From: Pararhizobium sp. YC-54
Lineage (GTDB): Bacteria > Pseudomonadota > Alphaproteobacteria > Rhizobiales > Rhizobiaceae
Assembly: GCF_025847205.1 (NCBI RefSeq)
Contig: NZ_JAOYTH010000010.1
Span: 1 to 64,000, forward strand
Reading direction: 5' to 3'
DNA length: 64,000 bases
Shown: piece after piece, positions 1 through 64,000 of the stretch
Layout of the letters: each line of letters begins with the position of its first letter
Position numbering within the stretch: the stretch's first letter is position 1
Notes under the pieces: model-generated
What the model saw: only the letters and a program-made list of their open reading frames with translations
Told to the model about the DNA's origin: nothing
Database searches by the model: none
Made by a program: the position numbers and the translations under genes

Positions 1-42
1 AGCCTAAATGCGATATTCGGCGTCAGCCGAATGCACAGATAA

Positions 43-119
<77 letters not shown>

Positions 120-123
120 AACC

Positions 124-159
124 AAAAGCCCCGACGACAGAAATGTCTCGGGGCTTTTT
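124..159 (+). terminator. Rho-independent terminator of the tRNA gene
   Basis: AAAAGCCCCGA and TCGGGGCTTTTT form an 11-bp stem ending in a T run, five bases after the tRNA CCA end. The A run on the left arm would also allow termination of transcripts coming from the other side. Confidence 0.9.
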
Positions 160-204
160 GGCGTTTAACGACGCGGGGCTCACACGCTCACCGGAAAGGC
201 CCGG

Positions 205-1395
205 CTAAGCGAATAGGAAATCGGCGCTGGTGAAATTGGCGGCAGTCAGATTATCGGCGGGATCATCGACAAGCGCTAAGAACACTTTCCCAACAGCGTC
301 GTAGCCTTTGATCAGCACTCCCCCCGTTGGATCGTCGTAGGCATAAACCGTTCCAGCCACGCCAGTGCTCGAATATTGGCGGATACCAAGTTTCTCCAGG
401 ACAAGAATATCGAGGCCATCTTGAAAGTCCATAATGGTGTCCTGCCCGACGAAAGCACCGGCCCCCTTGAACACAAACCTGTCGGCATCGGCGCCGCCCC
501 ACAGCACATCGGCCCCTGAATCGCCGAAAAGGACATCCTGGCCTTCATCGCCGTTCAGAACGTCATTGCCGTCACCGCCATAGAACAGGTCATTGCCGAT
601 GCCCCCGCTGATGAGATCGGCGCCGCCCTCGCCGCTTATTCTATCTGCGCCGGCATCGCCGAAGGCAATGTCAGCCCCCCCACCCAGCTCGATTCTGTCG
701 TTGCCATCGCCTCCGTGCGCCTCGTCAATACCCGCCTCGGAATCGATGGTATCGTTTCCCCTGCCCCCGGAGAGAAAGTTGTTGCCATCTCCGCCATCGA
801 CACTGTCGTCGCCGTCGCCGCCGAGCATCCGATCGTTGCCGGTTTGCCCTTTCAAGACATCGTGTCCGCCTTCGCCATATATCAAATCGTCGCCGGCTCC
901 GCCGCTAACCGCTTGCTGTGTTATTTCGCCGGTAGCGGGGTCGATACGTTCAGCAAATCCATCATTTCCGGAGCCGGCATAGATCACATCGTTCCCATCG
1001 GCAGCGTCGATATACTCTTCACCGGCTCCACCATGGATCGTGTCATGACCGGCACCGCCGAGGATATGGTCGTGACCGTCGCCACCATCGATGAAGTCGT
1101 TGCCAATGCCACCCTCGAAAATGTCGTTACCCAGGCCGCCAATGAAATGGTCATCCCCCTGACCGCCATCAAAACTATCCTTGCCGTCGCCACCTTCGGC
1201 ATAGTCATTTCCGGAACCAGCCCTGAAGAAGTCGTCGCCAAGCCCTCCGTAAAGCCTGTCGTTGCCTTCTGCGCCATCGAGATAGTCGTTGCCGTCATAT
1301 CCCCACAATATGTCGTCGCCGGCGTAACCGTAAATCGTATCGGCCTCATTGGTGCCGTACAACACGTCGGCCAGCAGGGTTCCCTTGAGAATCAT
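205..1395 (-). CDS. RTX-type calcium-binding repeat protein
   Basis: A 396-residue protein made almost entirely of tandem glycine/aspartate-rich nonapeptide repeats (pattern GGxGxDxLx, for example GGAGDDLIYGEGGHDVL). Such repeats fold into a calcium-loaded parallel beta-roll outside the cell. The last 80 residues (DTIMDFQDGLDILVLEKLG onward) resemble the C-terminal region of RTX proteins that carries the type I secretion signal. No catalytic domain and no N-terminal signal peptide are visible, which fits type I export. The start has a good ribosome site (GGGGTGAGGGGCA before ATG). No type I secretion genes lie nearby. It may be a surface or matrix protein. Confidence 0.85.
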   Translation of the reverse strand: MILKGTLLADVLYGTNEADTIYGYAGDDILWGYDGNDYLDGAEGNDRLYGGLGDDFFRAGSGNDYAEGGDGKDSFDGGQGDDHFIGGLGNDIFEGGIGNDFIDGGDGHDHILGGAGHDTIHGGAGEEYIDAADGNDVIYAGSGNDGFAERIDPATGEITQQAVSGGAGDDLIYGEGGHDVLKGQTGNDRMLGGDGDDSVDGGDGNNFLSGGRGNDTIDSEAGIDEAHGGDGNDRIELGGGADIAFGDAGADRISGEGGADLISGGIGNDLFYGGDGNDVLNGDEGQDVLFGDSGADVLWGGADADRFVFKGAGAFVGQDTIMDFQDGLDILVLEKLGIRQYSSTGVAGTVYAYDDPTGGVLIKGYDAVGKVFLALVDDPADNLTAANFTSADFLFA

Positions 1396-1563
1396 TGCCC
1401 CTCACCCCTCTTGATTTAAAGACCGACCGCACCGCAACACAGGTTCGCGCCCAGTCTAGGCTTTCAATCTGCGAACAAGTTGCATGAAGACCCGCAGCGC
1501 CGGATAGCTGAAATTAAAATATGAACTTTAACTAAAGTAACAGCTTGAGCCCGGATTGACAAC

Positions 1564-1646
1564 GGAGGCAGAGGAGCCCGCCACATCCCCACGCTTGTCG
1601 TGGCCGGGAGAATGGGACGGGCGTGCACGCCAGTGCCTCCTTTTTT
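1564..1646 (+). ncRNA. candidate structured small RNA or leader with terminator-like end
   Basis: The gap 1396-1770 has no convincing gene. Within it GGAGGCA (1564-1570) pairs with TGCCTCC (1634-1640), followed by six T (1641-1646). Inside, GCCCG (1576-1580) pairs with CGGGC (1618-1622), and CCACG pairs with CGTGG around a five-base loop (1589-1603). These nested pairings make one long hairpin ending like a Rho-independent terminator. It could be a small RNA or an attenuator ahead of the permease operon. No known RNA family is recognised. Confidence 0.35.
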
Positions 1647-1721
1647 CGCAAATGCGACATTTTGGCGCATAGCTGCCTTGACCAATCGGCCGAGGCGCAA
1701 TATTCGTTGGAAGAAAATAAT

Positions 1722-1736
1722 TTGCCTGTAAGGCAA
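1722..1736. promoter_or_regulatory. inverted repeat, possible operator of the permease operon
   Basis: TTGCCT-GTA-AGGCAA is a perfect 6-bp inverted repeat with a three-base loop, 35 bp ahead of the first gene of the operon starting at 1771. The spacing suits a dimeric repressor or activator site. No regulator gene is adjacent, so the binding protein is unknown. Confidence 0.35.
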
Positions 1737-1770
1737 TATTGGACGTGAAAGCGTATTCTGGGAGGGACGC

Positions 1771-2082
1771 ATGATAATCCAAGAGGCAGGTGCCGACACG
1801 CACCTTACAACGCGCATCGACCGGATGCATTCACGCGACAGGGCAGGATTGATCGTCTTCGTAACGGTGCTGTGGTGCACGATGGTGTTCGCACTGGTGA
1901 CGATCTGGCCCTACATTTCGCTGCCGGCCATCCGTATCATCCTGACCGTCGCCTGCGGCCTGGTGCTGGTATTCAACACGGCGGCCATCGTTGCGATGCT
2001 GCGCCACTACCACGAAGACAAGCATTTCATTTACGGGCTCGATCTCAAGCATCTCGACGAGATGCGCCGGCGCCGGCGCTAG
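1771..2082 (+). CDS. small two-helix membrane protein, operon with APC permease
   Basis: A 103-residue protein of no recognised family. A charged N-terminus (about 1-25) is followed by two hydrophobic segments (about 26-48 and 52-76) and a strongly basic tail ending in six arginines. GGGAGGGACGC precedes the ATG. It is the first gene of a tight four-gene run: its stop is followed after nine bases by the next start, with the ribosome site AGGAGGGG right after the stop codon. Sitting before a transporter suggests an accessory subunit; this is inferred from position only. Confidence 0.75.
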   Translation: MIIQEAGADTHLTTRIDRMHSRDRAGLIVFVTVLWCTMVFALVTIWPYISLPAIRIILTVACGLVLVFNTAAIVAMLRHYHEDKHFIYGLDLKHLDEMRRRRR

Positions 2083-2091
2083 GAGGGGATC

Positions 2092-2475
2092 ATGGCTTAC
2101 AAACCACCGAAACAGAGCTTTGCCGGGCAGATTTTCGACGTCATTACCCTTTTGGTCCTGACTGTCGGTGCGCTCTATCTTCCACTCTATCTGGGCCTTG
2201 CAGGTGCTACCAAGACGCCGGCACCCATCGCCAATCCCACATGGGAGGCGCTCGGCCAGAATGCCACCGAGCAGCAGCAGTGGGCAGCGCTTGGCGTTAC
2301 CGATCCAGCGGCGGCCAATGACATCATCACCGCCCGGTTCGACTATTCGTTCAGCTGGATGGCCCTTGTGATCATGGCAATCCTGGTGATCGGATATTTC
2401 GTGATGGTGGTCAGGCTGTCGGACAAGGAATATCGCGACGTGATCGCTGAGCGCTTCGGCGCCAGGAAGAAATAG
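2092..2475 (+). CDS. small two-helix membrane protein, operon with APC permease
   Basis: A 127-residue protein of no recognised family. Two hydrophobic segments (about 15-37 and 89-112) enclose a hydrophilic loop of roughly 50 residues rich in Ala, Gln and Pro, which would lie on one side of the membrane. The C-terminus is charged (SDKEYRDVIAERFGARKK). The start follows AGGAGGGGATC. It lies between another small membrane protein and a 55-residue one, all upstream of the APC permease, which suggests that the products act together. Confidence 0.78.
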   Translation: MAYKPPKQSFAGQIFDVITLLVLTVGALYLPLYLGLAGATKTPAPIANPTWEALGQNATEQQQWAALGVTDPAAANDIITARFDYSFSWMALVIMAILVIGYFVMVVRLSDKEYRDVIAERFGARKK

Positions 2476-2486
2476 GGAAGGCACCA

Positions 2487-2654
2487 ATGGATATCTGGAC
2501 TGTTCTGGAATACGCGGCCTGGGCCCTTTCGGCGCTCTTTGCCCTTTTGATGCTCTCCGACATGGTCCGCATCGACACCACCTACGACAACGAGCTGCTG
2601 ACATCATCTCGCGAAGGCGAGATCGAAGCGGCAGCCGAACGTCACACGCTGTGA
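2487..2654 (+). CDS. single-helix membrane micro-protein, operon with APC permease
   Basis: A 55-residue reading frame with start ATG at 2487, ribosome site GGGAAGG seven bases before it, and stop TGA at 2652-2654. One hydrophobic helix (about residues 8-25, EYAAWALSALFALLMLSD) is followed by an acidic soluble tail (TTYDNELLTSSREGEIEAAAE). The spacing to the genes on both sides is 11 and 10 bases, so it fits exactly into the operon. It has no recognised family. It may be a small regulatory subunit of the downstream permease. Confidence 0.7.
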   Translation: MDIWTVLEYAAWALSALFALLMLSDMVRIDTTYDNELLTSSREGEIEAAAERHTL

Positions 2655-2664
2655 GGGGCCGGAC

Positions 2665-4062
2665 ATGGTAGACACGAAAATCACCTCCGGCCAGCCTGAA
2701 CGGCTGCAGCTTTTGCGCGTTCTCGGTCCCGCACATATCTGGGCGCTCGGCGTCGGCATTGTTCTTGTCGGCGAATATATGGGATGGAACTTCGCAATCG
2801 GCAAAGGCGGCATGATTGCAGGCCTGATTGCCTGCTGGGTAGCCGGCCTGCTTTATACCTGCGTGGCAATGATCGATTCCGAAGTGACATCGACGGTCGC
2901 TGCAGCCGGCGGCCAGTATGCGCAGGCCAAGCACATCGTCGGCCCGCTGATGGCCTTCAATGTCGGGTTGTTCCTGGTCATGGCCTATACGATGCTCGAG
3001 GCTGCCAACGCCATCACCATCGGCTTTCTGCTCGACACGGTGGCCGGCATGCAAGGACATACAGGCCTGCACCAGCAGCCGTTCATCGTTCTCTGCGTCA
3101 TGTTCCTGGCATGGTTGAATTATCGCGGCGTGCTGGCCACGCTGACATTCAACCTCGTCATTACCGCCATTGCTTTCATGGCCATCATCGCCCTGTTCCT
3201 GTCGGTGCAGTTCGGTGTATCGAGCGTGCCGCTCGATTTCTCGGCGGTGACGACAGATCCCATGCCCTATGGGTGGATCGGCATTCTCGCCTCCCTGCAC
3301 TTCGGCCTCTGGTACTATCTCGGTATCGAGGGCACCTGTCAGGCGGCCGAGGAAGTGCGGTCGCCCGCCCGCTCGCTACCTTATGGCACCATGGCCGGCA
3401 TCATGACGCTGCTGATCGCCGCGACCATGACCTGGTACGTCTGCTCGGGACTGATCCCTTGGGAATATCTCGGTCAGGCGGGAACGCCGCTCTTTGATGC
3501 GGCCCGTGTGACGGGCAATCGTGGCCTGATGGTTCTCCTGTTCATCGGCACGATGTTTTCGACGCTTGCCTCGGCAAACGGCTGCATCAACGATGCCTCG
3601 CGGGCCTGGTTCTCGATGGGCCGCGACCGTTACCTGCCGATCTGGTTCGGGGCGGTGCACCCGGTCTATCGCACGCCCTACCGCTCGATCATCTTTCTCG
3701 TGCCGATCGCGCTGATCTTCGCGCTTGGCGCGCCGCTGGATCAGGTCGTGACGTTCTCGATTCTCTCCGGATTGCTGGGCTACACGTTCATGACCTTCAA
3801 CATGGTGATGTTCCGCAGGAAATGGCCGCTCGACACGATCAAGCGCGGTTATGTCCATCCCATGCATCCCCTGCCGACGATCGTGCTTTTGATCCTCTGC
3901 GCCACCGCCTATGTCGCCGTGTTCCTGGGTTACGGCACACAGCTGATCGCCATGGTCAGTTTCTATATCATCGCATCGCTGTGGTTCCATTTCCGGCGCT
4001 ACCGCTTCGTGCGCCGTGGCGACCAGTTCACCATGCCCTGGCCGCGGCCGGAAGGCTATTGA
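2665..4062 (+). CDS. APC-superfamily permease, ethanolamine/amino-acid type
   Basis: A 465-residue membrane protein with about 12 hydrophobic segments. The opening region (LGPAHIWALGVGIVLVGEYMGWNFAIGKGG) and the first helices match APC amine permeases, closest in my reading to ethanolamine permeases (EutP/Eat type). Residues EVTSTVAAAGGQYAQAKHIVGPL carry the family glycine-rich signature. ATG follows GAGGGGCCGGAC. It is the last of four closely packed genes, the other three coding for small membrane proteins, which is unusual because APC permeases normally work alone. The substrate is not settled by sequence; a small amine or amino acid is likely. No ethanolamine-lyase genes are nearby. Confidence 0.85.
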   Translation: MVDTKITSGQPERLQLLRVLGPAHIWALGVGIVLVGEYMGWNFAIGKGGMIAGLIACWVAGLLYTCVAMIDSEVTSTVAAAGGQYAQAKHIVGPLMAFNVGLFLVMAYTMLEAANAITIGFLLDTVAGMQGHTGLHQQPFIVLCVMFLAWLNYRGVLATLTFNLVITAIAFMAIIALFLSVQFGVSSVPLDFSAVTTDPMPYGWIGILASLHFGLWYYLGIEGTCQAAEEVRSPARSLPYGTMAGIMTLLIAATMTWYVCSGLIPWEYLGQAGTPLFDAARVTGNRGLMVLLFIGTMFSTLASANGCINDASRAWFSMGRDRYLPIWFGAVHPVYRTPYRSIIFLVPIALIFALGAPLDQVVTFSILSGLLGYTFMTFNMVMFRRKWPLDTIKRGYVHPMHPLPTIVLLILCATAYVAVFLGYGTQLIAMVSFYIIASLWFHFRRYRFVRRGDQFTMPWPRPEGY

Positions 4063-4073
4063 ACAGGAAGGGA

Positions 4074-4101
4074 CCCCGCAGCCGGATCGACGGCTGCGGG
4101 G
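4074..4101 (+). repeat. perfect hairpin after the permease gene
   Basis: CCCCGCAGCCG and CGGCTGCGGGG form an 11-bp perfect stem around GATCGA, 12 bases after the permease stop and 22 bases before the next start. There is no T run, so it is more likely an attenuator or an mRNA-stabilising element between the two genes than a full terminator. Confidence 0.6.
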
Positions 4102-4123
4102 ATTGCGTCTGGAGGGACCAGGG

Positions 4124-4819
4124 TTGACGATCTACTACCTGTTCAGCGTCTTCGCCCTTTTGGCTGCCGCCTGGCTCATCCGGGCTGCCATGGCAGGACA
4201 TCGGGACGCCATGCAACAGCGCGGCCGGTTACTCGATGAAGCACACGGCCTGCTTGGCGAGCCCGGCATGATCCTTGCACCGGATCGGTTTCCCATCGTC
4301 ACCGGGCGGATCGGCGACGGCCGCCATGTCAAAATCGAGCTGATCGCCGATACGATGGTGACACGCCGTCTGCCGCAACTCTGGCTGAAGGTGACGTTGT
4401 TCGAAAGCATGGCGCGCGACTGCCCGTCGCTGGGCGTGCTCGCGCGTCCGACCGGCTCTGAATATTATTCGCTCGTTCACGGCTTTCCGGAATGGATGAC
4501 GCCGCCCGAGATGGGGATGTCATCGCTAATGCGCGGCGACGGGCGCGCCACGGTGGAGCAGACGGCAATCGCCGGCCGGCATTTCCAGCGGCTGTTTGCC
4601 GATCAAAGGGTCAAGGAGGCGGTGATGACCTCCAAGGCAACCCGGCTTGTCTATCAGGCATCGCAAGGTGAGCGGGCGGCGCACATGTTCCTGCGGCAGG
4701 CGCGATTTCCCCTCGATAGGATTCCTGCCGCAACGATCGGACAGGCCATTGCGCTGACGGCAGGCCTGAGTACGATTTACGCCGAAGCAGACAGGCCACC
4801 TGTCGCTAAAGTTGCTTGA
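4124..4819 (+). CDS. membrane-anchored protein of unknown function
   Basis: A 231-residue protein. I chose the TTG at 4124 because GGAGG lies eight bases upstream and the protein then begins with a membrane anchor (about residues 2-22, IYYLFSVFALLAAAWLIRAA); the frame stays open upstream to 4016, but that part reads through the hairpin and is not protein-like. The rest is soluble and mixed alpha/beta with no domain I recognise (for example GRIGDGRHVKIELIADTM, PEWMTPPEMGMSSLMRGDG). It follows the APC permease operon and is followed after about 10 bases by another small membrane protein. Confidence 0.7.
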   Translation: MTIYYLFSVFALLAAAWLIRAAMAGHRDAMQQRGRLLDEAHGLLGEPGMILAPDRFPIVTGRIGDGRHVKIELIADTMVTRRLPQLWLKVTLFESMARDCPSLGVLARPTGSEYYSLVHGFPEWMTPPEMGMSSLMRGDGRATVEQTAIAGRHFQRLFADQRVKEAVMTSKATRLVYQASQGERAAHMFLRQARFPLDRIPAATIGQAIALTAGLSTIYAEADRPPVAKVA

Positions 4820-4829
4820 AGGGCTGCAT

Positions 4830-5084
4830 GTGTCGAAACCGGTAAACCCCTATCTCGTTCTGCTCCTGGCGATCATCCTGCCCGGTGCTGGCCATGTCGC
4901 CATCGGCGAGGCACGCCGCGGGCTGGCATTTGCGCTGTTCGTCCTTTTGTTTTCGTTCCTGACCTATATGACCACGACGCCGGAACAGTCCTTTATCGGG
5001 CGACATGCGGGCGGGCTGTTCATCTGGGCAATCTCGATCCCGGACGCCTATCGCCGGGCACGGATTCGTTTTTCGATCGGATGA
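4830..5084 (+). CDS. small membrane protein, TM2-like PGAGH family
   Basis: An 84-residue protein with start GTG at 4830, preceded by GAAGGG at seven bases; an upstream TTG at 4812 would overlap the previous gene by eight bases. Two or three hydrophobic segments are seen. The pattern LLLAIILPGAGHVAIGEARRGLAFALF resembles the PGxGHxxxGxxxRGL signature of small membrane proteins related to TM2-like domains. The function of these is unknown. It is probably co-transcribed with the gene ending at 4819. Confidence 0.7.
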   Translation: MSKPVNPYLVLLLAIILPGAGHVAIGEARRGLAFALFVLLFSFLTYMTTTPEQSFIGRHAGGLFIWAISIPDAYRRARIRFSIG

Positions 5085-5202
5085 GGCGAAATGTTTTGCG
5101 CAGACACGCAAAAGTTTCGATGTCGCCACGTTTTCTGTTGTGGCAAACGAAAAATCTGATTTACTGGCGCTTCGCTAATTGGCTTTTGGGGGATATTTGC
5201 CG

Positions 5203-5868
5203 ATGGTGTCGACCCGCAGGGATGTTTTGCTTGGTGGCTTGGCGTTACTTGGCGCCAGCACGGTTCAGAGGCCGGCGTTCGCCGCATCACCGTCTTATTT
5301 TTCCGGCACTGCCATCGACAATGGCGTGACCTTTCGGGCGACCAACTTCGCCAAGATCGACAAGCAGTGGCACCGCCAGGTTGTCAAATATTTCAGCAGC
5401 GAGCCGATCGGCACCGTCGTTGTCGATACAAGGCACCATTTTCTCTACGTGATCATGGAGAACAAGACAGCCATCCGCTACGGCGTCGGCGTCGGCCGCG
5501 AGGGCTTCAAATGGTTTGGCCGTGCCACGATCGACAATAAATCGCTTTGGCCGCGCTGGACGCCGCCGCCGGAGATGCGCAAGCGCCATCCCGAGCTGCC
5601 CGAATACGTCGACGGCGGCTCGCCGAAAAATCCGCTTGGCCCCCGCGCCATGTACCTGCTTCGCGACGGCGTCGATACCGGCTACCGATTCCACGGTACG
5701 CTGGAGCCGGGGAGCATCGGCAAGGATGCCTCCAGCGGCTGCATCCGCATGTTCAACGAAGACGCCATCGACCTTTACCAGCGCTGCCCGATCGGCACCG
5801 CCGTGCAGGTTCTGCCGCATATTGCCGACCAGGCCCCCCAGGTCAGCGACGCAACCCTGGTCGAATAA
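5203..5868 (+). CDS. L,D-transpeptidase (YkuD), Tat-type signal
   Basis: A 221-residue periplasmic protein. The N-terminus STRRDVLLGGLALLGAS is a twin-arginine-like signal. The YkuD catalytic domain covers roughly residues 65-205, with the active-site motif HGT (His164) followed by SSGCIRM (Cys180). L,D-transpeptidases cross-link peptidoglycan peptides or attach outer-membrane proteins to the wall. The ATG at 5203 is chosen because GGGGG lies 11 bases upstream and the signal then starts at once; a TTG at 5179 is in frame. It is followed after 14 bases by an OmpA-type lipoprotein gene, a natural envelope partner. Confidence 0.9.
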   Translation: MVSTRRDVLLGGLALLGASTVQRPAFAASPSYFSGTAIDNGVTFRATNFAKIDKQWHRQVVKYFSSEPIGTVVVDTRHHFLYVIMENKTAIRYGVGVGREGFKWFGRATIDNKSLWPRWTPPPEMRKRHPELPEYVDGGSPKNPLGPRAMYLLRDGVDTGYRFHGTLEPGSIGKDASSGCIRMFNEDAIDLYQRCPIGTAVQVLPHIADQAPQVSDATLVE

Positions 5869-5882
5869 GGAAAATCACCCCG

Positions 5883-6413
5883 ATGACTGCTACGACCGGT
5901 TTCACGAGGCGTCTTGCCGCCGCGGCCATGCTGCTGGCGCTCGCCGGCTGCAACACCACCGATATCGCCTCTGTCGAAGAACCGGCTGCAGTGCCGATGA
6001 CCGGCCAGACCAACGATCCTGCGCCCGGTTTCGAGAACGTCGCAGCTGGCAGCGAAGAGGATTTTATCCTCAATGTCGGCCGGCGGGTCTACTTCACGCA
6101 GGACTCAGCCAAGCTCGATTCTGTCGCCATGGCAACGTTGGATAACCAGGCCGCCTGGCTCAACAGGAATCCGCGCTGGCTGCTCAAGCTGCAGGGGTTT
6201 GCCGACGATTCCGGATCGGCGTCCAAAATGGAGGCGCTTTCGCAGAAGCGTGCCGATGCGGCGATGGCCTATCTCGCCTCGAAGGGCGTGGACGCCGGGC
6301 GCATGTGGGCCAAGGGCTATGGCAACGACCGCGAAGTCCGCGACTGCACGGACCGCTCCTGCAAGGTGCAGAACCGCCGCGTCGTCACCAATCTGCGCAC
6401 AACCCGCGACTGA
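5883..6413 (+). CDS. OmpA-family outer-membrane lipoprotein
   Basis: A 176-residue protein. The signal peptide ends in the lipobox LAGC (Cys23 lipidated). The C-terminal OmpA/Pal peptidoglycan-binding domain spans about residues 65-172, with the conserved LQGFADDSGS segment, a SQKRADAAMAYLASKGVDAGRM helix, the GYGNDREV turn and the terminal NRRVV motif. It should tie the outer membrane to peptidoglycan. It is co-directional with the L,D-transpeptidase. Its length is close to that of Pal proteins, but the tol-pal genes are absent, so it is a Pal-like paralogue. Confidence 0.88.
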   Translation: MTATTGFTRRLAAAAMLLALAGCNTTDIASVEEPAAVPMTGQTNDPAPGFENVAAGSEEDFILNVGRRVYFTQDSAKLDSVAMATLDNQAAWLNRNPRWLLKLQGFADDSGSASKMEALSQKRADAAMAYLASKGVDAGRMWAKGYGNDREVRDCTDRSCKVQNRRVVTNLRTTRD

Positions 6414-6465
6414 CGCTGACCGTTCCCGACGGCTGCAGCCAGGAATTTCGGTCGTGACGGTGTAG

Positions 6466-8157
6466 CTACCGCAGCCAGCTGGGGAGCCGCGCCGGGACGC
6501 GGCCGGTCAGCGCTGCCTCGACGCAATCTGCAAGACTACCGAAGCGGACCACCCTGTTGCTCAGGCCGGGGCCGTAATGGGCGTATTTTCCGGAATTGGT
6601 GATGAGCGTTCGGGTGCTCTTCGGGAAAACCGGCTCGCTGATGGAACACCAGCAGAGATCGGGCACGACACGCACACCGCCCTGTTCGAGCTTCGCAAGC
6701 GTACCGTCATCGCGCGCCTCGGTGATGACCTGATGACCTGCCGTGACGATGACGGCGACATCGGTGTGACGCTTGCGCCCGGCAAGCGCCGCTGCCAGTG
6801 CCCGGCATTCACTCAGCGAGGCATGGGGGCTGCCGATGGCCACGAGCTCGACCTGCTCCGGTCCCGAATTCAGCCGTGTCCAAGCCTCAGTCATATCGGC
6901 GCGGGTGATCGTCTTTCGTTCCGCACCAGCCATTGCGCCCTCCCCGGCTTCGGGCGTCACGCCCTCGACGTGAAGCATGGGTGCGGCGGAGGTGGTTCCG
7001 AAGGCGGCGCAGAGCGCCTTGAGGTCGTCTGCCGAGGGCTGCGCGGAACCAAGACCCCGCAGCAGCGGAATGCGGTCAGGCGCTGCGCGGCCGGCGAGAT
7101 AGCCGATCAGCGGCCAGAAGGCGTCATCGATATTGTCGGGCAATTCGACATCGATAATCGAGCGGGCCTTGCGGTTTTCCGTCAGATAGACCCCTGAGAG
7201 CGGCGCGCGTCCGGTGAGAGCGATGCACAGGTCGAGGAAATCCGGATGCTTCGGCGTGCGGGCGCCGAGCACCGAATTGGCGAAGATCACGGCGTTCGAT
7301 TCCGCCCAAGCAATCGCTTCGCCCGCGTGCGGCGCGCTGGCCAGAAGATAGGGAGAGCAGGTGAACGTCGGACGGCATCCCATGCGGACATAGGCATCGG
7401 CGAGCCTTGCCGCCGGATCGCCGAAGGCGCTGGGCACACCTTGCGCCCGCCAGTTGGCGTGATCGACCGAGATCGCATTCATGGTGGTCGGCACGCGAAC
7501 CTGCGCGCCCATTTCGGCCATTCTTTCGGCGAAAACCAGATTGGCCGGGCTGGCATAGATGCAGCCGTCGATGTGTCCCTGCGTCACATCCACCAGGCAG
7601 TTTGCGCCCTGCTGGGCAGCCATTGCGCAGATGATGCGCATCGCCTGCTGGATAGCCAGCCCCTGCTCGCCCCCCAGCATGGCACGATCGGTGTCGCTCA
7701 AGTCGAGCGTCGCCATGCGCGGCGCCATGACGGGCAGTGTCACGCCGTCCGCCTCGATCGACGTCGCGGTTATCCGCGCGGTCCTGGCACGCGACAGGGC
7801 CGCAAAGCTCTGCGGTGCGAGACGCAGGACGGGAAGCGGTTTGCCGAACATTTCGGCGGCGATCAGCGCGCCCAGCGTCAGCACGTCTTCGGCTTCGCAG
7901 AACACCAATGCTGCCGGCGCCCGTCCCGTCAGGATAAGATCCAGAAGCACGCCCGATCCGGTGCAGGAACCCCGGCTCGAGGGCATCATCAGGATGCCGC
8001 CGGTCAGACAGACGCCATGGAGGGGATGATGCACGTCGATGACGCTGCCGGTCGAGGGCGAGACCCCGCCCCAGAAACTCAGGGGCTCGGCTGACGCGAT
8101 GATCTGCCCCTCGGCGTTACCGCCGAGGATGCTTGAGGCGTGCATCGGATCACTCAT
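6466..8157 (-). CDS. aconitase X family dehydratase, likely cis-3-hydroxy-L-proline dehydratase
   Basis: A 563-residue fused AcnX protein. The N-terminal DUF126 swivel domain (about 5-135, with [14 protein letters not shown]) precedes the DUF521 catalytic domain (about 150-555, with [20 protein letters not shown] and [14 protein letters not shown], which hold the conserved cysteines). Characterised bacterial AcnX enzymes dehydrate cis-3-hydroxy-L-proline to pyrroline-2-carboxylate, which the reductase at 15156-16190 would turn into L-proline. It is the last gene of the hyp operon, and its ATG overlaps the end of the epimerase gene by four bases. Mevalonate-5-phosphate dehydratase is another AcnX activity but does not fit this context. 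Confidence 0.88.
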
Positions 8158-9155
8158 TTGACGACGAAACCATGGGCAAACGGATCGCGGTCGTCGATGA
8201 AGATCGTGTTGATACCGGTCATCCGGGCCCAGCCGGCGATCGAGGGGATGATGGCATCGCGGTCAGCAACCTTGGTCGCTGCTTCGACCCGGCCCTTGAA
8301 CAGCGAGCCGATGATCGACTCGTGGATGAATTCATCGCCGACGGCGAGCTTGCCCTTGGCTGCCAGCTGCGCCATGCGTGCCGAGGTGCCAGTGCCGCAT
8401 GGCGAGCGGTCGATGGCCTTGTCGCCATAGAAAACGGCATTGCGGGCATGGGCGGTGGCGTCTGTCGGCTTGCCCGTCCACTGGATGTGGCTCAGCCCCC
8501 GGATCTCGGGATGCTCGGGGTGAACGAACTCGTATTTTTCATTCAGCGCGGCGCGCAGCTTGGGACTCCAGCCAATGAGTTCGCCTGCCGTGTGATCGGC
8601 CATATCGCGAAAATTCTTCTGCGGCTCGACGATGGCGTAGAAGTTGCCGCCATAGGCGACATCGACGACGATTTCGCCCAGGCCTTCGACCTCAGCCGTC
8701 AGGCCCTCGGCATAGAGGAAGCCGGGAACGTTGGTCAGGCGGACTTCCTCGACGAAACGACCCTCCTGGCGATAGGTGATATCCACCTTGCCGGCGGGCG
8801 CGTCGATCGACAGCTTGCCGGGCTCGCGCGGCATGATCAGGCCGTTCTCGATCGCCATCGTGATGGTGCCGATGGTGCCGTGGCCGCACATCGGCAGGCA
8901 TCCGGAGGTCTCGATGAAGAGAACCGCGACGTCGCAGTCGGGACGGGTCGGCGGATAGAGTATCGAACCCGACATCATGTCGTGCCCGCGCGGCTCGAAC
9001 ATCAGGCCTGTCCGGATCCAATCGAATTCCCGCAGGAAATGGGCGCGCTTCTCCAGCATGTTGGCGCCCTCAAGGCGCGGGCCGCCGCCCGAAACGAGGC
9101 GGACCGGGTTTCCGCAGGTATGCCCGTCTAGGCAGGAGAAGGTGTAGGTGGCCAT
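8154..9155 (-). CDS. hypRE: 4-hydroxyproline 2-epimerase
   Basis: A 333-residue proline-racemase-superfamily enzyme. Both catalytic cysteines are present: Cys90 in MCGHGT and Cys253 in [12 protein letters not shown], the pair used as acid and base. In Sinorhizobium HypRE converts trans-4-hydroxy-L-proline to cis-4-hydroxy-D-proline in the cytoplasm. The histidine after Cys90 (CGHG) is typical of hydroxyproline epimerases and not of true proline racemases. It lies between the D-hydroxyproline dehydrogenase and AcnX genes and overlaps the latter by four bases, so translation is probably coupled. Confidence 0.93.
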
Positions 9156-9170
9156 GGTGAAGGACCTTTG

Positions 9171-10412
9171 TCAGAAGCGTTGAGGCGAAAAGGATGCAAT
9201 ATCGATCGGCAGTGTTTTATCAGTCAACAGATCGGCGACCAACCGGGCGGTTCCGGCCGATTGTGTCAGGCCAAGATGCCCATGCCCGAAGGCGTGGATG
9301 ACCCGCGGCGTCGCCCGCGAGCGGCCGATGGCGGGCAGGCTGTCGGGCAGCGATGGACGAAAGCCGAACCACTGCGTCCCCCCTTGCGTCTTCAGCCCGG
9401 GAAGAAAGTCCTTGGCTTTCTTCAGCATGGCTTCCGACCGGCGGAAATTCGGCGGCAAATCCAGTCCGCCGAGCTCGACGGCGCCGCCAACGCGGATCCC
9501 CGTCGACAGGCGCGTGACGACAAAGCCGTGACCGCCAAAGGTGACTTGCGTGCGCAAGTCAAACGCATCGGCCGGCAGCGTCGTATTGTAGCCGCGCTCG
9601 GTTTCCAGCGGAATACGTTCATTCAGGCTGCGGGCGATCCGGTGGGAAAAGGCCCCCGCCGACAGCACGACCTGCAGTGCGCGGCGGATTTCGCCGCCTT
9701 CGCTCAGAACCTCAACCCCGCCTTCGACTGGCCGCAGCGCCGTGACGTTGGCGCGTTCCAATATACCGCCCATGCTGCGGAAATGATCCGCCAGCGCCAG
9801 CGTATAGAGTTTCGGATCGGCGATCGAGTACCAGCCCGGCGTGAAGGTGCCGTGGGTGAAGCGCGCTGCAAGCCCCGGCTGGATTTCCGCCATGCGGGAC
9901 GCATCGACGTGATGGAACTCGATGCCATGTGCTTCGCGGACCCTCCATCCAGGCAGCGCCGCCTTCAGCTCCGCCTCGCTTTCATAGACCTGGAGATTTC
10001 CGTCCTTGCGCAGCATGGGCAAGGTACCCGTCTGCTCCAGGAAGCGTTCAAGCTCGGCTTTCGAAAGATCCATCAACGCGGTCTGTGCGGTCGTCGACCT
10101 GGCGACCTGCTCAGGCGAACAGGCTCGCCAGAAGCGGAACATCCAGGGCGCGATCTTGAGCGCGTAGGCCGGCGGCACGGCCAGCGGGCCCAACGGATCG
10201 AGCAGCCATTTCGGCGCCTTCTTCAGGATGCCCGGCGAGGCAAGCGGCAGAATATCCGTAAAGGCGAAGGCCCCGGCATTGCCGGCGGATGCGCCGGCAG
10301 CCGGCCCCTCGCGGTCCAGCACGGTAACCGTCATCCCCCGCGCCTGGGCGGCGATCGCCGCCGAGAGCCCGACAACCCCGGCACCGATGACAATGACGTC
10401 CGGATCAGCCAT
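9171..10412 (-). CDS. hypO: FAD-dependent D-hydroxyproline dehydrogenase
   Basis: A 413-residue DadA-like flavoprotein. The dinucleotide-binding motif VIGAGVVGLSAAIAAQ is at residues 6-21, and the C-terminal GHGHLGLTQSAGTARLVADLL is the usual second FAD contact. HypO of Sinorhizobium oxidises cis-4-hydroxy-D-proline (and D-proline) to the pyrroline carboxylate. Its ATG shares one base with the stop of the upstream ABC ATPase gene, and the epimerase gene follows after 15 bases. The order transporter-dehydrogenase-epimerase supports the assignment over generic glycine oxidase or D-alanine dehydrogenase. Confidence 0.9.
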   Translation of the reverse strand: MADPDVIVIGAGVVGLSAAIAAQARGMTVTVLDREGPAAGASAGNAGAFAFTDILPLASPGILKKAPKWLLDPLGPLAVPPAYALKIAPWMFRFWRACSPEQVARSTTAQTALMDLSKAELERFLEQTGTLPMLRKDGNLQVYESEAELKAALPGWRVREAHGIEFHHVDASRMAEIQPGLAARFTHGTFTPGWYSIADPKLYTLALADHFRSMGGILERANVTALRPVEGGVEVLSEGGEIRRALQVVLSAGAFSHRIARSLNERIPLETERGYNTTLPADAFDLRTQVTFGGHGFVVTRLSTGIRVGGAVELGGLDLPPNFRRSEAMLKKAKDFLPGLKTQGGTQWFGFRPSLPDSLPAIGRSRATPRVIHAFGHGHLGLTQSAGTARLVADLLTDKTLPIDIASFSPQRF

Positions 10413-11134
10413 TACCGGACGCTCGCAAGGAACGCCTGGGTATCGGGATGCTGCGGTGCTCCGAAGAGCTGATCCGGCGTGCCGATTTCAGCCATGACAC
10501 CATGATGGAAAAAGGCGACCCGGTCGGAAACGTCGCGGGCAAAGGCCATTTCATGGGTGACGCAGATCATCGTCATGCCCTCTTCCGCCAGCATTTTCAG
10601 CGTATCGAGCACTTCACCGACCAGCATCGGATCGAGCGCCGATGTGACTTCGTCGAACAGCATGTATTCCGGTGACATCGCCAGCGCCCGGGCAATCGCC
10701 ATGCGCTGCTGCTGACCGCCCGACATGCGGTTGGGATAGACCGACAGCTTTTCGCGCAAGCCGACATGGGTCAGCTGCTTGACGGCGATCTCCTCGGCTT
10801 TTTCCTTCGCAAGACCAAGAACCTTTCGCGGCGCCAGCATGACGTTTTCCAGCACGGTCAGGTGCGGGAACGCGTTCCACTGCTGGAAGACGATGCCGAC
10901 CTTGCGGCGCAGTTTGTTGAGATCGGTGCCTTTGGCGTGGACATCCGTGCCGTCAATGGTGATCTGCCCCGAATTGATCGGTTCCAGTCCATTGATGCAG
11001 GTTAGCAGCGTGGATTTTCCCGATCCGGATCCACCGATGATGGTGACCACCTCACCCTTGTTCACAGTGAGGTTGATCCCCTTCAAAACCTCCAGCGCGT
11101 TGAAGGATTTGCGGACGTTTTTAATTTCAATCAT
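10412..11134 (-). CDS. hypQ: ABC transporter ATPase, polar amino acid / hydroxyproline
   Basis: A 240-residue ATPase of the polar amino acid uptake family. Walker A GGSGSGKST, signature SGGQQQRMAIARAL and Walker B MLFDEVTSALD are all intact, with the H-loop in CVTHEM. It overlaps the upstream permease gene by eight bases and the downstream dehydrogenase gene by one. It should energise hydroxyproline (and perhaps D-proline) import. The assignment to hypQ rests on the operon, not on the sequence of the ATPase alone. Confidence 0.92.
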   Translation of the reverse strand: MIEIKNVRKSFNALEVLKGINLTVNKGEVVTIIGGSGSGKSTLLTCINGLEPINSGQITIDGTDVHAKGTDLNKLRRKVGIVFQQWNAFPHLTVLENVMLAPRKVLGLAKEKAEEIAVKQLTHVGLREKLSVYPNRMSGGQQQRMAIARALAMSPEYMLFDEVTSALDPMLVGEVLDTLKMLAEEGMTMICVTHEMAFARDVSDRVAFFHHGVMAEIGTPDQLFGAPQHPDTQAFLASVR

Positions 11135-11780
11135 TGGGGGACCACCGTCTTTCGAGATACCCGCCGAGACGGGCGATGGGGAAGCTGATGACGAAGTAGA
11201 TTACGCCGCAGATCAGAAGGATGAACAGCGGCTCCTGCAGTCGGGTGACAAGAATCTGCGAGGCACGCAACAGCTCGATGAGGCCGAGCCAGAGTACCAA
11301 TGCGGAATCCTTCATGACGCCGAGCGTCAGCCCGATCCAGGCGGGAAGCGAAACGCGCGTGGCCAGGGGCGCCACAATGTAGCGCATATCCTGCCACCAG
11401 GTCATACCGAGCGAGCGGGCCGCACGGCGTGTCGTCGCCGGAACGGCATCGATGCCGCCACGGATGATCTCCGAACAATAGGCTGCGGTATAGAGCGACA
11501 GGACCACGCAAGACGTGGTGAAGGGCGCCCAGCCAAGTTTGGCGATGGATTGCAACGCGTTGCCGAGCACGAGCTGGATCAGCAGCGGCACGGAGCGGAA
11601 CACGTCCAGCACGAAGGTCAGCGGGGCGGACCAGATGGCCCCCAGCTGAACACGCAAGACACCGAAGACAATCCCAAGCACGGTGCCGGCGGTCACAGAC
11701 ACAGCAGTGACCGCCAGGGTCATCGCTGCGCCCTGCGCCAGGAAGGCGAGGTCACTCCAGGTGAGGGCGGTATCAAACAT
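11127..11780 (-). CDS. hypP: ABC permease, polar amino acid (His/Glu/Gln) family
   Basis: A 217-residue inner-membrane permease with about five hydrophobic segments. The EAA loop AVPATTRRAARSLGMTWWQDMRYIVAPLA contacts the ATPase. The second permease gene lies 12 bases upstream and the ATPase gene overlaps its end. Together with the binding protein at 12526-13332 they make a complete importer. Confidence 0.9.
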   Translation of the reverse strand: MFDTALTWSDLAFLAQGAAMTLAVTAVSVTAGTVLGIVFGVLRVQLGAIWSAPLTFVLDVFRSVPLLIQLVLGNALQSIAKLGWAPFTTSCVVLSLYTAAYCSEIIRGGIDAVPATTRRAARSLGMTWWQDMRYIVAPLATRVSLPAWIGLTLGVMKDSALVLWLGLIELLRASQILVTRLQEPLFILLICGVIYFVISFPIARLGGYLERRWSPND

Positions 11781-11792
11781 CTCTCACCTCTC

Positions 11793-12458
11793 TCAATACT
11801 TAAACATGCGCGCGGCAACCAGACGGGCAGCCAGCGTCACGAGTTTCGCAATGATGTAGTAGATCACCGCGGCAAGGGCGAAGAATTCAAAGGTGCGGAA
11901 GGACCGCGCGTTGAGCTCCTGCGTGATGCCGGCAAGGTCGGTGTTCATGCCGACGGTCACGCCGAGCGACGTCATCAGGATGGCCCAGACCATCTGGTTG
12001 GTGGCCGGCAGGAAGGCGACGCGCAACATCTGCGGCAGGACGATCAGCCGGAAGGCCTGGATCGGCGTCATGCCAAGCGACCGGCCGGCACGAGCCTGGG
12101 TGTCGGGAATGGCCTTGAGCGCACCCCGGAAGTTTTCCGCCAGGTAGCCTGCATTGTTGAAGGCAATCCCGATCAGAAGCGCCGTATAGGGGCTGAGATG
12201 GATGCCGAAATTGCCAAGCCCGAAATGGGCCATGTAGATCTGGAACAGCGCGGGCGTATTGCGCGCGACCTCGACCCAGCTGGTCGCAAATCCGCTGAGG
12301 ATGCGATTGCCTGAGAGACGAAACGCCGTCAGGGCCAGGGCAATTGCCAGCCCGAGAACCATGGACAGAAGCGCGATCTGCAGCGTGACCACAGCGCCAT
12401 CGAGCATCTGCGGCAGCGCCTTGAACGCCTGGTTCCAATGAAAGGTGTAGTTCAACAT
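11793..12458 (-). CDS. hypN: ABC permease, polar amino acid (His/Glu/Gln) family
   Basis: A 221-residue membrane protein with about five hydrophobic segments and the EAA loop AIPDTQARAGRSLGMTPIQAFRLIVLPQM. It forms a heterodimer with the permease encoded at 11127-11780 in this transporter class. The start has AGGAGA upstream. The 67-bp gap to the binding-protein gene upstream holds a strong hairpin (12486-12509) that may lower expression of this and later genes relative to the binding protein. Confidence 0.9.
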   Translation of the reverse strand: MLNYTFHWNQAFKALPQMLDGAVVTLQIALLSMVLGLAIALALTAFRLSGNRILSGFATSWVEVARNTPALFQIYMAHFGLGNFGIHLSPYTALLIGIAFNNAGYLAENFRGALKAIPDTQARAGRSLGMTPIQAFRLIVLPQMLRVAFLPATNQMVWAILMTSLGVTVGMNTDLAGITQELNARSFRTFEFFALAAVIYYIIAKLVTLAARLVAARMFKY

Positions 12459-12485
12459 CGCCGTTTCATCTCCTGAAGAAGGACA

Positions 12486-12509
12486 GCGGCGCGGAAGTGT
12501 CCGCGCCGC
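12486..12509 (-). repeat. intercistronic hairpin between binding protein and permease
   Basis: GCGGCGCGGA and TCCGCGCCGC make a perfect 10-bp stem around AGTG, starting 17 bases after the stop of the binding-protein gene. There is no T run. Such stems protect the 3' end of the binding-protein message from exonucleases and give it excess over the permeases. The same layout occurs at 32730-32758 and 42803-42828. Confidence 0.65.
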
Positions 12510-12525
12510 CAGCGAAACGGTTCAA

Positions 12526-13332
12526 TTAGCGATAAACGCCGTTTACCGAGAGATCAGGAACCTCCCCGCCAACCCACTTCCCGTACAGCTCCGCATAGCG
12601 GCCGGTGCGAACCTGCTGATTGACGAAGAGGTTGAGGAAGTTGATGAACCCATATTCCTCGCGGTTGGTGAACAGGGAAACATAGTCGATGTCGAACGGC
12701 GCCTTGCCGACGACAGCGATGCCGGGGAACTTTCCGGTCTTGACGTTGGCCTGCGCCACGGTCGAGGTGGAGACGGTGGCATCGAGCTGGCCCTGGCTCA
12801 GCGCCAGGAATACGTCTGCCTGTGTCTGGTACGGGCGGAACTCACCGGCGCCCCAGGCCTTGACCTGTTCTTCCAGCGCAATGGCTTCATAGGTGCCGGC
12901 AGTGGCGCCGACGACCTTGCCCTTCATGTCTTCAAACGACTTGACGCCCGATTTCTCGTTGGCGGTCACGGCCATTTCAAAGGCGAAGTAAGGAATGGTC
13001 ATGCCGACGGTCTTGGCACGCTCAAGCGTGTCGGAGGTCGATGCGACGCCGACGTCGACGCGGCCCGACATCAGGGCAGGAATACGCTCGGGGAACGGGG
13101 TTTCAACGATTTCGGCGGTGACGCCGAGGGCCTTGGCCAGATCGTTGCAATAATCGACATCGAAGCCGATGGCGTTGTTGCTTTCGTCGCGCGCTCCCAT
13201 CGGCGGGAAATCCAGCACAACGGCGCAACGCAATGTTCCCGAGGCGATAATATCGTCCAGCTTGTCGGCATGAGCCTGGCTGGTCAGAGCGGTTGCGGCC
13301 AGAAGGCTGAGCGCGAGAACCGAAAGTTTCAT
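12526..13332 (-). CDS. hypM: periplasmic amino-acid-binding protein, hydroxyproline ABC transporter
   Basis: A 268-residue SBP_bac_3 protein. The chosen ATG at 13332 follows GGGAGAGAG and gives a proper signal peptide (MKLSVLALSLLAATALTSQAHA). The mature domain shows the family pattern: GTLRCAVVLDFPPMGARDESN, FDVDYCNDLAKALGV, MSGRVDVGVASTSDTLERAK and DMKGKVVGATAGTYEA. It is the first gene of the hyp transport-and-catabolism operon, which has its own promoter region (13333-13502) with a palindromic operator. Trans-4-hydroxyproline is the probable ligand. Confidence 0.92.
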   Translation of the reverse strand: MKLSVLALSLLAATALTSQAHADKLDDIIASGTLRCAVVLDFPPMGARDESNNAIGFDVDYCNDLAKALGVTAEIVETPFPERIPALMSGRVDVGVASTSDTLERAKTVGMTIPYFAFEMAVTANEKSGVKSFEDMKGKVVGATAGTYEAIALEEQVKAWGAGEFRPYQTQADVFLALSQGQLDATVSTSTVAQANVKTGKFPGIAVVGKAPFDIDYVSLFTNREEYGFINFLNLFVNQQVRTGRYAELYGKWVGGEVPDLSVNGVYR

Positions 13333-13422
13333 CTTAATCTCTCTCCCTAGATGGATGTGCCGATCTGCGGCAGGTGCACTATTTCGATTCCCTGTCCGCA
13401 AATCAACGATAAAATACAAGAC

Positions 13423-13439
13423 GTATACAAAAAGTACGC
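13423..13439. promoter_or_regulatory. GntR-type operator upstream of hypM
   Basis: GTATACAAAAAGTACGC reads as an inverted repeat GTATAC-N5-GTAxxC, 90 bp upstream of the hypM start. The same 17-mer, differing at a few positions, lies in reverse orientation at 15088-15104 between hypH and hypS. The surrounding bases repeat ATACAA, ATACAA, ACGCAA with an 11-base period, about one helical turn. Confidence 0.65.
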
Positions 13440-13502
13440 AAACATGCGTATTTCCTGACTTCTACGCAATAAACGCCAACGAAGCGCCATCTCGCGGCAC
13501 GA

Positions 13503-15020
13503 TTATTTTAGGAGGTCCTTTGGTAATAGGGCCTCCGGCAGGTTCTGATAGGAGACCGGACGCAGGAAACGGCGGATCGACATGGTGCCGACGCTGGTCG
13601 CCCCGAAGTTGGTGGACGCCGGATACGGACCGCCATGGACCATGGAATCGACCACCTCGACGCCGGTCGGGAAGCCGTTGACGAGGATGCGTCCTGCCTT
13701 TCGCTCCAACAGCGGAAGCAGGCGTTTCGCCGCATCGATATCGGCATCGTCCATGTGCAAGGTCACCGTCAGCTGGCCCTCGATCGAACGGGCGACCTCT
13801 TCCATTTCGCCCTGCGTCTGCACTCGCACCAGAAGGCCAAGAGGTCCGAAGACTTCCTCGCTCAGTGCGTGATCGGCAAGAAACCGTTCGCCCGTCGTTT
13901 CGAACAGATTGGGAGACGCGGCGCGGCCGGACGATTCCGTGACCAGCAGCGGCTTGACGGTGTTGCGGGCGGCAAAGCTCGCCTGTCCGTCGTGATAGGC
14001 TTTGGCAATTCCATCGGTCAGCATGGTCTGCGGCGAAACCTTGCCCAATGCATCGGTTGCGGCCGCGGCAAAACGGTCGGCAGCGGCGCCGTCGATGACC
14101 ACGGCAACGCCGGGATTGGTGCAGAATTGGCCAGCGCCCATGACGAGCGAGCCTGCCCAGCCCTGCCCCAGCCCTTCGGCTCTCTGTTCAAGTGCTAAGG
14201 GCAGCAGGAACATCGGGTTGACCGAGCCGAGTTCGCCAAAGAACGGGATCGGTTCAGGACGCGCTGCGCAAAGATTAAACAGAGCACGACCGCCGGCTTG
14301 GGATCCGGTAAAGCCGACCGCCTTGATCAGCCGGTGCTGCACCAGCGCATGACCGACATCGCGGTTGCCGCCCTGAATGAGAGAGAAGACGCCCGGATGC
14401 ACGCCCGTGCTGCGGATGGCCGCTTCAACGGCCTGGGCGATGATCTCGCCGGTACCCGGATGGGCGGAGTGGCCCTTGACCACCACGGGACAGCCTGCCG
14501 CGAGTGCCGCCGCCGTATCGCCACCCGCCGTCGAGAAAGCGAGGGGGAAGTTCGAGGCTCCGAAAACCGCAACAGGACCGACGGGTCGCTGCATGAGGCG
14601 GATCTCGGGGCGCGGCGCCGGCTGGCGGTCCGGCAAGGCCGCGTCAAAGCGGCGGTCAAGATAGTCGCCGCTTTCGATATGACTGGCAAACAGCCGCAGC
14701 TGTCCCGTGGTGCGGCCCCGTTCGCCGGCCAGACGGGCTTCAGGCAGGCCGGTCTCCTGGCTACCGATTTCCGTAATCTCGTCTGCGCGGGCTTCGATCT
14801 CATCGGCAATGGCGCGCAGGAAGGCAGCACGTGTGTGACGATCGGTACTGGCAAAACTCCAGAAGGCCGCCTCGGCTGCCTCGCAGGCGCGGTTTACCAG
14901 CTCCACGGTCCCGACGGCGAATTGGTGCGCGGGCCCTTTGGCCGGCGAGGAGGCGAAGGTGCCGGCGCCGTCGAGCCATTCGCCTGCGACAAGGTGTTTT
15001 CCGCTGGGGGTAAAGGGCAT
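13503..15020 (-). CDS. hypH: 2-oxoglutarate semialdehyde dehydrogenase
   Basis: A 505-residue aldehyde dehydrogenase. The general base motif FFGELGSVNP and the catalytic cysteine in MGAGQFCTNPG are intact, as is GFTGSQAGGRAL of the NAD site. The hydroxyproline-type 2-oxoglutarate semialdehyde dehydrogenases have this length and the opening PFTPSGKHLVAGEW. The ATG at 15020 is chosen over one 39 bases upstream because the protein family starts there. It completes trans-4-hydroxyproline breakdown to 2-oxoglutarate. It is transcribed away from hypS from a shared control region (15021-15155). Confidence 0.92.
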   Translation of the reverse strand: MPFTPSGKHLVAGEWLDGAGTFASSPAKGPAHQFAVGTVELVNRACEAAEAAFWSFASTDRHTRAAFLRAIADEIEARADEITEIGSQETGLPEARLAGERGRTTGQLRLFASHIESGDYLDRRFDAALPDRQPAPRPEIRLMQRPVGPVAVFGASNFPLAFSTAGGDTAAALAAGCPVVVKGHSAHPGTGEIIAQAVEAAIRSTGVHPGVFSLIQGGNRDVGHALVQHRLIKAVGFTGSQAGGRALFNLCAARPEPIPFFGELGSVNPMFLLPLALEQRAEGLGQGWAGSLVMGAGQFCTNPGVAVVIDGAAADRFAAAATDALGKVSPQTMLTDGIAKAYHDGQASFAARNTVKPLLVTESSGRAASPNLFETTGERFLADHALSEEVFGPLGLLVRVQTQGEMEEVARSIEGQLTVTLHMDDADIDAAKRLLPLLERKAGRILVNGFPTGVEVVDSMVHGGPYPASTNFGATSVGTMSIRRFLRPVSYQNLPEALLPKDLLK

Positions 15021-15087
15021 GAGGAGATCCTTTTCTTTCAAACGTGCTTGCAGCAGCAAAGCGTGCCGGATGGCGTCGAGAAAACTT

Positions 15088-15104
15088 GTATACTTTTTGT
15101 ATGC
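15088..15104. promoter_or_regulatory. GntR-type operator between hypH and hypS
   Basis: GTATACTTTTTGTATGC is the reverse complement of GCATACAAAAAGTATAC, matching the motif upstream of hypM. It lies 68 bp from the hypH start and 52 bp from the hypS start, so a bound repressor could block both divergent promoters. The reverse strand again shows ATACAANNNGT repeats with an 11-base period. Confidence 0.65.
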
Positions 15105-15155
15105 AGGATATCAACCCATTTGGATATTCCTGCACCTAAAAAGGAGGGGCACACC

Positions 15156-16190
15156 ATGAGCGATACCCACACCCTGACGATCACCGATCTGGAAGAGCGC
15201 GTAAAAGCCATCTTCACCAAGGCGGGGCTGAGTGCGACACAAGCCGGGGCCATCACCCGGGTGATCGTCGCCGCCGAACGGGACGCCTGCAAATCGCATG
15301 GCATCTACCGGATCGAAGGCGCGCTGCGCACCGTCAAGGCCGGCAAGGTCAATCCGGTAGCCAAGCCCGAACTTCTTCCGCAGCACCGGTCCGCCGTCGT
15401 CAAGGTGGACGCGAAGGGCGGTTTTGCCAATGCGGCGTTCGAGCTTGGGCTGCCGGTGCTGGCGGAGCGCGCCCGCTCCAGCGGTATTGCAGCGCTTGCC
15501 ATCAATGACTGCACCCATTTCTCCGCGCTCTGGCCGGAAGCTGAGGCGCTGACGGAGCTCGGACTTGCCGGCATCGTCATGTGCCCCAGCTATGCGACGG
15601 TCGCACCGAGCGGCGGAACGAAGCCGTTACTCGGCACCAACCCCCTCGCCTTCGGCTGGCCCCGCCCCGGCAGGCCGCCCTATGTTTTCGACTTCGCAAC
15701 GTCTGTGGCAGCGCGTGGCGAGATCGAGCTGCACAGGCGGGCCGGAAAAGCCTTGCCGGAGGGCTGGGCGATCGATTCGGCCGGGCAGCCGACCACCGAT
15801 CCGGAAGCGGCACTGGCCGGCGCGATGCTGCCGTTCGGCGAACACAAGGGTTCGGCAATCTCCACGATGATCGAGCTCTTGGCCGGCATCATGATTGGCG
15901 ACCTGACCAGCCCGGAAGTGCTTGATGCGCTTGGTTCGACGGCACTCGCCCCCGCCCATGGCGAACTGGTCATTGCCTTCTCTCCCGAAGGTTTTGGTGC
16001 GGATCGTCCAGGCAACCCGTTTGCCCGGGCCGAAATCCTGTTTGAGGCAATGGCCGGCCAGGGGGCCCGCCTGCCCTCGCAGCGGCGTTATGCCGCCCGG
16101 GCGAAATCGCAGGCCGGAGGCATTGTTCTGATGGCTTCGGAGATGGAGCAGCTCGACCGGCTTGAAGCGCTCGGACTGGACGCAGTTTAA
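15156..16190 (+). CDS. hypS: delta1-pyrroline-2-carboxylate reductase, malate/lactate dehydrogenase family
   Basis: A 344-residue member of the Ldh_2 family (type-2 malate/L-lactate/ureidoglycolate dehydrogenases). Residues DACKSHGIYRIEGAL, the INDCTHFSALWPEAEAL segment and PLLGTNPLAFGWPRPG are typical of the reductases that convert pyrroline-2-carboxylate to L-proline with NADPH. AAGGAGGGG lies eight bases before ATG. HypS of Sinorhizobium does this step during D-proline use. Here the same intermediate would also come from the AcnX product and perhaps from the enzyme at 19182-20213. It is the only hyp gene of the block on the plus strand besides that last one. Confidence 0.88.
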   Translation: MSDTHTLTITDLEERVKAIFTKAGLSATQAGAITRVIVAAERDACKSHGIYRIEGALRTVKAGKVNPVAKPELLPQHRSAVVKVDAKGGFANAAFELGLPVLAERARSSGIAALAINDCTHFSALWPEAEALTELGLAGIVMCPSYATVAPSGGTKPLLGTNPLAFGWPRPGRPPYVFDFATSVAARGEIELHRRAGKALPEGWAIDSAGQPTTDPEAALAGAMLPFGEHKGSAISTMIELLAGIMIGDLTSPEVLDALGSTALAPAHGELVIAFSPEGFGADRPGNPFARAEILFEAMAGQGARLPSQRRYAARAKSQAGGIVLMASEMEQLDRLEALGLDAV

Positions 16191-16204
16191 CTGCGTCCGC
16201 CACG

Positions 16205-16244
16205 ACAGCGCCACGCGTCATTCATGACGCGCAAAGGTCGCTGT
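16205..16244. repeat. rhizobial-type intergenic palindromic repeat, copy 1
   Basis: ACAGCG...CGCGTCAT-TC-ATGACGCG...CGCTGT: an imperfect 40-base palindrome just after the hypS stop. The core CGCGTCATTCATGACGCG is repeated at 20245-20272, and a diverged copy is at 23691-23729. All three sit in non-coding spacers. Confidence 0.7.
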
Positions 16245-16277
16245 AGCCTGCGCATTGCGCCGCAGGCCCTACAAATG

Positions 16278-16304
16278 CAAAGGCCCTCCATCGGAGGGCC
16301 TTTG
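16278..16304. terminator. bidirectional terminator between hypS and hypD
   Basis: CAAAGGCCCTCC-ATC-GGAGGGCCTTTG is a perfect 12-bp stem with a three-base loop between two convergent genes (hypS ends at 16190, hypD at 16326). Short T and A runs at the stem base allow use on both strands. Confidence 0.8.
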
Positions 16305-16325
16305 TCAGTTCAGGCGAGCGTTAGC

Positions 16326-17285
16326 TCAGGCTTTGTACTTCTGGACGGCGCCAGCGAGCTTGCTCCATTCGGCATACCAGCCGTTGAACAGCTTGAACTG
16401 GGCCTCGACATATCCACGCTGGCTGTTGGTGAGCGCATCCGTCGCGTTGAAGTGCAGCGCGTATTCCTTGTCGCCGTTCATCACCATCATGTGCTTGAAG
16501 TAGAGAACGAGATCCGGGCCTTCGTCGAAGGAGGAAAGAACGGCAAGCGCCTGCTCCAGCTCCAGGGCGCGAAGGCGCGCATCTGCGTCGCCTTCGGCGG
16601 CAGCCTGGGACAGGTTGCACAGGTGGATGACTTCCTTCGGCAGGACGTTGCCGATGCCGGTGATGGCGCCGGTCGCACCGCAGTTCACGAAGCCATGGAA
16701 AACGGCGGTATCGACGCCGATCATCAGCGAGACACCGTCCTGGCTGGTGATGTGTTCGGCCGCATAGCGCATGTCGTCTACGCCGCCGAATTCCTTGAAG
16801 CCGACAAGGTTCGGATGTTCGGCGCGCAGCGCGAAGAACAGGTCGGCGCGGGTGGCAAAACCATAATACGGGCTGTTGTAGATGACTGCCGGAAGATCCG
16901 GGGCAGCAGCCAGGATCGCCTTGAAATGGGCCTTCTGGGCTACGACGGAAGAGCCACGCGACAGCACCCGCGGAATGACCATGAGGCCCTGGGCGCCAAC
17001 GGCCTGCGCATGCGCGGCATGCGCAACGGCCAGCGCGCTATTGACGGCGCCGGTGCCGACGATCACCGGCACGCCCGCCTTCACCAGACGCTCGACGCCT
17101 TCCATGCGCTGCGCATCGGTCAGGAGCGGCCAGTCACCCATCGAACCGCAATAGACGACGGCCGACATTCCCTGGGCAATCAACTCTTTTCCCTTGCGCA
17201 CGAGCGCGTCGAAGTCCGGCGTGCGGTCTTCTTTGCAAGGGGTCATCAGCGCGGGGATCACGCCAGAAAAGATTTTGGCCGTCAT
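16326..17285 (-). CDS. hypD: delta1-pyrroline-4-hydroxy-2-carboxylate deaminase
   Basis: A 319-residue member of the dihydrodipicolinate synthase/N-acetylneuraminate lyase family. The Schiff-base lysine is Lys164 in NLVGFKEFGG, and Tyr136 is in AVIYNSPYYG. HypD of Sinorhizobium has this fold and turns the hydroxylated pyrroline carboxylate into 2-oxoglutarate semialdehyde and ammonia. The opening IFSGVIPALMTPCKEDRTPDFDALVRKG is typical. It stands downstream of the GntR gene in the same direction, with a TTGTCGACAA operator in the 121-bp gap. Confidence 0.92.
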   Translation of the reverse strand: MTAKIFSGVIPALMTPCKEDRTPDFDALVRKGKELIAQGMSAVVYCGSMGDWPLLTDAQRMEGVERLVKAGVPVIVGTGAVNSALAVAHAAHAQAVGAQGLMVIPRVLSRGSSVVAQKAHFKAILAAAPDLPAVIYNSPYYGFATRADLFFALRAEHPNLVGFKEFGGVDDMRYAAEHITSQDGVSLMIGVDTAVFHGFVNCGATGAITGIGNVLPKEVIHLCNLSQAAAEGDADARLRALELEQALAVLSSFDEGPDLVLYFKHMMVMNGDKEYALHFNATDALTNSQRGYVEAQFKLFNGWYAEWSKLAGAVQKYKA

Positions 17286-17385
17286 AACAAACTCCTTTTG
17301 ACGTTGCCGGACAGGCAGAGAACGGCGCGCACCTTTGCGGCCCCAATCCTGTGCCTCTGGAGTTATATTGCACGTTGTATTTTAT

Positions 17386-17395
17386 TTGTCGACAA
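17386..17395. promoter_or_regulatory. TTGTCGACAA operator upstream of hypD
   Basis: A perfect 10-bp palindrome of the form TTGT-CG-ACAA, which is the usual core for FCD-type GntR regulators. It lies 101 bp upstream of the hypD start. The same palindrome is found at 18125-18134, upstream of the adjacent GntR gene. Confidence 0.7.
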
Positions 17396-17406
17396 GAATT
17401 TCAGTG

Positions 17407-18111
17407 TCAGAGCGCCATGTCGAGCCTGTCTGCCCGGGCAAGCAACTTCTGGATCTGATGGACGATCTGCTCGGCATGCAGTCTGGCCAGGCGATCGGCT
17501 TCCTCGACGTCGCGCTTCGCAATCACGGCAATCATGTCGTCGTGTTCTTCGACGAAACGCTGCGGCAGCCGGTCGTCGTAGGATTGGTAGTACAGCCGCA
17601 GCATGCGCCGGCCCTCATCGAGCAGCCGGTTGAAAAGACCCGTGAAATAGGGATTGCGGCCCGCCTCGGCGATGGCCGAATGAAATGCGGCGTTGGTGGC
17701 GATCATCGCCAGCGCATCTTGCGCCTGCACGGCAGCGGCGAATTCGGCCTGATGGGCGCGGATCACCTTCAGGTCTTCCGGCCTGTGATACTGCGCCGCC
17801 AGCTTCGTCGTGACGCGGTACATCAGCACCAGGGCGTCGAAGAAGGTGTGCATGTTGAGGAAATCGATATTTGCCACCATCGTCGAACGGTTGGGCAGCG
17901 TATCGATCAGTCCTTCGCCGGCCAGCCGTACCAACGCCTCGCGGATCGGGGTTCGCGACATCTTGAACCGTTCGGCCAGCTGCACCTCGTCTATCGGGCT
18001 GCCGGGCGGCAGTACCAAATCGAGAATCTCGTCGCGCAAGAGGTCGTAGACCATCTTGACGCCGGAGCCTCGCTTGCGTTCGGGAATGGGGCTGGTGTCG
18101 ATATCTGTCAT
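17407..18111 (-). CDS. hypR: GntR-family (FCD) regulator, probable hydroxyproline repressor
   Basis: A 234-residue protein. The winged helix-turn-helix (about 15-85) has the signature [19 protein letters not shown], followed by an FCD effector domain (about 90-225) with the metal-binding-type residues in [17 protein letters not shown] and HAEQIVHQI. The ATG at 18111 is chosen over the longer frame because AAAGGA precedes it and the domain then starts properly. TTGTCGACAA palindromes lie on both sides of the gene, 14 bp upstream of its own start and upstream of hypD, pointing to autoregulation. Confidence 0.85.
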
Positions 18112-18123
18112 TTTATCAAATCC

Positions 18124-18135
18124 TTTGTCGACAAA
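18124..18135. promoter_or_regulatory. TTTGTCGACAAA operator upstream of the GntR gene
   Basis: A perfect 12-bp palindrome, extended nearly symmetrically by CC and GG outside. It lies 13 bp upstream of the GntR ATG, where a repressor would block initiation. Its core equals the site at 17386-17395. Confidence 0.7.
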
Positions 18136-18290
18136 AGGAATACTTTTCCCTGCCGGCAGGATCAACAGTTTCCGCAGCCGCGGTGGGAAAAGACGATGAT
18201 AAACTTGGTGACGACGCACTTTTTGGGCTTCAACCAGCCCGTGCGGCCGCCGATCTCGCCCATGCCGCCAGCGCCAGGCGGTGCGCGATA

Positions 18291-18956
18291 TCAGGCTCTC
18301 TGGTCCTTGAGGAAGGCGACAAGGGACCGTCCTGCATCCAGCACATGGTCCCGCGTCAGCCGCGACGCGAGGCCGGCATCCCTGTTGAGGCAGGCTGCAA
18401 GAATTGCTTCGTGCTCGCGCTTGGCCCGCATCATGCCATTCGTCAGTGTCAATTGCGCCCGCAGATAGCGATCGATCCTGTCGAGCGATGTGCGAACGAT
18501 CTGCAGATAATAGGGGCGCTGCGACGCCGCATAGAGACTGTAGTGAAAACGCCGGTTGATTTCGCCCCAGCGGGCGGAATCGGTCTCTTGCCCGAATTCC
18601 TCACAATACCCGCGCGCTGCGGCAAGCGTATCATGATCGAGATTGGGCACGGCAAGCCGGATGACTTCGGCCTCCACCAGGGCCCGAAATTCGAAGATTT
18701 CGTCGATCTCTTCGATCGACAGCCCGGCAACGACAGCCCCCTTGTAACGCTCGGTGGTGATCAGCCCATGCTGCTCCAGCCGCGACAGCGCCTCGCGCAC
18801 GGGAATGCGGCTGGTGTTGAACATCTGGGCGATCTGATCCTGCCTGAGGTTCTCGCCTTCGGCCAGGTCACCCTCGACGATCGCCTTGCGCAGGGCGTCG
18901 TAGACGATATCGGCTGCGGATGCGGCCTGCCTGATATCGACGGCAGCGAGTTTCAT
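18291..18956 (-). CDS. second GntR-family (FCD) regulator
   Basis: A 221-residue protein. The winged helix-turn-helix (residues about 10-75) carries [22 protein letters not shown], and the FCD domain follows with [18 protein letters not shown] and [15 protein letters not shown]. The start is either the ATG at 18956 or one 15 bases upstream; neither has a strong ribosome site. It is divergent from the proline-racemase-family gene at 19182, and the spacer between them holds a perfect 16-bp palindrome. It therefore probably controls that gene, while the other GntR controls hypD. Confidence 0.85.
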
Positions 18957-19005
18957 GGTCCAAATCCCCATTGTTCGAAAGCGGCAGCCCTGTCAGCACC
19001 TGTCC

Positions 19006-19022
19006 TTGGGTCATATGTCCAA
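19006..19022. promoter_or_regulatory. imperfect TTGG-CCAA inverted repeat
   Basis: TTGGGTCATATGTCCAA has TTGG and CCAA ends around a symmetric centre (CATATG). It lies between the divergent GntR gene and the gene at 19182 and resembles the stronger palindrome 58 bp further on. It may be a second half of a paired operator. Confidence 0.4.
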
Positions 19023-19079
19023 TTCAATGTTCAGGCAACAGAACGGATATTCGTGGACACGTTTGAAAATTGCCATTGT

Positions 19080-19095
19080 ATATTGGATCCAATAT
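19080..19095. promoter_or_regulatory. perfect 16-bp palindrome ATATTGGATCCAATAT
   Basis: Located between the divergent GntR gene (start 18956) and the proline-racemase-family gene (start 19182). The TTGGATCCAA core is of the type bound by FCD GntR repressors and differs from the TTGTCGACAA sites around the other GntR gene, so the two regulators probably have separate targets. Confidence 0.65.
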
Positions 19096-19181
19096 TTCTA
19101 TCAGGACGACACCATGCATGGCCATCGGCTGACATTCGCCGCCGTTGCCGGCAGCACCGGGATATCCACAAGGAGAGGACT

Positions 19182-20213
19182 ATGCGCACGAGCAAGGTAA
19201 TCCACATCGTTTCCTGTCACGCCGAGGGCGAAGTGGGAGATGTCATTGTCGGCGGCGTCGCTCCGCCTCCCGGAAAGACCCTGTGGGAACAGCGGCGGTT
19301 CATCGCCGAGGATCAGGGCTTGCGTAATTTCGTTCTGAATGAACCGCGCGGCGGGGTATTCCGGCATATCAACCTTTTGGTGCCGCCAAAGGACCCGCGC
19401 GCGACGATGGGCTTCATCATCATGGAGCCGGAAGATACGCCGCCAATGTCGGGCTCGAACTCGATCTGCGTCTCCACCGTTTTGCTCGACACCGGCATTG
19501 TTCCGATGCAGGAGCCGGAAACCAGAATGGTGCTCGAGGCGCCGGGAGGTCTGGTCGATGTTGTCGCCTCCTGCCGCAACGGCAAGGCCGAGCGCATCAC
19601 TGTCACCAACGTGCCGTCCTTTGCTGCCAGGCTTGATGCCAAGCTGGAAGTGGAAGGCCTTGGCACCCTCACGGTCGATACTGCCTATGGCGGCGACAGT
19701 TTCGTCATTGCCGACGCCCGTTCGCTCGGCTTTTCGGTCACGCCCGACGAGGCCCGCGAACTGGCCGAGACCGGCATCAGGATTACCCGCGCCGCCAATG
19801 AGCAGCTCGGGTTCTCCCATCCGGAAAATCCGGAATGGAATCATATTTCCTTCTGCCAGCTGACCCTTCCGGTGGAAGAACGCGACGGCATGCTGCATGG
19901 GCGCAACACGGTGGTGATCCAGCCGGCCAAGCTCGACCGTTCGCCGACCGGCACCGGCTGCTCGGCCCGGATGGCGGTGCTGCACGCCCGCGGCCAGATC
20001 AAGGTCGGACAGAAATTCCGCGGCGAATCGATCATCGGTTCGCATTTCGATTGCCGCATCGTCGGCGAAACGGCGGTCGGCGGACAGAAGGCGATCGTGC
20101 CCGAAATCTCCGGCCGGGCCTGGGTGACCGGCACCCACCAGGTCATGCTCGATCCCGACGACCCGTGGCCGGCCGGTTACCGCCTCGCCGATACCTGGCC
20201 GCGCAAGCAGTAG
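19182..20213 (+). CDS. proline-racemase-superfamily protein, probable trans-3-hydroxyproline dehydratase
   Basis: A 343-residue protein of the same fold as the epimerase at 8154-9155, but the two catalytic cysteines are replaced: Ser90 in [11 protein letters not shown] and Thr256 in [14 protein letters not shown] second-site threonine is characteristic of trans-3-hydroxy-L-proline dehydratases, which keep Cys at the first site; here that site is Ser, so the activity is uncertain. A racemase needs two bases and is unlikely. The product of such a dehydratase, pyrroline-2-carboxylate, is the substrate of the reductase encoded at 15156. AAGGAGAGGAC precedes the ATG. It is divergent from a GntR gene. 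Confidence 0.8.
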
Positions 20214-20244
20214 GATTGCCGGCTCGGCACAGACTTACAGCGAT

Positions 20245-20272
20245 CTTTGCGCGTCATTCATGACGCGCAAAG
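20245..20272. repeat. rhizobial-type intergenic palindromic repeat, copy 2
   Basis: CTTTGCGCGTCAT-TC-ATGACGCGCAAAG: a perfect 13-bp stem in the spacer after the gene ending at 20213, preceded by ACAGCGAT as in the other copies. It shares its core with copy 1 at 16205-16244. Confidence 0.7.
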
Positions 20273-20301
20273 GCAGGATCCCACAGCCGGACCATCGGCA
20301 C

Positions 20302-20328
20302 AGGCGCCCGGAAATCTCCCGGGCGCCT
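20302..20328. terminator. hairpin between convergent genes
   Basis: AGGCGCCCGG and CCGGGCGCCT form a 10-bp stem around a seven-base loop, 13 bp before the end of the aminotransferase gene. No T run, but the position between two convergent genes suggests termination. Confidence 0.55.
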
Positions 20329-20340
20329 CGGGCTTGCTGG

Positions 20341-21678
20341 TTACTGCGCCCGCTTCAAGGCATCGCCGAGTATCGAGACAATGTCCTCGATATGGGATTT
20401 CTCTGCGATCAGCGGTGGCGAGAAGGCGATGATGTCGCCCGTCACGCGGATCAGCAGGCCGCGTTCGAAGCAATCGACGAAGACATCGTAGGCGCGCGCG
20501 CCGGGAGCACCCTCACGGGACGAAAGCTCGATGCCGGCGATCAGGCCGATCGTGCGGATGTCCACGACATGCGGAAGGCCCTTCAGCGAGTGCATCGCCG
20601 CGTGCCAGTCGTCCTGCAGATCGGCTGCCCGTGTCAAAAGATTTTCGTCGCGGTAGATGTCGAGCGTAGCAATGCCGGCGGCGCAGGCTGCCGGATGGCC
20701 GGAATAGGTGTAGCCGTGGAAAAGCTCGATCTGGCCTTCCGGTCCGTGCATGAGGGCATCGTGCACTTTGCGGCTGGCAAACACCGCACCCATCGGGATC
20801 GCCCCGTTGGTCAGGCCCTTCGCCGTCGTCACGAGGTCCGGCGTTACGCCGAAATAATCGGTGGCAAAGGAAGCGCCGAGGCGGCCGAAGCCGGTGATCA
20901 CTTCGTCGAAAATCAGAAGGATGCCGTGCGCGGTGCAGATTTTGCGCAGGCGCTCGAGATAGCCTTTCGGCGGGATGAGCACGCCGGTGGAGCCGGCAAC
21001 GGGTTCGACAATGCAAGCGGCGATGGTTTCGGCGCCATGCAAGGCGACCAGTCTTTCAAGATCGTCGGCGAGTTCGGCGCCGTGCTCCGGCTGGCCTTTG
21101 ACAAAGGCGTTCTTTGCCGGATCGTGGGTGTGGCGCAGATGGTCCGTGCCGGGAAGCTGCGGAAAGACCCGGCGGTTGTTGACGAGACCGCCAACCGAGA
21201 TGCCGCCGAAACCGACGCCGTGATAGCCGCGCTCACGGCCGATCAGGCGCGTGCGCGTGCCCTGCCCGATCGACCGCTGGTAAGCGACCGCGATCTTGAG
21301 GGCCGTATCGACGGATTCCGAGCCGGAACCGGTGAAGAAGACACGGTCGAGTTTTCCATCCGGACCGCCAGGCGCAATCTCTGCCAGCCGCTCGGCGAAA
21401 TCGAAGGCGATCGGATGCCCCATCTGGAAGGAGGGTGCAAAGTCCAGCGTCGTAAGCTGGCGCTCGACTGCTGCCGCGATCTGTCGGCGGCCATGACCGG
21501 CATTGACGCACCAGAGGCCCGCCGTCCCGTCCAGAATCTTGCGTCCATCGACGCTGGTATAGTGCATGCCTTCCGCGGAGGCGAGCAGGCGCGGGGCCGC
21601 CTTGAATTGCCGGTTGGCGGTAAACGGCATCCAGTAGCTATCGAGTACCGGGGTGTTTTGTCTGCTGTGCGTGTTCAT
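20341..21678 (-). CDS. class III aminotransferase, omega-amino acid:pyruvate (beta-alanine) type
   Basis: A 445-residue pyridoxal-phosphate enzyme. The cofactor lysine lies in TTAKGLTNGAIPMGAV, the FDEVITGFGRLG motif precedes it, and the substrate region SYWMPFTANRQFKAAPR is typical of beta-alanine/omega-amino acid:pyruvate transaminases. AGGAGGTCGCC precedes the ATG at 21678, so the longer frame (from 21702) is not used. It is divergent from an XRE-cupin regulator of the PuuR type, which often controls polyamine or omega-amino-acid breakdown. The exact amino donor cannot be told from sequence. Confidence 0.88.
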   Translation of the reverse strand: MNTHSRQNTPVLDSYWMPFTANRQFKAAPRLLASAEGMHYTSVDGRKILDGTAGLWCVNAGHGRRQIAAAVERQLTTLDFAPSFQMGHPIAFDFAERLAEIAPGGPDGKLDRVFFTGSGSESVDTALKIAVAYQRSIGQGTRTRLIGRERGYHGVGFGGISVGGLVNNRRVFPQLPGTDHLRHTHDPAKNAFVKGQPEHGAELADDLERLVALHGAETIAACIVEPVAGSTGVLIPPKGYLERLRKICTAHGILLIFDEVITGFGRLGASFATDYFGVTPDLVTTAKGLTNGAIPMGAVFASRKVHDALMHGPEGQIELFHGYTYSGHPAACAAGIATLDIYRDENLLTRAADLQDDWHAAMHSLKGLPHVVDIRTIGLIAGIELSSREGAPGARAYDVFVDCFERGLLIRVTGDIIAFSPPLIAEKSHIEDIVSILGDALKRAQ

Positions 21679-21823
21679 GGCGACCTCCTGTGAAGCCGCC
21701 ATGACGCCATGATTTCATATGGCCAAACAAGTCCTTTTCTGCTCAGACATAAGTTATTGAAAATACATATCATGGTTTGTAATAGTTGCTATATTTCGAA
21801 CATGCAAAACAGAGGATCAGCCT

Positions 21824-22372
21824 ATGTCGGTGGATATCGGAAACCGCCTGCGCCATTTGCGCATCCTCAACAATCTGTCGCAGCGGGAACTTGCCAAGCG
21901 GGCGGGCGTGACCAACTCGACGATTTCGTTGATCGAGTCCAATTCCTCCAATCCCTCCGTCGGCGCCTTGAAGCGCATCCTCGACGGCATCCCCATCGGG
22001 CTTGCGGAATTTTTCGCCTTCGAGCCGGACCGCCCGAAGAAGGCCTTCTACAGGGCGGATGAACTCGTTGAAATCGGCAAGGGGCCGATCTCCTATCGCC
22101 AGATCGGTGATAATCTGTTCGGCCGCAGCCTGCAGATTCTCAAGGAATGTTATCAACCCGGCGCCGACACCGGCAAAGTGCCGCTGGTCCACGACGGCGA
22201 GGAAGGCGGGATCGTTCTGTCGGGGCGGCTGGAGGTCACCGTCGATGACGAACGCCGCATCCTTGGACCGGGCGACGCTTATTATTTCGAAAGCCGCCGG
22301 CCTCACCGGTTCCGCTGTGTCGGCCCGGTCGCCTGCGAAATCATCAGCGCCTGCACGCCGCCGACTTTTTGA
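21824..22372 (+). CDS. XRE-family regulator with cupin domain (PuuR-like)
   Basis: A 182-residue protein. The N-terminal helix-turn-helix (about 5-62) reads LSQRELAKRAGVTNSTISLIESNSSNPSVGALKRIL, and the C-terminal cupin (about 100-180) reads EGGIVLSGRLEVTVDDERRILGPGDAYYFESRRPHRF. This architecture is that of PuuR-type repressors, which sense small amines through the cupin. It is divergent from the aminotransferase gene across 145 bp (21679-21823), which is likely its target. GAGGATC precedes the start. Its stop codon touches the stop of the convergent MFS gene with no base between. Confidence 0.9.
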   Translation: MSVDIGNRLRHLRILNNLSQRELAKRAGVTNSTISLIESNSSNPSVGALKRILDGIPIGLAEFFAFEPDRPKKAFYRADELVEIGKGPISYRQIGDNLFGRSLQILKECYQPGADTGKVPLVHDGEEGGIVLSGRLEVTVDDERRILGPGDAYYFESRRPHRFRCVGPVACEIISACTPPTF

Positions 22373-23590
22373 CTACTGCATAAGCGGATGGCCTCGCCCG
22401 TCGCGACCGTCGAGATAGAGCATCAGGCCAAGGCCAATCGCGCCGGCAAGCGCACCGAGCATCGACGTGCCCGAATAATCGCTGAAACGGGTCCCGATCG
22501 CGAACAGGATGGCACTCAGCCCGCCGCTTAAGAACAGGTTCACCGAGATGAGCGAACTGCCAAGGCCCGGACGGTCGGCGATGAGGTCCTGGATGTAGGT
22601 GATGGGGATGCTGATGAGAGCCGCGGCGGCAAAGGCGCTGAGAAGCGTCAGGGCATAGACGTGCCAGGGTGCCGAGGCGAGACCCAGCAGGGTGAGGTAT
22701 ACCGCGTAAAGCCCCGCGCCGATTGCGAGCGCCGTGACAGCGTGCATGTGAAGCTGGATGCGGGCCCAGACGAAGATGAACACGACCTCGAGAAACGCAA
22801 CGATGCCGACCACCACACCGATGTCGGTGACCGTGCCGCCTGCAGCACCGGTAATGATCAGCGGCTGCACCGCCGCGTTGACATGCAGTGTCGAGGTGAT
22901 CAGCGAGATCGCCATCAGGCGGACGAAGACGCGCGGCGAGAGAACTTCGGCGAAAGAAGCAAGATAGGAATGGCGGTGGCTTTTTTCCGGTGGCGGACCA
23001 TTGGCGGCCGGCAGTTTGAGGAAGACCAGCGCCAGATTGACGATGCAACCGAGGCAGGCAAGCAGATAGGCCGGCAGCATGCTGCCGCGTCCGACCAGCA
23101 CCAGAGCCACGAGACCCGGCACCAGAACCCAGGCGACCGAAATGGCGGCACGCACGCCGGAATTGATCGCCGCCGCATCGCGTCCGCCCTCGGCATTGGC
23201 GATGGCGCGCACATTGGCAAACAGCAGCGATGTCATTGAATTGTAGACCGGCAGCATGACCAGCGTACAGAAGACGAAGCTGGCCGGAACCGGAACCGCA
23301 TAGACGAGCCCGTAACCGAAAACCCCGAACGACATCACGATCATCAGCAGGATCCGGTAATTGCCGATACGATCGGCGAGCACGCCGACCCACAGGCTGA
23401 CGATAACGTTGACGGCCGCCGCCGCGAAAATCAGGATGGAATAGAAGCCATTGCTCAAGCCGAGCTCGGTGATGCCGATCACCGACTGATAGGGCGAAGT
23501 CGCAGCGCCCGTGAAGCCGAACATAAAGATCGCGATCATGCTCAACCGGACCACAGGGTGGCGGAAGGCGATCGACAGCGTTGATGTCAT
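22373..23590 (-). CDS. MFS transporter, sugar-efflux (SetA-like) type
   Basis: A membrane protein of 405 residues from the ATG at 23590 (the frame extends to 23668). About 12 hydrophobic segments, with the MFS loop motif SLWVGVLADRIGNYRILL between helices 2 and 3 and a hydrophilic central loop (LPAANGPPPEKSHRHSY). Overall it resembles the SetA/SotB sugar-efflux group (SPYQSVIGITELGLSNGFYSILIFAAAAVNV). No Shine-Dalgarno sequence precedes the chosen ATG, so the start is uncertain. It sits between the aminotransferase regulator and the MlrC gene and its substrate is unknown. Confidence 0.85.
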   Translation of the reverse strand: MTSTLSIAFRHPVVRLSMIAIFMFGFTGAATSPYQSVIGITELGLSNGFYSILIFAAAAVNVIVSLWVGVLADRIGNYRILLMIVMSFGVFGYGLVYAVPVPASFVFCTLVMLPVYNSMTSLLFANVRAIANAEGGRDAAAINSGVRAAISVAWVLVPGLVALVLVGRGSMLPAYLLACLGCIVNLALVFLKLPAANGPPPEKSHRHSYLASFAEVLSPRVFVRLMAISLITSTLHVNAAVQPLIITGAAGGTVTDIGVVVGIVAFLEVVFIFVWARIQLHMHAVTALAIGAGLYAVYLTLLGLASAPWHVYALTLLSAFAAAALISIPITYIQDLIADRPGLGSSLISVNLFLSGGLSAILFAIGTRFSDYSGTSMLGALAGAIGLGLMLYLDGRDGRGHPLMQ

Positions 23591-23690
23591 GATGGGAACA
23601 CCGGAAAGGAGGTCAAAGACCGTCCGGAAATCCGGACGGGAATTCAGATACCGAGTGCGCTGCTGCATTATTCAGCAAATTTAAAGTGCT

Positions 23691-23729
23691 ACAGCGACCT
23701 CTGAGCGTCATAGATGACGCGCGGCGCTG
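23691..23729. repeat. rhizobial-type intergenic palindromic repeat, copy 3 (diverged)
   Basis: ACAGCGACCTCTGAGCGTCAT-AG-ATGACGCGCGGCGCT in the 149-bp spacer before the MlrC gene. The AGCGTCAT/ATGACGC core and the outer ACAGCG match copies 1 and 2 with several changes. Confidence 0.6.
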
Positions 23730-23739
23730 GAGACGGGCG

Positions 23740-25176
23740 TCAGCTCCGCCAGCGGGCCGATAATACCGCTGCGGGCGCATAGTCGAAATCGCGGTCGAGG
23801 GGAAAGACCGGCCTCGCCCTGCGGTCGCTTGCCAGATTGGCGATATCCTGATTGACGACGCCGTCGGTCAGCGCCATCAGGTTTGGATTGGCGATCGGCG
23901 CCAGGTCGGGTGACAGGTAGCCGGATTTGACCACCAGCAGCCGCACGGTTTTCGGGTCGAACCCCAGCCGCCGGAAGTCCCCGATATTGTGATAGGGACG
24001 GCGGCGCGCAGCCAGAATGATCTTAATACCGCCAACGCGAATGACGGCCTGGCGGTCAGCGGCTGAACCGGGATCATCAAGCCGCAGGACGGTCGCGGTT
24101 ACGTCTGCAGGAACGCTGGCCGGATCGAGACTGCCGCCGATCCGAAGGGCAAGCGAGGCGCCCTCCCCGGCAGTAAAACAGGCCTCGACGGCCGGGCGAT
24201 CGGTGATCCCGGCAAGCAGAGCGCCTTGCCAATCTCGGGTGATCAGTGCCCGCAGCACATCGGCACGGTCACCGACGCCGCCGCCGGTTGGATTGTCGGC
24301 GGAATCGGCGAGAATGACCGGGGATGTCGTAGCCGCCGCCGCAAGATCGAGCATCGCGTCCAACGGTCCCGTCACCGGTCCAAAACCGAAGTTTTCGCGC
24401 GCGTTCCAGTATTGCAGGGCGATTTCCTCGGCTGCTTTCGACGCCGCCTGCCTGTCGATGCCGGTGACCACAGCGCAGGCTGTTGCCCGAGGCTCGTCGG
24501 CCCAGACATAACCGATCATCAGATTGGCATCGAGGATGCCCGGCTGGGCATCGAAGCCCGGAAGGCTGAGATAGATCGACCTGGCCGGTTCATCCTCTGT
24601 CGAAGTGCATTCGCCAGGCAGCAAAACTGGCACCTTGGCCCAGGCGACACCGGGACGATTGCCCGTGCGCAGCGTCTCGACCAGCATCGACCAGGCCCGC
24701 ACCATGGTTTCGCGCGTGTCGATATGCGGTGCGGTGCGATAGGCAGCAAAAATATCGAGCTGATCGATGATCCTCTGGCTGACATTGCCATGAAGATCGT
24801 AGCTCGCAGCGATCGGGCAATCCGGCCCGACGACAGTGCGGGCAGCGGAGATCCAGTCGCCCTCGGCATCGTCCATGCCCTCGACATTGATTGCGCCATG
24901 CATCGCCAGATAAAGACCGTCGATGGGCAGGGCGGCTTGCAGTTTTTCAAGGAACTCTGCCTTGAAGCTCTCATAGGCCATGCGCGATACCGGACCGCCC
25001 GGTACGGCCCTGGCGTGCAGCAGAGGCAGATGCTCGATCCCGGCGGCATCGAGGAAATCGAAATACTCGGCACCGAGCAGCTCGGCATCGCGCAGCACGA
25101 AAAAATCCTCGACAGCCATCAGGACCGGCGAATAGGTGCTGCATTCGGTATGAATACCCCCAACGGCGATGCGCAT
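23740..25176 (-). CDS. M81 family metallopeptidase (microcystinase C / MlrC-like), copy 1
   Basis: A 478-residue protein. The N-terminal MlrC domain (about 1-285) has GGIHTECSTYSP, LYLAMHGAINVEGMDDAEGDW and SYDLHGN, which supply the presumed zinc ligands. The C-terminal MlrC domain (about 295-470) has LADSADNPTGGGVGD and VVKSGYLSPDLAPIA. MlrC cleaves linear microcystin peptides; most rhizobial homologues have no tested substrate. The ATG at 25176 follows TGAGGAAAACA. It is the last gene of a minus-strand run with GH20, SDR and RpiR genes. A second homologue is at 29947-31404. Confidence 0.88.
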   Translation of the reverse strand: MRIAVGGIHTECSTYSPVLMAVEDFFVLRDAELLGAEYFDFLDAAGIEHLPLLHARAVPGGPVSRMAYESFKAEFLEKLQAALPIDGLYLAMHGAINVEGMDDAEGDWISAARTVVGPDCPIAASYDLHGNVSQRIIDQLDIFAAYRTAPHIDTRETMVRAWSMLVETLRTGNRPGVAWAKVPVLLPGECTSTEDEPARSIYLSLPGFDAQPGILDANLMIGYVWADEPRATACAVVTGIDRQAASKAAEEIALQYWNARENFGFGPVTGPLDAMLDLAAAATTSPVILADSADNPTGGGVGDRADVLRALITRDWQGALLAGITDRPAVEACFTAGEGASLALRIGGSLDPASVPADVTATVLRLDDPGSAADRQAVIRVGGIKIILAARRRPYHNIGDFRRLGFDPKTVRLLVVKSGYLSPDLAPIANPNLMALTDGVVNQDIANLASDRRARPVFPLDRDFDYAPAAVLSARWRS

Positions 25177-25199
25177 TGTTTTCCTCACGATTTCGATTG

Positions 25200-27119
25200 T
25201 TACAATTTCGGGCTGAGACCGACGATGGCTGCGAAGCGTAACCAGTTCTTCTCACTTTTCGGCGTCCATGCAGCCTCGGCGATGGCCGGAAGACGCGGAA
25301 AGACGAGGCGATTGAAATAACCGCGCGACAGGTAGTGCTCGCTCCAGATGCAGGCCTGAACGCCCTTCAGCCGGTCCTTCAGCTCTTGCGGGAAATCACC
25401 TTCGGCTTCATAACCGTAGGTGTGGGCAGGCGGCACGGTGCCGGCCCAGCTGGCGCCCGGCTCCTGCCATTCCTCTGCCTGCACCATGTCGAGATAATAG
25501 GCCTGTCCCGGCGTCATCACCACTTCATAACCCTCGCGGGCAAGCTCGATACCGACCTCGGGCGATTGCCAGGCCATCAGCAGCGTTCCCGCCGCATCGA
25601 CACCGCCGCCATGGGCGACCTCGTTCCAGCCGGCAAGCTTCTTGCCGCGCTTGGTCAGCATCGCCTTGACCCGTTTCAGGAAATAGGACTGCAGCTCGAA
25701 AGTACCGGTGATGCCTTCCTTTTCCATCAGCTTGCGGGCGAGCGGCGAGGCAAGCCAGGCTCCATCCGGGACTTCATCGCCGCCGATATGAATATAGGCC
25801 GACGGGAAGAGCTCAACGATTTCATCGAGGACCTTTTCCAGGAATTCGTAGGTGAACGGCACGGCCGGATTGAGCGCGTTGTTCGGATAACCTTGAACGG
25901 AGTGATAGCTCTCCGGTGCTTCCTGACCGTCTGAAAGATCCCTGAGCGCGACAAGCGTTGCCGCGTTGTGGCCGGGCGTGTCGATCTCCGGGATGATTTC
26001 GACATTGAGCGCCAGCGCATGCGCGACGAGCGTGCGAACATCGTCCTGGCTATAGAACCCGCCGGCCGGCTCCGCCCCGTTGCCGAGCTGCGGCAGCAAG
26101 GGACCATCCGGGCTGCGGATGACGCCAGCGATGGTCAGCTCCGGATAGGCCTTGATTTCCAGCCGCCATGCCTCGTCGTCGGTCAGGTGCCAGTGGAAGA
26201 TATTGAGCTTGAACCAGGCAAGGATGTCGATGAGCCTCGCCAGATCGGCGACCGGATAGAACTGGCGGGAAACATCGAGATGGCAGCCGCGCCAGCCGTA
26301 GCGCGGCTCGTCCGAAATCGTGCCCGAGACCGGAAACCGGAATTTTCCAGGCTCACGGCGGGCACCGTTCAAGAGCTGTGCCAGCGAGGTCAAGCCGTAT
26401 TGCCGGCCAGCAGCGCCGCCATAGCTGAGTTTGACCGCCTCGGACGAAAAGGACAGCGCATAGGCTTCCGCCGCAAGCATCGCATCCTGCTGCAGGTGCA
26501 GCGCCCTGCCCTGACTGTTCGGCGCCAGGCTGAGCGGCGCATGGTCGGCTTCAAACAGGCGGCGGAACAGCCCGATAACCGTGTCGATTGCCTTCAGGTC
26601 ATCCATCGACGCGCCGGGCGCAGGATAGAGGCAAACCGGAAAGCCATCGCCCGGCTCCACATCGATCTGGCGCGGCCATGGCTGTAGCGCAAACGGCAGG
26701 TCGAGCTTGCCTTCCGGCAAAAGCACCGGCGGTGGCCCGCTGAACCGGCCCTCAAGCAGAAGGTCAGAAACGGAGACCGGTACATGGCGGCCATCGGCGA
26801 GCGTCAGATAGGCGGACTTGGCACCATCGGTGCAATGCACGGCCTTGCGATGCAGACCGCTGACAGTGAAGATCCAGGATGCGCCGGGCGCCAGCACCAA
26901 ACCTGCCGGAGGCGCAAATTCATGGTAGTTGGCGTCCCGCTTGACGAAGACGGCGTTCTCGCAGGCCGTCTTGTCGATAACCCGCGTCAGCGACGTATAG
27001 ACGATGGTAAAGCCTGCAAGCGCTGTGTCCGACAGGTTGAACAGGTTGAAAATGAATCGGCCGTGCGGGCCGCCGTCCGGTTGCCACGTGCTCTCGAGGC
27101 GATAGGAAGCCGGTTGCAT
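25200..27119 (-). CDS. beta-N-acetylhexosaminidase (GH20)
   Basis: A 639-residue glycoside hydrolase. The catalytic pair is in YIHIGGDEVPDGAW (Asp-Glu of substrate-assisted catalysis). Upstream, RYGWRGCHLDVSRQF, FHWHLTDDEAWRLEIKAYPEL and EIIPEIDTPGHN are classic GH20 barrel motifs. The first 200 residues form a carbohydrate-binding-like beta domain plus the GH20b domain. No signal peptide is seen, so it may act in the cytoplasm on imported chitobiose-like or glycopeptide fragments. ATG at 27119 follows GAGGAACAG. The MlrC gene starts 23 bp downstream and the SDR gene ends 17 bp upstream. Confidence 0.93.
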   Translation of the reverse strand: MQPASYRLESTWQPDGGPHGRFIFNLFNLSDTALAGFTIVYTSLTRVIDKTACENAVFVKRDANYHEFAPPAGLVLAPGASWIFTVSGLHRKAVHCTDGAKSAYLTLADGRHVPVSVSDLLLEGRFSGPPPVLLPEGKLDLPFALQPWPRQIDVEPGDGFPVCLYPAPGASMDDLKAIDTVIGLFRRLFEADHAPLSLAPNSQGRALHLQQDAMLAAEAYALSFSSEAVKLSYGGAAGRQYGLTSLAQLLNGARREPGKFRFPVSGTISDEPRYGWRGCHLDVSRQFYPVADLARLIDILAWFKLNIFHWHLTDDEAWRLEIKAYPELTIAGVIRSPDGPLLPQLGNGAEPAGGFYSQDDVRTLVAHALALNVEIIPEIDTPGHNAATLVALRDLSDGQEAPESYHSVQGYPNNALNPAVPFTYEFLEKVLDEIVELFPSAYIHIGGDEVPDGAWLASPLARKLMEKEGITGTFELQSYFLKRVKAMLTKRGKKLAGWNEVAHGGGVDAAGTLLMAWQSPEVGIELAREGYEVVMTPGQAYYLDMVQAEEWQEPGASWAGTVPPAHTYGYEAEGDFPQELKDRLKGVQACIWSEHYLSRGYFNRLVFPRLPAIAEAAWTPKSEKNWLRFAAIVGLSPKL

Positions 27120-27136
27120 GTCTGTTCCTCGTGTCT

Positions 27137-27913
27137 CTAGTAGTGGTCCGACTGGGAGAATGTGCGGGCAAGCTCGGCCTGCCCGGCGGTCAGTCCGCAG
27201 TCGACCGGCAGGCAGATGCCGGTAATGGCCGCGGCAAGCGGGCTGGCCAGAAAGCCGACGGCATTGGCCACGTCTTGCGGACTGGCAATCCGCTGCAGCG
27301 GATACCAACGGCGGGCGTCCTCGAACACATTCGGATTGGCGGCCGCGCGGGCCTCCCAGGCCTGCGTGCGCACCGTACCCGGCGAAACCGCGTTGGCACG
27401 GATGCCAAACTTGCCGTATTCGACCGCGATCAGCTTCGTCAGATGCAGAAGGCCGGCCTTGGCGGCACTGTAGGCCGGGTGACCGAAGACGTTCGTGCCG
27501 TTGACGGAGGCGATGTTGATCAGCGAGCCCTGGCTTTGTTTCAGCGCATCCTCGACGGCGCGGAAGCAGAGGAAGGCTGCCTCCAGGTTCAAGGCGTTGT
27601 CCATCCGCCAGATTTCCGGCGTCGTGTCATGCAGGCTGACAGCGCGTGCGGCCCCGGCATTGTTGACGAGCGTCCGCACCGTACCTAGCTCGGCGGCTCG
27701 AGCCGCCATGGCGCTAACGCTTGCCGGATCGGTGATATCACAGGCCAGGGCAACGAACTTGCCGGGATTGCCAAGGCTTGCGGCTGCTTTTTCGACAGCC
27801 GCACCGTCCAGATCAGGCATCAGGACGACATCGTGGTCTTCACCAAGGCGCCGGGCGATGGCCCTGCCGATGTCGCCTGCGGCCCCCGTTACGATCGCAA
27901 CAGATGAAGTCAT
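27137..27913 (-). CDS. SDR-family oxidoreductase
   Basis: A 258-residue short-chain dehydrogenase. The cofactor motif TGAAGDIGRAIA, NNAG, the catalytic Ser in NIASVNG, and YSAAKAG with its Tyr and Lys are all intact. SPGTVRTQAWEARAAANPNVFEDARRWYPLQRIASPQDVANAVGFLAS closes the fold. In the same run as the GH20 and MlrC genes, it may oxidise a sugar or hydroxy acid set free by them. The substrate is not deducible. Confidence 0.9.
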   Translation of the reverse strand: MTSSVAIVTGAAGDIGRAIARRLGEDHDVVLMPDLDGAAVEKAAASLGNPGKFVALACDITDPASVSAMAARAAELGTVRTLVNNAGAARAVSLHDTTPEIWRMDNALNLEAAFLCFRAVEDALKQSQGSLINIASVNGTNVFGHPAYSAAKAGLLHLTKLIAVEYGKFGIRANAVSPGTVRTQAWEARAAANPNVFEDARRWYPLQRIASPQDVANAVGFLASPLAAAITGICLPVDCGLTAGQAELARTFSQSDHY

Positions 27914-27940
27914 GACGGGTCCCTTTTGAACATGATGAAG

Positions 27941-28804
27941 TCAATCCCCAAGAAGCTGGCGGTCGTCGCCGTCGCGATGGGCGACAAGCTGCTGCTTGAT
28001 ACGCCGCAGTGTCACGGTCGCCTGTGGCTGAATGTGATAGGCAACGAGACTGGCGAGGATATCGACCAGCGCCACGTAAGCGATGCGGGTCGATGTCGGG
28101 CGATAAATGTTGCTGCCTTCCTGCAGATCGACAGGCACGGTGATATCGGCGGCACGAGCAACCGGACTGCCGCTTTGCGTCAGCGCGATGGTCGTCACCT
28201 TCTGGTCGCGGGCAAGCATGAAGGAGCGGACCAGCTCGGCATTGCGCCCGGAGAACGAGGATCCGATGACGACGTCGCCCGGCCGGGCGGCGGCGGCCAT
28301 CATCATCTGCATACTGTGATCTGAGCTTGCGGTGATGCGCAGCCCCAGGCGGAAGAGCCTGTTCTGCAATTCGCTTGCAATCATCGAGGAATTGCCGCCG
28401 GAGCCGAACGCATAGATCATATCGGCGCCGGCCAACTTTTCGGTAGCCTGCTCGATCGCGGCAAGATCGAGGCTGCGATGCAGCATGAACAATGCGTTCT
28501 GCGCCTTGGACACGATATCCTGCGCGACATCAGCGGGCTCGCGGCTCTTCGGCTCGGGCTTGAGGTAACGCATGCCGACATAAGCGGTGCGCGCTAATTG
28601 TACCTTGAAGTCGGAGAAACTGTCGCAGCCGAGCCGGCGGCAGAAGCGTGTGACGGTCGGCGGTGAGACATCGGCCTTGCCGGCCAATTCGATGATCGAG
28701 GCATTCACGGCAAACTCGAAATCGGTGAGCAGGATCTCGGCGATACGGCTTTCGGCCTGCGAGAGCTTGCTTTTTTCTTCCTGAAGCGTCGAGAAAATAT
28801 CCAT
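27941..28804 (-). CDS. RpiR/MurR-family regulator with SIS domain
   Basis: A 287-residue regulator. The N-terminal helix-turn-helix domain (about 1-77) includes VNASIIELAGKADVSPPTVTRFCRRLGCDSFSDFKVQL, and the SIS sugar-phosphate domain (about 105-245) includes IYAFGSGGNSSMIASELQNRLFRLG and DVVIGSSFSGRNAELV. Such proteins sense phosphosugars, often amino sugars. It is followed by the SDR, GH20 and MlrC genes. A perfect inverted repeat with TGAAA-N5-TTTCA core at 37050-37074 and a similar site near 29402 are candidate binding sites. Confidence 0.9.
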   Translation of the reverse strand: MDIFSTLQEEKSKLSQAESRIAEILLTDFEFAVNASIIELAGKADVSPPTVTRFCRRLGCDSFSDFKVQLARTAYVGMRYLKPEPKSREPADVAQDIVSKAQNALFMLHRSLDLAAIEQATEKLAGADMIYAFGSGGNSSMIASELQNRLFRLGLRITASSDHSMQMMMAAAARPGDVVIGSSFSGRNAELVRSFMLARDQKVTTIALTQSGSPVARAADITVPVDLQEGSNIYRPTSTRIAYVALVDILASLVAYHIQPQATVTLRRIKQQLVAHRDGDDRQLLGD

Positions 28805-28812
28805 TAGGAAGC

Positions 28813-28823
28813 ACTTTCAATGA
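28813..28823. promoter_or_regulatory. TTTCA-A-TGAAA inverted repeat upstream of the RpiR gene
   Basis: TTTCAATGAAA lies 9 bp upstream of the RpiR start and is built from the same TGAAA half-site as the palindrome at 37050-37074, in the opposite arrangement. It may be an autoregulatory site. Confidence 0.3.
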
Positions 28824-28927
28824 AATCGCCAGGCTGCCCTGGGGAGGCCTCCTGAAACCGCGGCAATGCTGCCATCCGGCACACGATTCTCACTTGATGT
28901 CCACCCTGCTCCCGTGTCGCCTTGGCC

Positions 28928-29317
28928 TCAGGCCGTCTTTTCCTTGTAGGCGACGCAATCGATCTCGACCTTGCAATCGACCATCATCGATGCCTGCACG
29001 CAGGCCCGCGCCGGCGGATGTTCGCCGAAATAGTCCTGATAGATCTTGTTGAAGGTCCAGAAGTCACGCGGATCATCAAGCCAGACGCCGACACGGACAA
29101 TATGTTCCGGGCCGTAATTGGCCTCCTTCAGGATCGCCAGCAGGTTGGCAATCGTCTTGTGCGTCTGGGGGATAATGCCGCCGTCGATGATTTCGCCGTT
29201 TTCCATGGCAACCTGGCCGGACACATGAAGCCAGCCATTCGCCTCTACCGCGCGCGCGAATGGAAGCGGCTTGCCGCCCGCGCCCACCTGCACGGTGCCA
29301 TAACGTGTAATGGACAT
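28928..29317 (-). CDS. RidA-family protein (enamine/imine deaminase)
   Basis: A 129-residue protein of the YjgF/YER057c/UK114 family. The signature is ARACVQASMMVDCKVEIDCVAYK near the C-terminus, and WLHVSGQVAMENGEIIDGGIIPQTHKTIANL is the usual trimer core. The Arg of the PARACVQA segment is the residue that binds the substrate carboxylate. It hydrolyses reactive enamine or imine intermediates. It precedes the RpiR gene by 123 bp in the same direction and is divergent from the NTF2-like gene. The context suggests cleanup of an amino-acid or amino-sugar intermediate. Confidence 0.9.
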   Translation of the reverse strand: MSITRYGTVQVGAGGKPLPFARAVEANGWLHVSGQVAMENGEIIDGGIIPQTHKTIANLLAILKEANYGPEHIVRVGVWLDDPRDFWTFNKIYQDYFGEHPPARACVQASMMVDCKVEIDCVAYKEKTA

Positions 29318-29401
29318 TTACCTCGCCCTTGCAAATTATTTTCGTGATCCGTTGACAAATGACCATAGAAAGCGGAATTTGACCAGAGAAAAACACCATT
29401 T

Positions 29402-29417
29402 ATGAAAAGAATTTCAA
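29402..29417. promoter_or_regulatory. possible RpiR-type site near the NTF2-like gene start
   Basis: TGAAA-AGAA-TTTCA is an inverted repeat with a four-base spacer in the divergent RidA/NTF2-like control region, similar to the perfect palindrome at 37050-37074 but shorter. It overlaps an alternative ATG of the gene to the right. Confidence 0.3.
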
Positions 29418-29431
29418 TCAACGGAGCAATC

Positions 29432-29923
29432 GTGCGCGATCCCTTCCGCAATCCCTTCCCTTCTTCCGATACCGCCCGGCACGCAATCTGGAACATGCTG
29501 GTCGAGCGCGATATCGACGCCTTTCTCGCCGCCGACTGGTCCAAAGTCGCTGGCGATTTCGTCGAGGAAGGCTTCATCGGCATCGATGCAAAACGTGAGA
29601 CCAGCCCCGACAAATGGCGGCTCGCCTTTCCCTCGTTGGCGGCCTATCGCGACGAATGGCTGCGCCAGGCAGAGGATTTCGCCAAGCAGTCCTTCGCCGA
29701 AGACACCCGCAACGCCATTTTCACGACCACGACGCTCGAAGACATCGAGATCGAAGGCGACATGGCGCTCGTTCGCAAGAAATTTGACGGCAGCCTGAAA
29801 AAGTCGGACGGCAGTGCCGACATTCTGAAGTGGCAGACACTGTATTATTGCCGCCTTCACGAAGGACGTTGGAAAATCTGCGGATTCACGGGATATCTGC
29901 CCAATCCGATGGGCGAGGCTTGA
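29432..29923 (+). CDS. NTF2/SnoaL-like protein of unknown function
   Basis: A 163-residue protein from the GTG at 29432, which has GGAG five bases upstream; an in-frame ATG at 29402 would add ten residues but has a poor ribosome site. The pattern ARHAIWNMLVERDIDAFLAADWSKVAGDFVEEGFIGIDAKR ... LQ/WQTLYYCRLHEGRWKICGFTGYLP fits the cone-shaped NTF2-like fold, typical of small isomerases, dehydratases or carriers. It is followed after 23 bp by the second MlrC gene in the same direction. No catalytic residues can be assigned. Confidence 0.75.
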   Translation: MRDPFRNPFPSSDTARHAIWNMLVERDIDAFLAADWSKVAGDFVEEGFIGIDAKRETSPDKWRLAFPSLAAYRDEWLRQAEDFAKQSFAEDTRNAIFTTTTLEDIEIEGDMALVRKKFDGSLKKSDGSADILKWQTLYYCRLHEGRWKICGFTGYLPNPMGEA

Positions 29924-29946
29924 GAGGCAGGAGCGAGGCTAAGGCA

Positions 29947-31404
29947 TTGCGCATCTTCACCGCTGTTCTGGCGACCGAGACCAACACATTCTCACCGATC
30001 TGCGTCGATCGCCGCGCGTTTGAGGCATCGCTCTACGCCGCGCCGGGCGAGCATCCGGAGACCCCGACGCTCTGTTCGGCGCCAATCACGGTCGGCCGAC
30101 GGCTCGCCGTGGAGAAGGGCTTCGATCTGATCGAGGGCACGGCCACCTGGGCTGACCCGGCCGGCCTCGTCAATCGCCTGACCTATGAAGGCCTTCGCGA
30201 CGAAATCCTCGATCAGCTGCGGGCCGCGCTGCCGGTGGACGCCGTGGTGCTTGGCCTTCATGGCGCGATGGTCGCCGATGGCTATGAAGATACCGAAGGC
30301 GACTTCCTTGCCCGCGTCCGCGATATTGTCGGCCCTAATATCCTTGTTTGCGCCGAACTCGATCCGCACAGCCACCTGACGGCCAAGCGTCGCGCAGCTA
30401 CGGATTTTTTCGTCTACTTCAAGGAATTTCCGCACACGGACTTCGTCGATCGCGCCGAAGATCTGTGGCGCATCGCGCTCGATACGCTGGCCGGCCACGT
30501 CAAGCCTGTCATGTCGGTGTTCGATTGCCGGATGATCGACGTTTACCCGACCTCGCGGGATCCGATGCGCTCGTTCGTAGACAAGATCATGCAAATGGAA
30601 GCCGAAGATTCCGATATTCTCTCGATCTCCGTCATCCACGGGTTCATGGCCGGTGACGTACCGGAAATGGGTACGAAAATGCTCGTCGTCACCGACGGCA
30701 AACCGGAAAAGGGCGCAGCCCTTGCTCGCGAACTGGGCCTGAAACTGTTTTCCAAGCGCGGCACTTTCATCATGCCGCAGATCGACGAGAGGGAGGCCGT
30801 TTCCCGTGCTCTGGCCGCAACGAGCGGCCCGGTGGTGATCGCCGACGTCTGGGACAACCCCGGCGGCGGTACGGCGGGTGATGCGACGGTGCTCTTGGCT
30901 GAACTGCTGGCTCAAGATGCAAAGGATGCGGCAGTCGGCACGATCTGGGACCCGATGGCAGTACAGATCTGCATGGCGGCCGGCGAAGGTGCCGAGATTC
31001 AACTGCGCTTCGGCGCAAAATCGGCACCGGGCACCGGCAATCCGATCGACGGCATCGTCAAGGTCGTCAAGCTGGTGCGCAATGCGGAAATGCGCTTCGG
31101 CGAAAGTTACGCCCCCTTTGGCGACGCCGCCCATATCCGTCTCCACGGCATCGACATCATCCTGAATTCGACCCGGGCGCAGAGCTTTGATCCCAGCCTG
31201 TTCTCCGTGATGGGCATCGACCCGACGTCGAGGAAGATACTGGTCATCAAGTCGACCAATCATTTCTACGCATCCTTCGCACCGATCGCGGCGGAGATTC
31301 TCTATTGCTCGGCGGGGACACCCTACCCGAACAATCCGGCCCGCACGCCCTATCGCCGGGCACCGCGCGACATCTGGCCCATGGTGGACAATCCGCATGG
31401 GTGA
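29947..31404 (+). CDS. M81 family metallopeptidase (microcystinase C / MlrC-like), copy 2
   Basis: A 485-residue homologue of the protein at 23740-25176. I start it at TTG 29947 because GAGG lies eight bases upstream and the family begins RIFTAVLATETNTFSP; the open frame upstream to 29830 overlaps the previous gene. N-terminal motifs VLGLHGAMVADGYEDTEGDFLARV and AELDPHSHLT hold the presumed zinc ligands, and ADVWDNPGGGTAGDATVLL and VIKSTNHFYASFAPIA mark the C-terminal domain. Two different MlrC proteins in one module suggest stepwise hydrolysis of a peptide-like or amide substrate. Confidence 0.87.
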   Translation: MRIFTAVLATETNTFSPICVDRRAFEASLYAAPGEHPETPTLCSAPITVGRRLAVEKGFDLIEGTATWADPAGLVNRLTYEGLRDEILDQLRAALPVDAVVLGLHGAMVADGYEDTEGDFLARVRDIVGPNILVCAELDPHSHLTAKRRAATDFFVYFKEFPHTDFVDRAEDLWRIALDTLAGHVKPVMSVFDCRMIDVYPTSRDPMRSFVDKIMQMEAEDSDILSISVIHGFMAGDVPEMGTKMLVVTDGKPEKGAALARELGLKLFSKRGTFIMPQIDEREAVSRALAATSGPVVIADVWDNPGGGTAGDATVLLAELLAQDAKDAAVGTIWDPMAVQICMAAGEGAEIQLRFGAKSAPGTGNPIDGIVKVVKLVRNAEMRFGESYAPFGDAAHIRLHGIDIILNSTRAQSFDPSLFSVMGIDPTSRKILVIKSTNHFYASFAPIAAEILYCSAGTPYPNNPARTPYRRAPRDIWPMVDNPHG

Positions 31405-31481
31405 ACAGGCCGCATGGGGCGACCAGGGAGTGATTTGAGCCGGTTAGGCCGCTTTCACTGCCGTGAATCATTCTGAAAAAA

Positions 31482-31508
31482 ATGCCCCCCACCGGAGGTG
31501 GAGGGCAT
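31482..31508 (-). terminator. terminator of the sugar ABC transporter operon
   Basis: ATGCCCCCCACC-GGA-GGTGGAGGGCAT is a 12-bp stem with one mismatch. On the minus strand it is followed by a run of seven T (A run at 31475-31482 on the plus strand), the proper polarity for the operon whose last gene ends at 31542. The convergent MlrC gene ends 78 bp away. Confidence 0.8.
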
Positions 31509-31541
31509 GCTTTATCGAAACATATCGGATCAGCGCGCCCG

Positions 31542-32675
<1,134 letters not shown>

Positions 32676-32729
32676 GAAACTGTCTCCGGCCGCCGGCGGA
32701 AAGCGGCCCGTTCGTAGCAGAAGAGATAT

Positions 32730-32758
32730 GGACCGCGGAGCCGGAAGGTCCGCGGTCC
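32730..32758 (-). repeat. hairpin after the sugar-binding-protein gene
   Basis: GGACCGCGGA and TCCGCGGTCC form a perfect 10-bp stem around nine bases, seven bases after the binding-protein stop codon. No T run. It probably stabilises the binding-protein message or partly terminates before the ATPase gene. Confidence 0.65.
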
Positions 32759-32765
32759 GACGATC

Positions 32766-34025
32766 TTATTTGTACTGCTCGAGATCGGCAGCGGCCTTCT
32801 TCAAGGCATCGGCCGGTTCGGCTTTGCCGGTGACGACCGACTGGACCATTTCGATGATGACGTTCTGGAAGCCCTTATAGTCGGTGAAGAGCGGCTCTGG
32901 ACCACCATAGGCGATGCCGTCGATGAACGGCTTCCAGTAGGGTTCCTTGGCTACGAATTCGTCGACCAGGGCGCCGGGACGCAACGGTGTCAGACCAGCG
33001 CCGCCCTGCAGTTCGTACTCGTGCTGGATGTCGGTCGAGGTGATGTACTTGGCGAATTCAGCCGCCTTCTCTTCGACGCCGGTCCCCTTGAAGATCGCCA
33101 GGCTGTCGGTGATCAGCAACGTGCCTTCGCCCTTGGCGGAAGGCCCGAGCGGCAGGGCTGCGACACCCCAGTTGATCTTGGTGTCCTTGAGGCGGGCGGC
33201 AGCACCCGAGCCGGCCTGGATCATGCCGACCTTGCCGTCGAGGAAGATCGCTCGGACCTCGTTCTGTTCGTAGGCGGTTGCGCCTTCGACAGAGTAGGGA
33301 ACGATATCCTTGTAGGCCTGCAGCGCTGCCAGCACTTCCGGGCTATCCATGACGATCTTGTCGCCATCGATCACCTTGCCGTTGTTGGTGTAAACCCAGT
33401 GCATGAATTGGTGCATGGTGTTGTCGAAGGTCTTGGCCGGCAGGCCATAACCGGCAGTCCCGGTCTTTTCCTTGATCTGCTTGGCGAACGCAATTTCGTC
33501 GGCCCAGGTCTTCGGCGGGGTTTCCGGGTCGAGGCCGGCAGCCTTGAACAGATCCTTGTTCCAGTAGAGAGCCTTGGTCGAGAAGGCGACCGGCACGCCC
33601 CACTGGTTGCCGTCGAAGGTCACGGTGTCGACGATGTTCGGATAGTAGCTCTTCTTCTCGTCTTCGGTCATCGGGACCGGGATGATCAGATCGTTCTGCG
33701 CGAATTCCTTCAGCGTGCGCGAGCCAACATAGGCCATGCCGACCGGCGTGCCGGCAGCAGCAAGCGTCGTCGCCTTGTCCTGGCACTGCTCCCAGCCGAC
33801 AACCTCGGTCGCGATCTTCCAGCCGGCGTTCTTGCCTTCCCATTCCTTGATGTATTTTTCATGGATCGGGTCGATCTTGTCGCCGCAATAGATCCAGCTG
33901 ATTTCCTGGTCAGCCGCCTGTGCGGTCATGGCGCCGAGCGCGGTCGAGCCGAGCAAGGCAAGGGCAAACAATCCGGTCGCCAGATGGCCGGTCTTGAAAT
34001 GAATTGTCACGTTTTTAGCTCCCAT
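32766..34025 (-). CDS. sugar-binding protein of ABC transporter
   Basis: A 419-residue SBP_bac_1 protein. The signal peptide (about 1-38) ends in TAQAADQ. The mature part has the maltose-binding-type fold, with AYVGSRTLKEFAQNDLIIPVP, VAFSTKALYWNKDLFKAAGLDPETPPKTWADEIAFA and FLDGKVGMIQAGSGAAARLK. Its ligand is unknown; the module with a hexosaminidase, RpiR regulator and Gfo/Idh enzyme suggests an amino sugar, oligosaccharide or glycopeptide. It is separated from the upstream permease gene by 19 bp. Confidence 0.9.
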   Translation of the reverse strand: MGAKNVTIHFKTGHLATGLFALALLGSTALGAMTAQAADQEISWIYCGDKIDPIHEKYIKEWEGKNAGWKIATEVVGWEQCQDKATTLAAAGTPVGMAYVGSRTLKEFAQNDLIIPVPMTEDEKKSYYPNIVDTVTFDGNQWGVPVAFSTKALYWNKDLFKAAGLDPETPPKTWADEIAFAKQIKEKTGTAGYGLPAKTFDNTMHQFMHWVYTNNGKVIDGDKIVMDSPEVLAALQAYKDIVPYSVEGATAYEQNEVRAIFLDGKVGMIQAGSGAAARLKDTKINWGVAALPLGPSAKGEGTLLITDSLAIFKGTGVEEKAAEFAKYITSTDIQHEYELQGGAGLTPLRPGALVDEFVAKEPYWKPFIDGIAYGGPEPLFTDYKGFQNVIIEMVQSVVTGKAEPADALKKAAADLEQYK

Positions 34026-34044
34026 TTTTCTCTGGTGGTTAGGC

Positions 34045-34905
34045 TTATTGTTTCACCGCGCCGGCGGTCAGCCCGCTGACGAGATAGCGTTGAAGGAAGA
34101 AGATCACGATCATGGCCGGCGCGATGCCCACGAAGCTCGCGGCCATCAGCTCGTTCCAGATGACTTCCTGCCGTCCGAAATAGGCAAACAGGCCGACCGG
34201 CAGCGGCGCATATTCCGTCTTGGAATTGAAGGTCAGCGCATAGATGAACTGCTGTGCGTAGGAGCCGATGAAAGTGGTAATCGCAACCACCGTGATGCCC
34301 GGCATGGCGATCGGCAGGATAACGCGGCGCAGCGTGTAAAAATGGCTCGCGCCATCGACGAAAGCAGCCTCGTCCAGCTCCCGCGGAATACGCATCATAT
34401 AGGTGCGCAGAAGCCAGATGGCCGACGGGATCAGGAACGCGACGCCGGGAACGATAATGGCGAAATAGGTGTTCAATACACCGAAAGTACGCATCAGCCG
34501 GAAAAGCGGGATCAGCAGCACCGCGCCGGAAAACATATTGACGGCAAGGAATGCTCCGAGCAGTTGGCCTGAGCCCTTGAACTTGAAGCGGGCAAAGGCG
34601 TAAGCCGCCGGTACGACCAGCATCAGAACGACGGCGGTCACAATGGTCGAGATGAAGAAGGAATTGAAAATATAACGGGCAAAGCCCGGCACGCTCACCC
34701 ACATCGTCCGGTAGGCCTCGAAGGAACCATTTTGCGGAATGAACCGGTAGGGAGATGAAAAGAGCTGGCTGAGTGGCTTCAGCGAAACCAGGAAACCCTC
34801 GACGAACGGTGCCAGGATAAATGTGAGAAAGGCGAAGATACCTGCATAGATGCCGAGCAGTTCGTACCAGCGATAGCGGTTGATCATGGCGGGCTGGGTG
34901 CTCAT
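34045..34905 (-). CDS. sugar ABC permease (MalG type)
   Basis: A 286-residue membrane protein with six predicted helices. The EAA loop IPRELDEAAFVDGASHFYTLRRVILPIAMPGI contacts the ATPase. It partners the permease whose gene ends at 34902; the two genes overlap by four bases (ATGA), so translation is coupled. The arrangement permease-permease-binding protein-ATPase is standard for CUT1 importers. Confidence 0.92.
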   Translation of the reverse strand: MSTQPAMINRYRWYELLGIYAGIFAFLTFILAPFVEGFLVSLKPLSQLFSSPYRFIPQNGSFEAYRTMWVSVPGFARYIFNSFFISTIVTAVVLMLVVPAAYAFARFKFKGSGQLLGAFLAVNMFSGAVLLIPLFRLMRTFGVLNTYFAIIVPGVAFLIPSAIWLLRTYMMRIPRELDEAAFVDGASHFYTLRRVILPIAMPGITVVAITTFIGSYAQQFIYALTFNSKTEYAPLPVGLFAYFGRQEVIWNELMAASFVGIAPAMIVIFFLQRYLVSGLTAGAVKQ

Positions 34906-35786
34906 CGGTTGTCTCCCGAGGAAAGACGGCTGGTGACGCGGAAATAAGCCAGGCAGAAGATCGACAGGAAGATGCAGATCAGTACCGCGCGGGCGGCGCC
35001 TTCCCCGTATTTTTTCGATCCGATCGCCGTGTGGTAAGTATCGATGATCATCGTCGTGGTCTCCCCGCTCGGTCCGCCGCGGGTGAGAATCCAGATAATG
35101 TCGAAGGAATTAAATGTCGCGATGAGCGACAGCATCGACATGGTAATCAGTGAAGGGATCAGCAGCGGCAAGGTAATGCGGCGGAACCGGTAGAAACGGC
35201 CTGCTCCATCTGTCCAGGCGGCCTCATAGAGATCCTGCGGGATCGATTGCATGGCCGCCAGCATATAGAGGGTCACCAGAGGCACACCGATCCAGACATC
35301 GGTGATGATCGTTGCCCAGAATGCCGTCGAACCCTGTGCGAGAAAGGCGACCGGGCTATCTGCAAAGCCGAAACGCTGCAACAAGCCGGAAATCATGCCG
35401 AACTGGCCGTTATACATCCAGCCCCACATGAAGATGCCGATCGCCATGGGGACGATCCACGGTGGCATGGTCAGGACGCGGAACAGCGCGCGGCCTGGAA
35501 CTGCGGAGTTGAGCATCGAGGCACCGAAGACGCCGATGATCATCTTGATCGACACGGAAAAGAACGTCCACACGAAGGTGCGGATGATGACCTCGGCAAA
35601 GGTGGAGTTGAAGATCTTCTCGTAGTTGATCCAGCCGACCCAATTGGTCGTCTTCTTCAGCGAGGCATCGGTAAACGACAGGATGAAGGTGTCAACCAGC
35701 GGATAGGCCACGATGACCGTCACATAGAGGACGGCCGGCAGCAGAAGGAGCCAGGCGAAGATGACGGTGCTGCGTTGAACGCTCAT
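34902..35786 (-). CDS. sugar ABC permease (MalF type)
   Basis: A 294-residue membrane protein with six predicted helices. The ATG at 35786 is chosen because GAGGAGGGGCGTGAG precedes it and the protein then begins MSVQRSTVIFAWLLLLPAVLYVT; the open frame upstream overlaps the oxidoreductase gene. The EAA loop SIPQDLYEAAWTDGAGRFYRFRRITLPLLIPSL is intact. The Gfo/Idh gene ends 13 bp upstream. Confidence 0.92.
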   Translation of the reverse strand: MSVQRSTVIFAWLLLLPAVLYVTVIVAYPLVDTFILSFTDASLKKTTNWVGWINYEKIFNSTFAEVIIRTFVWTFFSVSIKMIIGVFGASMLNSAVPGRALFRVLTMPPWIVPMAIGIFMWGWMYNGQFGMISGLLQRFGFADSPVAFLAQGSTAFWATIITDVWIGVPLVTLYMLAAMQSIPQDLYEAAWTDGAGRFYRFRRITLPLLIPSLITMSMLSLIATFNSFDIIWILTRGGPSGETTTMIIDTYHTAIGSKKYGEGAARAVLICIFLSIFCLAYFRVTSRLSSGDNR

Positions 35787-35799
35787 CTCACGCCCCTCC

Positions 35800-36957
35800 T
35801 CAAGCTGCTCGGGAGTGAAGCGCCTCGTCGAAGCGGTCCCAGATGGGCCGCAGGTCGACGACGCTACGCTTGCGCCTTGCTTCATCCATGGACAGGGCCA
35901 GGATACCGGCTTCGAGCGCATCGATCGTCGATACGGGCAGTGCGCGGCCGTCGCGGACATGGCCGATGATGTCGGTCGCCATCTGCTCGTCAGCCCCGTA
36001 GTGTTGCGACAGTTCCGTCGCCGCGTATTTGTTCTCGACGACCTTCTTGCCGGTCAGCACCTCGTGGACATCGAAATAGCCGCGGATGAAATCCCCCTCG
36101 GCCATGCCGCGCGAGCCCATGATGCAGAACCGGCGGAACTGGTCGGGCACGTTGAGATTGGTGTGGAAGTTCATGCCGACGCCATTGGCATATTCGACGA
36201 TCGCCACCTGATAGTCGATGATGTCGCCATCGCTGTCGAAAACCTTGTCGGACCCCATCCAGCCGCTCGGCTTGCGGTGGAAGAGTTCGAGATCGTTGAT
36301 GCCTTCGCGGGCCGGATCGTTGGCGGGAATGAAGCTCTTGCGGCCGCCGAAACTCGCGACGCGTTCCGGCCGTGCACCGACGATGCCATTGTAGAGGTCG
36401 AGGTCGTGGCAGCATTTTTCCAGCATGAAGCTGCCGGAAAAGCGCTCGTAGCGGCGCCAGTCGCGCATGAAGAAGGCGCCATGATAAGGTTCGATGTGCT
36501 CTGACGCCTCGATCGAGACGATCTGGCCGAGCGTACCGGCCGCCTGAGCTGCACGCAGATCGCGATACATCGGTGCGTAACGCAGGACGAGACCGACCAT
36601 CAACCGCTCATGACCGTATTTCGCCATCAGCCGGGCGAGCTCAATACTCTCTTCGACGGTCGTGACGATCGGCTTTTCGCTGAAGACCTTCAGGCCGGAT
36701 TCCAGCCCGATGCGGATATGATCAAGATGCATATGATTGGGCGAGCCGATCATCAGGAGATCGAGCTTCTCGTTGGCGATCAGCTCCTCGGGCGTCGCAT
36801 AGGCGGTTCCGGCGGAAATGCCTTTTTCCAGAAGACCGGGCAAGCCGGCCGGGTTCGGATCGACATAACCCGCGATCTCGAAGCTTTCATCCATGGCCTT
36901 GAAAACATAGCCCAGATAGCCAAGACGGAATCCGAGCCCAATGATGCCCACTTTCAT
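35800..36957 (-). CDS. Gfo/Idh/MocA-family sugar oxidoreductase
   Basis: A 385-residue protein. The N-terminal Rossmann domain starts VGIIGLGFRLGYLGYVF and has the SEKPIVTTVEESIEL motif (EKP) that contacts NAD(P). The C-terminal domain carries EKCCHDLDLYNGIVGARPERV, with the His-Asp used for catalysis in this family. It is the first gene of the sugar ABC operon. Family members oxidise or epimerise cyclic sugars or inositols; with the RpiR regulator and hexosaminidase an amino-sugar derivative is possible. Confidence 0.9.
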   Translation of the reverse strand: MKVGIIGLGFRLGYLGYVFKAMDESFEIAGYVDPNPAGLPGLLEKGISAGTAYATPEELIANEKLDLLMIGSPNHMHLDHIRIGLESGLKVFSEKPIVTTVEESIELARLMAKYGHERLMVGLVLRYAPMYRDLRAAQAAGTLGQIVSIEASEHIEPYHGAFFMRDWRRYERFSGSFMLEKCCHDLDLYNGIVGARPERVASFGGRKSFIPANDPAREGINDLELFHRKPSGWMGSDKVFDSDGDIIDYQVAIVEYANGVGMNFHTNLNVPDQFRRFCIMGSRGMAEGDFIRGYFDVHEVLTGKKVVENKYAATELSQHYGADEQMATDIIGHVRDGRALPVSTIDALEAGILALSMDEARRKRSVVDLRPIWDRFDEALHSRAA

Positions 36958-37286
36958 TCTTCTGGTATTCCCCGTTTATTGTCGTAATTTATTTTCTCAG
37001 ATTGAGGCAGATTTTCAAACCCGTCAACCGAAATCCGCAAAATTATCAGTTTTATGAAATTCATTTTCATAAAAGCCTATGTGCAGCGCCGCTAAATATG
37101 AACAAAAATCAGCACCGGAAACCGCAATCCCTTGGATGGCGTGCATGGAAGGGGTTGCCGAAGAGCTTCCTCAACGGGACATCGCGTCTGCTTGTCTGAA
37201 AAAAATGCTCACGATCTGTCGGCGCGCGCGGCACTGCGACCGCTACCGCATCTCCGCAGTGTTTTAGAGCCAGTCCCGCAGCAGCT
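36958..37286. other. control region of the sugar ABC operon
   Basis: A 329-bp stretch without a gene. It contains the palindrome at 37050-37074, AT-rich promoter-like sequence (36965-37010), and CACTGCG/CGCAGTG (37232-37238 and 37255-37261) followed by TTTT on the plus strand, a weak terminator-like hairpin whose transcript is unknown. Confidence 0.6.
37050..37074. promoter_or_regulatory. perfect palindrome, RpiR-type operator candidate
   Basis: TTTTATGAAA, a five-base spacer TTCAT, and TTTCATAAAA form a perfect 10-bp inverted repeat 93 bp upstream of the Gfo/Idh start. TGAAA-N5-TTTCA is a familiar shape for RpiR/MurR sites, and an RpiR gene lies at 27941-28804. Confidence 0.65.
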
Positions 37287-37880
37287 CTATTGTCCATTGA
37301 CCAGGGCAAGGACAAGCTGGTGAATGGTGCCACCATTGCTGAGTTCGGTTCGGTCGAAATCCCGGCTCTGCTGCCGCTGGGCGCGCGACAACTCTCCCAG
37401 GCGCGCTGTCAAATCCGCCCGGATTTTCTGGCATTTGGGATCGTCGGGCACCGATAGGCCCACGGATACAGCCTCGATCTTTTTCACCATGTCCTTGATG
37501 TAGTCCCCGTGCACAAGTTCGTGCCGGCGTACGCCGGAAATGAAGGTTTCCCAGTTTTTTGCAATCGGGGCCGGCAAGCGCTCGGCTGGCTTCGGCAGTA
37601 CGTAGGTTATGATCAGCTTGGGCCGCGCCGAAACCAGAACGCAGGCGTTGCCCTGCGGTTCGTATTTCCGCGACCAGGTCAGCTTGAAATTGGTGAAGGC
37701 GATGGCGCGGCCGCCATTTCCGACCTTGGGCCCCCGTTGGCCGATCGATGCATAGAGTTCGGCGCCCGTCTTGCCGGCGACGGAATAGGCCTCGACGTTT
37801 TCGACGGCCTGCCAGTCTGCCTGTGCCACGCCCGGCACCACGCTGCCGAGCAGCAGATAAAGAGAAAAGATTGTTTTCAA
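37287..37880 (-). CDS. DUF922-family secreted protein, Zn-protease-like
   Basis: A protein of 197 residues from the TTG at 37880, which gives the signal peptide MKTIFSLYLLLGSVVPGVAQA; a GTG at 37922 would add 14 polar residues in front and is the alternative. The motif RRHELVHGDYIKDMVKKIE has the HExxH-like zinc signature (HELVH) of the DUF922 group. The preceding segment (FTNFKLTWSRKYEPQGNACVLVSARPKLIITYVLP) is the family beta-sheet. It should act in the periplasm. It stands alone between the sugar operon and the scpB-like pair. Confidence 0.8.
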   Translation of the reverse strand: MKTIFSLYLLLGSVVPGVAQADWQAVENVEAYSVAGKTGAELYASIGQRGPKVGNGGRAIAFTNFKLTWSRKYEPQGNACVLVSARPKLIITYVLPKPAERLPAPIAKNWETFISGVRRHELVHGDYIKDMVKKIEAVSVGLSVPDDPKCQKIRADLTARLGELSRAQRQQSRDFDRTELSNGGTIHQLVLALVNGQ

Positions 37881-38002
37881 GGAGGTTCTCGCAGAGTTAC
37901 GCCGTTCATGGTCCGCGGGCACACCGCGCTTCGGTCAGGCGCAATCCTGACCAGTGTCGATTGTGAACCGGTTTTGCTCCCGATTGGAAGGGTTATGGCG
38001 GT

Positions 38003-38707
38003 TCAATCGTCTTCATCGTCTTCGGCAGGCCTCGTTTCCATCCTGTCGGCATCATCAGTCAGCCTTTTGCGGTTAAGCAGGCCGCTGTCTTCCAGCATTT
38101 CGATATCCGGCAGGTCGCGAAGGGTGTCGAAACCGAATGTCGACAGGAAAACGGGTGTCGTGACGTAGGTATAGGGTGCGCCCGGCGTCGGACTGCGCGG
38201 GCCGGAGGTTATCAGTTTGGCGTCACGCAGGCCGGCAATCGTGTCGCGGCTGACTTCCTTGCCGAACATGGCCGACAGCTCCCCGCGCGTCACCGGCTGG
38301 TAGTAGCTAATCGCGATGAGAACCGTCGCCTCCTGCTGGTTGAACTCAGCCATCGGCTGGGTTGCAGCCCCGGATGCGCGGATCGCCTGTGCATAGGCGG
38401 ACTTTGTCCGATGGTGCCAACCACCCGCAACGGTCACCAGTTCAAACGGCCGCCCGCGCAGCTCCTCGCGAATGTCGTCAATGATCAGGTCGATATTGCA
38501 ATCTTGCCCGACGACACGGGCAAGCGTTGCCCGATCGACGGGGGTCGCGGAGGCGAAGATCACTGCTTCGACCCGGTTCATCCACTCCCGCCAGCGCAGG
38601 TCCGGCGGCAGGGAGTCCAGTGCGCGGTCGAACAGGAGTTTATCCTGGGCCGCCGCTCTCTTTCCCCGCCCCCCGGCTTTCGCAACGTTCGATCCGGACA
38701 TGGTCAC
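38003..38707 (-). CDS. scpB: ScpB-like protein, SMC-complex winged-helix subunit (orphan copy)
   Basis: A 234-residue protein. The ScpB core (about 40-205) has two winged-helix units, with [22 protein letters not shown] at the start and the second unit [48 protein letters not shown]. Housekeeping ScpB pairs with ScpA and lies beside scpA; here no scpA is present and the gene overlaps a DUF1403 gene by four bases instead. This suggests an accessory, replicon-linked copy with a different partner. The acidic tail ([11 protein letters not shown]) is typical of ScpB. Confidence 0.85.
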
Positions 38708-39654
38708 AAGCCGTAAATTCGGAAGGTGGGGCGCCCCGACAGCTCCCGCACGCCACCGAGCGTTTCGAGGCGCTCAAACAACCGCCGGCTGGCCCAACGG
38801 GAGAGGTTGCCACCGGGTGCCGAAGCCGATAGCGCATCCTCGGACAGCAATTGCCGAATGACCGTCTCCGCACCCTTGGTGCGAACCTTGGGTACCACTA
38901 GAAGGAATTGCTCGGCCCGGCGGCCGGTCTCGACTGCCTGGCGCAACGCCTCACGCGCGCCCTGAACCAGAGCCAGGCAGACCGACCGGGCAAACGCCTC
39001 ATCATCGGGCCGCACGCGTCCCCTCCCCCCGGCCATCCGGAAGGCTGGATCGTAACGCTGTGCCATCAGCAGCGGAACTGGCCTTTGCCAGTTGAGTTTT
39101 TTTGCCAAAACCCAGTCCGCCAGCCACCAGGCCAGAATTTCCGCGTCCGGCCGAAGACGGCACACCGTCGTCACCAGTTCAGCAACGGCAACAGGTGCTG
39201 CACGACCATCCTGCACAAAATCGACGGTAACCCGGGAAAAATCCGCCAGGGTATCGTCCCATTTCAGTGCGATGAGGTCTGCAATGTCGCGCAGCGTTTT
39301 TGCATCGAGTGTCGTCACGTGCGCCGATAGTCTTTTATAAGCCAGAAAGACGCTTCCGGCCGGCCCCGCATCGCTACCCGGCGCACGCAGCAAAACGGCA
39401 TCGCGCAGCGCCGCTTCGTCTTCCGTCCGGCCCATCAGCCGCACCGCCGCGACGGCACATTTCAAACCGAGGCGCTGACGCCATAAGCCGGACCAGACAG
39501 GCTCCAATCGTACCAGATGATCAAGCGAACTCAGAGCCGCGCCCGCCATGAACGCCGCATCCACCTCGCTCACTTCGCCGAGCGATCTCGCCCATGCCGG
39601 CACGAGGGGCAGGTGAGCCGATGTGGGACGTGTTGGGGCAGGGCTCGAATCCAT
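38704..39654 (-). CDS. DUF1403 family protein, partner of the ScpB-like protein
   Basis: A 316-residue protein I identify as DUF1403. It is helical and Arg/Leu-rich. The C-terminal 55 residues ([52 protein letters not shown]) look like a winged helix-turn-helix. Its ATG-containing end overlaps the ScpB-like gene by four bases, so the two are translated together. The function is unknown. The position taken by the kleisin ScpA in normal scpAB operons is taken here by DUF1403, so it may replace the kleisin or recruit DNA; this is inference. Confidence 0.8.
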
Positions 39655-39971
39655 GGAAAAACGGTATTCGAGAAGAGCGGTTTTAACCAGCTGAAATGGT
39701 AAAACTGCACAGGTTGTTTTGGGGATGCAGCGACCGATAAGAGTTATCGTTCATATCTCCCCGACCTCATGCCGCGAAACCTTCGTCACGAACTTCGCTG
39801 AGGTTGACCGGCAAGATGGTGTTCACAGTGTCCTCCATTGCGCTGGCGTGGCCCGCCTTGGAACAGTCACCGAAATGGATGAGGCGATCTTTGATTTTGT
39901 GCTCGAGGTGAACATGACCCTGAACCTTGCACACCATTCATCAAGGGTCGAAACGGCCGTCCTGATCCTAA
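39655..39971. other. 317-bp spacer with an SDR remnant
   Basis: No intact gene. The only recognisable part is the short-chain-dehydrogenase fragment at 39797-39928. The remainder shows no promoter or repeat I can support. Confidence 0.5.
39797..39928 (+). pseudogene. fragment of a short-chain dehydrogenase
   Basis: The reading frame contains GVHSVLHCAGVARLGTVTEMDEAIFDFVLEVNMTLNL, which matches the central SDR region (normally xxLVNNAG...G...E....FD.V..VN). The cofactor-binding start and the YxxxK half are missing on either side, so it is a relic of about 44 residues, probably part of a longer frame now deleted. Confidence 0.55.
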
Positions 39972-41882
39972 TCAGTGTTTTGGCCGCTCTCCTGCAATGG
40001 CCGGCATGCCTTCCGGCCGGATCTGTTTTTTGAGCGCGGCGATACGGAAAATTGCGTTGGCGGCGCCGTAACCGCGATAACCCCGCCGCTCGACGATCTC
40101 GAAGAAGAAGCCCTCCCCATACGTACCGCTGTAAAGCTGGAAGAATTCGCCGTGCTCATCACGGTCATAAAGAATGTTCTCCGCCTTCAGCCGCTCGCTA
40201 AGTTCCGGGTCAAGGCCGAAACGCGCTTCGACATCGTCGTAATAGTTGGGAGATATATGCAGCGGCCGGAAACCATTCTGCTTCAACGCCGCAGCTGTAG
40301 CGAAGATATCATTGGTGCTGAACGCCAGATGCTGGATGCCCGAGCCGAAGGTTTCGGCGATGAAATGGCCGGCGAGCGTGCGCCGGTTTTCCGCGCCGTT
40401 GAGCGTGATGCGCAAGGTGCCTGCGGCATTCTCGATCACCTGGCTGCGCACCACGCCGGCCGGATCGATGATATCCACCATCGGTGTCTTCTGCGTCTCG
40501 AAGATCGCGGTGTAGAACAGCAGCCAGGTCAGCATTTCCTCGTAGGCGACCGTCTGGGCGATATGGTCGATGGTGCACAGATGCGCCGGCTGACTTTCTT
40601 CGTCGCCTGCAACGGAGATGAAATCGATGTCCCAGATGCGGCCGAGATCTGTTTTCTCGTCCAGCAGGTAGATCAATCCACCGCCGACGCCGCGAATGGC
40701 CGGGATCTCGAGTTCGCCGGTGCTGACCGGCTGGCTGAAGGGCTCCGCTCCCAGTGCCGCAGCCCGGGCCATGGCCTCCGCGGCATCCTCCACCACCAGC
40801 GTCATCGCATAGGCCGAAGGTCCGTGCACCGCATAGGACGCATTGGCAAACCCGGCACGCTCGGTATTGACCAGCAGCCGGATGTCGCCCTGGCTATAGA
40901 CGCTGACCCGTTTGGTCTTGTGACGGGCGGTCTTGCGGAAGCCGAGGGTCCGCAGGATAGCGATCAGATCAGTTGCATCCGTGTCATCGACGGAGAATTC
41001 CACGAAACCGACGGCCTTTACCGGCGCGCGCTCCGGCATTTCGGCAACGGTAAGCCCGGCCGCATTCGGATTGCGCCGCACCCTGTCGCCCAGCGTGATC
41101 AGCGAGCGATGGCCGTCGGCGGCAATCGCCTTCGCCGAGCCGCCGCGGAACTGATCGTTGAATATTTCCAGCGAGAAGTAACCGTCATAGCCGGTCTCGG
41201 CAATCGCGCCGGTAAAGGCGGTGACCGGCAGGTCGCCCTCGCCCGGCATGTTGCGGAAGTGGCGGCTCCAGTAGAGCAGGTCCATGTCGATCAGCGGCGC
41301 GTCCGCCAGCTGAACGATGAAGATCTTTTCCTTGGGGATCGAGCGGATCGAGTTGATGTCGATCTTGCGCGACAGGGTATGGAAGCTGTCGAGGATCAGG
41401 CCGATATTGGCGTGATCGGCGCGCCGGACGATTTCCCAGGCGTCACGATGGTCAAAAATGTGCTTTCCCCAGGCAAGTGCCTCGTAGCCGACTCTCAAAC
41501 CGCGTTTGGCGGCGCGTTCGCCCAGCTCATGGAAATCCGCCGCTGCCCGGTCGATACCGCCGAGCGACACCGGCGATACGTTGGAGCAGACCAGCACAAG
41601 ATCGGTGCCCAGCTGCTGCATGATGTCGAACTTGCGTTCGGCGCGGTCGAAGGTACGGGTGCGATGTGGCTCCGGCATGCCCTCGAAATCACGAAAAGGC
41701 TGGAACAGCGTAATCTCCAGGCCATGATCCCGGACCATCCGGCCGACATCCGCCGGGCTGCCATCAAAAGCCAGGAAATCGTTCTCGAAAATCTCGACGC
41801 CATCGAACCCCGCCTTGGCAATTGCCGCCAGCTTCTCCGGGAGTTCACCGCTGATTGATACGGTCGCTATGGAGGTTTTCAT
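39972..41882 (-). CDS. quiC: 3-dehydroshikimate dehydratase fused to HPPD-like domain
   Basis: A 636-residue two-domain protein. The N-terminal half (about 1-270) is a xylose-isomerase-like barrel (MKTSIATVSISGELPEKLAAIAKAGFDGVEIFEND, LEIFNDQFRGG) as in 3-dehydroshikimate dehydratases. The C-terminal half (about 290-620) is a vicinal-oxygen-chelate domain like 4-hydroxyphenylpyruvate dioxygenase, with metal-ligand candidates His in CTIDHIAQTV, His in GIQHLAFSTND and Glu in FFEIVERRGYRGYG. QuiC1-type enzymes with this fusion make protocatechuate from dehydroshikimate. It overlaps the shikimate dehydrogenase gene by four bases. Confidence 0.9.
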   Translation of the reverse strand: MKTSIATVSISGELPEKLAAIAKAGFDGVEIFENDFLAFDGSPADVGRMVRDHGLEITLFQPFRDFEGMPEPHRTRTFDRAERKFDIMQQLGTDLVLVCSNVSPVSLGGIDRAAADFHELGERAAKRGLRVGYEALAWGKHIFDHRDAWEIVRRADHANIGLILDSFHTLSRKIDINSIRSIPKEKIFIVQLADAPLIDMDLLYWSRHFRNMPGEGDLPVTAFTGAIAETGYDGYFSLEIFNDQFRGGSAKAIAADGHRSLITLGDRVRRNPNAAGLTVAEMPERAPVKAVGFVEFSVDDTDATDLIAILRTLGFRKTARHKTKRVSVYSQGDIRLLVNTERAGFANASYAVHGPSAYAMTLVVEDAAEAMARAAALGAEPFSQPVSTGELEIPAIRGVGGGLIYLLDEKTDLGRIWDIDFISVAGDEESQPAHLCTIDHIAQTVAYEEMLTWLLFYTAIFETQKTPMVDIIDPAGVVRSQVIENAAGTLRITLNGAENRRTLAGHFIAETFGSGIQHLAFSTNDIFATAAALKQNGFRPLHISPNYYDDVEARFGLDPELSERLKAENILYDRDEHGEFFQLYSGTYGEGFFFEIVERRGYRGYGAANAIFRIAALKKQIRPEGMPAIAGERPKH

Positions 41883-42793
41883 TGCGAATCCTCACCTGAT
41901 CGGTTGCTGTTCGATGTCAGACTGTCGAAATGCCGCATCATCCGGAGGGCATCCGGCTCGCGTCCGGTAAAGAGGCGGAAGGCACCGACTGCCTGGAAGA
42001 CGGCCATGCCACCGCCGTTCAACACGCGGCAGCCCCGCAGCCTTGCCGTCTTCAGAAGCTCGGTTTCCAGCGGAAAATAGACGATCTCGGCGACCCAGTG
42101 ATGGGGTGAAAGCAGTTCCGGCGGAAGCGGGATGCCCGGATATTTCGCCATGCCGGTCGGGGTCGCGTGGATCAGGCCGGATGCCGATCCCATCGCCGCC
42201 GCCAGTTCACCGGATGCCGTAATCCTTGCCTCCGGGAACAGCGTGGACAGGGTCTGCGCCAGATGTGCTGCCTTTTCCGGATCCAGATCGAAGACAGTCA
42301 GGTTCTTCAGGCCAAGCGAAAGGATGGCATAGGCGGTGGCGACGCCGGCACCGCCGGCACCGATCTGGACCGCCGCATCAAGATCGGCATCGGGCAAACC
42401 GCGTCGGAAGCTCTCCGCAAAACCCCACCAGTCGGTATTGTGGCCATATCGGCGGCCGCTCTTCAGGATGACGGTGTTCACTGCGCCCAATGCGCGTGCC
42501 TCGTCGGAAAGTTCATCGAGATAGGCAATGACCAGCTGCTTGCAGGGGTGGGTGATGTTGAGGCCACTCAAACCGTGTTGTTCGGCCTGACTTAAAAGCT
42601 CGGGCAGGCTGTCCGGTGTCAGGCTGCGCTGGTTGAGGTCGATCAGTTCGTAGTCGTAGGCAAACCCTTGGGCAGCACCTTCCTGCACGTGCATCGCCGG
42701 CGTCAGCGAAGCCTGGATGCCCGCGCCGATCAATCCGGCTTTCAGGGGTTTCAGACGTGTTTCGACCATTGCAGCAGGTTCCGTGATTGTCAA
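41879..42793 (-). CDS. aroE: shikimate/quinate dehydrogenase (AroE-like)
   Basis: A 304-residue protein. The substrate-binding lysine is in LNITHPCKQ, the second catalytic Asp in GHNTDWWGF, and the cofactor loop is QIGAGGAGVATAYAIL. In this operon, with a dehydroshikimate dehydratase and a TRAP importer, it most likely works in the catabolic direction, oxidising shikimate or quinate. A second ATG at 42769 is possible. It is co-transcribed with the DctP gene upstream and the QuiC gene downstream. Confidence 0.88.
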   Translation of the reverse strand: MTITEPAAMVETRLKPLKAGLIGAGIQASLTPAMHVQEGAAQGFAYDYELIDLNQRSLTPDSLPELLSQAEQHGLSGLNITHPCKQLVIAYLDELSDEARALGAVNTVILKSGRRYGHNTDWWGFAESFRRGLPDADLDAAVQIGAGGAGVATAYAILSLGLKNLTVFDLDPEKAAHLAQTLSTLFPEARITASGELAAAMGSASGLIHATPTGMAKYPGIPLPPELLSPHHWVAEIVYFPLETELLKTARLRGCRVLNGGGMAVFQAVGAFRLFTGREPDALRMMRHFDSLTSNSNRSGEDSQ

Positions 42794-42802
42794 AAGGGAT
42801 GG

Positions 42803-42828
42803 GCCGGCCCACCGGAAGGCGGGCCGGC
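42803..42828 (-). repeat. hairpin after the TRAP binding-protein gene
   Basis: GCCGGCCC and GGGCCGGC form a perfect 8-bp GC stem around a ten-base loop, eight bases after the DctP-type stop codon. No T run. It is the third example in this window of a GC hairpin directly after a binding-protein gene. Confidence 0.6.
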
Positions 42829-42835
42829 GAAGGCG

Positions 42836-43849
42836 TTACTGGCCGCGTGCAGCCGCAAGTTCCTTGAACAGCAGGGAGACGGTGTCAGGGCCGATTTCGC
42901 CGCTGAACTTGTCAACCAGCGGCTTGACGGCATCACGCAGCTTCTGCGTTTCTTCCGGGCTGAGTTCGGAGACCTCCATGCCGGTCGCCTTGATCTCGGC
43001 CATCGCCTTGGCATCCACTTCGCGTGAGACCTTGCGCTGATAGTCGCGTGCCTCGGTTGCAGCCGACTGGAGGACAGCCTTTTCCTCGTCGTTCAGCTTG
43101 TCCCAGAAGACCTTGCTGATCAGCACGATCTGCGGATTGTACTGGTGACGGGTCACCGTCATGTACTTCTGCACTTCGAAGAACTTGGCGTTGAGGATGT
43201 TGGCAGCCGGGTTTTCCTGGCCATCCACCGTGCCGGTCTCAAGCGCTGTGTAGAGCTCGGTGTATGGCAGCGGCACGGCATTGGCGCCAAGGCCGTTAAA
43301 CAGCTCGATCGGGATCGGCGACTGCAGGGTGCGGATCTTCAGGCCCTTGATGTCTTCGAGCTTGGTGACCGGATGCCGGTTGTTGGTGAGATTGCGGAAG
43401 CCCAGTTCCCAGTAGGCAAGGCCAACGAGACCCGTATCCGGCAGTTTGTCGGACAGGCTCTTGCCGAACGGTCCGTCCATGATCTTGTCGGCTTCCTCGC
43501 CGCTGTTGAATAGAAACGGCAGGTCGACCGCGCCGAACGCCTTGACGTTGCTGGCCAAAATGCCGGCGTTGAGCACCAGCATCTCGACGACGCCCCCCTG
43601 CAGCGCCGAGACGGTCTGCACGTCGCCGCCGAGCACGCCGCCTGGAAACAGTTTGACATCGATCTTGCCGCCGCTCTTTTCCTTGACGATCGCGGCAAAT
43701 TTTTCCATGCCGGTGACCTGCGGATGGCCCTTGTTGTTGGCGCTGGCAAATTTCAGCGTGGTCTCGCGGATTTCAGCCGAAGCGGTCCCCGCCAGAAGCA
43801 TTGCGGGCAGAGCGAGCCCCAATGCCAGTTTCAACATCCTGTTCAACAT
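42836..43849 (-). CDS. TRAP transporter substrate-binding protein (DctP family)
   Basis: A 337-residue periplasmic protein. The signal peptide is about 1-25 (MLNRMLKLALGLALPAMLLAGTASA). The mature fold has the TRAP binding-protein segments FASANNKGHPQVTGMEKFAAIVKEKSGGKIDVKLFPGG and GLKIRTLQSPIPIELFNGLGANAVPLPYTELYTALETGTVDGQENP. The Arg in KIRT is the residue that binds the substrate carboxylate, in keeping with shikimate or quinate. The DctM and DctQ genes lie upstream in the same direction. Confidence 0.93.
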   Translation of the reverse strand: MLNRMLKLALGLALPAMLLAGTASAEIRETTLKFASANNKGHPQVTGMEKFAAIVKEKSGGKIDVKLFPGGVLGGDVQTVSALQGGVVEMLVLNAGILASNVKAFGAVDLPFLFNSGEEADKIMDGPFGKSLSDKLPDTGLVGLAYWELGFRNLTNNRHPVTKLEDIKGLKIRTLQSPIPIELFNGLGANAVPLPYTELYTALETGTVDGQENPAANILNAKFFEVQKYMTVTRHQYNPQIVLISKVFWDKLNDEEKAVLQSAATEARDYQRKVSREVDAKAMAEIKATGMEVSELSPEETQKLRDAVKPLVDKFSGEIGPDTVSLLFKELAAARGQ

Positions 43850-43915
43850 GTTTTTCCTCCCAGATTTTGGCCGGTATTGCCCGGCCGGTTGAATGTTTTC
43901 TCCAGCCCTTCCGCC

Positions 43916-45196
43916 TCAATGCCCGAACCAGGCAACCGGCGCGGTCACCAGCTGCGGGAAGAGAACGAGGAGGAAAAGCACGATCAGTTCGGCGATCAGG
44001 AAGGGCATAACGCCCTTCATCAGATCCTCCATCGACAGCTTGGAAACGCCGCAGATGACATTGAGAACGGTGCCGACAGGCGGGGTGATCAGGCCGATGG
44101 AATTGTTAATGATGAACAGGACACCGAAATAAACCGGATCGATGCCTGCCTGCTTGATGACGGGCATCAGCACCGGCGTCATGATCAGGATCGTCGGGGT
44201 CATGTCCATCGCAGTGCCGACCAGCACGATCAGCACCATGATGGCGATCAAAAGCAGCGTCTGATTGTCCATCAACGGTTCAAGCAGCGCGACGAGATCG
44301 CCGGGCACATCTGCGACAGTGATCAGCCAGGCGGAGACCGCAGCACAGGCTACCAGGAACATGACGATCGAGCTGATCTTCGCTGCCGCTACAAAGACGT
44401 GAAACAGCCGCGACGGCGGCAATTCTCGATAGACGACCATGGCGACGAACAACGAGTAGACAGCGGCAACAACGCCCGCTTCCGTCGGTGTAAAGACACC
44501 GAACTTCAGGCCGAACACGATGATCACCGGCAGCATCAGCGCCCAGATCGCATCGACGAACGCTTTCAGGCGGACCGCGCCGCTCTGCCGGGGCGGCAGT
44601 GCGAACTGCTCTTTGCGCGCCACCAGAAGCCAGGTGACGCAGAGCGCCAGCGCAATCAGCAGGCCCGGAACGATCCCTGCCAGGAATAGCTTGGTGATTG
44701 AGACGCCGCCGACGACACCATAGAGGATGAAGCCGATCGATGGTGGAATGATCGGGCCGATGACAGAGGCGGAGGCCAGAAGACCGCCGGTGCGGGCCGG
44801 ATCGTGGCCGGATTTCAGCATCATCGGGTACAACAGCGCGCCGAGTGCCGCCGCATCGGCCACCGCCGAACCGGAAAGGCTGGACAGCACGCAAGCGGCA
44901 AAGATGGCGACAAAGCCGAGGCCGCCGCGCACATGGCCGACAAGCGCCATGGCAAGATTGACGATCCGGCGCGACAGGCCGCCGGTGTTCATCACTTCGC
45001 CGGCCAGAAGAAAGAAGGGCACCGCCATCAGCGGAAAGCTGTCGGCGCCATTCATGACGTTCTGCGCCACGATCTGGGCATCGAAAATGCCCATATACAT
45101 CATCAGCGCCACACCGCTCAGGATCAGTGCGAAGGCGATCGGCACACCGAGCGCCATGGGGGCGAGAAGAGCACCGAGGAAAATCGTCAGGGTCAT
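43916..45196 (-). CDS. TRAP transporter large membrane subunit (DctM family)
   Basis: A 426-residue membrane protein with about 12 hydrophobic segments. The start is the ATG at 45196 (MTLTIFLGALLAPMALGVPIAFALILSG); the open frame upstream overlaps DctQ. PFFLLAGEVMNTGGLSRRIVNLAMALVGHVRGGLGFVAIFAACVLSSLSGSAVADAAALG is the family signature. DctM moves substrate with sodium. The DctQ gene ends 10 bp upstream. Confidence 0.92.
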   Translation of the reverse strand: MTLTIFLGALLAPMALGVPIAFALILSGVALMMYMGIFDAQIVAQNVMNGADSFPLMAVPFFLLAGEVMNTGGLSRRIVNLAMALVGHVRGGLGFVAIFAACVLSSLSGSAVADAAALGALLYPMMLKSGHDPARTGGLLASASVIGPIIPPSIGFILYGVVGGVSITKLFLAGIVPGLLIALALCVTWLLVARKEQFALPPRQSGAVRLKAFVDAIWALMLPVIIVFGLKFGVFTPTEAGVVAAVYSLFVAMVVYRELPPSRLFHVFVAAAKISSIVMFLVACAAVSAWLITVADVPGDLVALLEPLMDNQTLLLIAIMVLIVLVGTAMDMTPTILIMTPVLMPVIKQAGIDPVYFGVLFIINNSIGLITPPVGTVLNVICGVSKLSMEDLMKGVMPFLIAELIVLFLLVLFPQLVTAPVAWFGH

Positions 45197-45206
45197 GGCT
45201 TGCTCC

Positions 45207-45767
45207 TCAAATCTTCGCGCCGGTAACGGCTGGCGGCGCGGGGTGATCGTCGAGCGCCACCTGCTCCTCGCTGTCGCGAACAAATTCGGCAGTGGTCACA
45301 TCAATGCGGCCGGTTGCGACACAAAAGGCGTCCCATAGGATGATCAGGAAGCTCGGGATGCCGAAGGCGAGGCCCGCGCCATAGAAGAACGCCATGGACA
45401 GGCCGGTTGCCGGCATGGCCGCCGGCAGGTTGATCACCGTCTGCGTCCAACTGCCGCTGATCATCAGCGCCGTTGCAAGCAGCATCAGCCCCTGGCCCGC
45501 CAGAACGGCCAGTTTGGCGCCCGTGGGCGGCAGACGCTTGACCAGCGAATCAACTCCGAGATGACCGTGTTCACGCATGGCGACGACTGCGCCGAGGAAT
45601 GTCAGCCAGATGAAGAAAACCCGGGAAAGCTCCTCGGAGGAAGTAATGCCCTGGTTGAAGGCATAGCGCAGCACGACATTGCCGAACACCAGGACGACCA
45701 TGGCGGCGAGCAGCAAGGCGATAATCACCTTCAGCACGAAAAAATAGAAATCGATGATGCGCGTCAT
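45207..45767 (-). CDS. TRAP transporter small membrane subunit (DctQ family)
   Basis: A 186-residue protein with four hydrophobic segments. GGGAGGACAAGC precedes the ATG at 45767. The segment VLRYAFNQGITSSEELSRVFFIWLTFLGAVVAMREHGHLGVDSLVKRLP is the DctQ signature. It joins DctM in the membrane. It is the first gene of the TRAP-aroE-quiC operon, and its control region faces the divergent TetR gene. Confidence 0.9.
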   Translation of the reverse strand: MTRIIDFYFFVLKVIIALLLAAMVVLVFGNVVLRYAFNQGITSSEELSRVFFIWLTFLGAVVAMREHGHLGVDSLVKRLPPTGAKLAVLAGQGLMLLATALMISGSWTQTVINLPAAMPATGLSMAFFYGAGLAFGIPSFLIILWDAFCVATGRIDVTTAEFVRDSEEQVALDDHPAPPAVTGAKI

Positions 45768-45900
45768 GCTTGTCCTCCCAAATGGATTCCGCCGGCGGCG
45801 ATTGGCTGCCACGTGCTGCATCCGCAGCGGCTGCATTATACCGTGACCAGATATCCGCGCCGAAGCCTCCTCCTCAGGAACATCGGCGTCTTCATAAAAT

Positions 45901-45914
45901 GTACGAACTGGTAC
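45901..45914. promoter_or_regulatory. TetR-type operator between the dctQ and tetR genes
   Basis: GTAC-GAACTG-GTAC is an inverted repeat (GTAC ends with partial symmetry inside) in the 286-bp divergent region. It is extended to GTACGAACTGGTACG, so the half-site GTACG also occurs twice in direct order. It is a good candidate for the site bound by the adjacent TetR-family regulator. Confidence 0.5.
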
Positions 45915-46053
45915 GTATGTCAAGGGGCATCTATTGAAAGCCGGCTGCAAGCTCACTATGACTTCATGGGTATACCGGGTAATTGGGTACAGATTCTCGT
46001 GTTGGAGACACGCGGACTTGAAGAGCAAGGGCGCCGGGAGGGAGCGGCGGAGC

Positions 46054-46692
46054 ATGGCAACCAAAGCTGAAAACGGCAGGAAAAACGATCCGCAGCGCAC
46101 GCAGGAAAATATCCTTGAGGTCGCGACGGAGGAGTTTTCCACGCATGGCCTTGCCGGCGGGCGTGTCGATGCCATCGCCGAGCGGACCCGCACGTCCAAG
46201 CGCATGATCTATTACTATTTCGGCAGCAAGGAAGGGCTTTATCTTGCCGTGCTGGAGCGCTCCTATCGCAAAATCCGCACGCTGGAAGCAGACCTTCAGC
46301 TCTCCAATCTGGAGCCGGAAGAGGCGCTGCGGGTGCTGATCTCCACTACTTTCGACCATGACGAAGCGCATCCGGATTTCGTTCGGCTGGTCAGCATCGA
46401 AAACATCCATCATGCCGCTCATATGCTGCGTTCTGAGGCGATCCGCGACCTGAACGTCTCCGTCATCGAGACGATCGCAAGCATTTTGGAACGCGGCGTC
46501 AGCCAGCGTGTCTTCACCCGGCAGGCCGATCCGATCGACATTCACATGATGATCAGCGCGTTCTGCTTCTTCCGCGTCTCCAACCGCTATACCTTCGGAT
46601 CGATCTTCCGGCGCGACCTCTCAGAGCCCAGCACGATTGAACGGCACCGGACGATGATCGCCGACGCTGTTATCGGTTATCTGAAGGGTTAA
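46054..46692 (+). CDS. TetR-family regulator, probable control of shikimate/quinate genes
   Basis: A 212-residue regulator. The N-terminal helix-turn-helix (about 18-62) reads ILEVATEEFSTHGLAGGRVDAIAERTRTSKRMIYYYFGSKEGLYLAVLERSYR, and the ligand domain follows. The ATG at 46054 is preceded by GGGAGGGAG and CGGAG; the longer open frame from 45934 is not protein-like. It is divergent from the TRAP transporter operon, whose substrate or a derivative is its likely ligand. Confidence 0.9.
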   Translation: MATKAENGRKNDPQRTQENILEVATEEFSTHGLAGGRVDAIAERTRTSKRMIYYYFGSKEGLYLAVLERSYRKIRTLEADLQLSNLEPEEALRVLISTTFDHDEAHPDFVRLVSIENIHHAAHMLRSEAIRDLNVSVIETIASILERGVSQRVFTRQADPIDIHMMISAFCFFRVSNRYTFGSIFRRDLSEPSTIERHRTMIADAVIGYLKG

Positions 46693-46963
46693 AATCACGC
46701 CCCATTCGGCCGCGACGACCGCATGTTTGTCGAAGCGGTGCTTTGGATTGTAGCTCGCCCTGGCGTGACCTGCCGGACGTGTTCGGTGACGGGAACAGTG
46801 TCTTCCGGCGTTTCAGTCGCTGGAGCCGGAAGGGCAGCTGATGGCGCATGTTTGCCACGCTGTCGGACGATCGCGACTTCGAATACCTGATCGTTGATTC
46901 CACCATTATCCGTGCCCATCAGCGCGCCGCCGGCGCAAAAAGGCGACTGAAGATCAAGCCCGT
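46693..46963 (+). pseudogene. remnant of an IS5-family transposase
   Basis: Translation in two frames gives RMFVEAVLWIV and, after a frame change, WRDLPDVFGDGNSVFRRFSRW, then a stop, then WRMFATLSDDRDFEYLIVDSTIIRAHQRAAGAK. This is the N-terminal to central part of IS5-group transposases (normally MFVEAVLWIVRSGSPWRDLPDVFG...DSTIIRAHQHAAGAKKG). It lacks the start and the C-terminal catalytic region and has a frameshift and a stop. No terminal repeats are visible. It ends at the stop codon of the BMP gene. Confidence 0.8.
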
Positions 46964-46965
46964 TT

Positions 46966-48036
46966 CTAAAGAGGCAGCTTGTCGTCGACACCTTTCACGT
47001 AGAAATCCATGCCGAGCACGTCTGCGGCTTGCGCGACCCGGCCTGCGGCCAACCAAACGCTGCTATCCTGCTTGAACACTGGGCCGGTGAAGGGTTCGAA
47101 TGCGCCCGACCTGATCTTTTCTTCGACCTCTTCGGCGCGCTTTTTCACATCGTCCGGCATGTTGGTGTAGGGCGCCATCACCACAAAACCCTTTGCCATT
47201 CCGCCCCAGACGTCGCTCTGCTTCCAGTTCCCGTCGATCACTGCCTTAACGCGCTCGGTGTAGTACGGTCCCCAGTTCTCAATGACCGCGGAAAGCTGGG
47301 TTTTGGGTCCGAACTTGATCATATCGGAAGACTGGCCGAAGGCCTTGATGCCGCGTTCGGCGGCAACCAGCATGGGCCCGGTCGAATCCGTGTGCTGGAC
47401 GAGAATGTCCTGGTCTTGATCGATCAGCGCCTTGGCCGCATCGGCCTCTTTGCCCGGATCGAACCAACTGTTGGTCCACACGATCTTGATTTTGAAGTCG
47501 GGATTCACCGACTGCGCGCCCAGCATGAAGGCGTTGATGCCCATGATGACCGCCGGCACAGGGAAGGACGTGATATAACCGGCCGAACCGTTCTTCGACA
47601 GTTTCGCTGCGATCACACCTTCGATATAGCGACCGTCATACGGCCTCGAATTGTAGGTCGAAACATTCGAGTGCTCGCGCTTGTAGCCTGATGCGTGTTC
47701 GAACTTCACATCGGGAAATTTTGCGGCCACGCGATTTACCGCATCCATGTATCCGAACGAGGTGGCGAAGATGATGTTGCAGCCGACCCGTGCGGAGCGC
47801 TCGATCGCGCGCTCGGCATCGGCACCTTCCGGCACGTTTTCCACAAATGCGGTCTCCACCTGGTCGCCGAGCGCCTTCTGCATTTCGAGCATGCCTTGAT
47901 GGTGCTGGTAGGTCCAACCCAAGTCACTGACTGACCCGACATAAACGAAGCAGGCCTTGGTCTTGGCTTCGGCCGTCATTGCGCTCAGCGGCACCGTTAC
48001 GGCGGCCGCCAGGATCGAAAGGGCTAATTTTTTCAT
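46966..48036 (-). CDS. BMP-family ABC substrate-binding protein (orphan)
   Basis: A 356-residue protein of the basic-membrane-protein/PnrA family. The ATG at 48036 follows AAGGGG and starts the signal peptide MKKLALSILAAAVTVPLSAMTAEA. VYVGSVSDLGWTYQHHQGMLEMQKALG, AIERSARVGCNIIFATSFGYMDAVNRVAAKFPDVKFEHASGY and YDGRYIEGVIAAKLSKNGSAGYI are family segments. Relatives bind nucleosides or similar ligands. No ATPase or permease genes adjoin it, because the IS remnant lies at its 3' side; it may be cut off from the rest of its transporter. Confidence 0.9.
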   Translation of the reverse strand: MKKLALSILAAAVTVPLSAMTAEAKTKACFVYVGSVSDLGWTYQHHQGMLEMQKALGDQVETAFVENVPEGADAERAIERSARVGCNIIFATSFGYMDAVNRVAAKFPDVKFEHASGYKREHSNVSTYNSRPYDGRYIEGVIAAKLSKNGSAGYITSFPVPAVIMGINAFMLGAQSVNPDFKIKIVWTNSWFDPGKEADAAKALIDQDQDILVQHTDSTGPMLVAAERGIKAFGQSSDMIKFGPKTQLSAVIENWGPYYTERVKAVIDGNWKQSDVWGGMAKGFVVMAPYTNMPDDVKKRAEEVEEKIRSGAFEPFTGPVFKQDSSVWLAAGRVAQAADVLGMDFYVKGVDDKLPL

Positions 48037-48072
48037 GTGGATTCCCCTTTTCAATTTTCGCTTGCGTTTTTG

Positions 48073-49008
48073 CTAAAGAACCTTGATTTCCTTTTGTGCT
48101 TCCTCCGCTTCTCTTCGACCGAGTTCATCGATCAAAAGCCCGGCAAACGCGTCCAGGGCCGGTAGCAAGGATCGCCCGGAGCGCACGTAGATGCTCAGTT
48201 CGCTAAAGGCACGCGGTGACGTCTTCAGCGGAACGAAAGCCAGTCTGCCCTCCTGGATCTCGCTCTCAAGGCCGAGCCTCGTCTGGAAGGCGATGCCAAG
48301 CCCCAGCGCGGCGATGCTCTTGGCGAGGTCGACCGAGGCGGTCTCCAGAAGCACCTTCAGCGGGCCCTTGTGCTTGGCGATGACAGGCGCCATCTCGTGG
48401 GAAATCGTGAGTTCCGGGCTGCTGAAAATCAACGGATAGGCCGCGCATTCCGCGAAGCTCACCTGACCCCGGCACGCCAATGGGTGATCCGGCCGCAGGA
48501 TCACGCCCAGGCCGAAGCGCCCCAGGTGGCAACGTCGCAAGTCTCCGGTGTGTTCGGACGAGAAGCTGAGAGCCAGGTCCGCATCTCCATCGGCCACGGC
48601 TTTGGCGTTCTGCGACGAGCTACCGTTCTTCACGACCATCTTCACGTTTGGATAGAGCAGGATCATTTCCTTGATAACCGGCGCCACCAGGCCTGCGCTC
48701 AGCCCCTCGACGGACATCAGCCTGATCTCGCCGCGATAGTCGCCCTTGAGTTCATCGAGTTCGCTCGCCAAGCGCTCCTCATCCTGCAGGACGGTGACGA
48801 CGTGCCGGGCGAAGATTTCACCGGCCGCAGTGAGCTTGAGGCCTCGCGGCAATCGTTCGAACAAGGGCATGCCGACTTCCTTCTCAAGCGAAAGGAGTTG
48901 ACGGTTCAGCGCCGATGAATCGATAAAAAGCCGGCGCGCGGCCTCACGGATAGATCCGTACCGGCGGATCGCGTCGAAAAACTTCAGCGTGCGCCAATCT
49001 ATCTGCAG
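48073..49008 (-). CDS. LysR-family regulator
   Basis: A regulator of about 311 residues. The helix-turn-helix (LKFFDAIRRYGSIREAARRLFIDSSALNRQLLSLEKEVGMPLFER) starts almost at the N-terminus if translation begins at the CTG at 49008, which has AAGGAG six bases upstream. No ATG, GTG or TTG fits at that point; the nearest normal start (GTG at 49080) would overlap the DUF1989 gene by 46 bases and add 24 residues. The effector domain follows (about 90-290). It is 36 bp from the BMP gene and 26 bp from the DUF1989 gene, forming a three-gene unit with them. Confidence 0.82.
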   Translation of the reverse strand: MQIDWRTLKFFDAIRRYGSIREAARRLFIDSSALNRQLLSLEKEVGMPLFERLPRGLKLTAAGEIFARHVVTVLQDEERLASELDELKGDYRGEIRLMSVEGLSAGLVAPVIKEMILLYPNVKMVVKNGSSSQNAKAVADGDADLALSFSSEHTGDLRRCHLGRFGLGVILRPDHPLACRGQVSFAECAAYPLIFSSPELTISHEMAPVIAKHKGPLKVLLETASVDLAKSIAALGLGIAFQTRLGLESEIQEGRLAFVPLKTSPRAFSELSIYVRSGRSLLPALDAFAGLLIDELGRREAEEAQKEIKVL

Positions 49009-49034
49009 TGAAATCTCCTTAGCTTGACCGGCGG

Positions 49035-50153
49035 CTAGGCCGCAGTCCCGGGTAGACTGTTCGTATATCTGGCCTCCCACCAACTGAGCACGATGTCGCG
49101 CAGCATCGCGGCTTCGTCCTCGCCATAATACTCCCTCAATGTCAGCCCGGATTGTTTCAGCGCCGTATGCGCCTCCTCGTCCAACGGCACTTCAATGCTG
49201 ATCGTACGCAGCGGCACGTTGGTGAACTGAGGCACATAATCGGGATCGCGTTTCAACGGCCGGTCGGCCTTTATATTCGGCTGTCGGAAATCCGCGGGAG
49301 TGCGCAGATTGGTCGGATAGGTTCGCAGCTTCGGCACACGCGCCAAGTCATTCTCGCTCGCCTGGAGGACACTCAGCTTGACGGGCTTGAGCGAGAAATT
49401 GCTTGTGCGTCCCACGTCGTTTCCGCACACATTGGGGACGGCAAGGACATCCATCAGGGCAAGCAATTCGACATAGTCGCCGACGCCCGAGTGCTGCCGC
49501 TTGATCACCGCTCGATCGCCATCGACGCCTGTGCACATGAAGAAATTCAGTGAATCGTGGACATCGTCGTTGGTCAGTCCGTATTCGCGCTGGGCCTCGG
49601 CCTGGATGTCGTGGCAATTGGTATGGCTGGCGAAGCCGTAGGCCGACTCGTAAAGGTAAGCGCTGCAGCGTGCGAACAGAACGTCATTGCAGCCGACGGT
49701 GTCGGCCAGGAAATACATCATCGCGCGCTCCCTCGGAGGCGCAGACCAAACGAAATCGCCGGCCGTCGGCCGCAGCCCGTGCACCGCACGGATACGGCCG
49801 ACGTGCATCGCTTCCTTGTAGTCGTGGAGATTGAAACAATTGAAGTCCACACATTGCGGGCCCTCAATCTGCTCGATCCTCAAGATCTGACCCTTGCGGA
49901 CTTCCACGGCCCTGCCTGTGCCGGGCTCCATCACGTGCTCGCGCAGCAGTGCACGCTCGATCTGCCGATCGCCGGCGATCTGTGTCTGACCATCAGGATC
50001 GGAAACGGCCTCTCTGGCTGGCTCGCCGTATTCCTTTAACGCCCTGTAGATCACAGCCAGCCGGTCTCCGGCACCCCCGTTCTCGACAGTTTTATCGATC
50101 AGTTCGAGTTGCTGCTGATTGAGCGTCAGGACTAACGTGCGAGAGGCCAACAT
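49035..50153 (-). CDS. DUF1989 (urea-carboxylase-associated) protein with ribbon-helix-helix-like N-terminus
   Basis: A 372-residue protein. The central DUF1989 domain (about 70-280) has QCVDFNCFNLHDYKEAMHVGRI, DTVGCNDVLFARCSAYLYE and HTNCHDIQAEAQ, with conserved Cys and His that could hold metal. Residues 1-45 (MLASRTLVLTLNQQQLELIDKTVENGGAGDRLAVIYRALKEYG) look like a ribbon-helix-helix fold (strand, helix, helix), which DUF1989 proteins normally lack. The last 55 residues (RTISIEVPLDEEAHTALKQ...) show a similar strand-helix-helix pattern. ATG at 50153 follows GGAGGGC. DUF1989 proteins occur with urea or guanidine metabolism. No such genes are nearby, so the role is unknown. Confidence 0.8.
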   Translation of the reverse strand: MLASRTLVLTLNQQQLELIDKTVENGGAGDRLAVIYRALKEYGEPAREAVSDPDGQTQIAGDRQIERALLREHVMEPGTGRAVEVRKGQILRIEQIEGPQCVDFNCFNLHDYKEAMHVGRIRAVHGLRPTAGDFVWSAPPRERAMMYFLADTVGCNDVLFARCSAYLYESAYGFASHTNCHDIQAEAQREYGLTNDDVHDSLNFFMCTGVDGDRAVIKRQHSGVGDYVELLALMDVLAVPNVCGNDVGRTSNFSLKPVKLSVLQASENDLARVPKLRTYPTNLRTPADFRQPNIKADRPLKRDPDYVPQFTNVPLRTISIEVPLDEEAHTALKQSGLTLREYYGEDEAAMLRDIVLSWWEARYTNSLPGTAA

Positions 50154-50524
50154 GCCCTCCAATGTTCTTTAAGAAGGTGACCAAGGAACAATCGCGCTAA
50201 ACTGTAGGGGGCATTCATTGCCTTGAAAAGAGTTAGTTTTGCCGCAAGGTGCTGTCGAAATTGCAGCACGTTCCCGAGCACAAGACAGACCCCGACGTGA
50301 TACCGCTGGAGCTGGTGGCGCCGCTTGGGTCTTCGTCGCCGGCCGACCGCGGCCCTACACCAGGGTCGCGGTCGGCCGGGTCGGAAGCGGCTACTGCCTC
50401 CAGTCGCCGGTGCCCGCCAGCGCCAGTCTGGTTGGTGCGGGCTGCGGCATGATGCGCTCCTTGAAGCGCAGGTCCGCGAAGTCATCACGTTCCCGGCTTA
50501 GAGTGGCAGGGCCCGACAGAGCTT
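50154..50524. other. 371-bp gap without a supported gene
   Basis: Short frames exist on both strands but none resembles a protein family. The most notable item is the strong hairpin at 50339-50379. A tiny minus-strand frame starting MPQPAPTRLALAG after AAGGAGCGCATC has a good ribosome site, but I cannot support it as a gene. Confidence 0.4.
50339..50379. repeat. 18-bp-stem hairpin between two unrelated genes
   Basis: Arms starting CCGGCCGACCGCGGCCCT and ending AGGGTCGCGGTCGGCCGG pair over 18 bp with one mismatch around ACACC. It has no T run. It lies in the gap between the NTF2-like and DUF1989 genes and may be a repeat element or a transcription barrier. Confidence 0.65.
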
Positions 50525-50920
50525 TCACACCAGAACCTCGGCCGCGAACACCTTCTGGACGATCTGCCAGCGGCCGTTGAGGTAAAAGCACGACAGCAGG
50601 TCAGTAACCTCACGGGGCGGGATCCGCAGGCGAAGCTTGAGCAGTGCCATGTCGCGGGTGATGGCGATGGAAAGAATTTGGTCGGCGCGCACGCTGCCGG
50701 CGTCCTGCGGCGATGTCAGCCCCCGCACCGCGTCGAGCCAGGCGACGACAGGGGTGACGACCACGCTGTCGCCATCGCCGCGCCGGGTGACCAAGGCGGC
50801 GGGGTTGAAGATTGTCGCGAACCTGTCGGCATCCATCGTGAAGGCGGCGTCGAAATACGTTTTCGCTAAAGTAATCAACCCGTCGATGTTTCCCGTCGAG
50901 GGCGTGTCGTGCTGTGTCAT
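50525..50920 (-). CDS. NTF2-like (SnoaL/lumazine-binding-like) protein
   Basis: A 131-residue protein of the NTF2-like superfamily. The pattern IDGLITLAKTYFDAAFTMDADRFATIFNPAALVTRRGDGDSVVVTPVVAWLDAVRG ... VTDLLSCFYLNGRWQIVQKVFAAE is typical of the group of small alpha+beta proteins annotated as nuclear transport factor 2 family. The role is unknown. It is divergent from the LysR gene starting at 51035, which may control it. Confidence 0.85.
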   Translation of the reverse strand: MTQHDTPSTGNIDGLITLAKTYFDAAFTMDADRFATIFNPAALVTRRGDGDSVVVTPVVAWLDAVRGLTSPQDAGSVRADQILSIAITRDMALLKLRLRIPPREVTDLLSCFYLNGRWQIVQKVFAAEVLV

Positions 50921-51034
50921 GGGTGTCCCTTATTGTTCAGTGGCGTCCAGCACGGTATAGCGATGGATGGGGCAACTTTTAATCGGCGCGCGCTAACCAG
51001 CCTTATAAGCTCAGCTACGCAATCGAAGGCAATC

Positions 51035-52003
51035 ATGGAAACCTCGCTGCCATCTGCGGGAGACTTCAACCAACTCCGCGCCTTCGTGGCCGTCGCCGGT
51101 TCATTGAACTTCAGCCGCGCAGCCGAAAACCTTGGTGTGTCATCGTCGGCGTTGAGCCAGATGGTCCGCGCGCTCGAGGAGCGGGTCGGCGTTAGCTTGT
51201 TCAACCGCACGACCCGCAGCGTTTCTCTGACCGAGGCAGGGTCCGACCTGTTTAAACGGGCGCAGCCCGCGATCGAGGAGCTGGCGGTGGCGCTGGGTGA
51301 GACCCGCGAGCGCCGCGCCCATCCCGTCGGGACCGTGCGGATACACTGTTTCCGGGCAGCGGCGGACCTCTACCTGACACCGATCCTCCGGTATTTCAGC
51401 GACGCCTATCCGCAGGTCGTGCTCGACATCACGCTCGATGACGCCGTCGCCGATATCGTGGCTGACGGCTACGACGTAGCCATCCGCCTAGGGGAAGTGA
51501 TCGACAAGGACCTCATCGCGGTGAAACTCGGCCCGGAGCTTTGCATGACTGCGGTCGCGTCGCCCGACTATCTCGCTCGGCACGGAACACCGACCCATCC
51601 GCGCGACCTTGCCGGCCATCGCTGCATCGGCTGGCGATGGCCGGGGCAAAAGACGCCGTACAAGTGGGAGTTCATGGAGAATGGTAAGTGGTTTGAGGTC
51701 GTCGTCTATGGACCCCTAATCTCCAACACGAAGGACTTCGGGGTGCAGGCGGCAGTCGACGGGGTCGGCGTGGCATTCGCCAGCCAACAGCTGATCGCGC
51801 CTCACATCGCTCAAGGCAGGCTCGTCGCGCTACTCGAGACTTGGTCCGCCCCGTTTCCCGGCTACTACCTTTGCTATCCGGCCCAACGGCAGATGGCACC
51901 GCCACTCCGCGCGGTGATTGACATCATTCGCGGTGGCCCGCGCGCCAGGAACGGCGTCGAGACGGCGGCGACCGGCGCGGCCATGGCGGCGGCGGCGTCC
52001 TAG
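51035..52003 (+). CDS. LysR-family regulator
   Basis: A 322-residue protein. The helix-turn-helix (about 10-68) is FNQLRAFVAVAGSLNFSRAAENLGVSSSALSQMVRALEERVGVSLFNRTTRSVSLTEAG. The C-terminal effector domain (about 95-295) belongs to the CrgA/DsdC-like group of short LysR proteins, with ADGYDVAIRLGEVIDKDLIAVKLG. The tail is Ala/Gly-rich. It is closely similar in pattern to the regulator at 61558-62454 (same TTRSVSxTEAG and GYxLxYPxxRQ motifs), so the two are probably paralogues. Divergent from an NTF2-like gene. Confidence 0.92.
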   Translation: METSLPSAGDFNQLRAFVAVAGSLNFSRAAENLGVSSSALSQMVRALEERVGVSLFNRTTRSVSLTEAGSDLFKRAQPAIEELAVALGETRERRAHPVGTVRIHCFRAAADLYLTPILRYFSDAYPQVVLDITLDDAVADIVADGYDVAIRLGEVIDKDLIAVKLGPELCMTAVASPDYLARHGTPTHPRDLAGHRCIGWRWPGQKTPYKWEFMENGKWFEVVVYGPLISNTKDFGVQAAVDGVGVAFASQQLIAPHIAQGRLVALLETWSAPFPGYYLCYPAQRQMAPPLRAVIDIIRGGPRARNGVETAATGAAMAAAAS

Positions 52004-52959
52004 GCCTTGTCGTGAATTGGATGGTGATGTCACGTTGTTTCATCAATGATCAAGCAAGGTCTGGGAAATTAAGCACTCGCGCCGGTCACGGCTGCGGCGG
52101 GACGATGACGGGCCAACTGTCAATGGATCGACAGAAAATCCCATCATCTTTGCCTTGTATCCGTGAACAGAAATATAGCTGTAAATTATCGTGAACACAG
52201 TCACAGCAAGTATGAAAAGTATTCCAATGTCGAGCCGCGTACCTGGGAAATAGGGCAGCCACGTTACGGCTGGTATCTGATGACTCTGGAGAAGTCCTGA
52301 CCCCGCGTCTCGGAGAGGATAGCTTGCAACACAGGAAGCCAGATGCCGGGCGAGCAGCGAGCTGGATAATGTTGCCGACCCTTCTAGTCCTCGGATTGGC
52401 GACGCGGCTTAGAGCGCTCGGCTTGCTCGCGATGACCATGGTCATTCAGCCTCCCAGCGAGCCGCACCCGTTCGCCCTCCGCATCAAGGATGTCCTGCGA
52501 CAGTTCTATCCTCGGATGACACAGATGTGCCAATCTCTTATCGCTTGACCGGCGTCCACTGGTAGATCTATAGTGGCTTATATTAGCAAGAATGATAATT
52601 GCGATCATATGCATACGGGCATCATCTTGATGAAGGCTGGGGTATATCGCCAGTCGGAATTACGGGTACCTCGCGCTACCCGGCGTCCTGGATTTATATC
52701 TACCGATGTCGTCCTATGACCAATATTCCGGGCCATGGGGATGGAAACTGATATTGACCACATCCGGTGTCGACAAGCGCATGTTTCGGCGTCGCGACAG
52801 GTTACGCCTTCCATGAAGACCGCAGGCTTTAGTGTGTTCGGACGGCTGGGCACGACGGCGATCTTGGGTGATGTAACTCGGACGCCAAAAGCGGCAAGTG
52901 CTACTGCATAGTTCCAGCTCACCTTCGCGCCGTACCAGACCGAACATGGGGCTCCACTT
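52004..52959. other. 956-bp decayed region
   Basis: No intact gene is visible on either strand. It is richer in A+T than its surroundings in places (for example 52160-52210 and 52560-52620). The one recognisable relic is a DoxX-like fragment (52354-52449). The region separates the LysR gene from the SGNH-MBOAT-ACP-FkbH cluster and may mark a past insertion or deletion. Confidence 0.5.
52354..52449 (+). pseudogene. remnant of a DoxX-family membrane protein
   Basis: The frame reads AASWIMLPTLLVLGLATRLRALGLLAMTMVIQ. DoxX proteins have LLLPLLLVLGLxTRxAALGLLAMTLVIQ at this point. The remainder of the protein, before and after, is missing or out of frame. About 32 residues survive. Confidence 0.5.
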
Positions 52960-53964
52960 GTGATGAGACAGCTTTCAATACTTCGGTGGCCGGTCGCCCG
53001 GAAGAGTCGTCTCGGTAATTGGACTCGTTACATGGCCGGCTCTGTGGCGACGGCTTTGGTCGCCGGTGCCGTCTACTTCCTCGCTCTCGTGACCCTGGAG
53101 AGGGTCGGGCGGTTGCCCCCGCCAGCTTTCGCAAACAGCCTCTGTGCCGATGAGAAGCTCGCTTTTCTGCGCGACAACCCTCCGAAATCGCCGACGGCGC
53201 TCATCCTCGGGTCGTCGGCCGCCTGGCGTGGTATCGCGAGCGCGGAAATCGCCCGCCGATATCCGGCCGCCAGGCCACTCAACGGCAGTTTTTGTGGGCT
53301 GCAGCTCAACCAGACCGAGTTCGTCGCCGACTATCTGCTGAGCCGGTATCCGAATGTCCAGGACGTGCTGCTCCTGCTCAGCCCAATCGATATGGACACC
53401 TGTACTGGCACCGACGCGCGCCTGTTCGACAGGAGCGACGTCGATGACTATTTGGCAAGCGAAGGCCCGATCTGGAGCTATTACTTCACCTATTTCGATC
53501 CGGTTTCGCTGGTCCGCAACGCCAGCTTCGTCAAGGCCGCGCGCGAGAACAGGCTTCCCTTCTATCCGCTGATCTTCACGGCCTATGGCGACGGCCCGCA
53601 GACTACCGATAAGAGCCGCAAGATCGACGGGGAACGCTTCGACGCAATCGATCCGGCCTGTGTGTCGTCGCTGCGGAGGCTGGCGCATAGGATTACCGCC
53701 GGCGGGCGGCAGCTGACAGTGGCATCCCTCCCGTTGCTACCGGCCGGGATCGAGCAGTCCGACCCGACGGGTGCGATCCATGACCACATGGTGCGAGAGA
53801 TCGAGAGCGCCATCGACGGGACGAGTGCCGTTTTCTGGGACGGCGAGCGCTTCGCGCAGGTGGATGCGCGCGACTTCGTCGATCCTATCCATCTGCGCTG
53901 GACAGGGGCTGCACGCTTCACGAGCCAGCTCGTCACGGCCACCGGCTTCGGTGCCGTGAAATGA
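52960..53964 (+). CDS. SGNH/AlgX-like membrane-anchored protein
   Basis: A 334-residue protein. One membrane helix (about 24-48) leaves a periplasmic domain. The domain has the SGNH pattern: LILGSSAAWRG with Ser85/Ser86 as nucleophile candidate, NGSFCGLQLNQTEF, and the DPIHLRWTGAARF segment with the Asp-x-x-His pair near the C-terminus. Such proteins partner MBOAT acyltransferases and act as periplasmic acyl-acceptor transferases or esterases, like AlgJ/AlgX or DltD. GTG at 52960 is followed by an ATG at 52963. The MBOAT gene starts 16 bp downstream. Confidence 0.85.
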   Translation: MMRQLSILRWPVARKSRLGNWTRYMAGSVATALVAGAVYFLALVTLERVGRLPPPAFANSLCADEKLAFLRDNPPKSPTALILGSSAAWRGIASAEIARRYPAARPLNGSFCGLQLNQTEFVADYLLSRYPNVQDVLLLLSPIDMDTCTGTDARLFDRSDVDDYLASEGPIWSYYFTYFDPVSLVRNASFVKAARENRLPFYPLIFTAYGDGPQTTDKSRKIDGERFDAIDPACVSSLRRLAHRITAGGRQLTVASLPLLPAGIEQSDPTGAIHDHMVREIESAIDGTSAVFWDGERFAQVDARDFVDPIHLRWTGAARFTSQLVTATGFGAVK

Positions 53965-53980
53965 TCGCGGGGTAGCCGAC

Positions 53981-55543
53981 ATGCTGTTCAACTCCGCCAC
54001 TTTCCTTCTCGGCTTGTTGCCGATTGCTCTGATCGGTTTTTTTGCCCTTGGGCGCACGGGTCGATACAAACTCGCGATCGTCTGGCTCTCGCTTGTTTCG
54101 CTCGTCTTCTATGGCTGGTGGAACGTGGCCTACGTGCCGCTGCTGCTGGCCTCCATCATCGTCAATTACACAATCGGCACCGTGCTCACCCGACGGAAGG
54201 TGAAGAGCCTTCTGATCGCCGGCATCGCTCTCAACGTGCTTGTGCTCGGTTACTACAAATATGCCGGGTTTTTCGTGGTCACGGTCGACAGCGTGCTCGA
54301 TCTGGGCCTGCCTGTGCCGACGATCCTCCTCCCCCTGGCGATCTCGTTCTTCACGTTTCAACAGATCGCCTATCTTTGCGATGCCTACGAGGACGTTGCG
54401 ACGGAGCGGAGTTTTGCCAATTATTGCCTGTTCATCACCTTCTTTCCGCATCTGATCGCCGGACCCATCACCCATCACAAGGAGATGATGCCGCAGTTCG
54501 ACGACGCGCGGATCTTCAAGCCACAATCACGGATGCTGGCACTCGGCGGCACGATCTTTGTCGTCGGCCTTTTCAAGAAAGTGATCATCGCCGACACCAT
54601 CGCTTTGTGGGCAAACCCGGTCTTCACCGCCGCCGGCAAGGGCGATGCATTGCAGATGCTCGAGGCCTGGGGTGGCGCTCTCTCGTACACGCTGCAGATA
54701 TACTTCGACTTTTCCGGGTACTCGGACATGGCGATCGGCCTCGGCATGCTGTTCGGCATCCGTTTGCCGTTCAACTTCAATTCGCCGCTCAAGGCGCGCA
54801 ACATCATCGACTTCTGGTCGCGTTGGCACATGACCCTGACGCGGTTCGTGACCGCCTATATCTACAATCCCTTGAGCCTCAGCCTGACACGACGCTGGCT
54901 TGCGAGCGGCAGGCCGGGCCTGCGGCGCGGCAAGACCAGCCCCGCGGCCTTTCTCGTCCTTCTCGCCGCGCCGACGATCCTGGCGATGGTGATCATCGGC
55001 TGGTGGCATGGCGCCGGCTGGCAATTCGCCGCCTTCGGTCTGGTACACGGGCTGTTTCTCACGATCAACCATGGCTGGCGGATGCTCAAGATGCACTGGC
55101 GGTGGCGCGTCGACAGCGATCGGCCGATCCACGTCGTCCCCTCGGTTCTGATGACGATGGGATGCGTCATGGTCGGGCTCGTGTTCTTCCGATCTCCGGA
55201 CCTTGCGACGGCGCTTCACCTCTTGCGCTGCATGACCGGCTTCAACGGCCTCGGCTTGCATTCCTCCGAACTCCTGGATTGGGACGCGGTGCAACTGCAG
55301 CTCGTGCTGCTGGCGATCGTCTGGTTCCTGCCGAACGTCCAGGAGTGGCTATGCCACTACGAGACCGGTCTCGGTGAGGTGCGGCCGGCGATGTGGCTCA
55401 ATAGCAAGCAGCGCTTGGTTAGTCGGGTGTTCGCGTGGAAGCCAACGCCGGCGTTTGCCGCCCTCACAGGCCTGATCGGCTTTCTTGCGATCACGCGGGC
55501 GTTGTCGGCGGCCCCCACCATGTTCCTCTATTTTCAATTCTAG
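53981..55543 (+). CDS. MBOAT-family O-acyltransferase (AlgI/DltB-like)
   Basis: A 520-residue polytopic membrane protein with 11-13 hydrophobic segments. It has the MBOAT motifs SFFTFQQIAYLCDAY, FPHLIAGPITHHKEMMPQF, YFDFSGYSDMAIGLGMLFGIRLPFNFNSPLKARNIIDFWSRWHMTLTRF and the invariant histidine His343 in WWHGAGWQF. This is the core that passes an acyl group from a cytoplasmic carrier to an extracytoplasmic acceptor. The acyl carrier protein gene follows 12 bp downstream. It differs from alginate acetylation operons, which have AlgF and no carrier protein. Confidence 0.93.
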   Translation: MLFNSATFLLGLLPIALIGFFALGRTGRYKLAIVWLSLVSLVFYGWWNVAYVPLLLASIIVNYTIGTVLTRRKVKSLLIAGIALNVLVLGYYKYAGFFVVTVDSVLDLGLPVPTILLPLAISFFTFQQIAYLCDAYEDVATERSFANYCLFITFFPHLIAGPITHHKEMMPQFDDARIFKPQSRMLALGGTIFVVGLFKKVIIADTIALWANPVFTAAGKGDALQMLEAWGGALSYTLQIYFDFSGYSDMAIGLGMLFGIRLPFNFNSPLKARNIIDFWSRWHMTLTRFVTAYIYNPLSLSLTRRWLASGRPGLRRGKTSPAAFLVLLAAPTILAMVIIGWWHGAGWQFAAFGLVHGLFLTINHGWRMLKMHWRWRVDSDRPIHVVPSVLMTMGCVMVGLVFFRSPDLATALHLLRCMTGFNGLGLHSSELLDWDAVQLQLVLLAIVWFLPNVQEWLCHYETGLGEVRPAMWLNSKQRLVSRVFAWKPTPAFAALTGLIGFLAITRALSAAPTMFLYFQF

Positions 55544-55555
55544 GGAGTTGTCGAC

Positions 55556-55792
55556 ATGGTGGACGAGATCTATGTGCGGCTGGAGACGATCTTCCGGGAT
55601 GTCTTCGACGACGACGACCTGATCGTCACTCCGCAGCTGACGGCGAGGGATGTCGACGGCTGGGACAGCATGATGAACGTGCAGCTCATGCTGAGTGTCG
55701 AGCGGGCGTTCAAGGTGCATTTCTCGGCCAGCCAGATCGCCTCCCTGGGCAATGTTGGCGAGCTCGCTGCGCTCATCCAGCGTATGACTTGA
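55556..55792 (+). CDS. acyl carrier protein
   Basis: A 78-residue four-helix carrier protein. The phosphopantetheine serine is Ser38 in the motif DVDGWDSMMNVQLM (the usual form is DSL). It begins MVDEIYVRLETIFRDVFDDDDLIVTP. In this cluster it should carry the small acyl group made by the FkbH-like protein to the MBOAT transferase. It is not the fatty-acid-synthesis ACP, which has DSLDT and lies with fab genes. Start and stop fit tightly between the two neighbours (12 and 23 bp). Confidence 0.95.
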   Translation: MVDEIYVRLETIFRDVFDDDDLIVTPQLTARDVDGWDSMMNVQLMLSVERAFKVHFSASQIASLGNVGELAALIQRMT

Positions 55793-55815
55793 GGTATTGC
55801 ACGTAGGAGCCGAAC

Positions 55816-57726
55816 GTGAGTTGCGACCTATTTCTAGACCTCGCTTGGCTGCCCAGGCCGCCCGCCGATTTCAAGGACATGTGCCGGCGCGTCGCGGGTG
55901 ACACGTCCGGTGCCGAGATCCAGCACCTGGCGTCGTTCGCTCTCGACGCGAACCAGTCGACGCGCGTGGCCCGCGTCATCCGTGCGCTGCAGGAGCAGGA
56001 CCGGCTTCTGCCACCGCTGACCCCTATGAAGCTCGGCGTCCTCGCCAACGGCACGATCGATCTGGTGATAAACGCGCTGGCCGCCGCCGCCGCCCGGCAC
56101 GGGATTCTGCTCGAGTGTGTCACCGCCGATTACGGGCTGTTCGCGCAGGAAGCGCTCGATCCTGGTTCCAGGATCAATGCGGCGCGGTGCGATGCCGTGC
56201 TCCTCGCCCTCGACTATCGCGCGTTTCCCTTCGTTCCCTCGCCTGGAAACGCAACGGCAGCAGCCGCCAATATAGAGGAAGCGATCGTCTTCCTGAACCG
56301 GATCCGCGAGGGAATCACCGCCAGTGGAGCGGTCTGCATTCTGCAAACCCTGGCACCGCCGGCCGAGGTGCTGTTCGGCAGCATGGATCGCTTCCTGCCA
56401 GGCACGCCACGGCATCTCATCGACGGGTTCAACCGCCGTCTTGCGGCGGAGCGCGAAGGCACGGCCGATGTGCTGCTTGACGTCACTGCCATTGCCGAAA
56501 CAGTTGGCCTCGCCCACTGGCATTCGCCGAGCCAATGGAATCTTGCGAAGTTGTCGTTCGCCGACAGCTGCGTTCCGCTCTATGCCGACCATGTCGGACG
56601 GCTCCTGGGGGCGATGCGGGGCAAGGCCCGGCGCTGCCTCGTTCTCGACCTCGACAACACGCTTTGGGGCGGCGTCATCGGCGACGACGGTCTGCACGGG
56701 ATCATGCTCGCCGAGGGCGACGCCGTGGGCGAGGCGTATCGAAGCGTGCAGTGCCTGGCACTCGCCTTGCGCGAGCGCGGCATCGTGCTGGCCGTATCGT
56801 CCAAGAATACCGACGAGGTGGCGAGGCGCGTCTTTCGCGAGCACCCGGAAATGCTGATCCGCGAGGAGCAGATCACCGTTTTCCAGGCAAACTGGGACGA
56901 CAAGGCGACGAACATCAAGGCGATCGCCGACGCCCTGTCGCTCGGGCTTGATTCACTGGTGTTGCTGGATGACAATCCGGTCGAGCGGGGGCTGGTGCGG
57001 CAGATTCTGCCGCAAGTGGCGGTGCCTGAACTGCCTCACGATCCGGCCCTGTACGCGCGTACGCTGGCGGCCGCGGGGTACTTCGAAGCGACGACCTTCT
57101 CGGACGAAGATCGCAGACGCGCCGCCTACTATGAGGGCAATGCACAACGTGTGGTACTGCAGGAGCGAGCGGGCGACGTCGATTCCTATCTCGCATCGCT
57201 CGAGATGGAGATCACCTTCAGGCCGTTCGATCGCACCGGCCGATCACGGATCGCACAGCTGATCAACAAGTCCAATCAGTTCAATCTGACCACCCGGCGC
57301 TATACGGAGGCCGAGGTGGCGGCGGTCGAGAGCGATCCGACATGCACGACGCTGCAGGTCCGTCTCGCCGACCGCTTCGGCGACAACGGCATGATCAGCG
57401 TGATCATTTGCCAAACGTTGCCGGAATCGACCTGGGAGATCGATACTTGGCTGATGAGCTGCCGGGTGCTGGGGCGACGGGTCGAGCAAATGGTGCTGCG
57501 CGAAATCCTGCGGCAAGCGCGGGAGGCCGGGATCCGTAAGCTTGTCGGTATCTATCGACCAACGGACCGCAACGCGATGGTGCGCGACCACTATGCGAAG
57601 CTGGGCTTCACGCAGATCGCAAACGAGGACGGAGGCCCGAGCCGGTGGATGCTCGATGCGGCCACCGAGATCGAGCCTGCATCGATGCGGGTGCGTCGCG
57701 AGTCGCCAACAGACCTCCATGCTTAG
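55816..57726 (+). CDS. FkbH-like HAD/GNAT enzyme, glyceryl-ACP synthase type
   Basis: A 636-residue protein. The N-terminal part (about 70-265) is an SGNH-like region, with LGVLANGTIDLVINAL and HWHSPSQWNLAKLSFAD. The HAD-IIIC domain (about 270-420) has the nucleophile motif LDLDNTLWGGVIGDDG (Asp278 and Asp280) and later VLLDDNPVERGLVRQ. The C-terminal part (about 430-615) is GNAT-like, with LINKSNQFNLTTRRYTEAEV and ADRFGDNGMISVIIC. FkbH enzymes dephosphorylate 1,3-bisphosphoglycerate and load the glyceryl group on a carrier protein. It closes the SGNH-MBOAT-ACP cluster and is probably its donor enzyme. Confidence 0.93.
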   Translation: MSCDLFLDLAWLPRPPADFKDMCRRVAGDTSGAEIQHLASFALDANQSTRVARVIRALQEQDRLLPPLTPMKLGVLANGTIDLVINALAAAAARHGILLECVTADYGLFAQEALDPGSRINAARCDAVLLALDYRAFPFVPSPGNATAAAANIEEAIVFLNRIREGITASGAVCILQTLAPPAEVLFGSMDRFLPGTPRHLIDGFNRRLAAEREGTADVLLDVTAIAETVGLAHWHSPSQWNLAKLSFADSCVPLYADHVGRLLGAMRGKARRCLVLDLDNTLWGGVIGDDGLHGIMLAEGDAVGEAYRSVQCLALALRERGIVLAVSSKNTDEVARRVFREHPEMLIREEQITVFQANWDDKATNIKAIADALSLGLDSLVLLDDNPVERGLVRQILPQVAVPELPHDPALYARTLAAAGYFEATTFSDEDRRRAAYYEGNAQRVVLQERAGDVDSYLASLEMEITFRPFDRTGRSRIAQLINKSNQFNLTTRRYTEAEVAAVESDPTCTTLQVRLADRFGDNGMISVIICQTLPESTWEIDTWLMSCRVLGRRVEQMVLREILRQAREAGIRKLVGIYRPTDRNAMVRDHYAKLGFTQIANEDGGPSRWMLDAATEIEPASMRVRRESPTDLHA

Positions 57727-57865
57727 AGTGCCGAACGTTTAATCTGCCCGAGCTGATCAGGGCACGCGCGGACCGGCTGAAGCCTGGATGTGGCAAGTGG
57801 ATGAGGCGCTCCCACGGCGATGGAGTTCATCAAGGACATCAGCGACACCCGGTCTTTTGCGATCC

Positions 57866-58021
57866 TCAGAGATCCGGACCGCGCAATTGCCCCTGGCTTT
57901 CGTCACGGACCAGGACACGCACGGTAAAACGGTGGCCGAGGGCAGATGCGACCACATATTTCCCGATGCTTCCGGTCGCACCGACGACCAGTAGCCTGTG
58001 CGGGGTTTCCATCATCACCAT
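57866..58021 (-). pseudogene. truncated NmrA/SDR-type NAD(P)-binding protein
   Basis: The frame starts with a good ribosome site (GATAGGGGA before ATG at 58021) and reads LLVVGATGSIGKYVVASALGHRFTVRVLVRDESQGQLRGPDL, the NAD(P)-binding start of NmrA-like proteins (GATGxxG). It stops after 51 residues, where a full protein has about 280. The remaining sequence to 57727 shows only short out-of-frame pieces. It lies 5 bp downstream of the hydrolase gene in the same direction, so it is the broken tail of that operon. Confidence 0.65.
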
Positions 58022-58025
58022 TCCC

Positions 58026-59081
58026 CTATCGCGTGTTGCCGTTCGTGATGAACTTTTCCCAGAACCGCACGGCATCGGCGATCCATCCTTTAGCGTTGGT
58101 GCCGCTGCCTAGTCCGAAGCCGTGGCCGAGACCCTCGTAGCGATGATATTCCACTTCTGTACCGGCCCGGCGCAAGGTCGCCACGCGTCGCTCCATGGCC
58201 GACGGCGGCGCTATGCCGTCTTCCTTGCCGACGACGACAAAGGTGGGCGGTTCATCGGAGGAAGTATCCGAATGTGAGGTATAGGCCATTACGACTGCGG
58301 AGGGCTTTGGAGGATCGTCGCCGCCGAACGCCGAGACACCATGCGAGCCGATTGCGGCCGCCATTCTCGCGCCCGCCGAACTGCCCCAAAGAGAATAGTC
58401 GTTGGTGCTGACACCCAGAGTTCCGGCGTTCTTAAAAACATAGGAGACCGCCGCGGCCAGATCTTCCGTCGCGAGAGCTCCGCCACGGCCCGTCCGGTAT
58501 TTCAGGGCGAAAGCATTGTATCCCTTGCGGGCAATCTGGACGGCATAGGGAAACCCCTCATGAACGGAGCCGACATAGGAAAACCCGCCGCCGGGCGATA
58601 TGATCGCAAAAGGTGCGCCGGGCCTTCCTCGGAAGAAGAACAATCCGGTCTGTTCTTTCGTCGGATCGGCGCGCTTCTGCGCTTCGGTATAGATATCATA
58701 GAAGACAGGTTTACCGCTCGCCACATCGTCGATCATGTGATTGAGGCCGGCAACGACCGTGCCGGGATCGACATGGCTGTGATAAGGAAGCAGCAACCCA
58801 AAATCGCTGAGCGGCATGGTCTCGTCGTATGCGCGGTCGCCCCACGGCATCATAAGCCTCGAATATCCAGTGAACGCCGGATGATGTAGGAGATCTCCAA
58901 CGGTGCTTTCAGCATTCAGATGACTGGCCTCTACGTCGGACAGCCCCTTGCTTCCGCTCGTAGCGGCCTTGTGACTGGAAAGCGTTTCGGCTCCACTCGC
59001 TTGCGCAGCGAGTGTTGCCGACAGCAATGAAGTCGCCAGATACATGAAGGTCCGCCTTCTCCGCTTTCCCGAGTTTGCCAT
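58026..59081 (-). CDS. alpha/beta hydrolase (BD-FAE/xylan-esterase-like), exported
   Basis: A 351-residue protein. The start MANSGKRRRRTFMYLATSLLSATLAAQASGA is a signal peptide with a very basic n-region. The fold shows APFAIISPGGGFSYVGSVHEGFPYA (oxyanion GGGF), the nucleophile in LWGSSAGARMAAAIG, and the terminal LGHGFGLGSG holding the catalytic His. This is the pattern of secreted acyl- or feruloyl-esterases and related peptidases of the DLH/BD-FAE group. Its ATG overlaps by one base a stop codon of an upstream remnant. Confidence 0.88.
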   Translation of the reverse strand: MANSGKRRRRTFMYLATSLLSATLAAQASGAETLSSHKAATSGSKGLSDVEASHLNAESTVGDLLHHPAFTGYSRLMMPWGDRAYDETMPLSDFGLLLPYHSHVDPGTVVAGLNHMIDDVASGKPVFYDIYTEAQKRADPTKEQTGLFFFRGRPGAPFAIISPGGGFSYVGSVHEGFPYAVQIARKGYNAFALKYRTGRGGALATEDLAAAVSYVFKNAGTLGVSTNDYSLWGSSAGARMAAAIGSHGVSAFGGDDPPKPSAVVMAYTSHSDTSSDEPPTFVVVGKEDGIAPPSAMERRVATLRRAGTEVEYHRYEGLGHGFGLGSGTNAKGWIADAVRFWEKFITNGNTR

Positions 59082-59158
59082 TACTGCGACGCGGCGAGAG
59101 GCTGAGGCGTATCGATTTCCCAGGACGTGCCGATGGCATCGAACTCGAATTTGAACAT
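59081..59158 (-). pseudogene. N-terminal remnant of FAD:protein FMN transferase (ApbE)
   Basis: A 25-codon frame reading MFKFEFDAIGTSWEIDTPQPLAASQ and then TAA. ApbE proteins begin FxFxAIGTxWEIDTPxPL before the rest of a 300-residue chain, which is absent here. It overlaps the hydrolase start by one base (TAATG), so it may persist as a translational leader. It is too short to be a functional enzyme. Confidence 0.45.
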
Positions 59159-59163
59159 GGTGA

Positions 59164-61370
<2,207 letters not shown>

Positions 61371-61557
61371 GTCTGTGTGTCCTTTCCATAGCCTGGTGGC
61401 TTGCGCGGGTGACGATCGCGGTGCGATCCGGCGCCAATAAATCCTGGAAGCAAAACCTTGTTTTCGGCTGCCCGGTTCGATGACGTCAAATTTAGCACCT
61501 GCCGCAGACCACGATTAGACGCTATAATGCGCATGAGCCTTTTAGATGAGCTAACAA

Positions 61558-62454
61558 ATGCAGATGGAAAACTTCAACGACCTCGCCGCATTCTCGGTCG
61601 TCGCGCGCGAGCAAAGCTTCACACGCGCGGCTGCAAAACTCGGCGTCTCTCCGTCGGCGCTGAGCCAGACCATCCGCAATCTCGAAGAGCGGCTAGGTCT
61701 GCGGCTGCTGACCCGCACGACCCGCAGCGTCTCATCGACCGAAGCCGGCGAACGCCTGCTTCGCACGGTTGCGCCGCGCTTCGAGGAGATTGAGGTTGAA
61801 CTGGCCGCGCTGAGCGAGCTTCGCGACAAGCCGGCCGGCACGGTCCGCATCACGGCCGGCGAACACCCCGCGATCGCAGTCCTGCAACCGGCGCTCAAAC
61901 GCTTCCTGCCCGACTATCCCGACATCCAGGTCGAAATCATTATCGACTACGGCCTGACCGATATTGTTGCCGAAGGATACGATGCCGGCGTCCGCATGGG
62001 CGAACAGGTCGCCAAAGACATGATTGCCGTGCGCATCGGCCCGGACATGCGCATGGCCGTCGTCGCCTCGACCGCCTATTTCGAACGGCATCCGCCGCCG
62101 CAATCACCGCAGGATCTGACCGCGCATACATGCATCAATGTGCGCCTTCCAACCTATGGCGGTCTGTTTCCCTGGGGTCTGGAGAAGGACGGGCGCGAGG
62201 TGAAGGTGCGCGGCGAAGGGCAACTCGTCTTCAATAGCCTCGCCATGCGGCTTTCCTCGGCTCTGGACGGTCTCGGCGTCGCCTACATGCCCGAAGATCA
62301 GGTGCTTCCCTATCTTGCCGAAGGGCGGCTGGTGCGAGTCCTCGAAGATTGGTGCCCCTCCTTCCCCGGCTATCATCTCTATTATCCGAGCCGGCGGCAG
62401 CAATCGCCTGCGCTGGCCCTATTGGCGGACGTTCTCCGGTATCGCGGCGGCTGA
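61558..62454 (+). CDS. LysR-family regulator
   Basis: A 298-residue protein. The helix-turn-helix is FNDLAAFSVVAREQSFTRAAAKLGVSPSALSQTIRNLEERLGLRLLTRTTRSVSSTEAGERLL, and the effector domain has VAEGYDAGVRMGEQVAKDMIAVRIG. A second ATG at 61564 is possible. It is divergent from the aldo/keto reductase operon across 187 bp and probably controls it. It is paralogous to the regulator at 51035-52003. Confidence 0.92.
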   Translation: MQMENFNDLAAFSVVAREQSFTRAAAKLGVSPSALSQTIRNLEERLGLRLLTRTTRSVSSTEAGERLLRTVAPRFEEIEVELAALSELRDKPAGTVRITAGEHPAIAVLQPALKRFLPDYPDIQVEIIIDYGLTDIVAEGYDAGVRMGEQVAKDMIAVRIGPDMRMAVVASTAYFERHPPPQSPQDLTAHTCINVRLPTYGGLFPWGLEKDGREVKVRGEGQLVFNSLAMRLSSALDGLGVAYMPEDQVLPYLAEGRLVRVLEDWCPSFPGYHLYYPSRRQQSPALALLADVLRYRGG

Positions 62455-62612
62455 CCTGCGCTTCCTCGCCTGGAGCCACCTGATGGCGCAGCAGGTCAAG
62501 CAGATAGACCCGAACCAGCAGTTGTCCGCAGTCTATAGTCGGCCAGCAATTATGTTAGGCCGCTCTATTGTGTCGTGTTGGGTTCAATGACGTCAGTATG
62601 CGCGATAACGTT

Positions 62613-63983
62613 TTACGAGGAAGGTTCGGGTGCTGAATGCTTGCCGAGCGCAAAGACCTCGACGGCGTTTCCGCGTCCGCGCACCTGGACCGCCCCAATT
62701 GCGACCGCATCGGCGCAATTTGAGGAGGCGGCTTCAAAAGTAGCGCCACTGATAAGGCAATCCGTTTCGAATTCCTTGTTCAGCACCTCGAGGCGCTGCG
62801 CCAGATTCACGGTATCGCCATAAAGCGTGTACGTGTGACGTTGCTCACCTCCGACGGTGCCAGAGGCTACCGGCCCTGTGGCGACACCGATGCGTAGACG
62901 CAAGTGGTGGCCTTCGAATTCGCGGGTGGAAACAAGAGAAAGCAGATCGCGCGCAGTCTCGACCGCGCGCGCGGCATGGTCTTCCGCAGGAAGGGGAGCG
63001 TTGAAGGCGGCAATCAAGGCATCGCCGATATAGTTTACGACGACCCCGCCGCGCGCATCGACGATCGCCGTCGCCGCACTGAAAAAGCTATTGAGCATCG
63101 CGATCACATGCGGAGGCGGCAAGGTTTCCGTGAGACTTGTGAAGCCTTCGATATCTGCGAAGACAATGCTGGCATCGCGCTGCTGAGGCGCGAGTTCCCC
63201 TGCCTGGATGATTTGTTCGGCCACTTGCGGCGGGACATAACGCCCGAATATCCGCTGGATTCGGGTTCGCTCCGCCTCGACCGCAGCATTCGTTCGAACG
63301 ACATTGCGCGCGCGGTGGACTGCCAGCGCCGCTATGCACGTCACGAGCGAGAGGACGACCCCTTCGTTCACGCGGACTGGAATGGCGAAGAAGCTGGGAT
63401 TGAGCATGACCGCAAGCACCTCGGCGCGCGAGGGAGAAGCCGGCAGATCCCCCAGACTGACGATGTGATCCATACCCGATACGATCCAGGCGGTGGCCCC
63501 GGCGAGACCAGTCACGATGCAAAGCCCGGTCCATATCACGAGCGCCGGCGACAGCGTCAGAATGGAGGTCGCTAGGATGACATAGTAGTATTCGGTACGG
63601 CTGGAGAGAAAGACGAGGTTTTGCGGTATATCACCTCCGCTACTGAGTGGCGCGAAAGCAAGGATGGCGCTCGCCGTCACTGCATCGAAGGTGAATAGGA
63701 CAAAGCGGGCGATGCGCTCATATCGGCTGTTGGCCAGTCGCAGCGGGATCAGGCCGATTGCAGCGGTGAAGAGAACAACGCCCGCCACGTAAACGTTGTT
63801 GGGATACCCATAGAGCGCCAGGTAGAAGGAGGCGATCGCAACGAGGGCACAGGTCCGGCCGATGACGGCGAGTCGAAATCCATTGCGTTCCGCGTCAGCG
63901 AGGGCTTCTTCGGCGGAAGGTTGGCGGGGGCGACCAAAGCGAATTCGATCAACTATTTTGATACACCTCAACAGCATGGGCAT
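62613..63983 (-). CDS. membrane class III adenylate/guanylate cyclase
   Basis: A 456-residue protein. About six hydrophobic segments (residues about 36-165 and 205-223) precede a cytoplasmic class III cyclase domain (about 265-450). The metal aspartates are Asp277 (VFADIEGFTSLTE) and Asp321 (NYIGDALIAAF), and the transition-state residues Asn393 and Arg397 are in TVNLAQRLE. The position of the adenine-contact lysine holds Asn317, and the second specificity position is Thr386 (HTYTLYGD), as in class IIIb cyclases. It would signal by cAMP. The gene begins at the window edge with no visible partner. Confidence 0.9.
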   Translation of the reverse strand: MPMLLRCIKIVDRIRFGRPRQPSAEEALADAERNGFRLAVIGRTCALVAIASFYLALYGYPNNVYVAGVVLFTAAIGLIPLRLANSRYERIARFVLFTFDAVTASAILAFAPLSSGGDIPQNLVFLSSRTEYYYVILATSILTLSPALVIWTGLCIVTGLAGATAWIVSGMDHIVSLGDLPASPSRAEVLAVMLNPSFFAIPVRVNEGVVLSLVTCIAALAVHRARNVVRTNAAVEAERTRIQRIFGRYVPPQVAEQIIQAGELAPQQRDASIVFADIEGFTSLTETLPPPHVIAMLNSFFSAATAIVDARGGVVVNYIGDALIAAFNAPLPAEDHAARAVETARDLLSLVSTREFEGHHLRLRIGVATGPVASGTVGGEQRHTYTLYGDTVNLAQRLEVLNKEFETDCLISGATFEAASSNCADAVAIGAVQVRGRGNAVEVFALGKHSAPEPSS

Positions 63984-64000
63984 TGTTGCGTTTCCTACCT

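Follow-up and report, generated by a model that had tools for sequence, protein, structure and literature searches.

A mobile four-gene cassette with DltB-like MBOAT, SGNH-fold, carrier and FkbH-type genes: a candidate system for envelope O-glycerylation

Analysis of a 64,000-nucleotide stretch of the genome of Pararhizobium sp. YC-54 (hereafter, the window) revealed a mobile cassette of four genes (52921..57729, + strand), which is common to the window and two other genomes according to blastn and alignment of its borders. With a probability of roughly 60%, we read this cassette as a Dlt-like O-acylation machine with another donor, in which glyceryl-ACP made by an FkbH-type protein would be passed via an MBOAT acyltransferase and an SGNH protein to an envelope glycan. 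Whereas the chemistry of this glyceryl transfer is one that we infer, the chimeric two-module origin and the mobility of the cassette are new here.

All four genes lie on the + strand. They encode an SGNH-fold protein (52963..53964), a DltB-like MBOAT membrane acyltransferase (53981..55543), a carrier protein (55556..55792) and an FkbH-type protein (55816..57726), and the ORF coordinates agree with the close spacing (gaps of 16, 12 and 23 bp) described in the earlier sequence-only reading. Its coordinates need one small correction: ATG 52963 is a more likely start of the SGNH gene than GTG 52960, because the three cassettes all retain this ATG.

The proposed identities of the four proteins were likewise confirmed. 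The FkbH protein matches TIGR01686 over its full length (300 bits versus a cut-off of 146.65) and is the sole match to this model in the host genome. It is composed of an N-terminal part, a HAD domain (DLDNTLWGG from Asp278) and a C-terminal part with the motif SCRVLGR (Cys549). Alignment revealed that the HAD DxD motif and the SCR-type cysteine are shared with the FkbH proteins of four control loci, called tetronate-type from gene content and not from the record label (L086, L087, L088 and L096), and 81 of 82 rows retain both, with a gap in the other. The carrier belongs to the PP-binding family PF00550 (E 7e-6). Its phosphopantetheine site Ser38 (codon 55667..55669), located in WDSMMN, is a serine in 76/76 rows, as invariant as the tryptophan of the motif, and the last place of the motif is H in 51, N in 12 and Q in 9 of these rows. 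A comparison with the PDB at E 0.01 returned 2lml as the sole match (E 1.4e-15); the carrier shares with it the W and S of the WDSLxH/N motif. A title in the reference list of PMC4847154 terms the function of 2lml putative.

The MBOAT is the only match to PF03062 in the host genome (E 6e-19). It also matches the DltB model TIGR04091 (E 9e-52), albeit with 176.6 bits and thus below the curated cut-off of 375, as well as DltB structures (E about 2e-27). His343 (codon 55007..55009) is present in 51 of 52 aligned rows, the other row having a gap, and the same number of rows have both His283 and His343. The first cassette protein has zero matches in Pfam or NCBIfam, but its structural model (mean pLDDT 93) retrieved DltD as top match in Foldseek, which bears out the SGNH-like character ascribed to it before. 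The fold, the serine and the Asp-His pair that define the SGNH hydrolase superfamily are all present, the candidate catalytic residues being Ser85/86 in a GSS motif, Asp308 and His311 (numbered from GTG 52960). Its single N-terminal helix is probably a membrane anchor. At the level of profiles, the similarity to DltD is weak: TIGR04092 matched 1 of 27 SGNH rows (E 0.0086), and the SGNH profile scored E 0.08 and 0.27 against DltD structures. A loose GxS...DxxH pattern occurs in 28 of 44 same-strand genes directly beside the MBOAT, as compared to 23 of 397 distant genes. The profile of a second family of MBOAT partners also matches GDSL esterases.

According to excerpts of two papers, FkbH-family proteins form glyceryl-ACP from 1,3-bisphosphoglycerate (PMC8949500, PMC7489565). 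By analogy with this family chemistry, the FkbH protein of the cassette would act as the acyl-carrier maker. That is, it would take the 3-phosphoglyceryl group of 1,3-bisphosphoglycerate, its HAD domain would remove the phosphate, and D-glyceryl would be loaded onto the phosphopantetheine arm of the small carrier protein. The DltB-like MBOAT would take glyceryl over from this carrier in the cytoplasm and move it through the inner membrane, on whose outer side the membrane-anchored SGNH protein would receive it on its serine and, as the final transferase, esterify an extracytoplasmic acceptor. This acceptor, the weakest step of the scheme, would most likely be exopolysaccharide, capsule or another envelope glycan. 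The Dlt system (DltA-DltC-DltB-DltD) carries out D-alanylation of teichoic acids in Gram-positive cell walls. The cassette resembles it in its carrier protein, its DltB-like MBOAT and its SGNH protein with DltD as best structural match, but differs in that the MBOAT remains below the DltB cut-off and in that FkbH takes the place of the ligase DltA; a DltA-type adenylating ligase is absent from the four cassette proteins. If the scheme is true, central metabolism in the form of 1,3-bisphosphoglycerate would be joined directly to surface decoration, with no need for Dlt-style activation by a ligase. To our knowledge, the O-acetylation systems AlgI/AlgJ/AlgX and PatA/PatB have no dedicated carrier or FkbH, in contrast to the cassette. 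The acyl donor of AlgI is termed unidentified in an excerpt of PMC4432689.

The cassette system is widespread and not singular. Among the best 80 FkbH loci, which represent several phyla, a cassette-type carrier is found within 8 kb in 75 and a cassette-type MBOAT in 50. In a broader alphaproteobacterial sample, an MBOAT lies near 16 of 40 FkbH genes, as compared to 0.27 expected (P 8e-25), and all 16 loci also contain the carrier. This conservation across genomes excludes chance grouping of the cassette genes, and the wide recurrence of the FkbH-carrier-MBOAT grouping led us to reject the view that it is unique to this window.

Which group is transferred may be judged from the neighbouring genes. 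Single-sequence searches of the 80 FkbH loci detected a FabH-like enzyme or a 3-hydroxyacyl dehydrogenase in none, a ketosynthase in one and an acyl-CoA dehydrogenase in two. FkbK- and FkbI-type dehydrogenases, for which the queries were taken from a locus read as hydroxymalonyl-type (L094), were present in 0 and 2 loci, respectively, and the cassette itself contains neither these nor a FabH-like enzyme. Readings of FkbH as part of a tetronate, methoxymalonate or NRPS/PKS pathway were rejected, as few or none of the 80 loci encode the companion enzymes tested, and the cassette encodes none of them. Tetronate glycerate-utilisation operons (FkbH-like protein, carrier and FabH-like enzyme) do share the full-length FkbH motifs and the adjacent WDS carrier, but the cassette lacks the FabH-like enzyme and has MBOAT and SGNH proteins as acceptor machinery. 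Homologous clusters do not all carry an ordinary donor. AMP-binding genes occur in 4 of the 50 MBOAT loci, and methyltransferase, VOC, MaoC-SDR and SDR genes in 13, 7, 7 and 3, respectively, so that at these loci the unit transferred may be modified or may come from a different donor. At four plasmid loci (L082, L083, L089 and L090), FkbH lies near methyltransferase, VOC, WcbI or SDR genes. These observations would fit the same machine handling an altered acyl group, the glyceryl C3 unit being methylated, dehydrated or reduced prior to transfer by host enzymes encoded elsewhere. We consider this unlikely, since the window cassette has no tailoring gene, the three cassettes have the four genes alone in common, and, of the nine families of tailoring or donor enzymes searched for, none was detected at 21 of the 50 MBOAT loci, which favours plain glyceryl there.

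With regard to the acceptor, several loci are found at polysaccharide genes. The Sinorhizobium meliloti locus adjoins RkpR and ABC export genes, the Sphingomonas locus L037 a Wzz/GNVR chain-length protein, and a PF02397 sugar transferase is close to L031, which has an SGNH protein of the window type. Sphingomonas L032, which comprises FkbH and the carrier and no MBOAT, is near a UDP-sugar dehydrogenase, a PF02397 sugar-transferase cluster member and a GT2 gene. Overall, glycosyltransferases are rare in a sample of 120 proteins encoded beside 43 of the 50 MBOAT loci (GT2 3, GT87 2 and PF02397 1, counted among 25 of 66 families and with three flanking ORFs of L002 included), and there is no glycan gene among the 13 scanned neighbours in the window. 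This scarcity would suit an SGNH protein that acylates a lipid or a periplasmic small molecule, yielding a small secreted glycerate ester or lipid and not a polymer; yet the S. meliloti, L037 and L031 loci argue for a glycan, and we regard the former outcome as improbable.

Trees and sequence comparison indicate that the cassette is a chimera, in which MBOAT and SGNH have one history and carrier and FkbH another. Loci that group together by their MBOAT are split over three positions when placed by their FkbH in a tree, and the AU test shows that the modules were re-associated and did not descend together. The assembled unit is in turn mobile, as judged from its distribution: the window, Ensifer sp. 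MPMI2T (L002) and L205, a genome assigned to a different genus within this family, have the four genes in common at 82-87% DNA identity amid unrelated flanks, which points to transfer as one unit. By blastn, L002 and L205 are 86-87% identical to the window over 4.8 kb; outside the cassette, no further match to L002 was obtained at E 1e-5, and those to L205 were limited to 35-107 bp (E 1e-3). In this one sense, the earlier description of the DNA as mosaic is correct, the same four genes being embedded in unrelated surroundings in two other genomes. Neither the alignment of the borders nor the scan of neighbouring window genes revealed a mobile element. Inheritance within the genus was rejected as an explanation: among 25 same-genus genomes searched, that of the window included, a close FkbH is confined to the genome of the window, and one other has a distant FkbH. 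As named Ensifer proteins with a close FkbH exist, that genus is patchy and not empty.

The two modules also occur apart. FkbH loci without MBOAT account for 30 of the 80 (7 of these 30 being shorter than 12 kb) and for 24 of the 40 FkbH genes in the broader alphaproteobacterial sample, where no MBOAT is within reach, some such loci terminating at contig ends. Conversely, the complete genome G273 possesses an SGNH-MBOAT pair and lacks FkbH, and the donor is therefore exchangeable; FkbH is also absent from G113, which has a weak partial SGNH match. The protein kinds, their grouping and the absence of another acyl donor inside the cassette partly support the glyceryl-transfer proposal of the sequence-only reading; G273 and the FkbH loci without MBOAT speak against a strictly dedicated donor. 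Least probable of the alternatives is that two functions merely sit side by side through shared transfer, MBOAT-SGNH moving acetyl as in AlgI/AlgJ and PatA/PatB and carrier-FkbH serving another pathway: the G273 pair, the presence of only 8 of 69 alphaproteobacterial MBOAT matches at FkbH loci (coordinates compared) and five plasmid MBOAT loci with no FkbH listed within 5 kb (top matches minus the known FkbH-bearing one and unannotated ones) would agree with it, but FkbH-MBOAT co-occurrence far exceeds chance, the AU test indicates re-association, and the cassette offers no other user of glyceryl-ACP.

The exchange of modules suggests that the donor and acceptor halves of the proposed glyceryl-transfer machine are recombinable. 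More tentatively, at somewhat less than even odds, the cassette could represent a widespread, modular class of envelope O-glycerylation systems, in which a carrier-FkbH plug-in, fed by glycolytic 1,3-bisphosphoglycerate, would be swapped by horizontal transfer among MBOAT-SGNH modules of differing acceptor specificity, so that esters derived from glycerate would be formed on the surface polysaccharides of bacteria; the glyceryl esters found in some sphingans may be among them. If true, 2lml-type carriers and many 'HAD-IIIC phosphatases' would become parts of a readable pathway.

In the open-licence literature, we found no characterised precedent for an FkbH-MBOAT envelope cassette; nothing was retrieved for HAD-IIIC with MBOAT or for MBOAT-SGNH-carrier with polysaccharide, and FkbH occurred in none of the 30 listed out of 1,085 matches for FkbH with polysaccharide. 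Native gellan bears O-2 L-glyceryl, and excerpts of two reviews name no gene for ester-bound glycerate in bacterial glycans, sphingans included (PMC9737242, PMC9104527). If the scheme is true, the cassette would provide a testable gene set for such glycerate. A link to gellan itself is only a lead, because 1,3-bisphosphoglycerate should give D-glyceryl and gellan has L-glycerate; the gellan strain was not present among the best 120 of 8000 matches to a Sphingomonas FkbH, few of which are named. The open-licence matches listed for FkbH together with MBOAT concern the cyanobacterial suomilide and aeruginosin peptides.

Pairwise comparisons delimit the four + strand genes at 52960-57726, which encode an SGNH-fold protein, an MBOAT, a carrier and FkbH, as a discrete unit. 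The window is 87% identical to a 12.7-kb locus of Ensifer sp. MPMI2T (L002) over 52930-57708 with no other match across that locus, and 86% identical over 52921-57729 to a second locus (L205), whose source genome is placed in another genus within the host's family, the remaining matches being just 35-107 bp long. Both loci share 82% identity with each other, again limited to the cassette. The common stretch runs from ~40 bp upstream of the first gene to the FkbH stop (slightly short of it in L002). The four genes, which the sequence-only reading had regarded as one cluster, are thus common to three genomes, whereas the DNA around them is not. In a Sphingomonas MAG, a phage-type integrase (L046:11427-12791) directly follows a carrier-FkbH-MBOAT-SGNH cluster, a clue to the way in which such cassettes might be moved.

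The 6.2-Mb host genome contains a single match to the FkbH model TIGR01686 and a single match to the MBOAT family PF03062, both inside the cassette. No close FkbH was found beyond the host among 25 same-genus genomes (host counted), one of which carries a distant one. FkbH-type matches of some kind occur in 18 of 297 genomes (host counted) of the same family, inferred to be Rhizobiaceae, one other reaching 87% identity; the named relatives within the ten best FkbH matches are Ensifer. Family scanning of 13 neighbouring window ORFs revealed no glycan genes (0/13); they encode an ABC-type substrate-binding protein, three LysR regulators, a DUF1989 protein, a lumazine-binding-like protein, an esterase-like hydrolase, two aldo/keto reductase frames, two TRAP-transporter proteins, a shikimate-dehydrogenase-like protein and a cyclase. 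The aldo/keto reductase gene at 59211-60304 looks broken into two overlapping frames (one scanned, the other seen by eye) and adjoins an intact relative at 60213-61370.

Searching the genome collection by FkbH alignment yielded at least 567 relatives, the best 80 of which were kept and analysed (15 of these loci are shorter than 12 kb). Profiles seeded with the window proteins detected a carrier in 75, an MBOAT in 50 and a window-type SGNH in 9 of the 80 loci. Because this set was picked by closeness, a TIGR01686 search of alphaproteobacterial genomes was added, which was positive in 37 of 385. In 40 of the 44 resulting rows (the window itself, two partial weak matches and the second fragment of one frame were omitted), the carrier was present in 26 and MBOAT in 16, all 16 MBOAT loci having a carrier. 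PF03062 gave 69 matches in 142 genomes searched (52 positive), so that at the density of positive genomes 0.27 MBOATs are expected per 40 windows of 17 kb, as compared to 16 observed (P 8e-25; the 16 were counted by our own MBOAT profile, the base rate by Pfam's). In one genome (G111), an SGNH gene sits at one contig end, while carrier-FkbH and a truncated MBOAT occupy another, which fits a single cluster without proving it.

The two halves of the cassette have different histories. The 10 loci with window-type SGNH all fall into a single group in the 51-row MBOAT tree (SH-aLRT 99), whereas the 92-row FkbH tree requires three changes for the same loci; both trees are of a quick kind, and some of their rows are long or of unusual composition. 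Constraining the 10 loci together on FkbH was rejected (AU p 8e-12, 39-row set), also when loci L031 and L077 were removed (AU p 4.5e-5). The window FkbH groups with acidobacterial, Bradyrhizobium, Caulobacteraceae and one Pseudomonas FkbH (14 rows; SH-aLRT 93, below the 95 mark), the next larger set comprising 40 rows (SH-aLRT 96), and the seven best matches of the carrier after L002 are acidobacterial and Bradyrhizobium loci. In 26 of the 28 loci of one FkbH clade, the carrier gene comes after FkbH (the other two have no carrier); in 41 of the 52 loci outside this clade, it comes before FkbH. We conclude that the cassette is chimeric, an MBOAT-SGNH module for transfer being joined to a carrier-FkbH module that supplies the donor.

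Counting against a strictly dedicated donor, the modules also occur apart. A 100% complete genome (G273) has an SGNH-MBOAT pair and no FkbH, with a group-1 glycosyltransferase and an FkbM methyltransferase-domain protein a few kb off. Another FkbH-less genome (G113) gave a weak partial SGNH match; the 9 kb retrieved there contains no MBOAT. In total, window-type SGNH matches occur in four of 289 genomes (host counted), two of them without FkbH. Comparison of TIGR01686 and PF03062 coordinates placed eight of the 69 MBOAT matches at FkbH loci, and no FkbH is annotated within 5 kb of five plasmid MBOATs (top matches, omitting one with a known FkbH and unannotated ones). Thus, the MBOAT-SGNH pair can use a different donor, and enzymes other than MBOAT can be supplied by FkbH-carrier. 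Different MBOATs have different SGNH partners, since a loose GxS...DxxH pattern (a few cases look false) occurs in 28 of 44 same-strand genes directly adjoining MBOAT as compared to 23 of 397 distant genes of like size, and profile comparison relates another partner family, A3, to GDSL esterases (best E 3.5e-5) and, weakly, to the window-type SGNH family (96 columns).

We infer that the cassette would work like a Dlt-type relay with FkbH as donor. It includes a member of the FkbH family and a protein of the SGNH fold, but does not qualify as a Dlt system, as it lacks DltA and its MBOAT scores under the DltB cut-off. No description of such a relay was found in the open-licence literature searched. 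Four plasmid loci (L086, L087, L088, L096), read as tetronate-type from the presence of a FabH-like enzyme and a carrier, encode FkbH proteins that align with the window FkbH throughout its length. Single-sequence searches, which have limited reach, detected FabH-like enzymes and 3-hydroxyacyl dehydrogenases in none of the 80 FkbH loci, a ketosynthase in one, acyl-CoA dehydrogenases in two and AMP-binding genes in six; in 21 of the 50 loci with an MBOAT, no match was obtained to any of the nine tailoring or donor families looked for. The sole PDB match of the carrier is 2lml, which we take to be GmACP3 with the motif WDSLxH/N; W and S are present in 76/76 rows, the last position being H in 51, N in 12 and Q in 9. 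A MaoC-SDR type protein (L055:6153-7637 and relatives) recurs in 12 (clustering) or 11 (sequence search) of the 80 loci, suggesting that an additional pathway alters the three-carbon unit. A methyltransferase and/or VOC protein lies beside FkbH-carrier at L082:7693-11395, L083:7059-12337 and L089:6710-10034, where the group is possibly O-methylglyceryl or related. A Methylosinus trichosporium OB3b (methanotroph) plasmid has a glycerate-utilisation-like operon (L088:6239-12440) encoding FabH-like, HAD-IIIC, carrier, E2-like, monooxygenase and hydrolase proteins, followed by a type I PKS.

Glycan genes accompany some relatives. Sphingomonas loci include one with an adjoining Wzz/GNVR protein (L037) and one without MBOAT that has a UDP-sugar dehydrogenase, GT2 and a PF02397 sugar-transferase cluster member (L032); PF02397 is also present at L031. 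Such genes are nonetheless scarce overall: of 120 neighbour proteins sampled from 43 of the 50 MBOAT loci, only three match GT2, two GT87 and one PF02397 among the 25 of 66 families listed. On S. meliloti pSymB, RkpR, ABC export genes and the gene of a capsular polysaccharide protein are located ~5 kb from a cluster encoding MBOAT, SGNH-like protein, carrier and FkbH. The SGNH-like protein is annotated as a TonB receptor and gave zero matches in a Pfam scan; G-G-S and DPGH are visible in its sequence. SMb20823-SMb20841 are presumably the neighbours of this cluster. An excerpt of one study lists these genes as 'capsular biosynthesis and export' and absent from one strain (PMC4468178). In S. meliloti 1021, FkbH is split into two overlapping frames (L085:19209-21316) and is open in ml28 and RCAM1750; a phenotype could therefore go unnoticed in the model strain.
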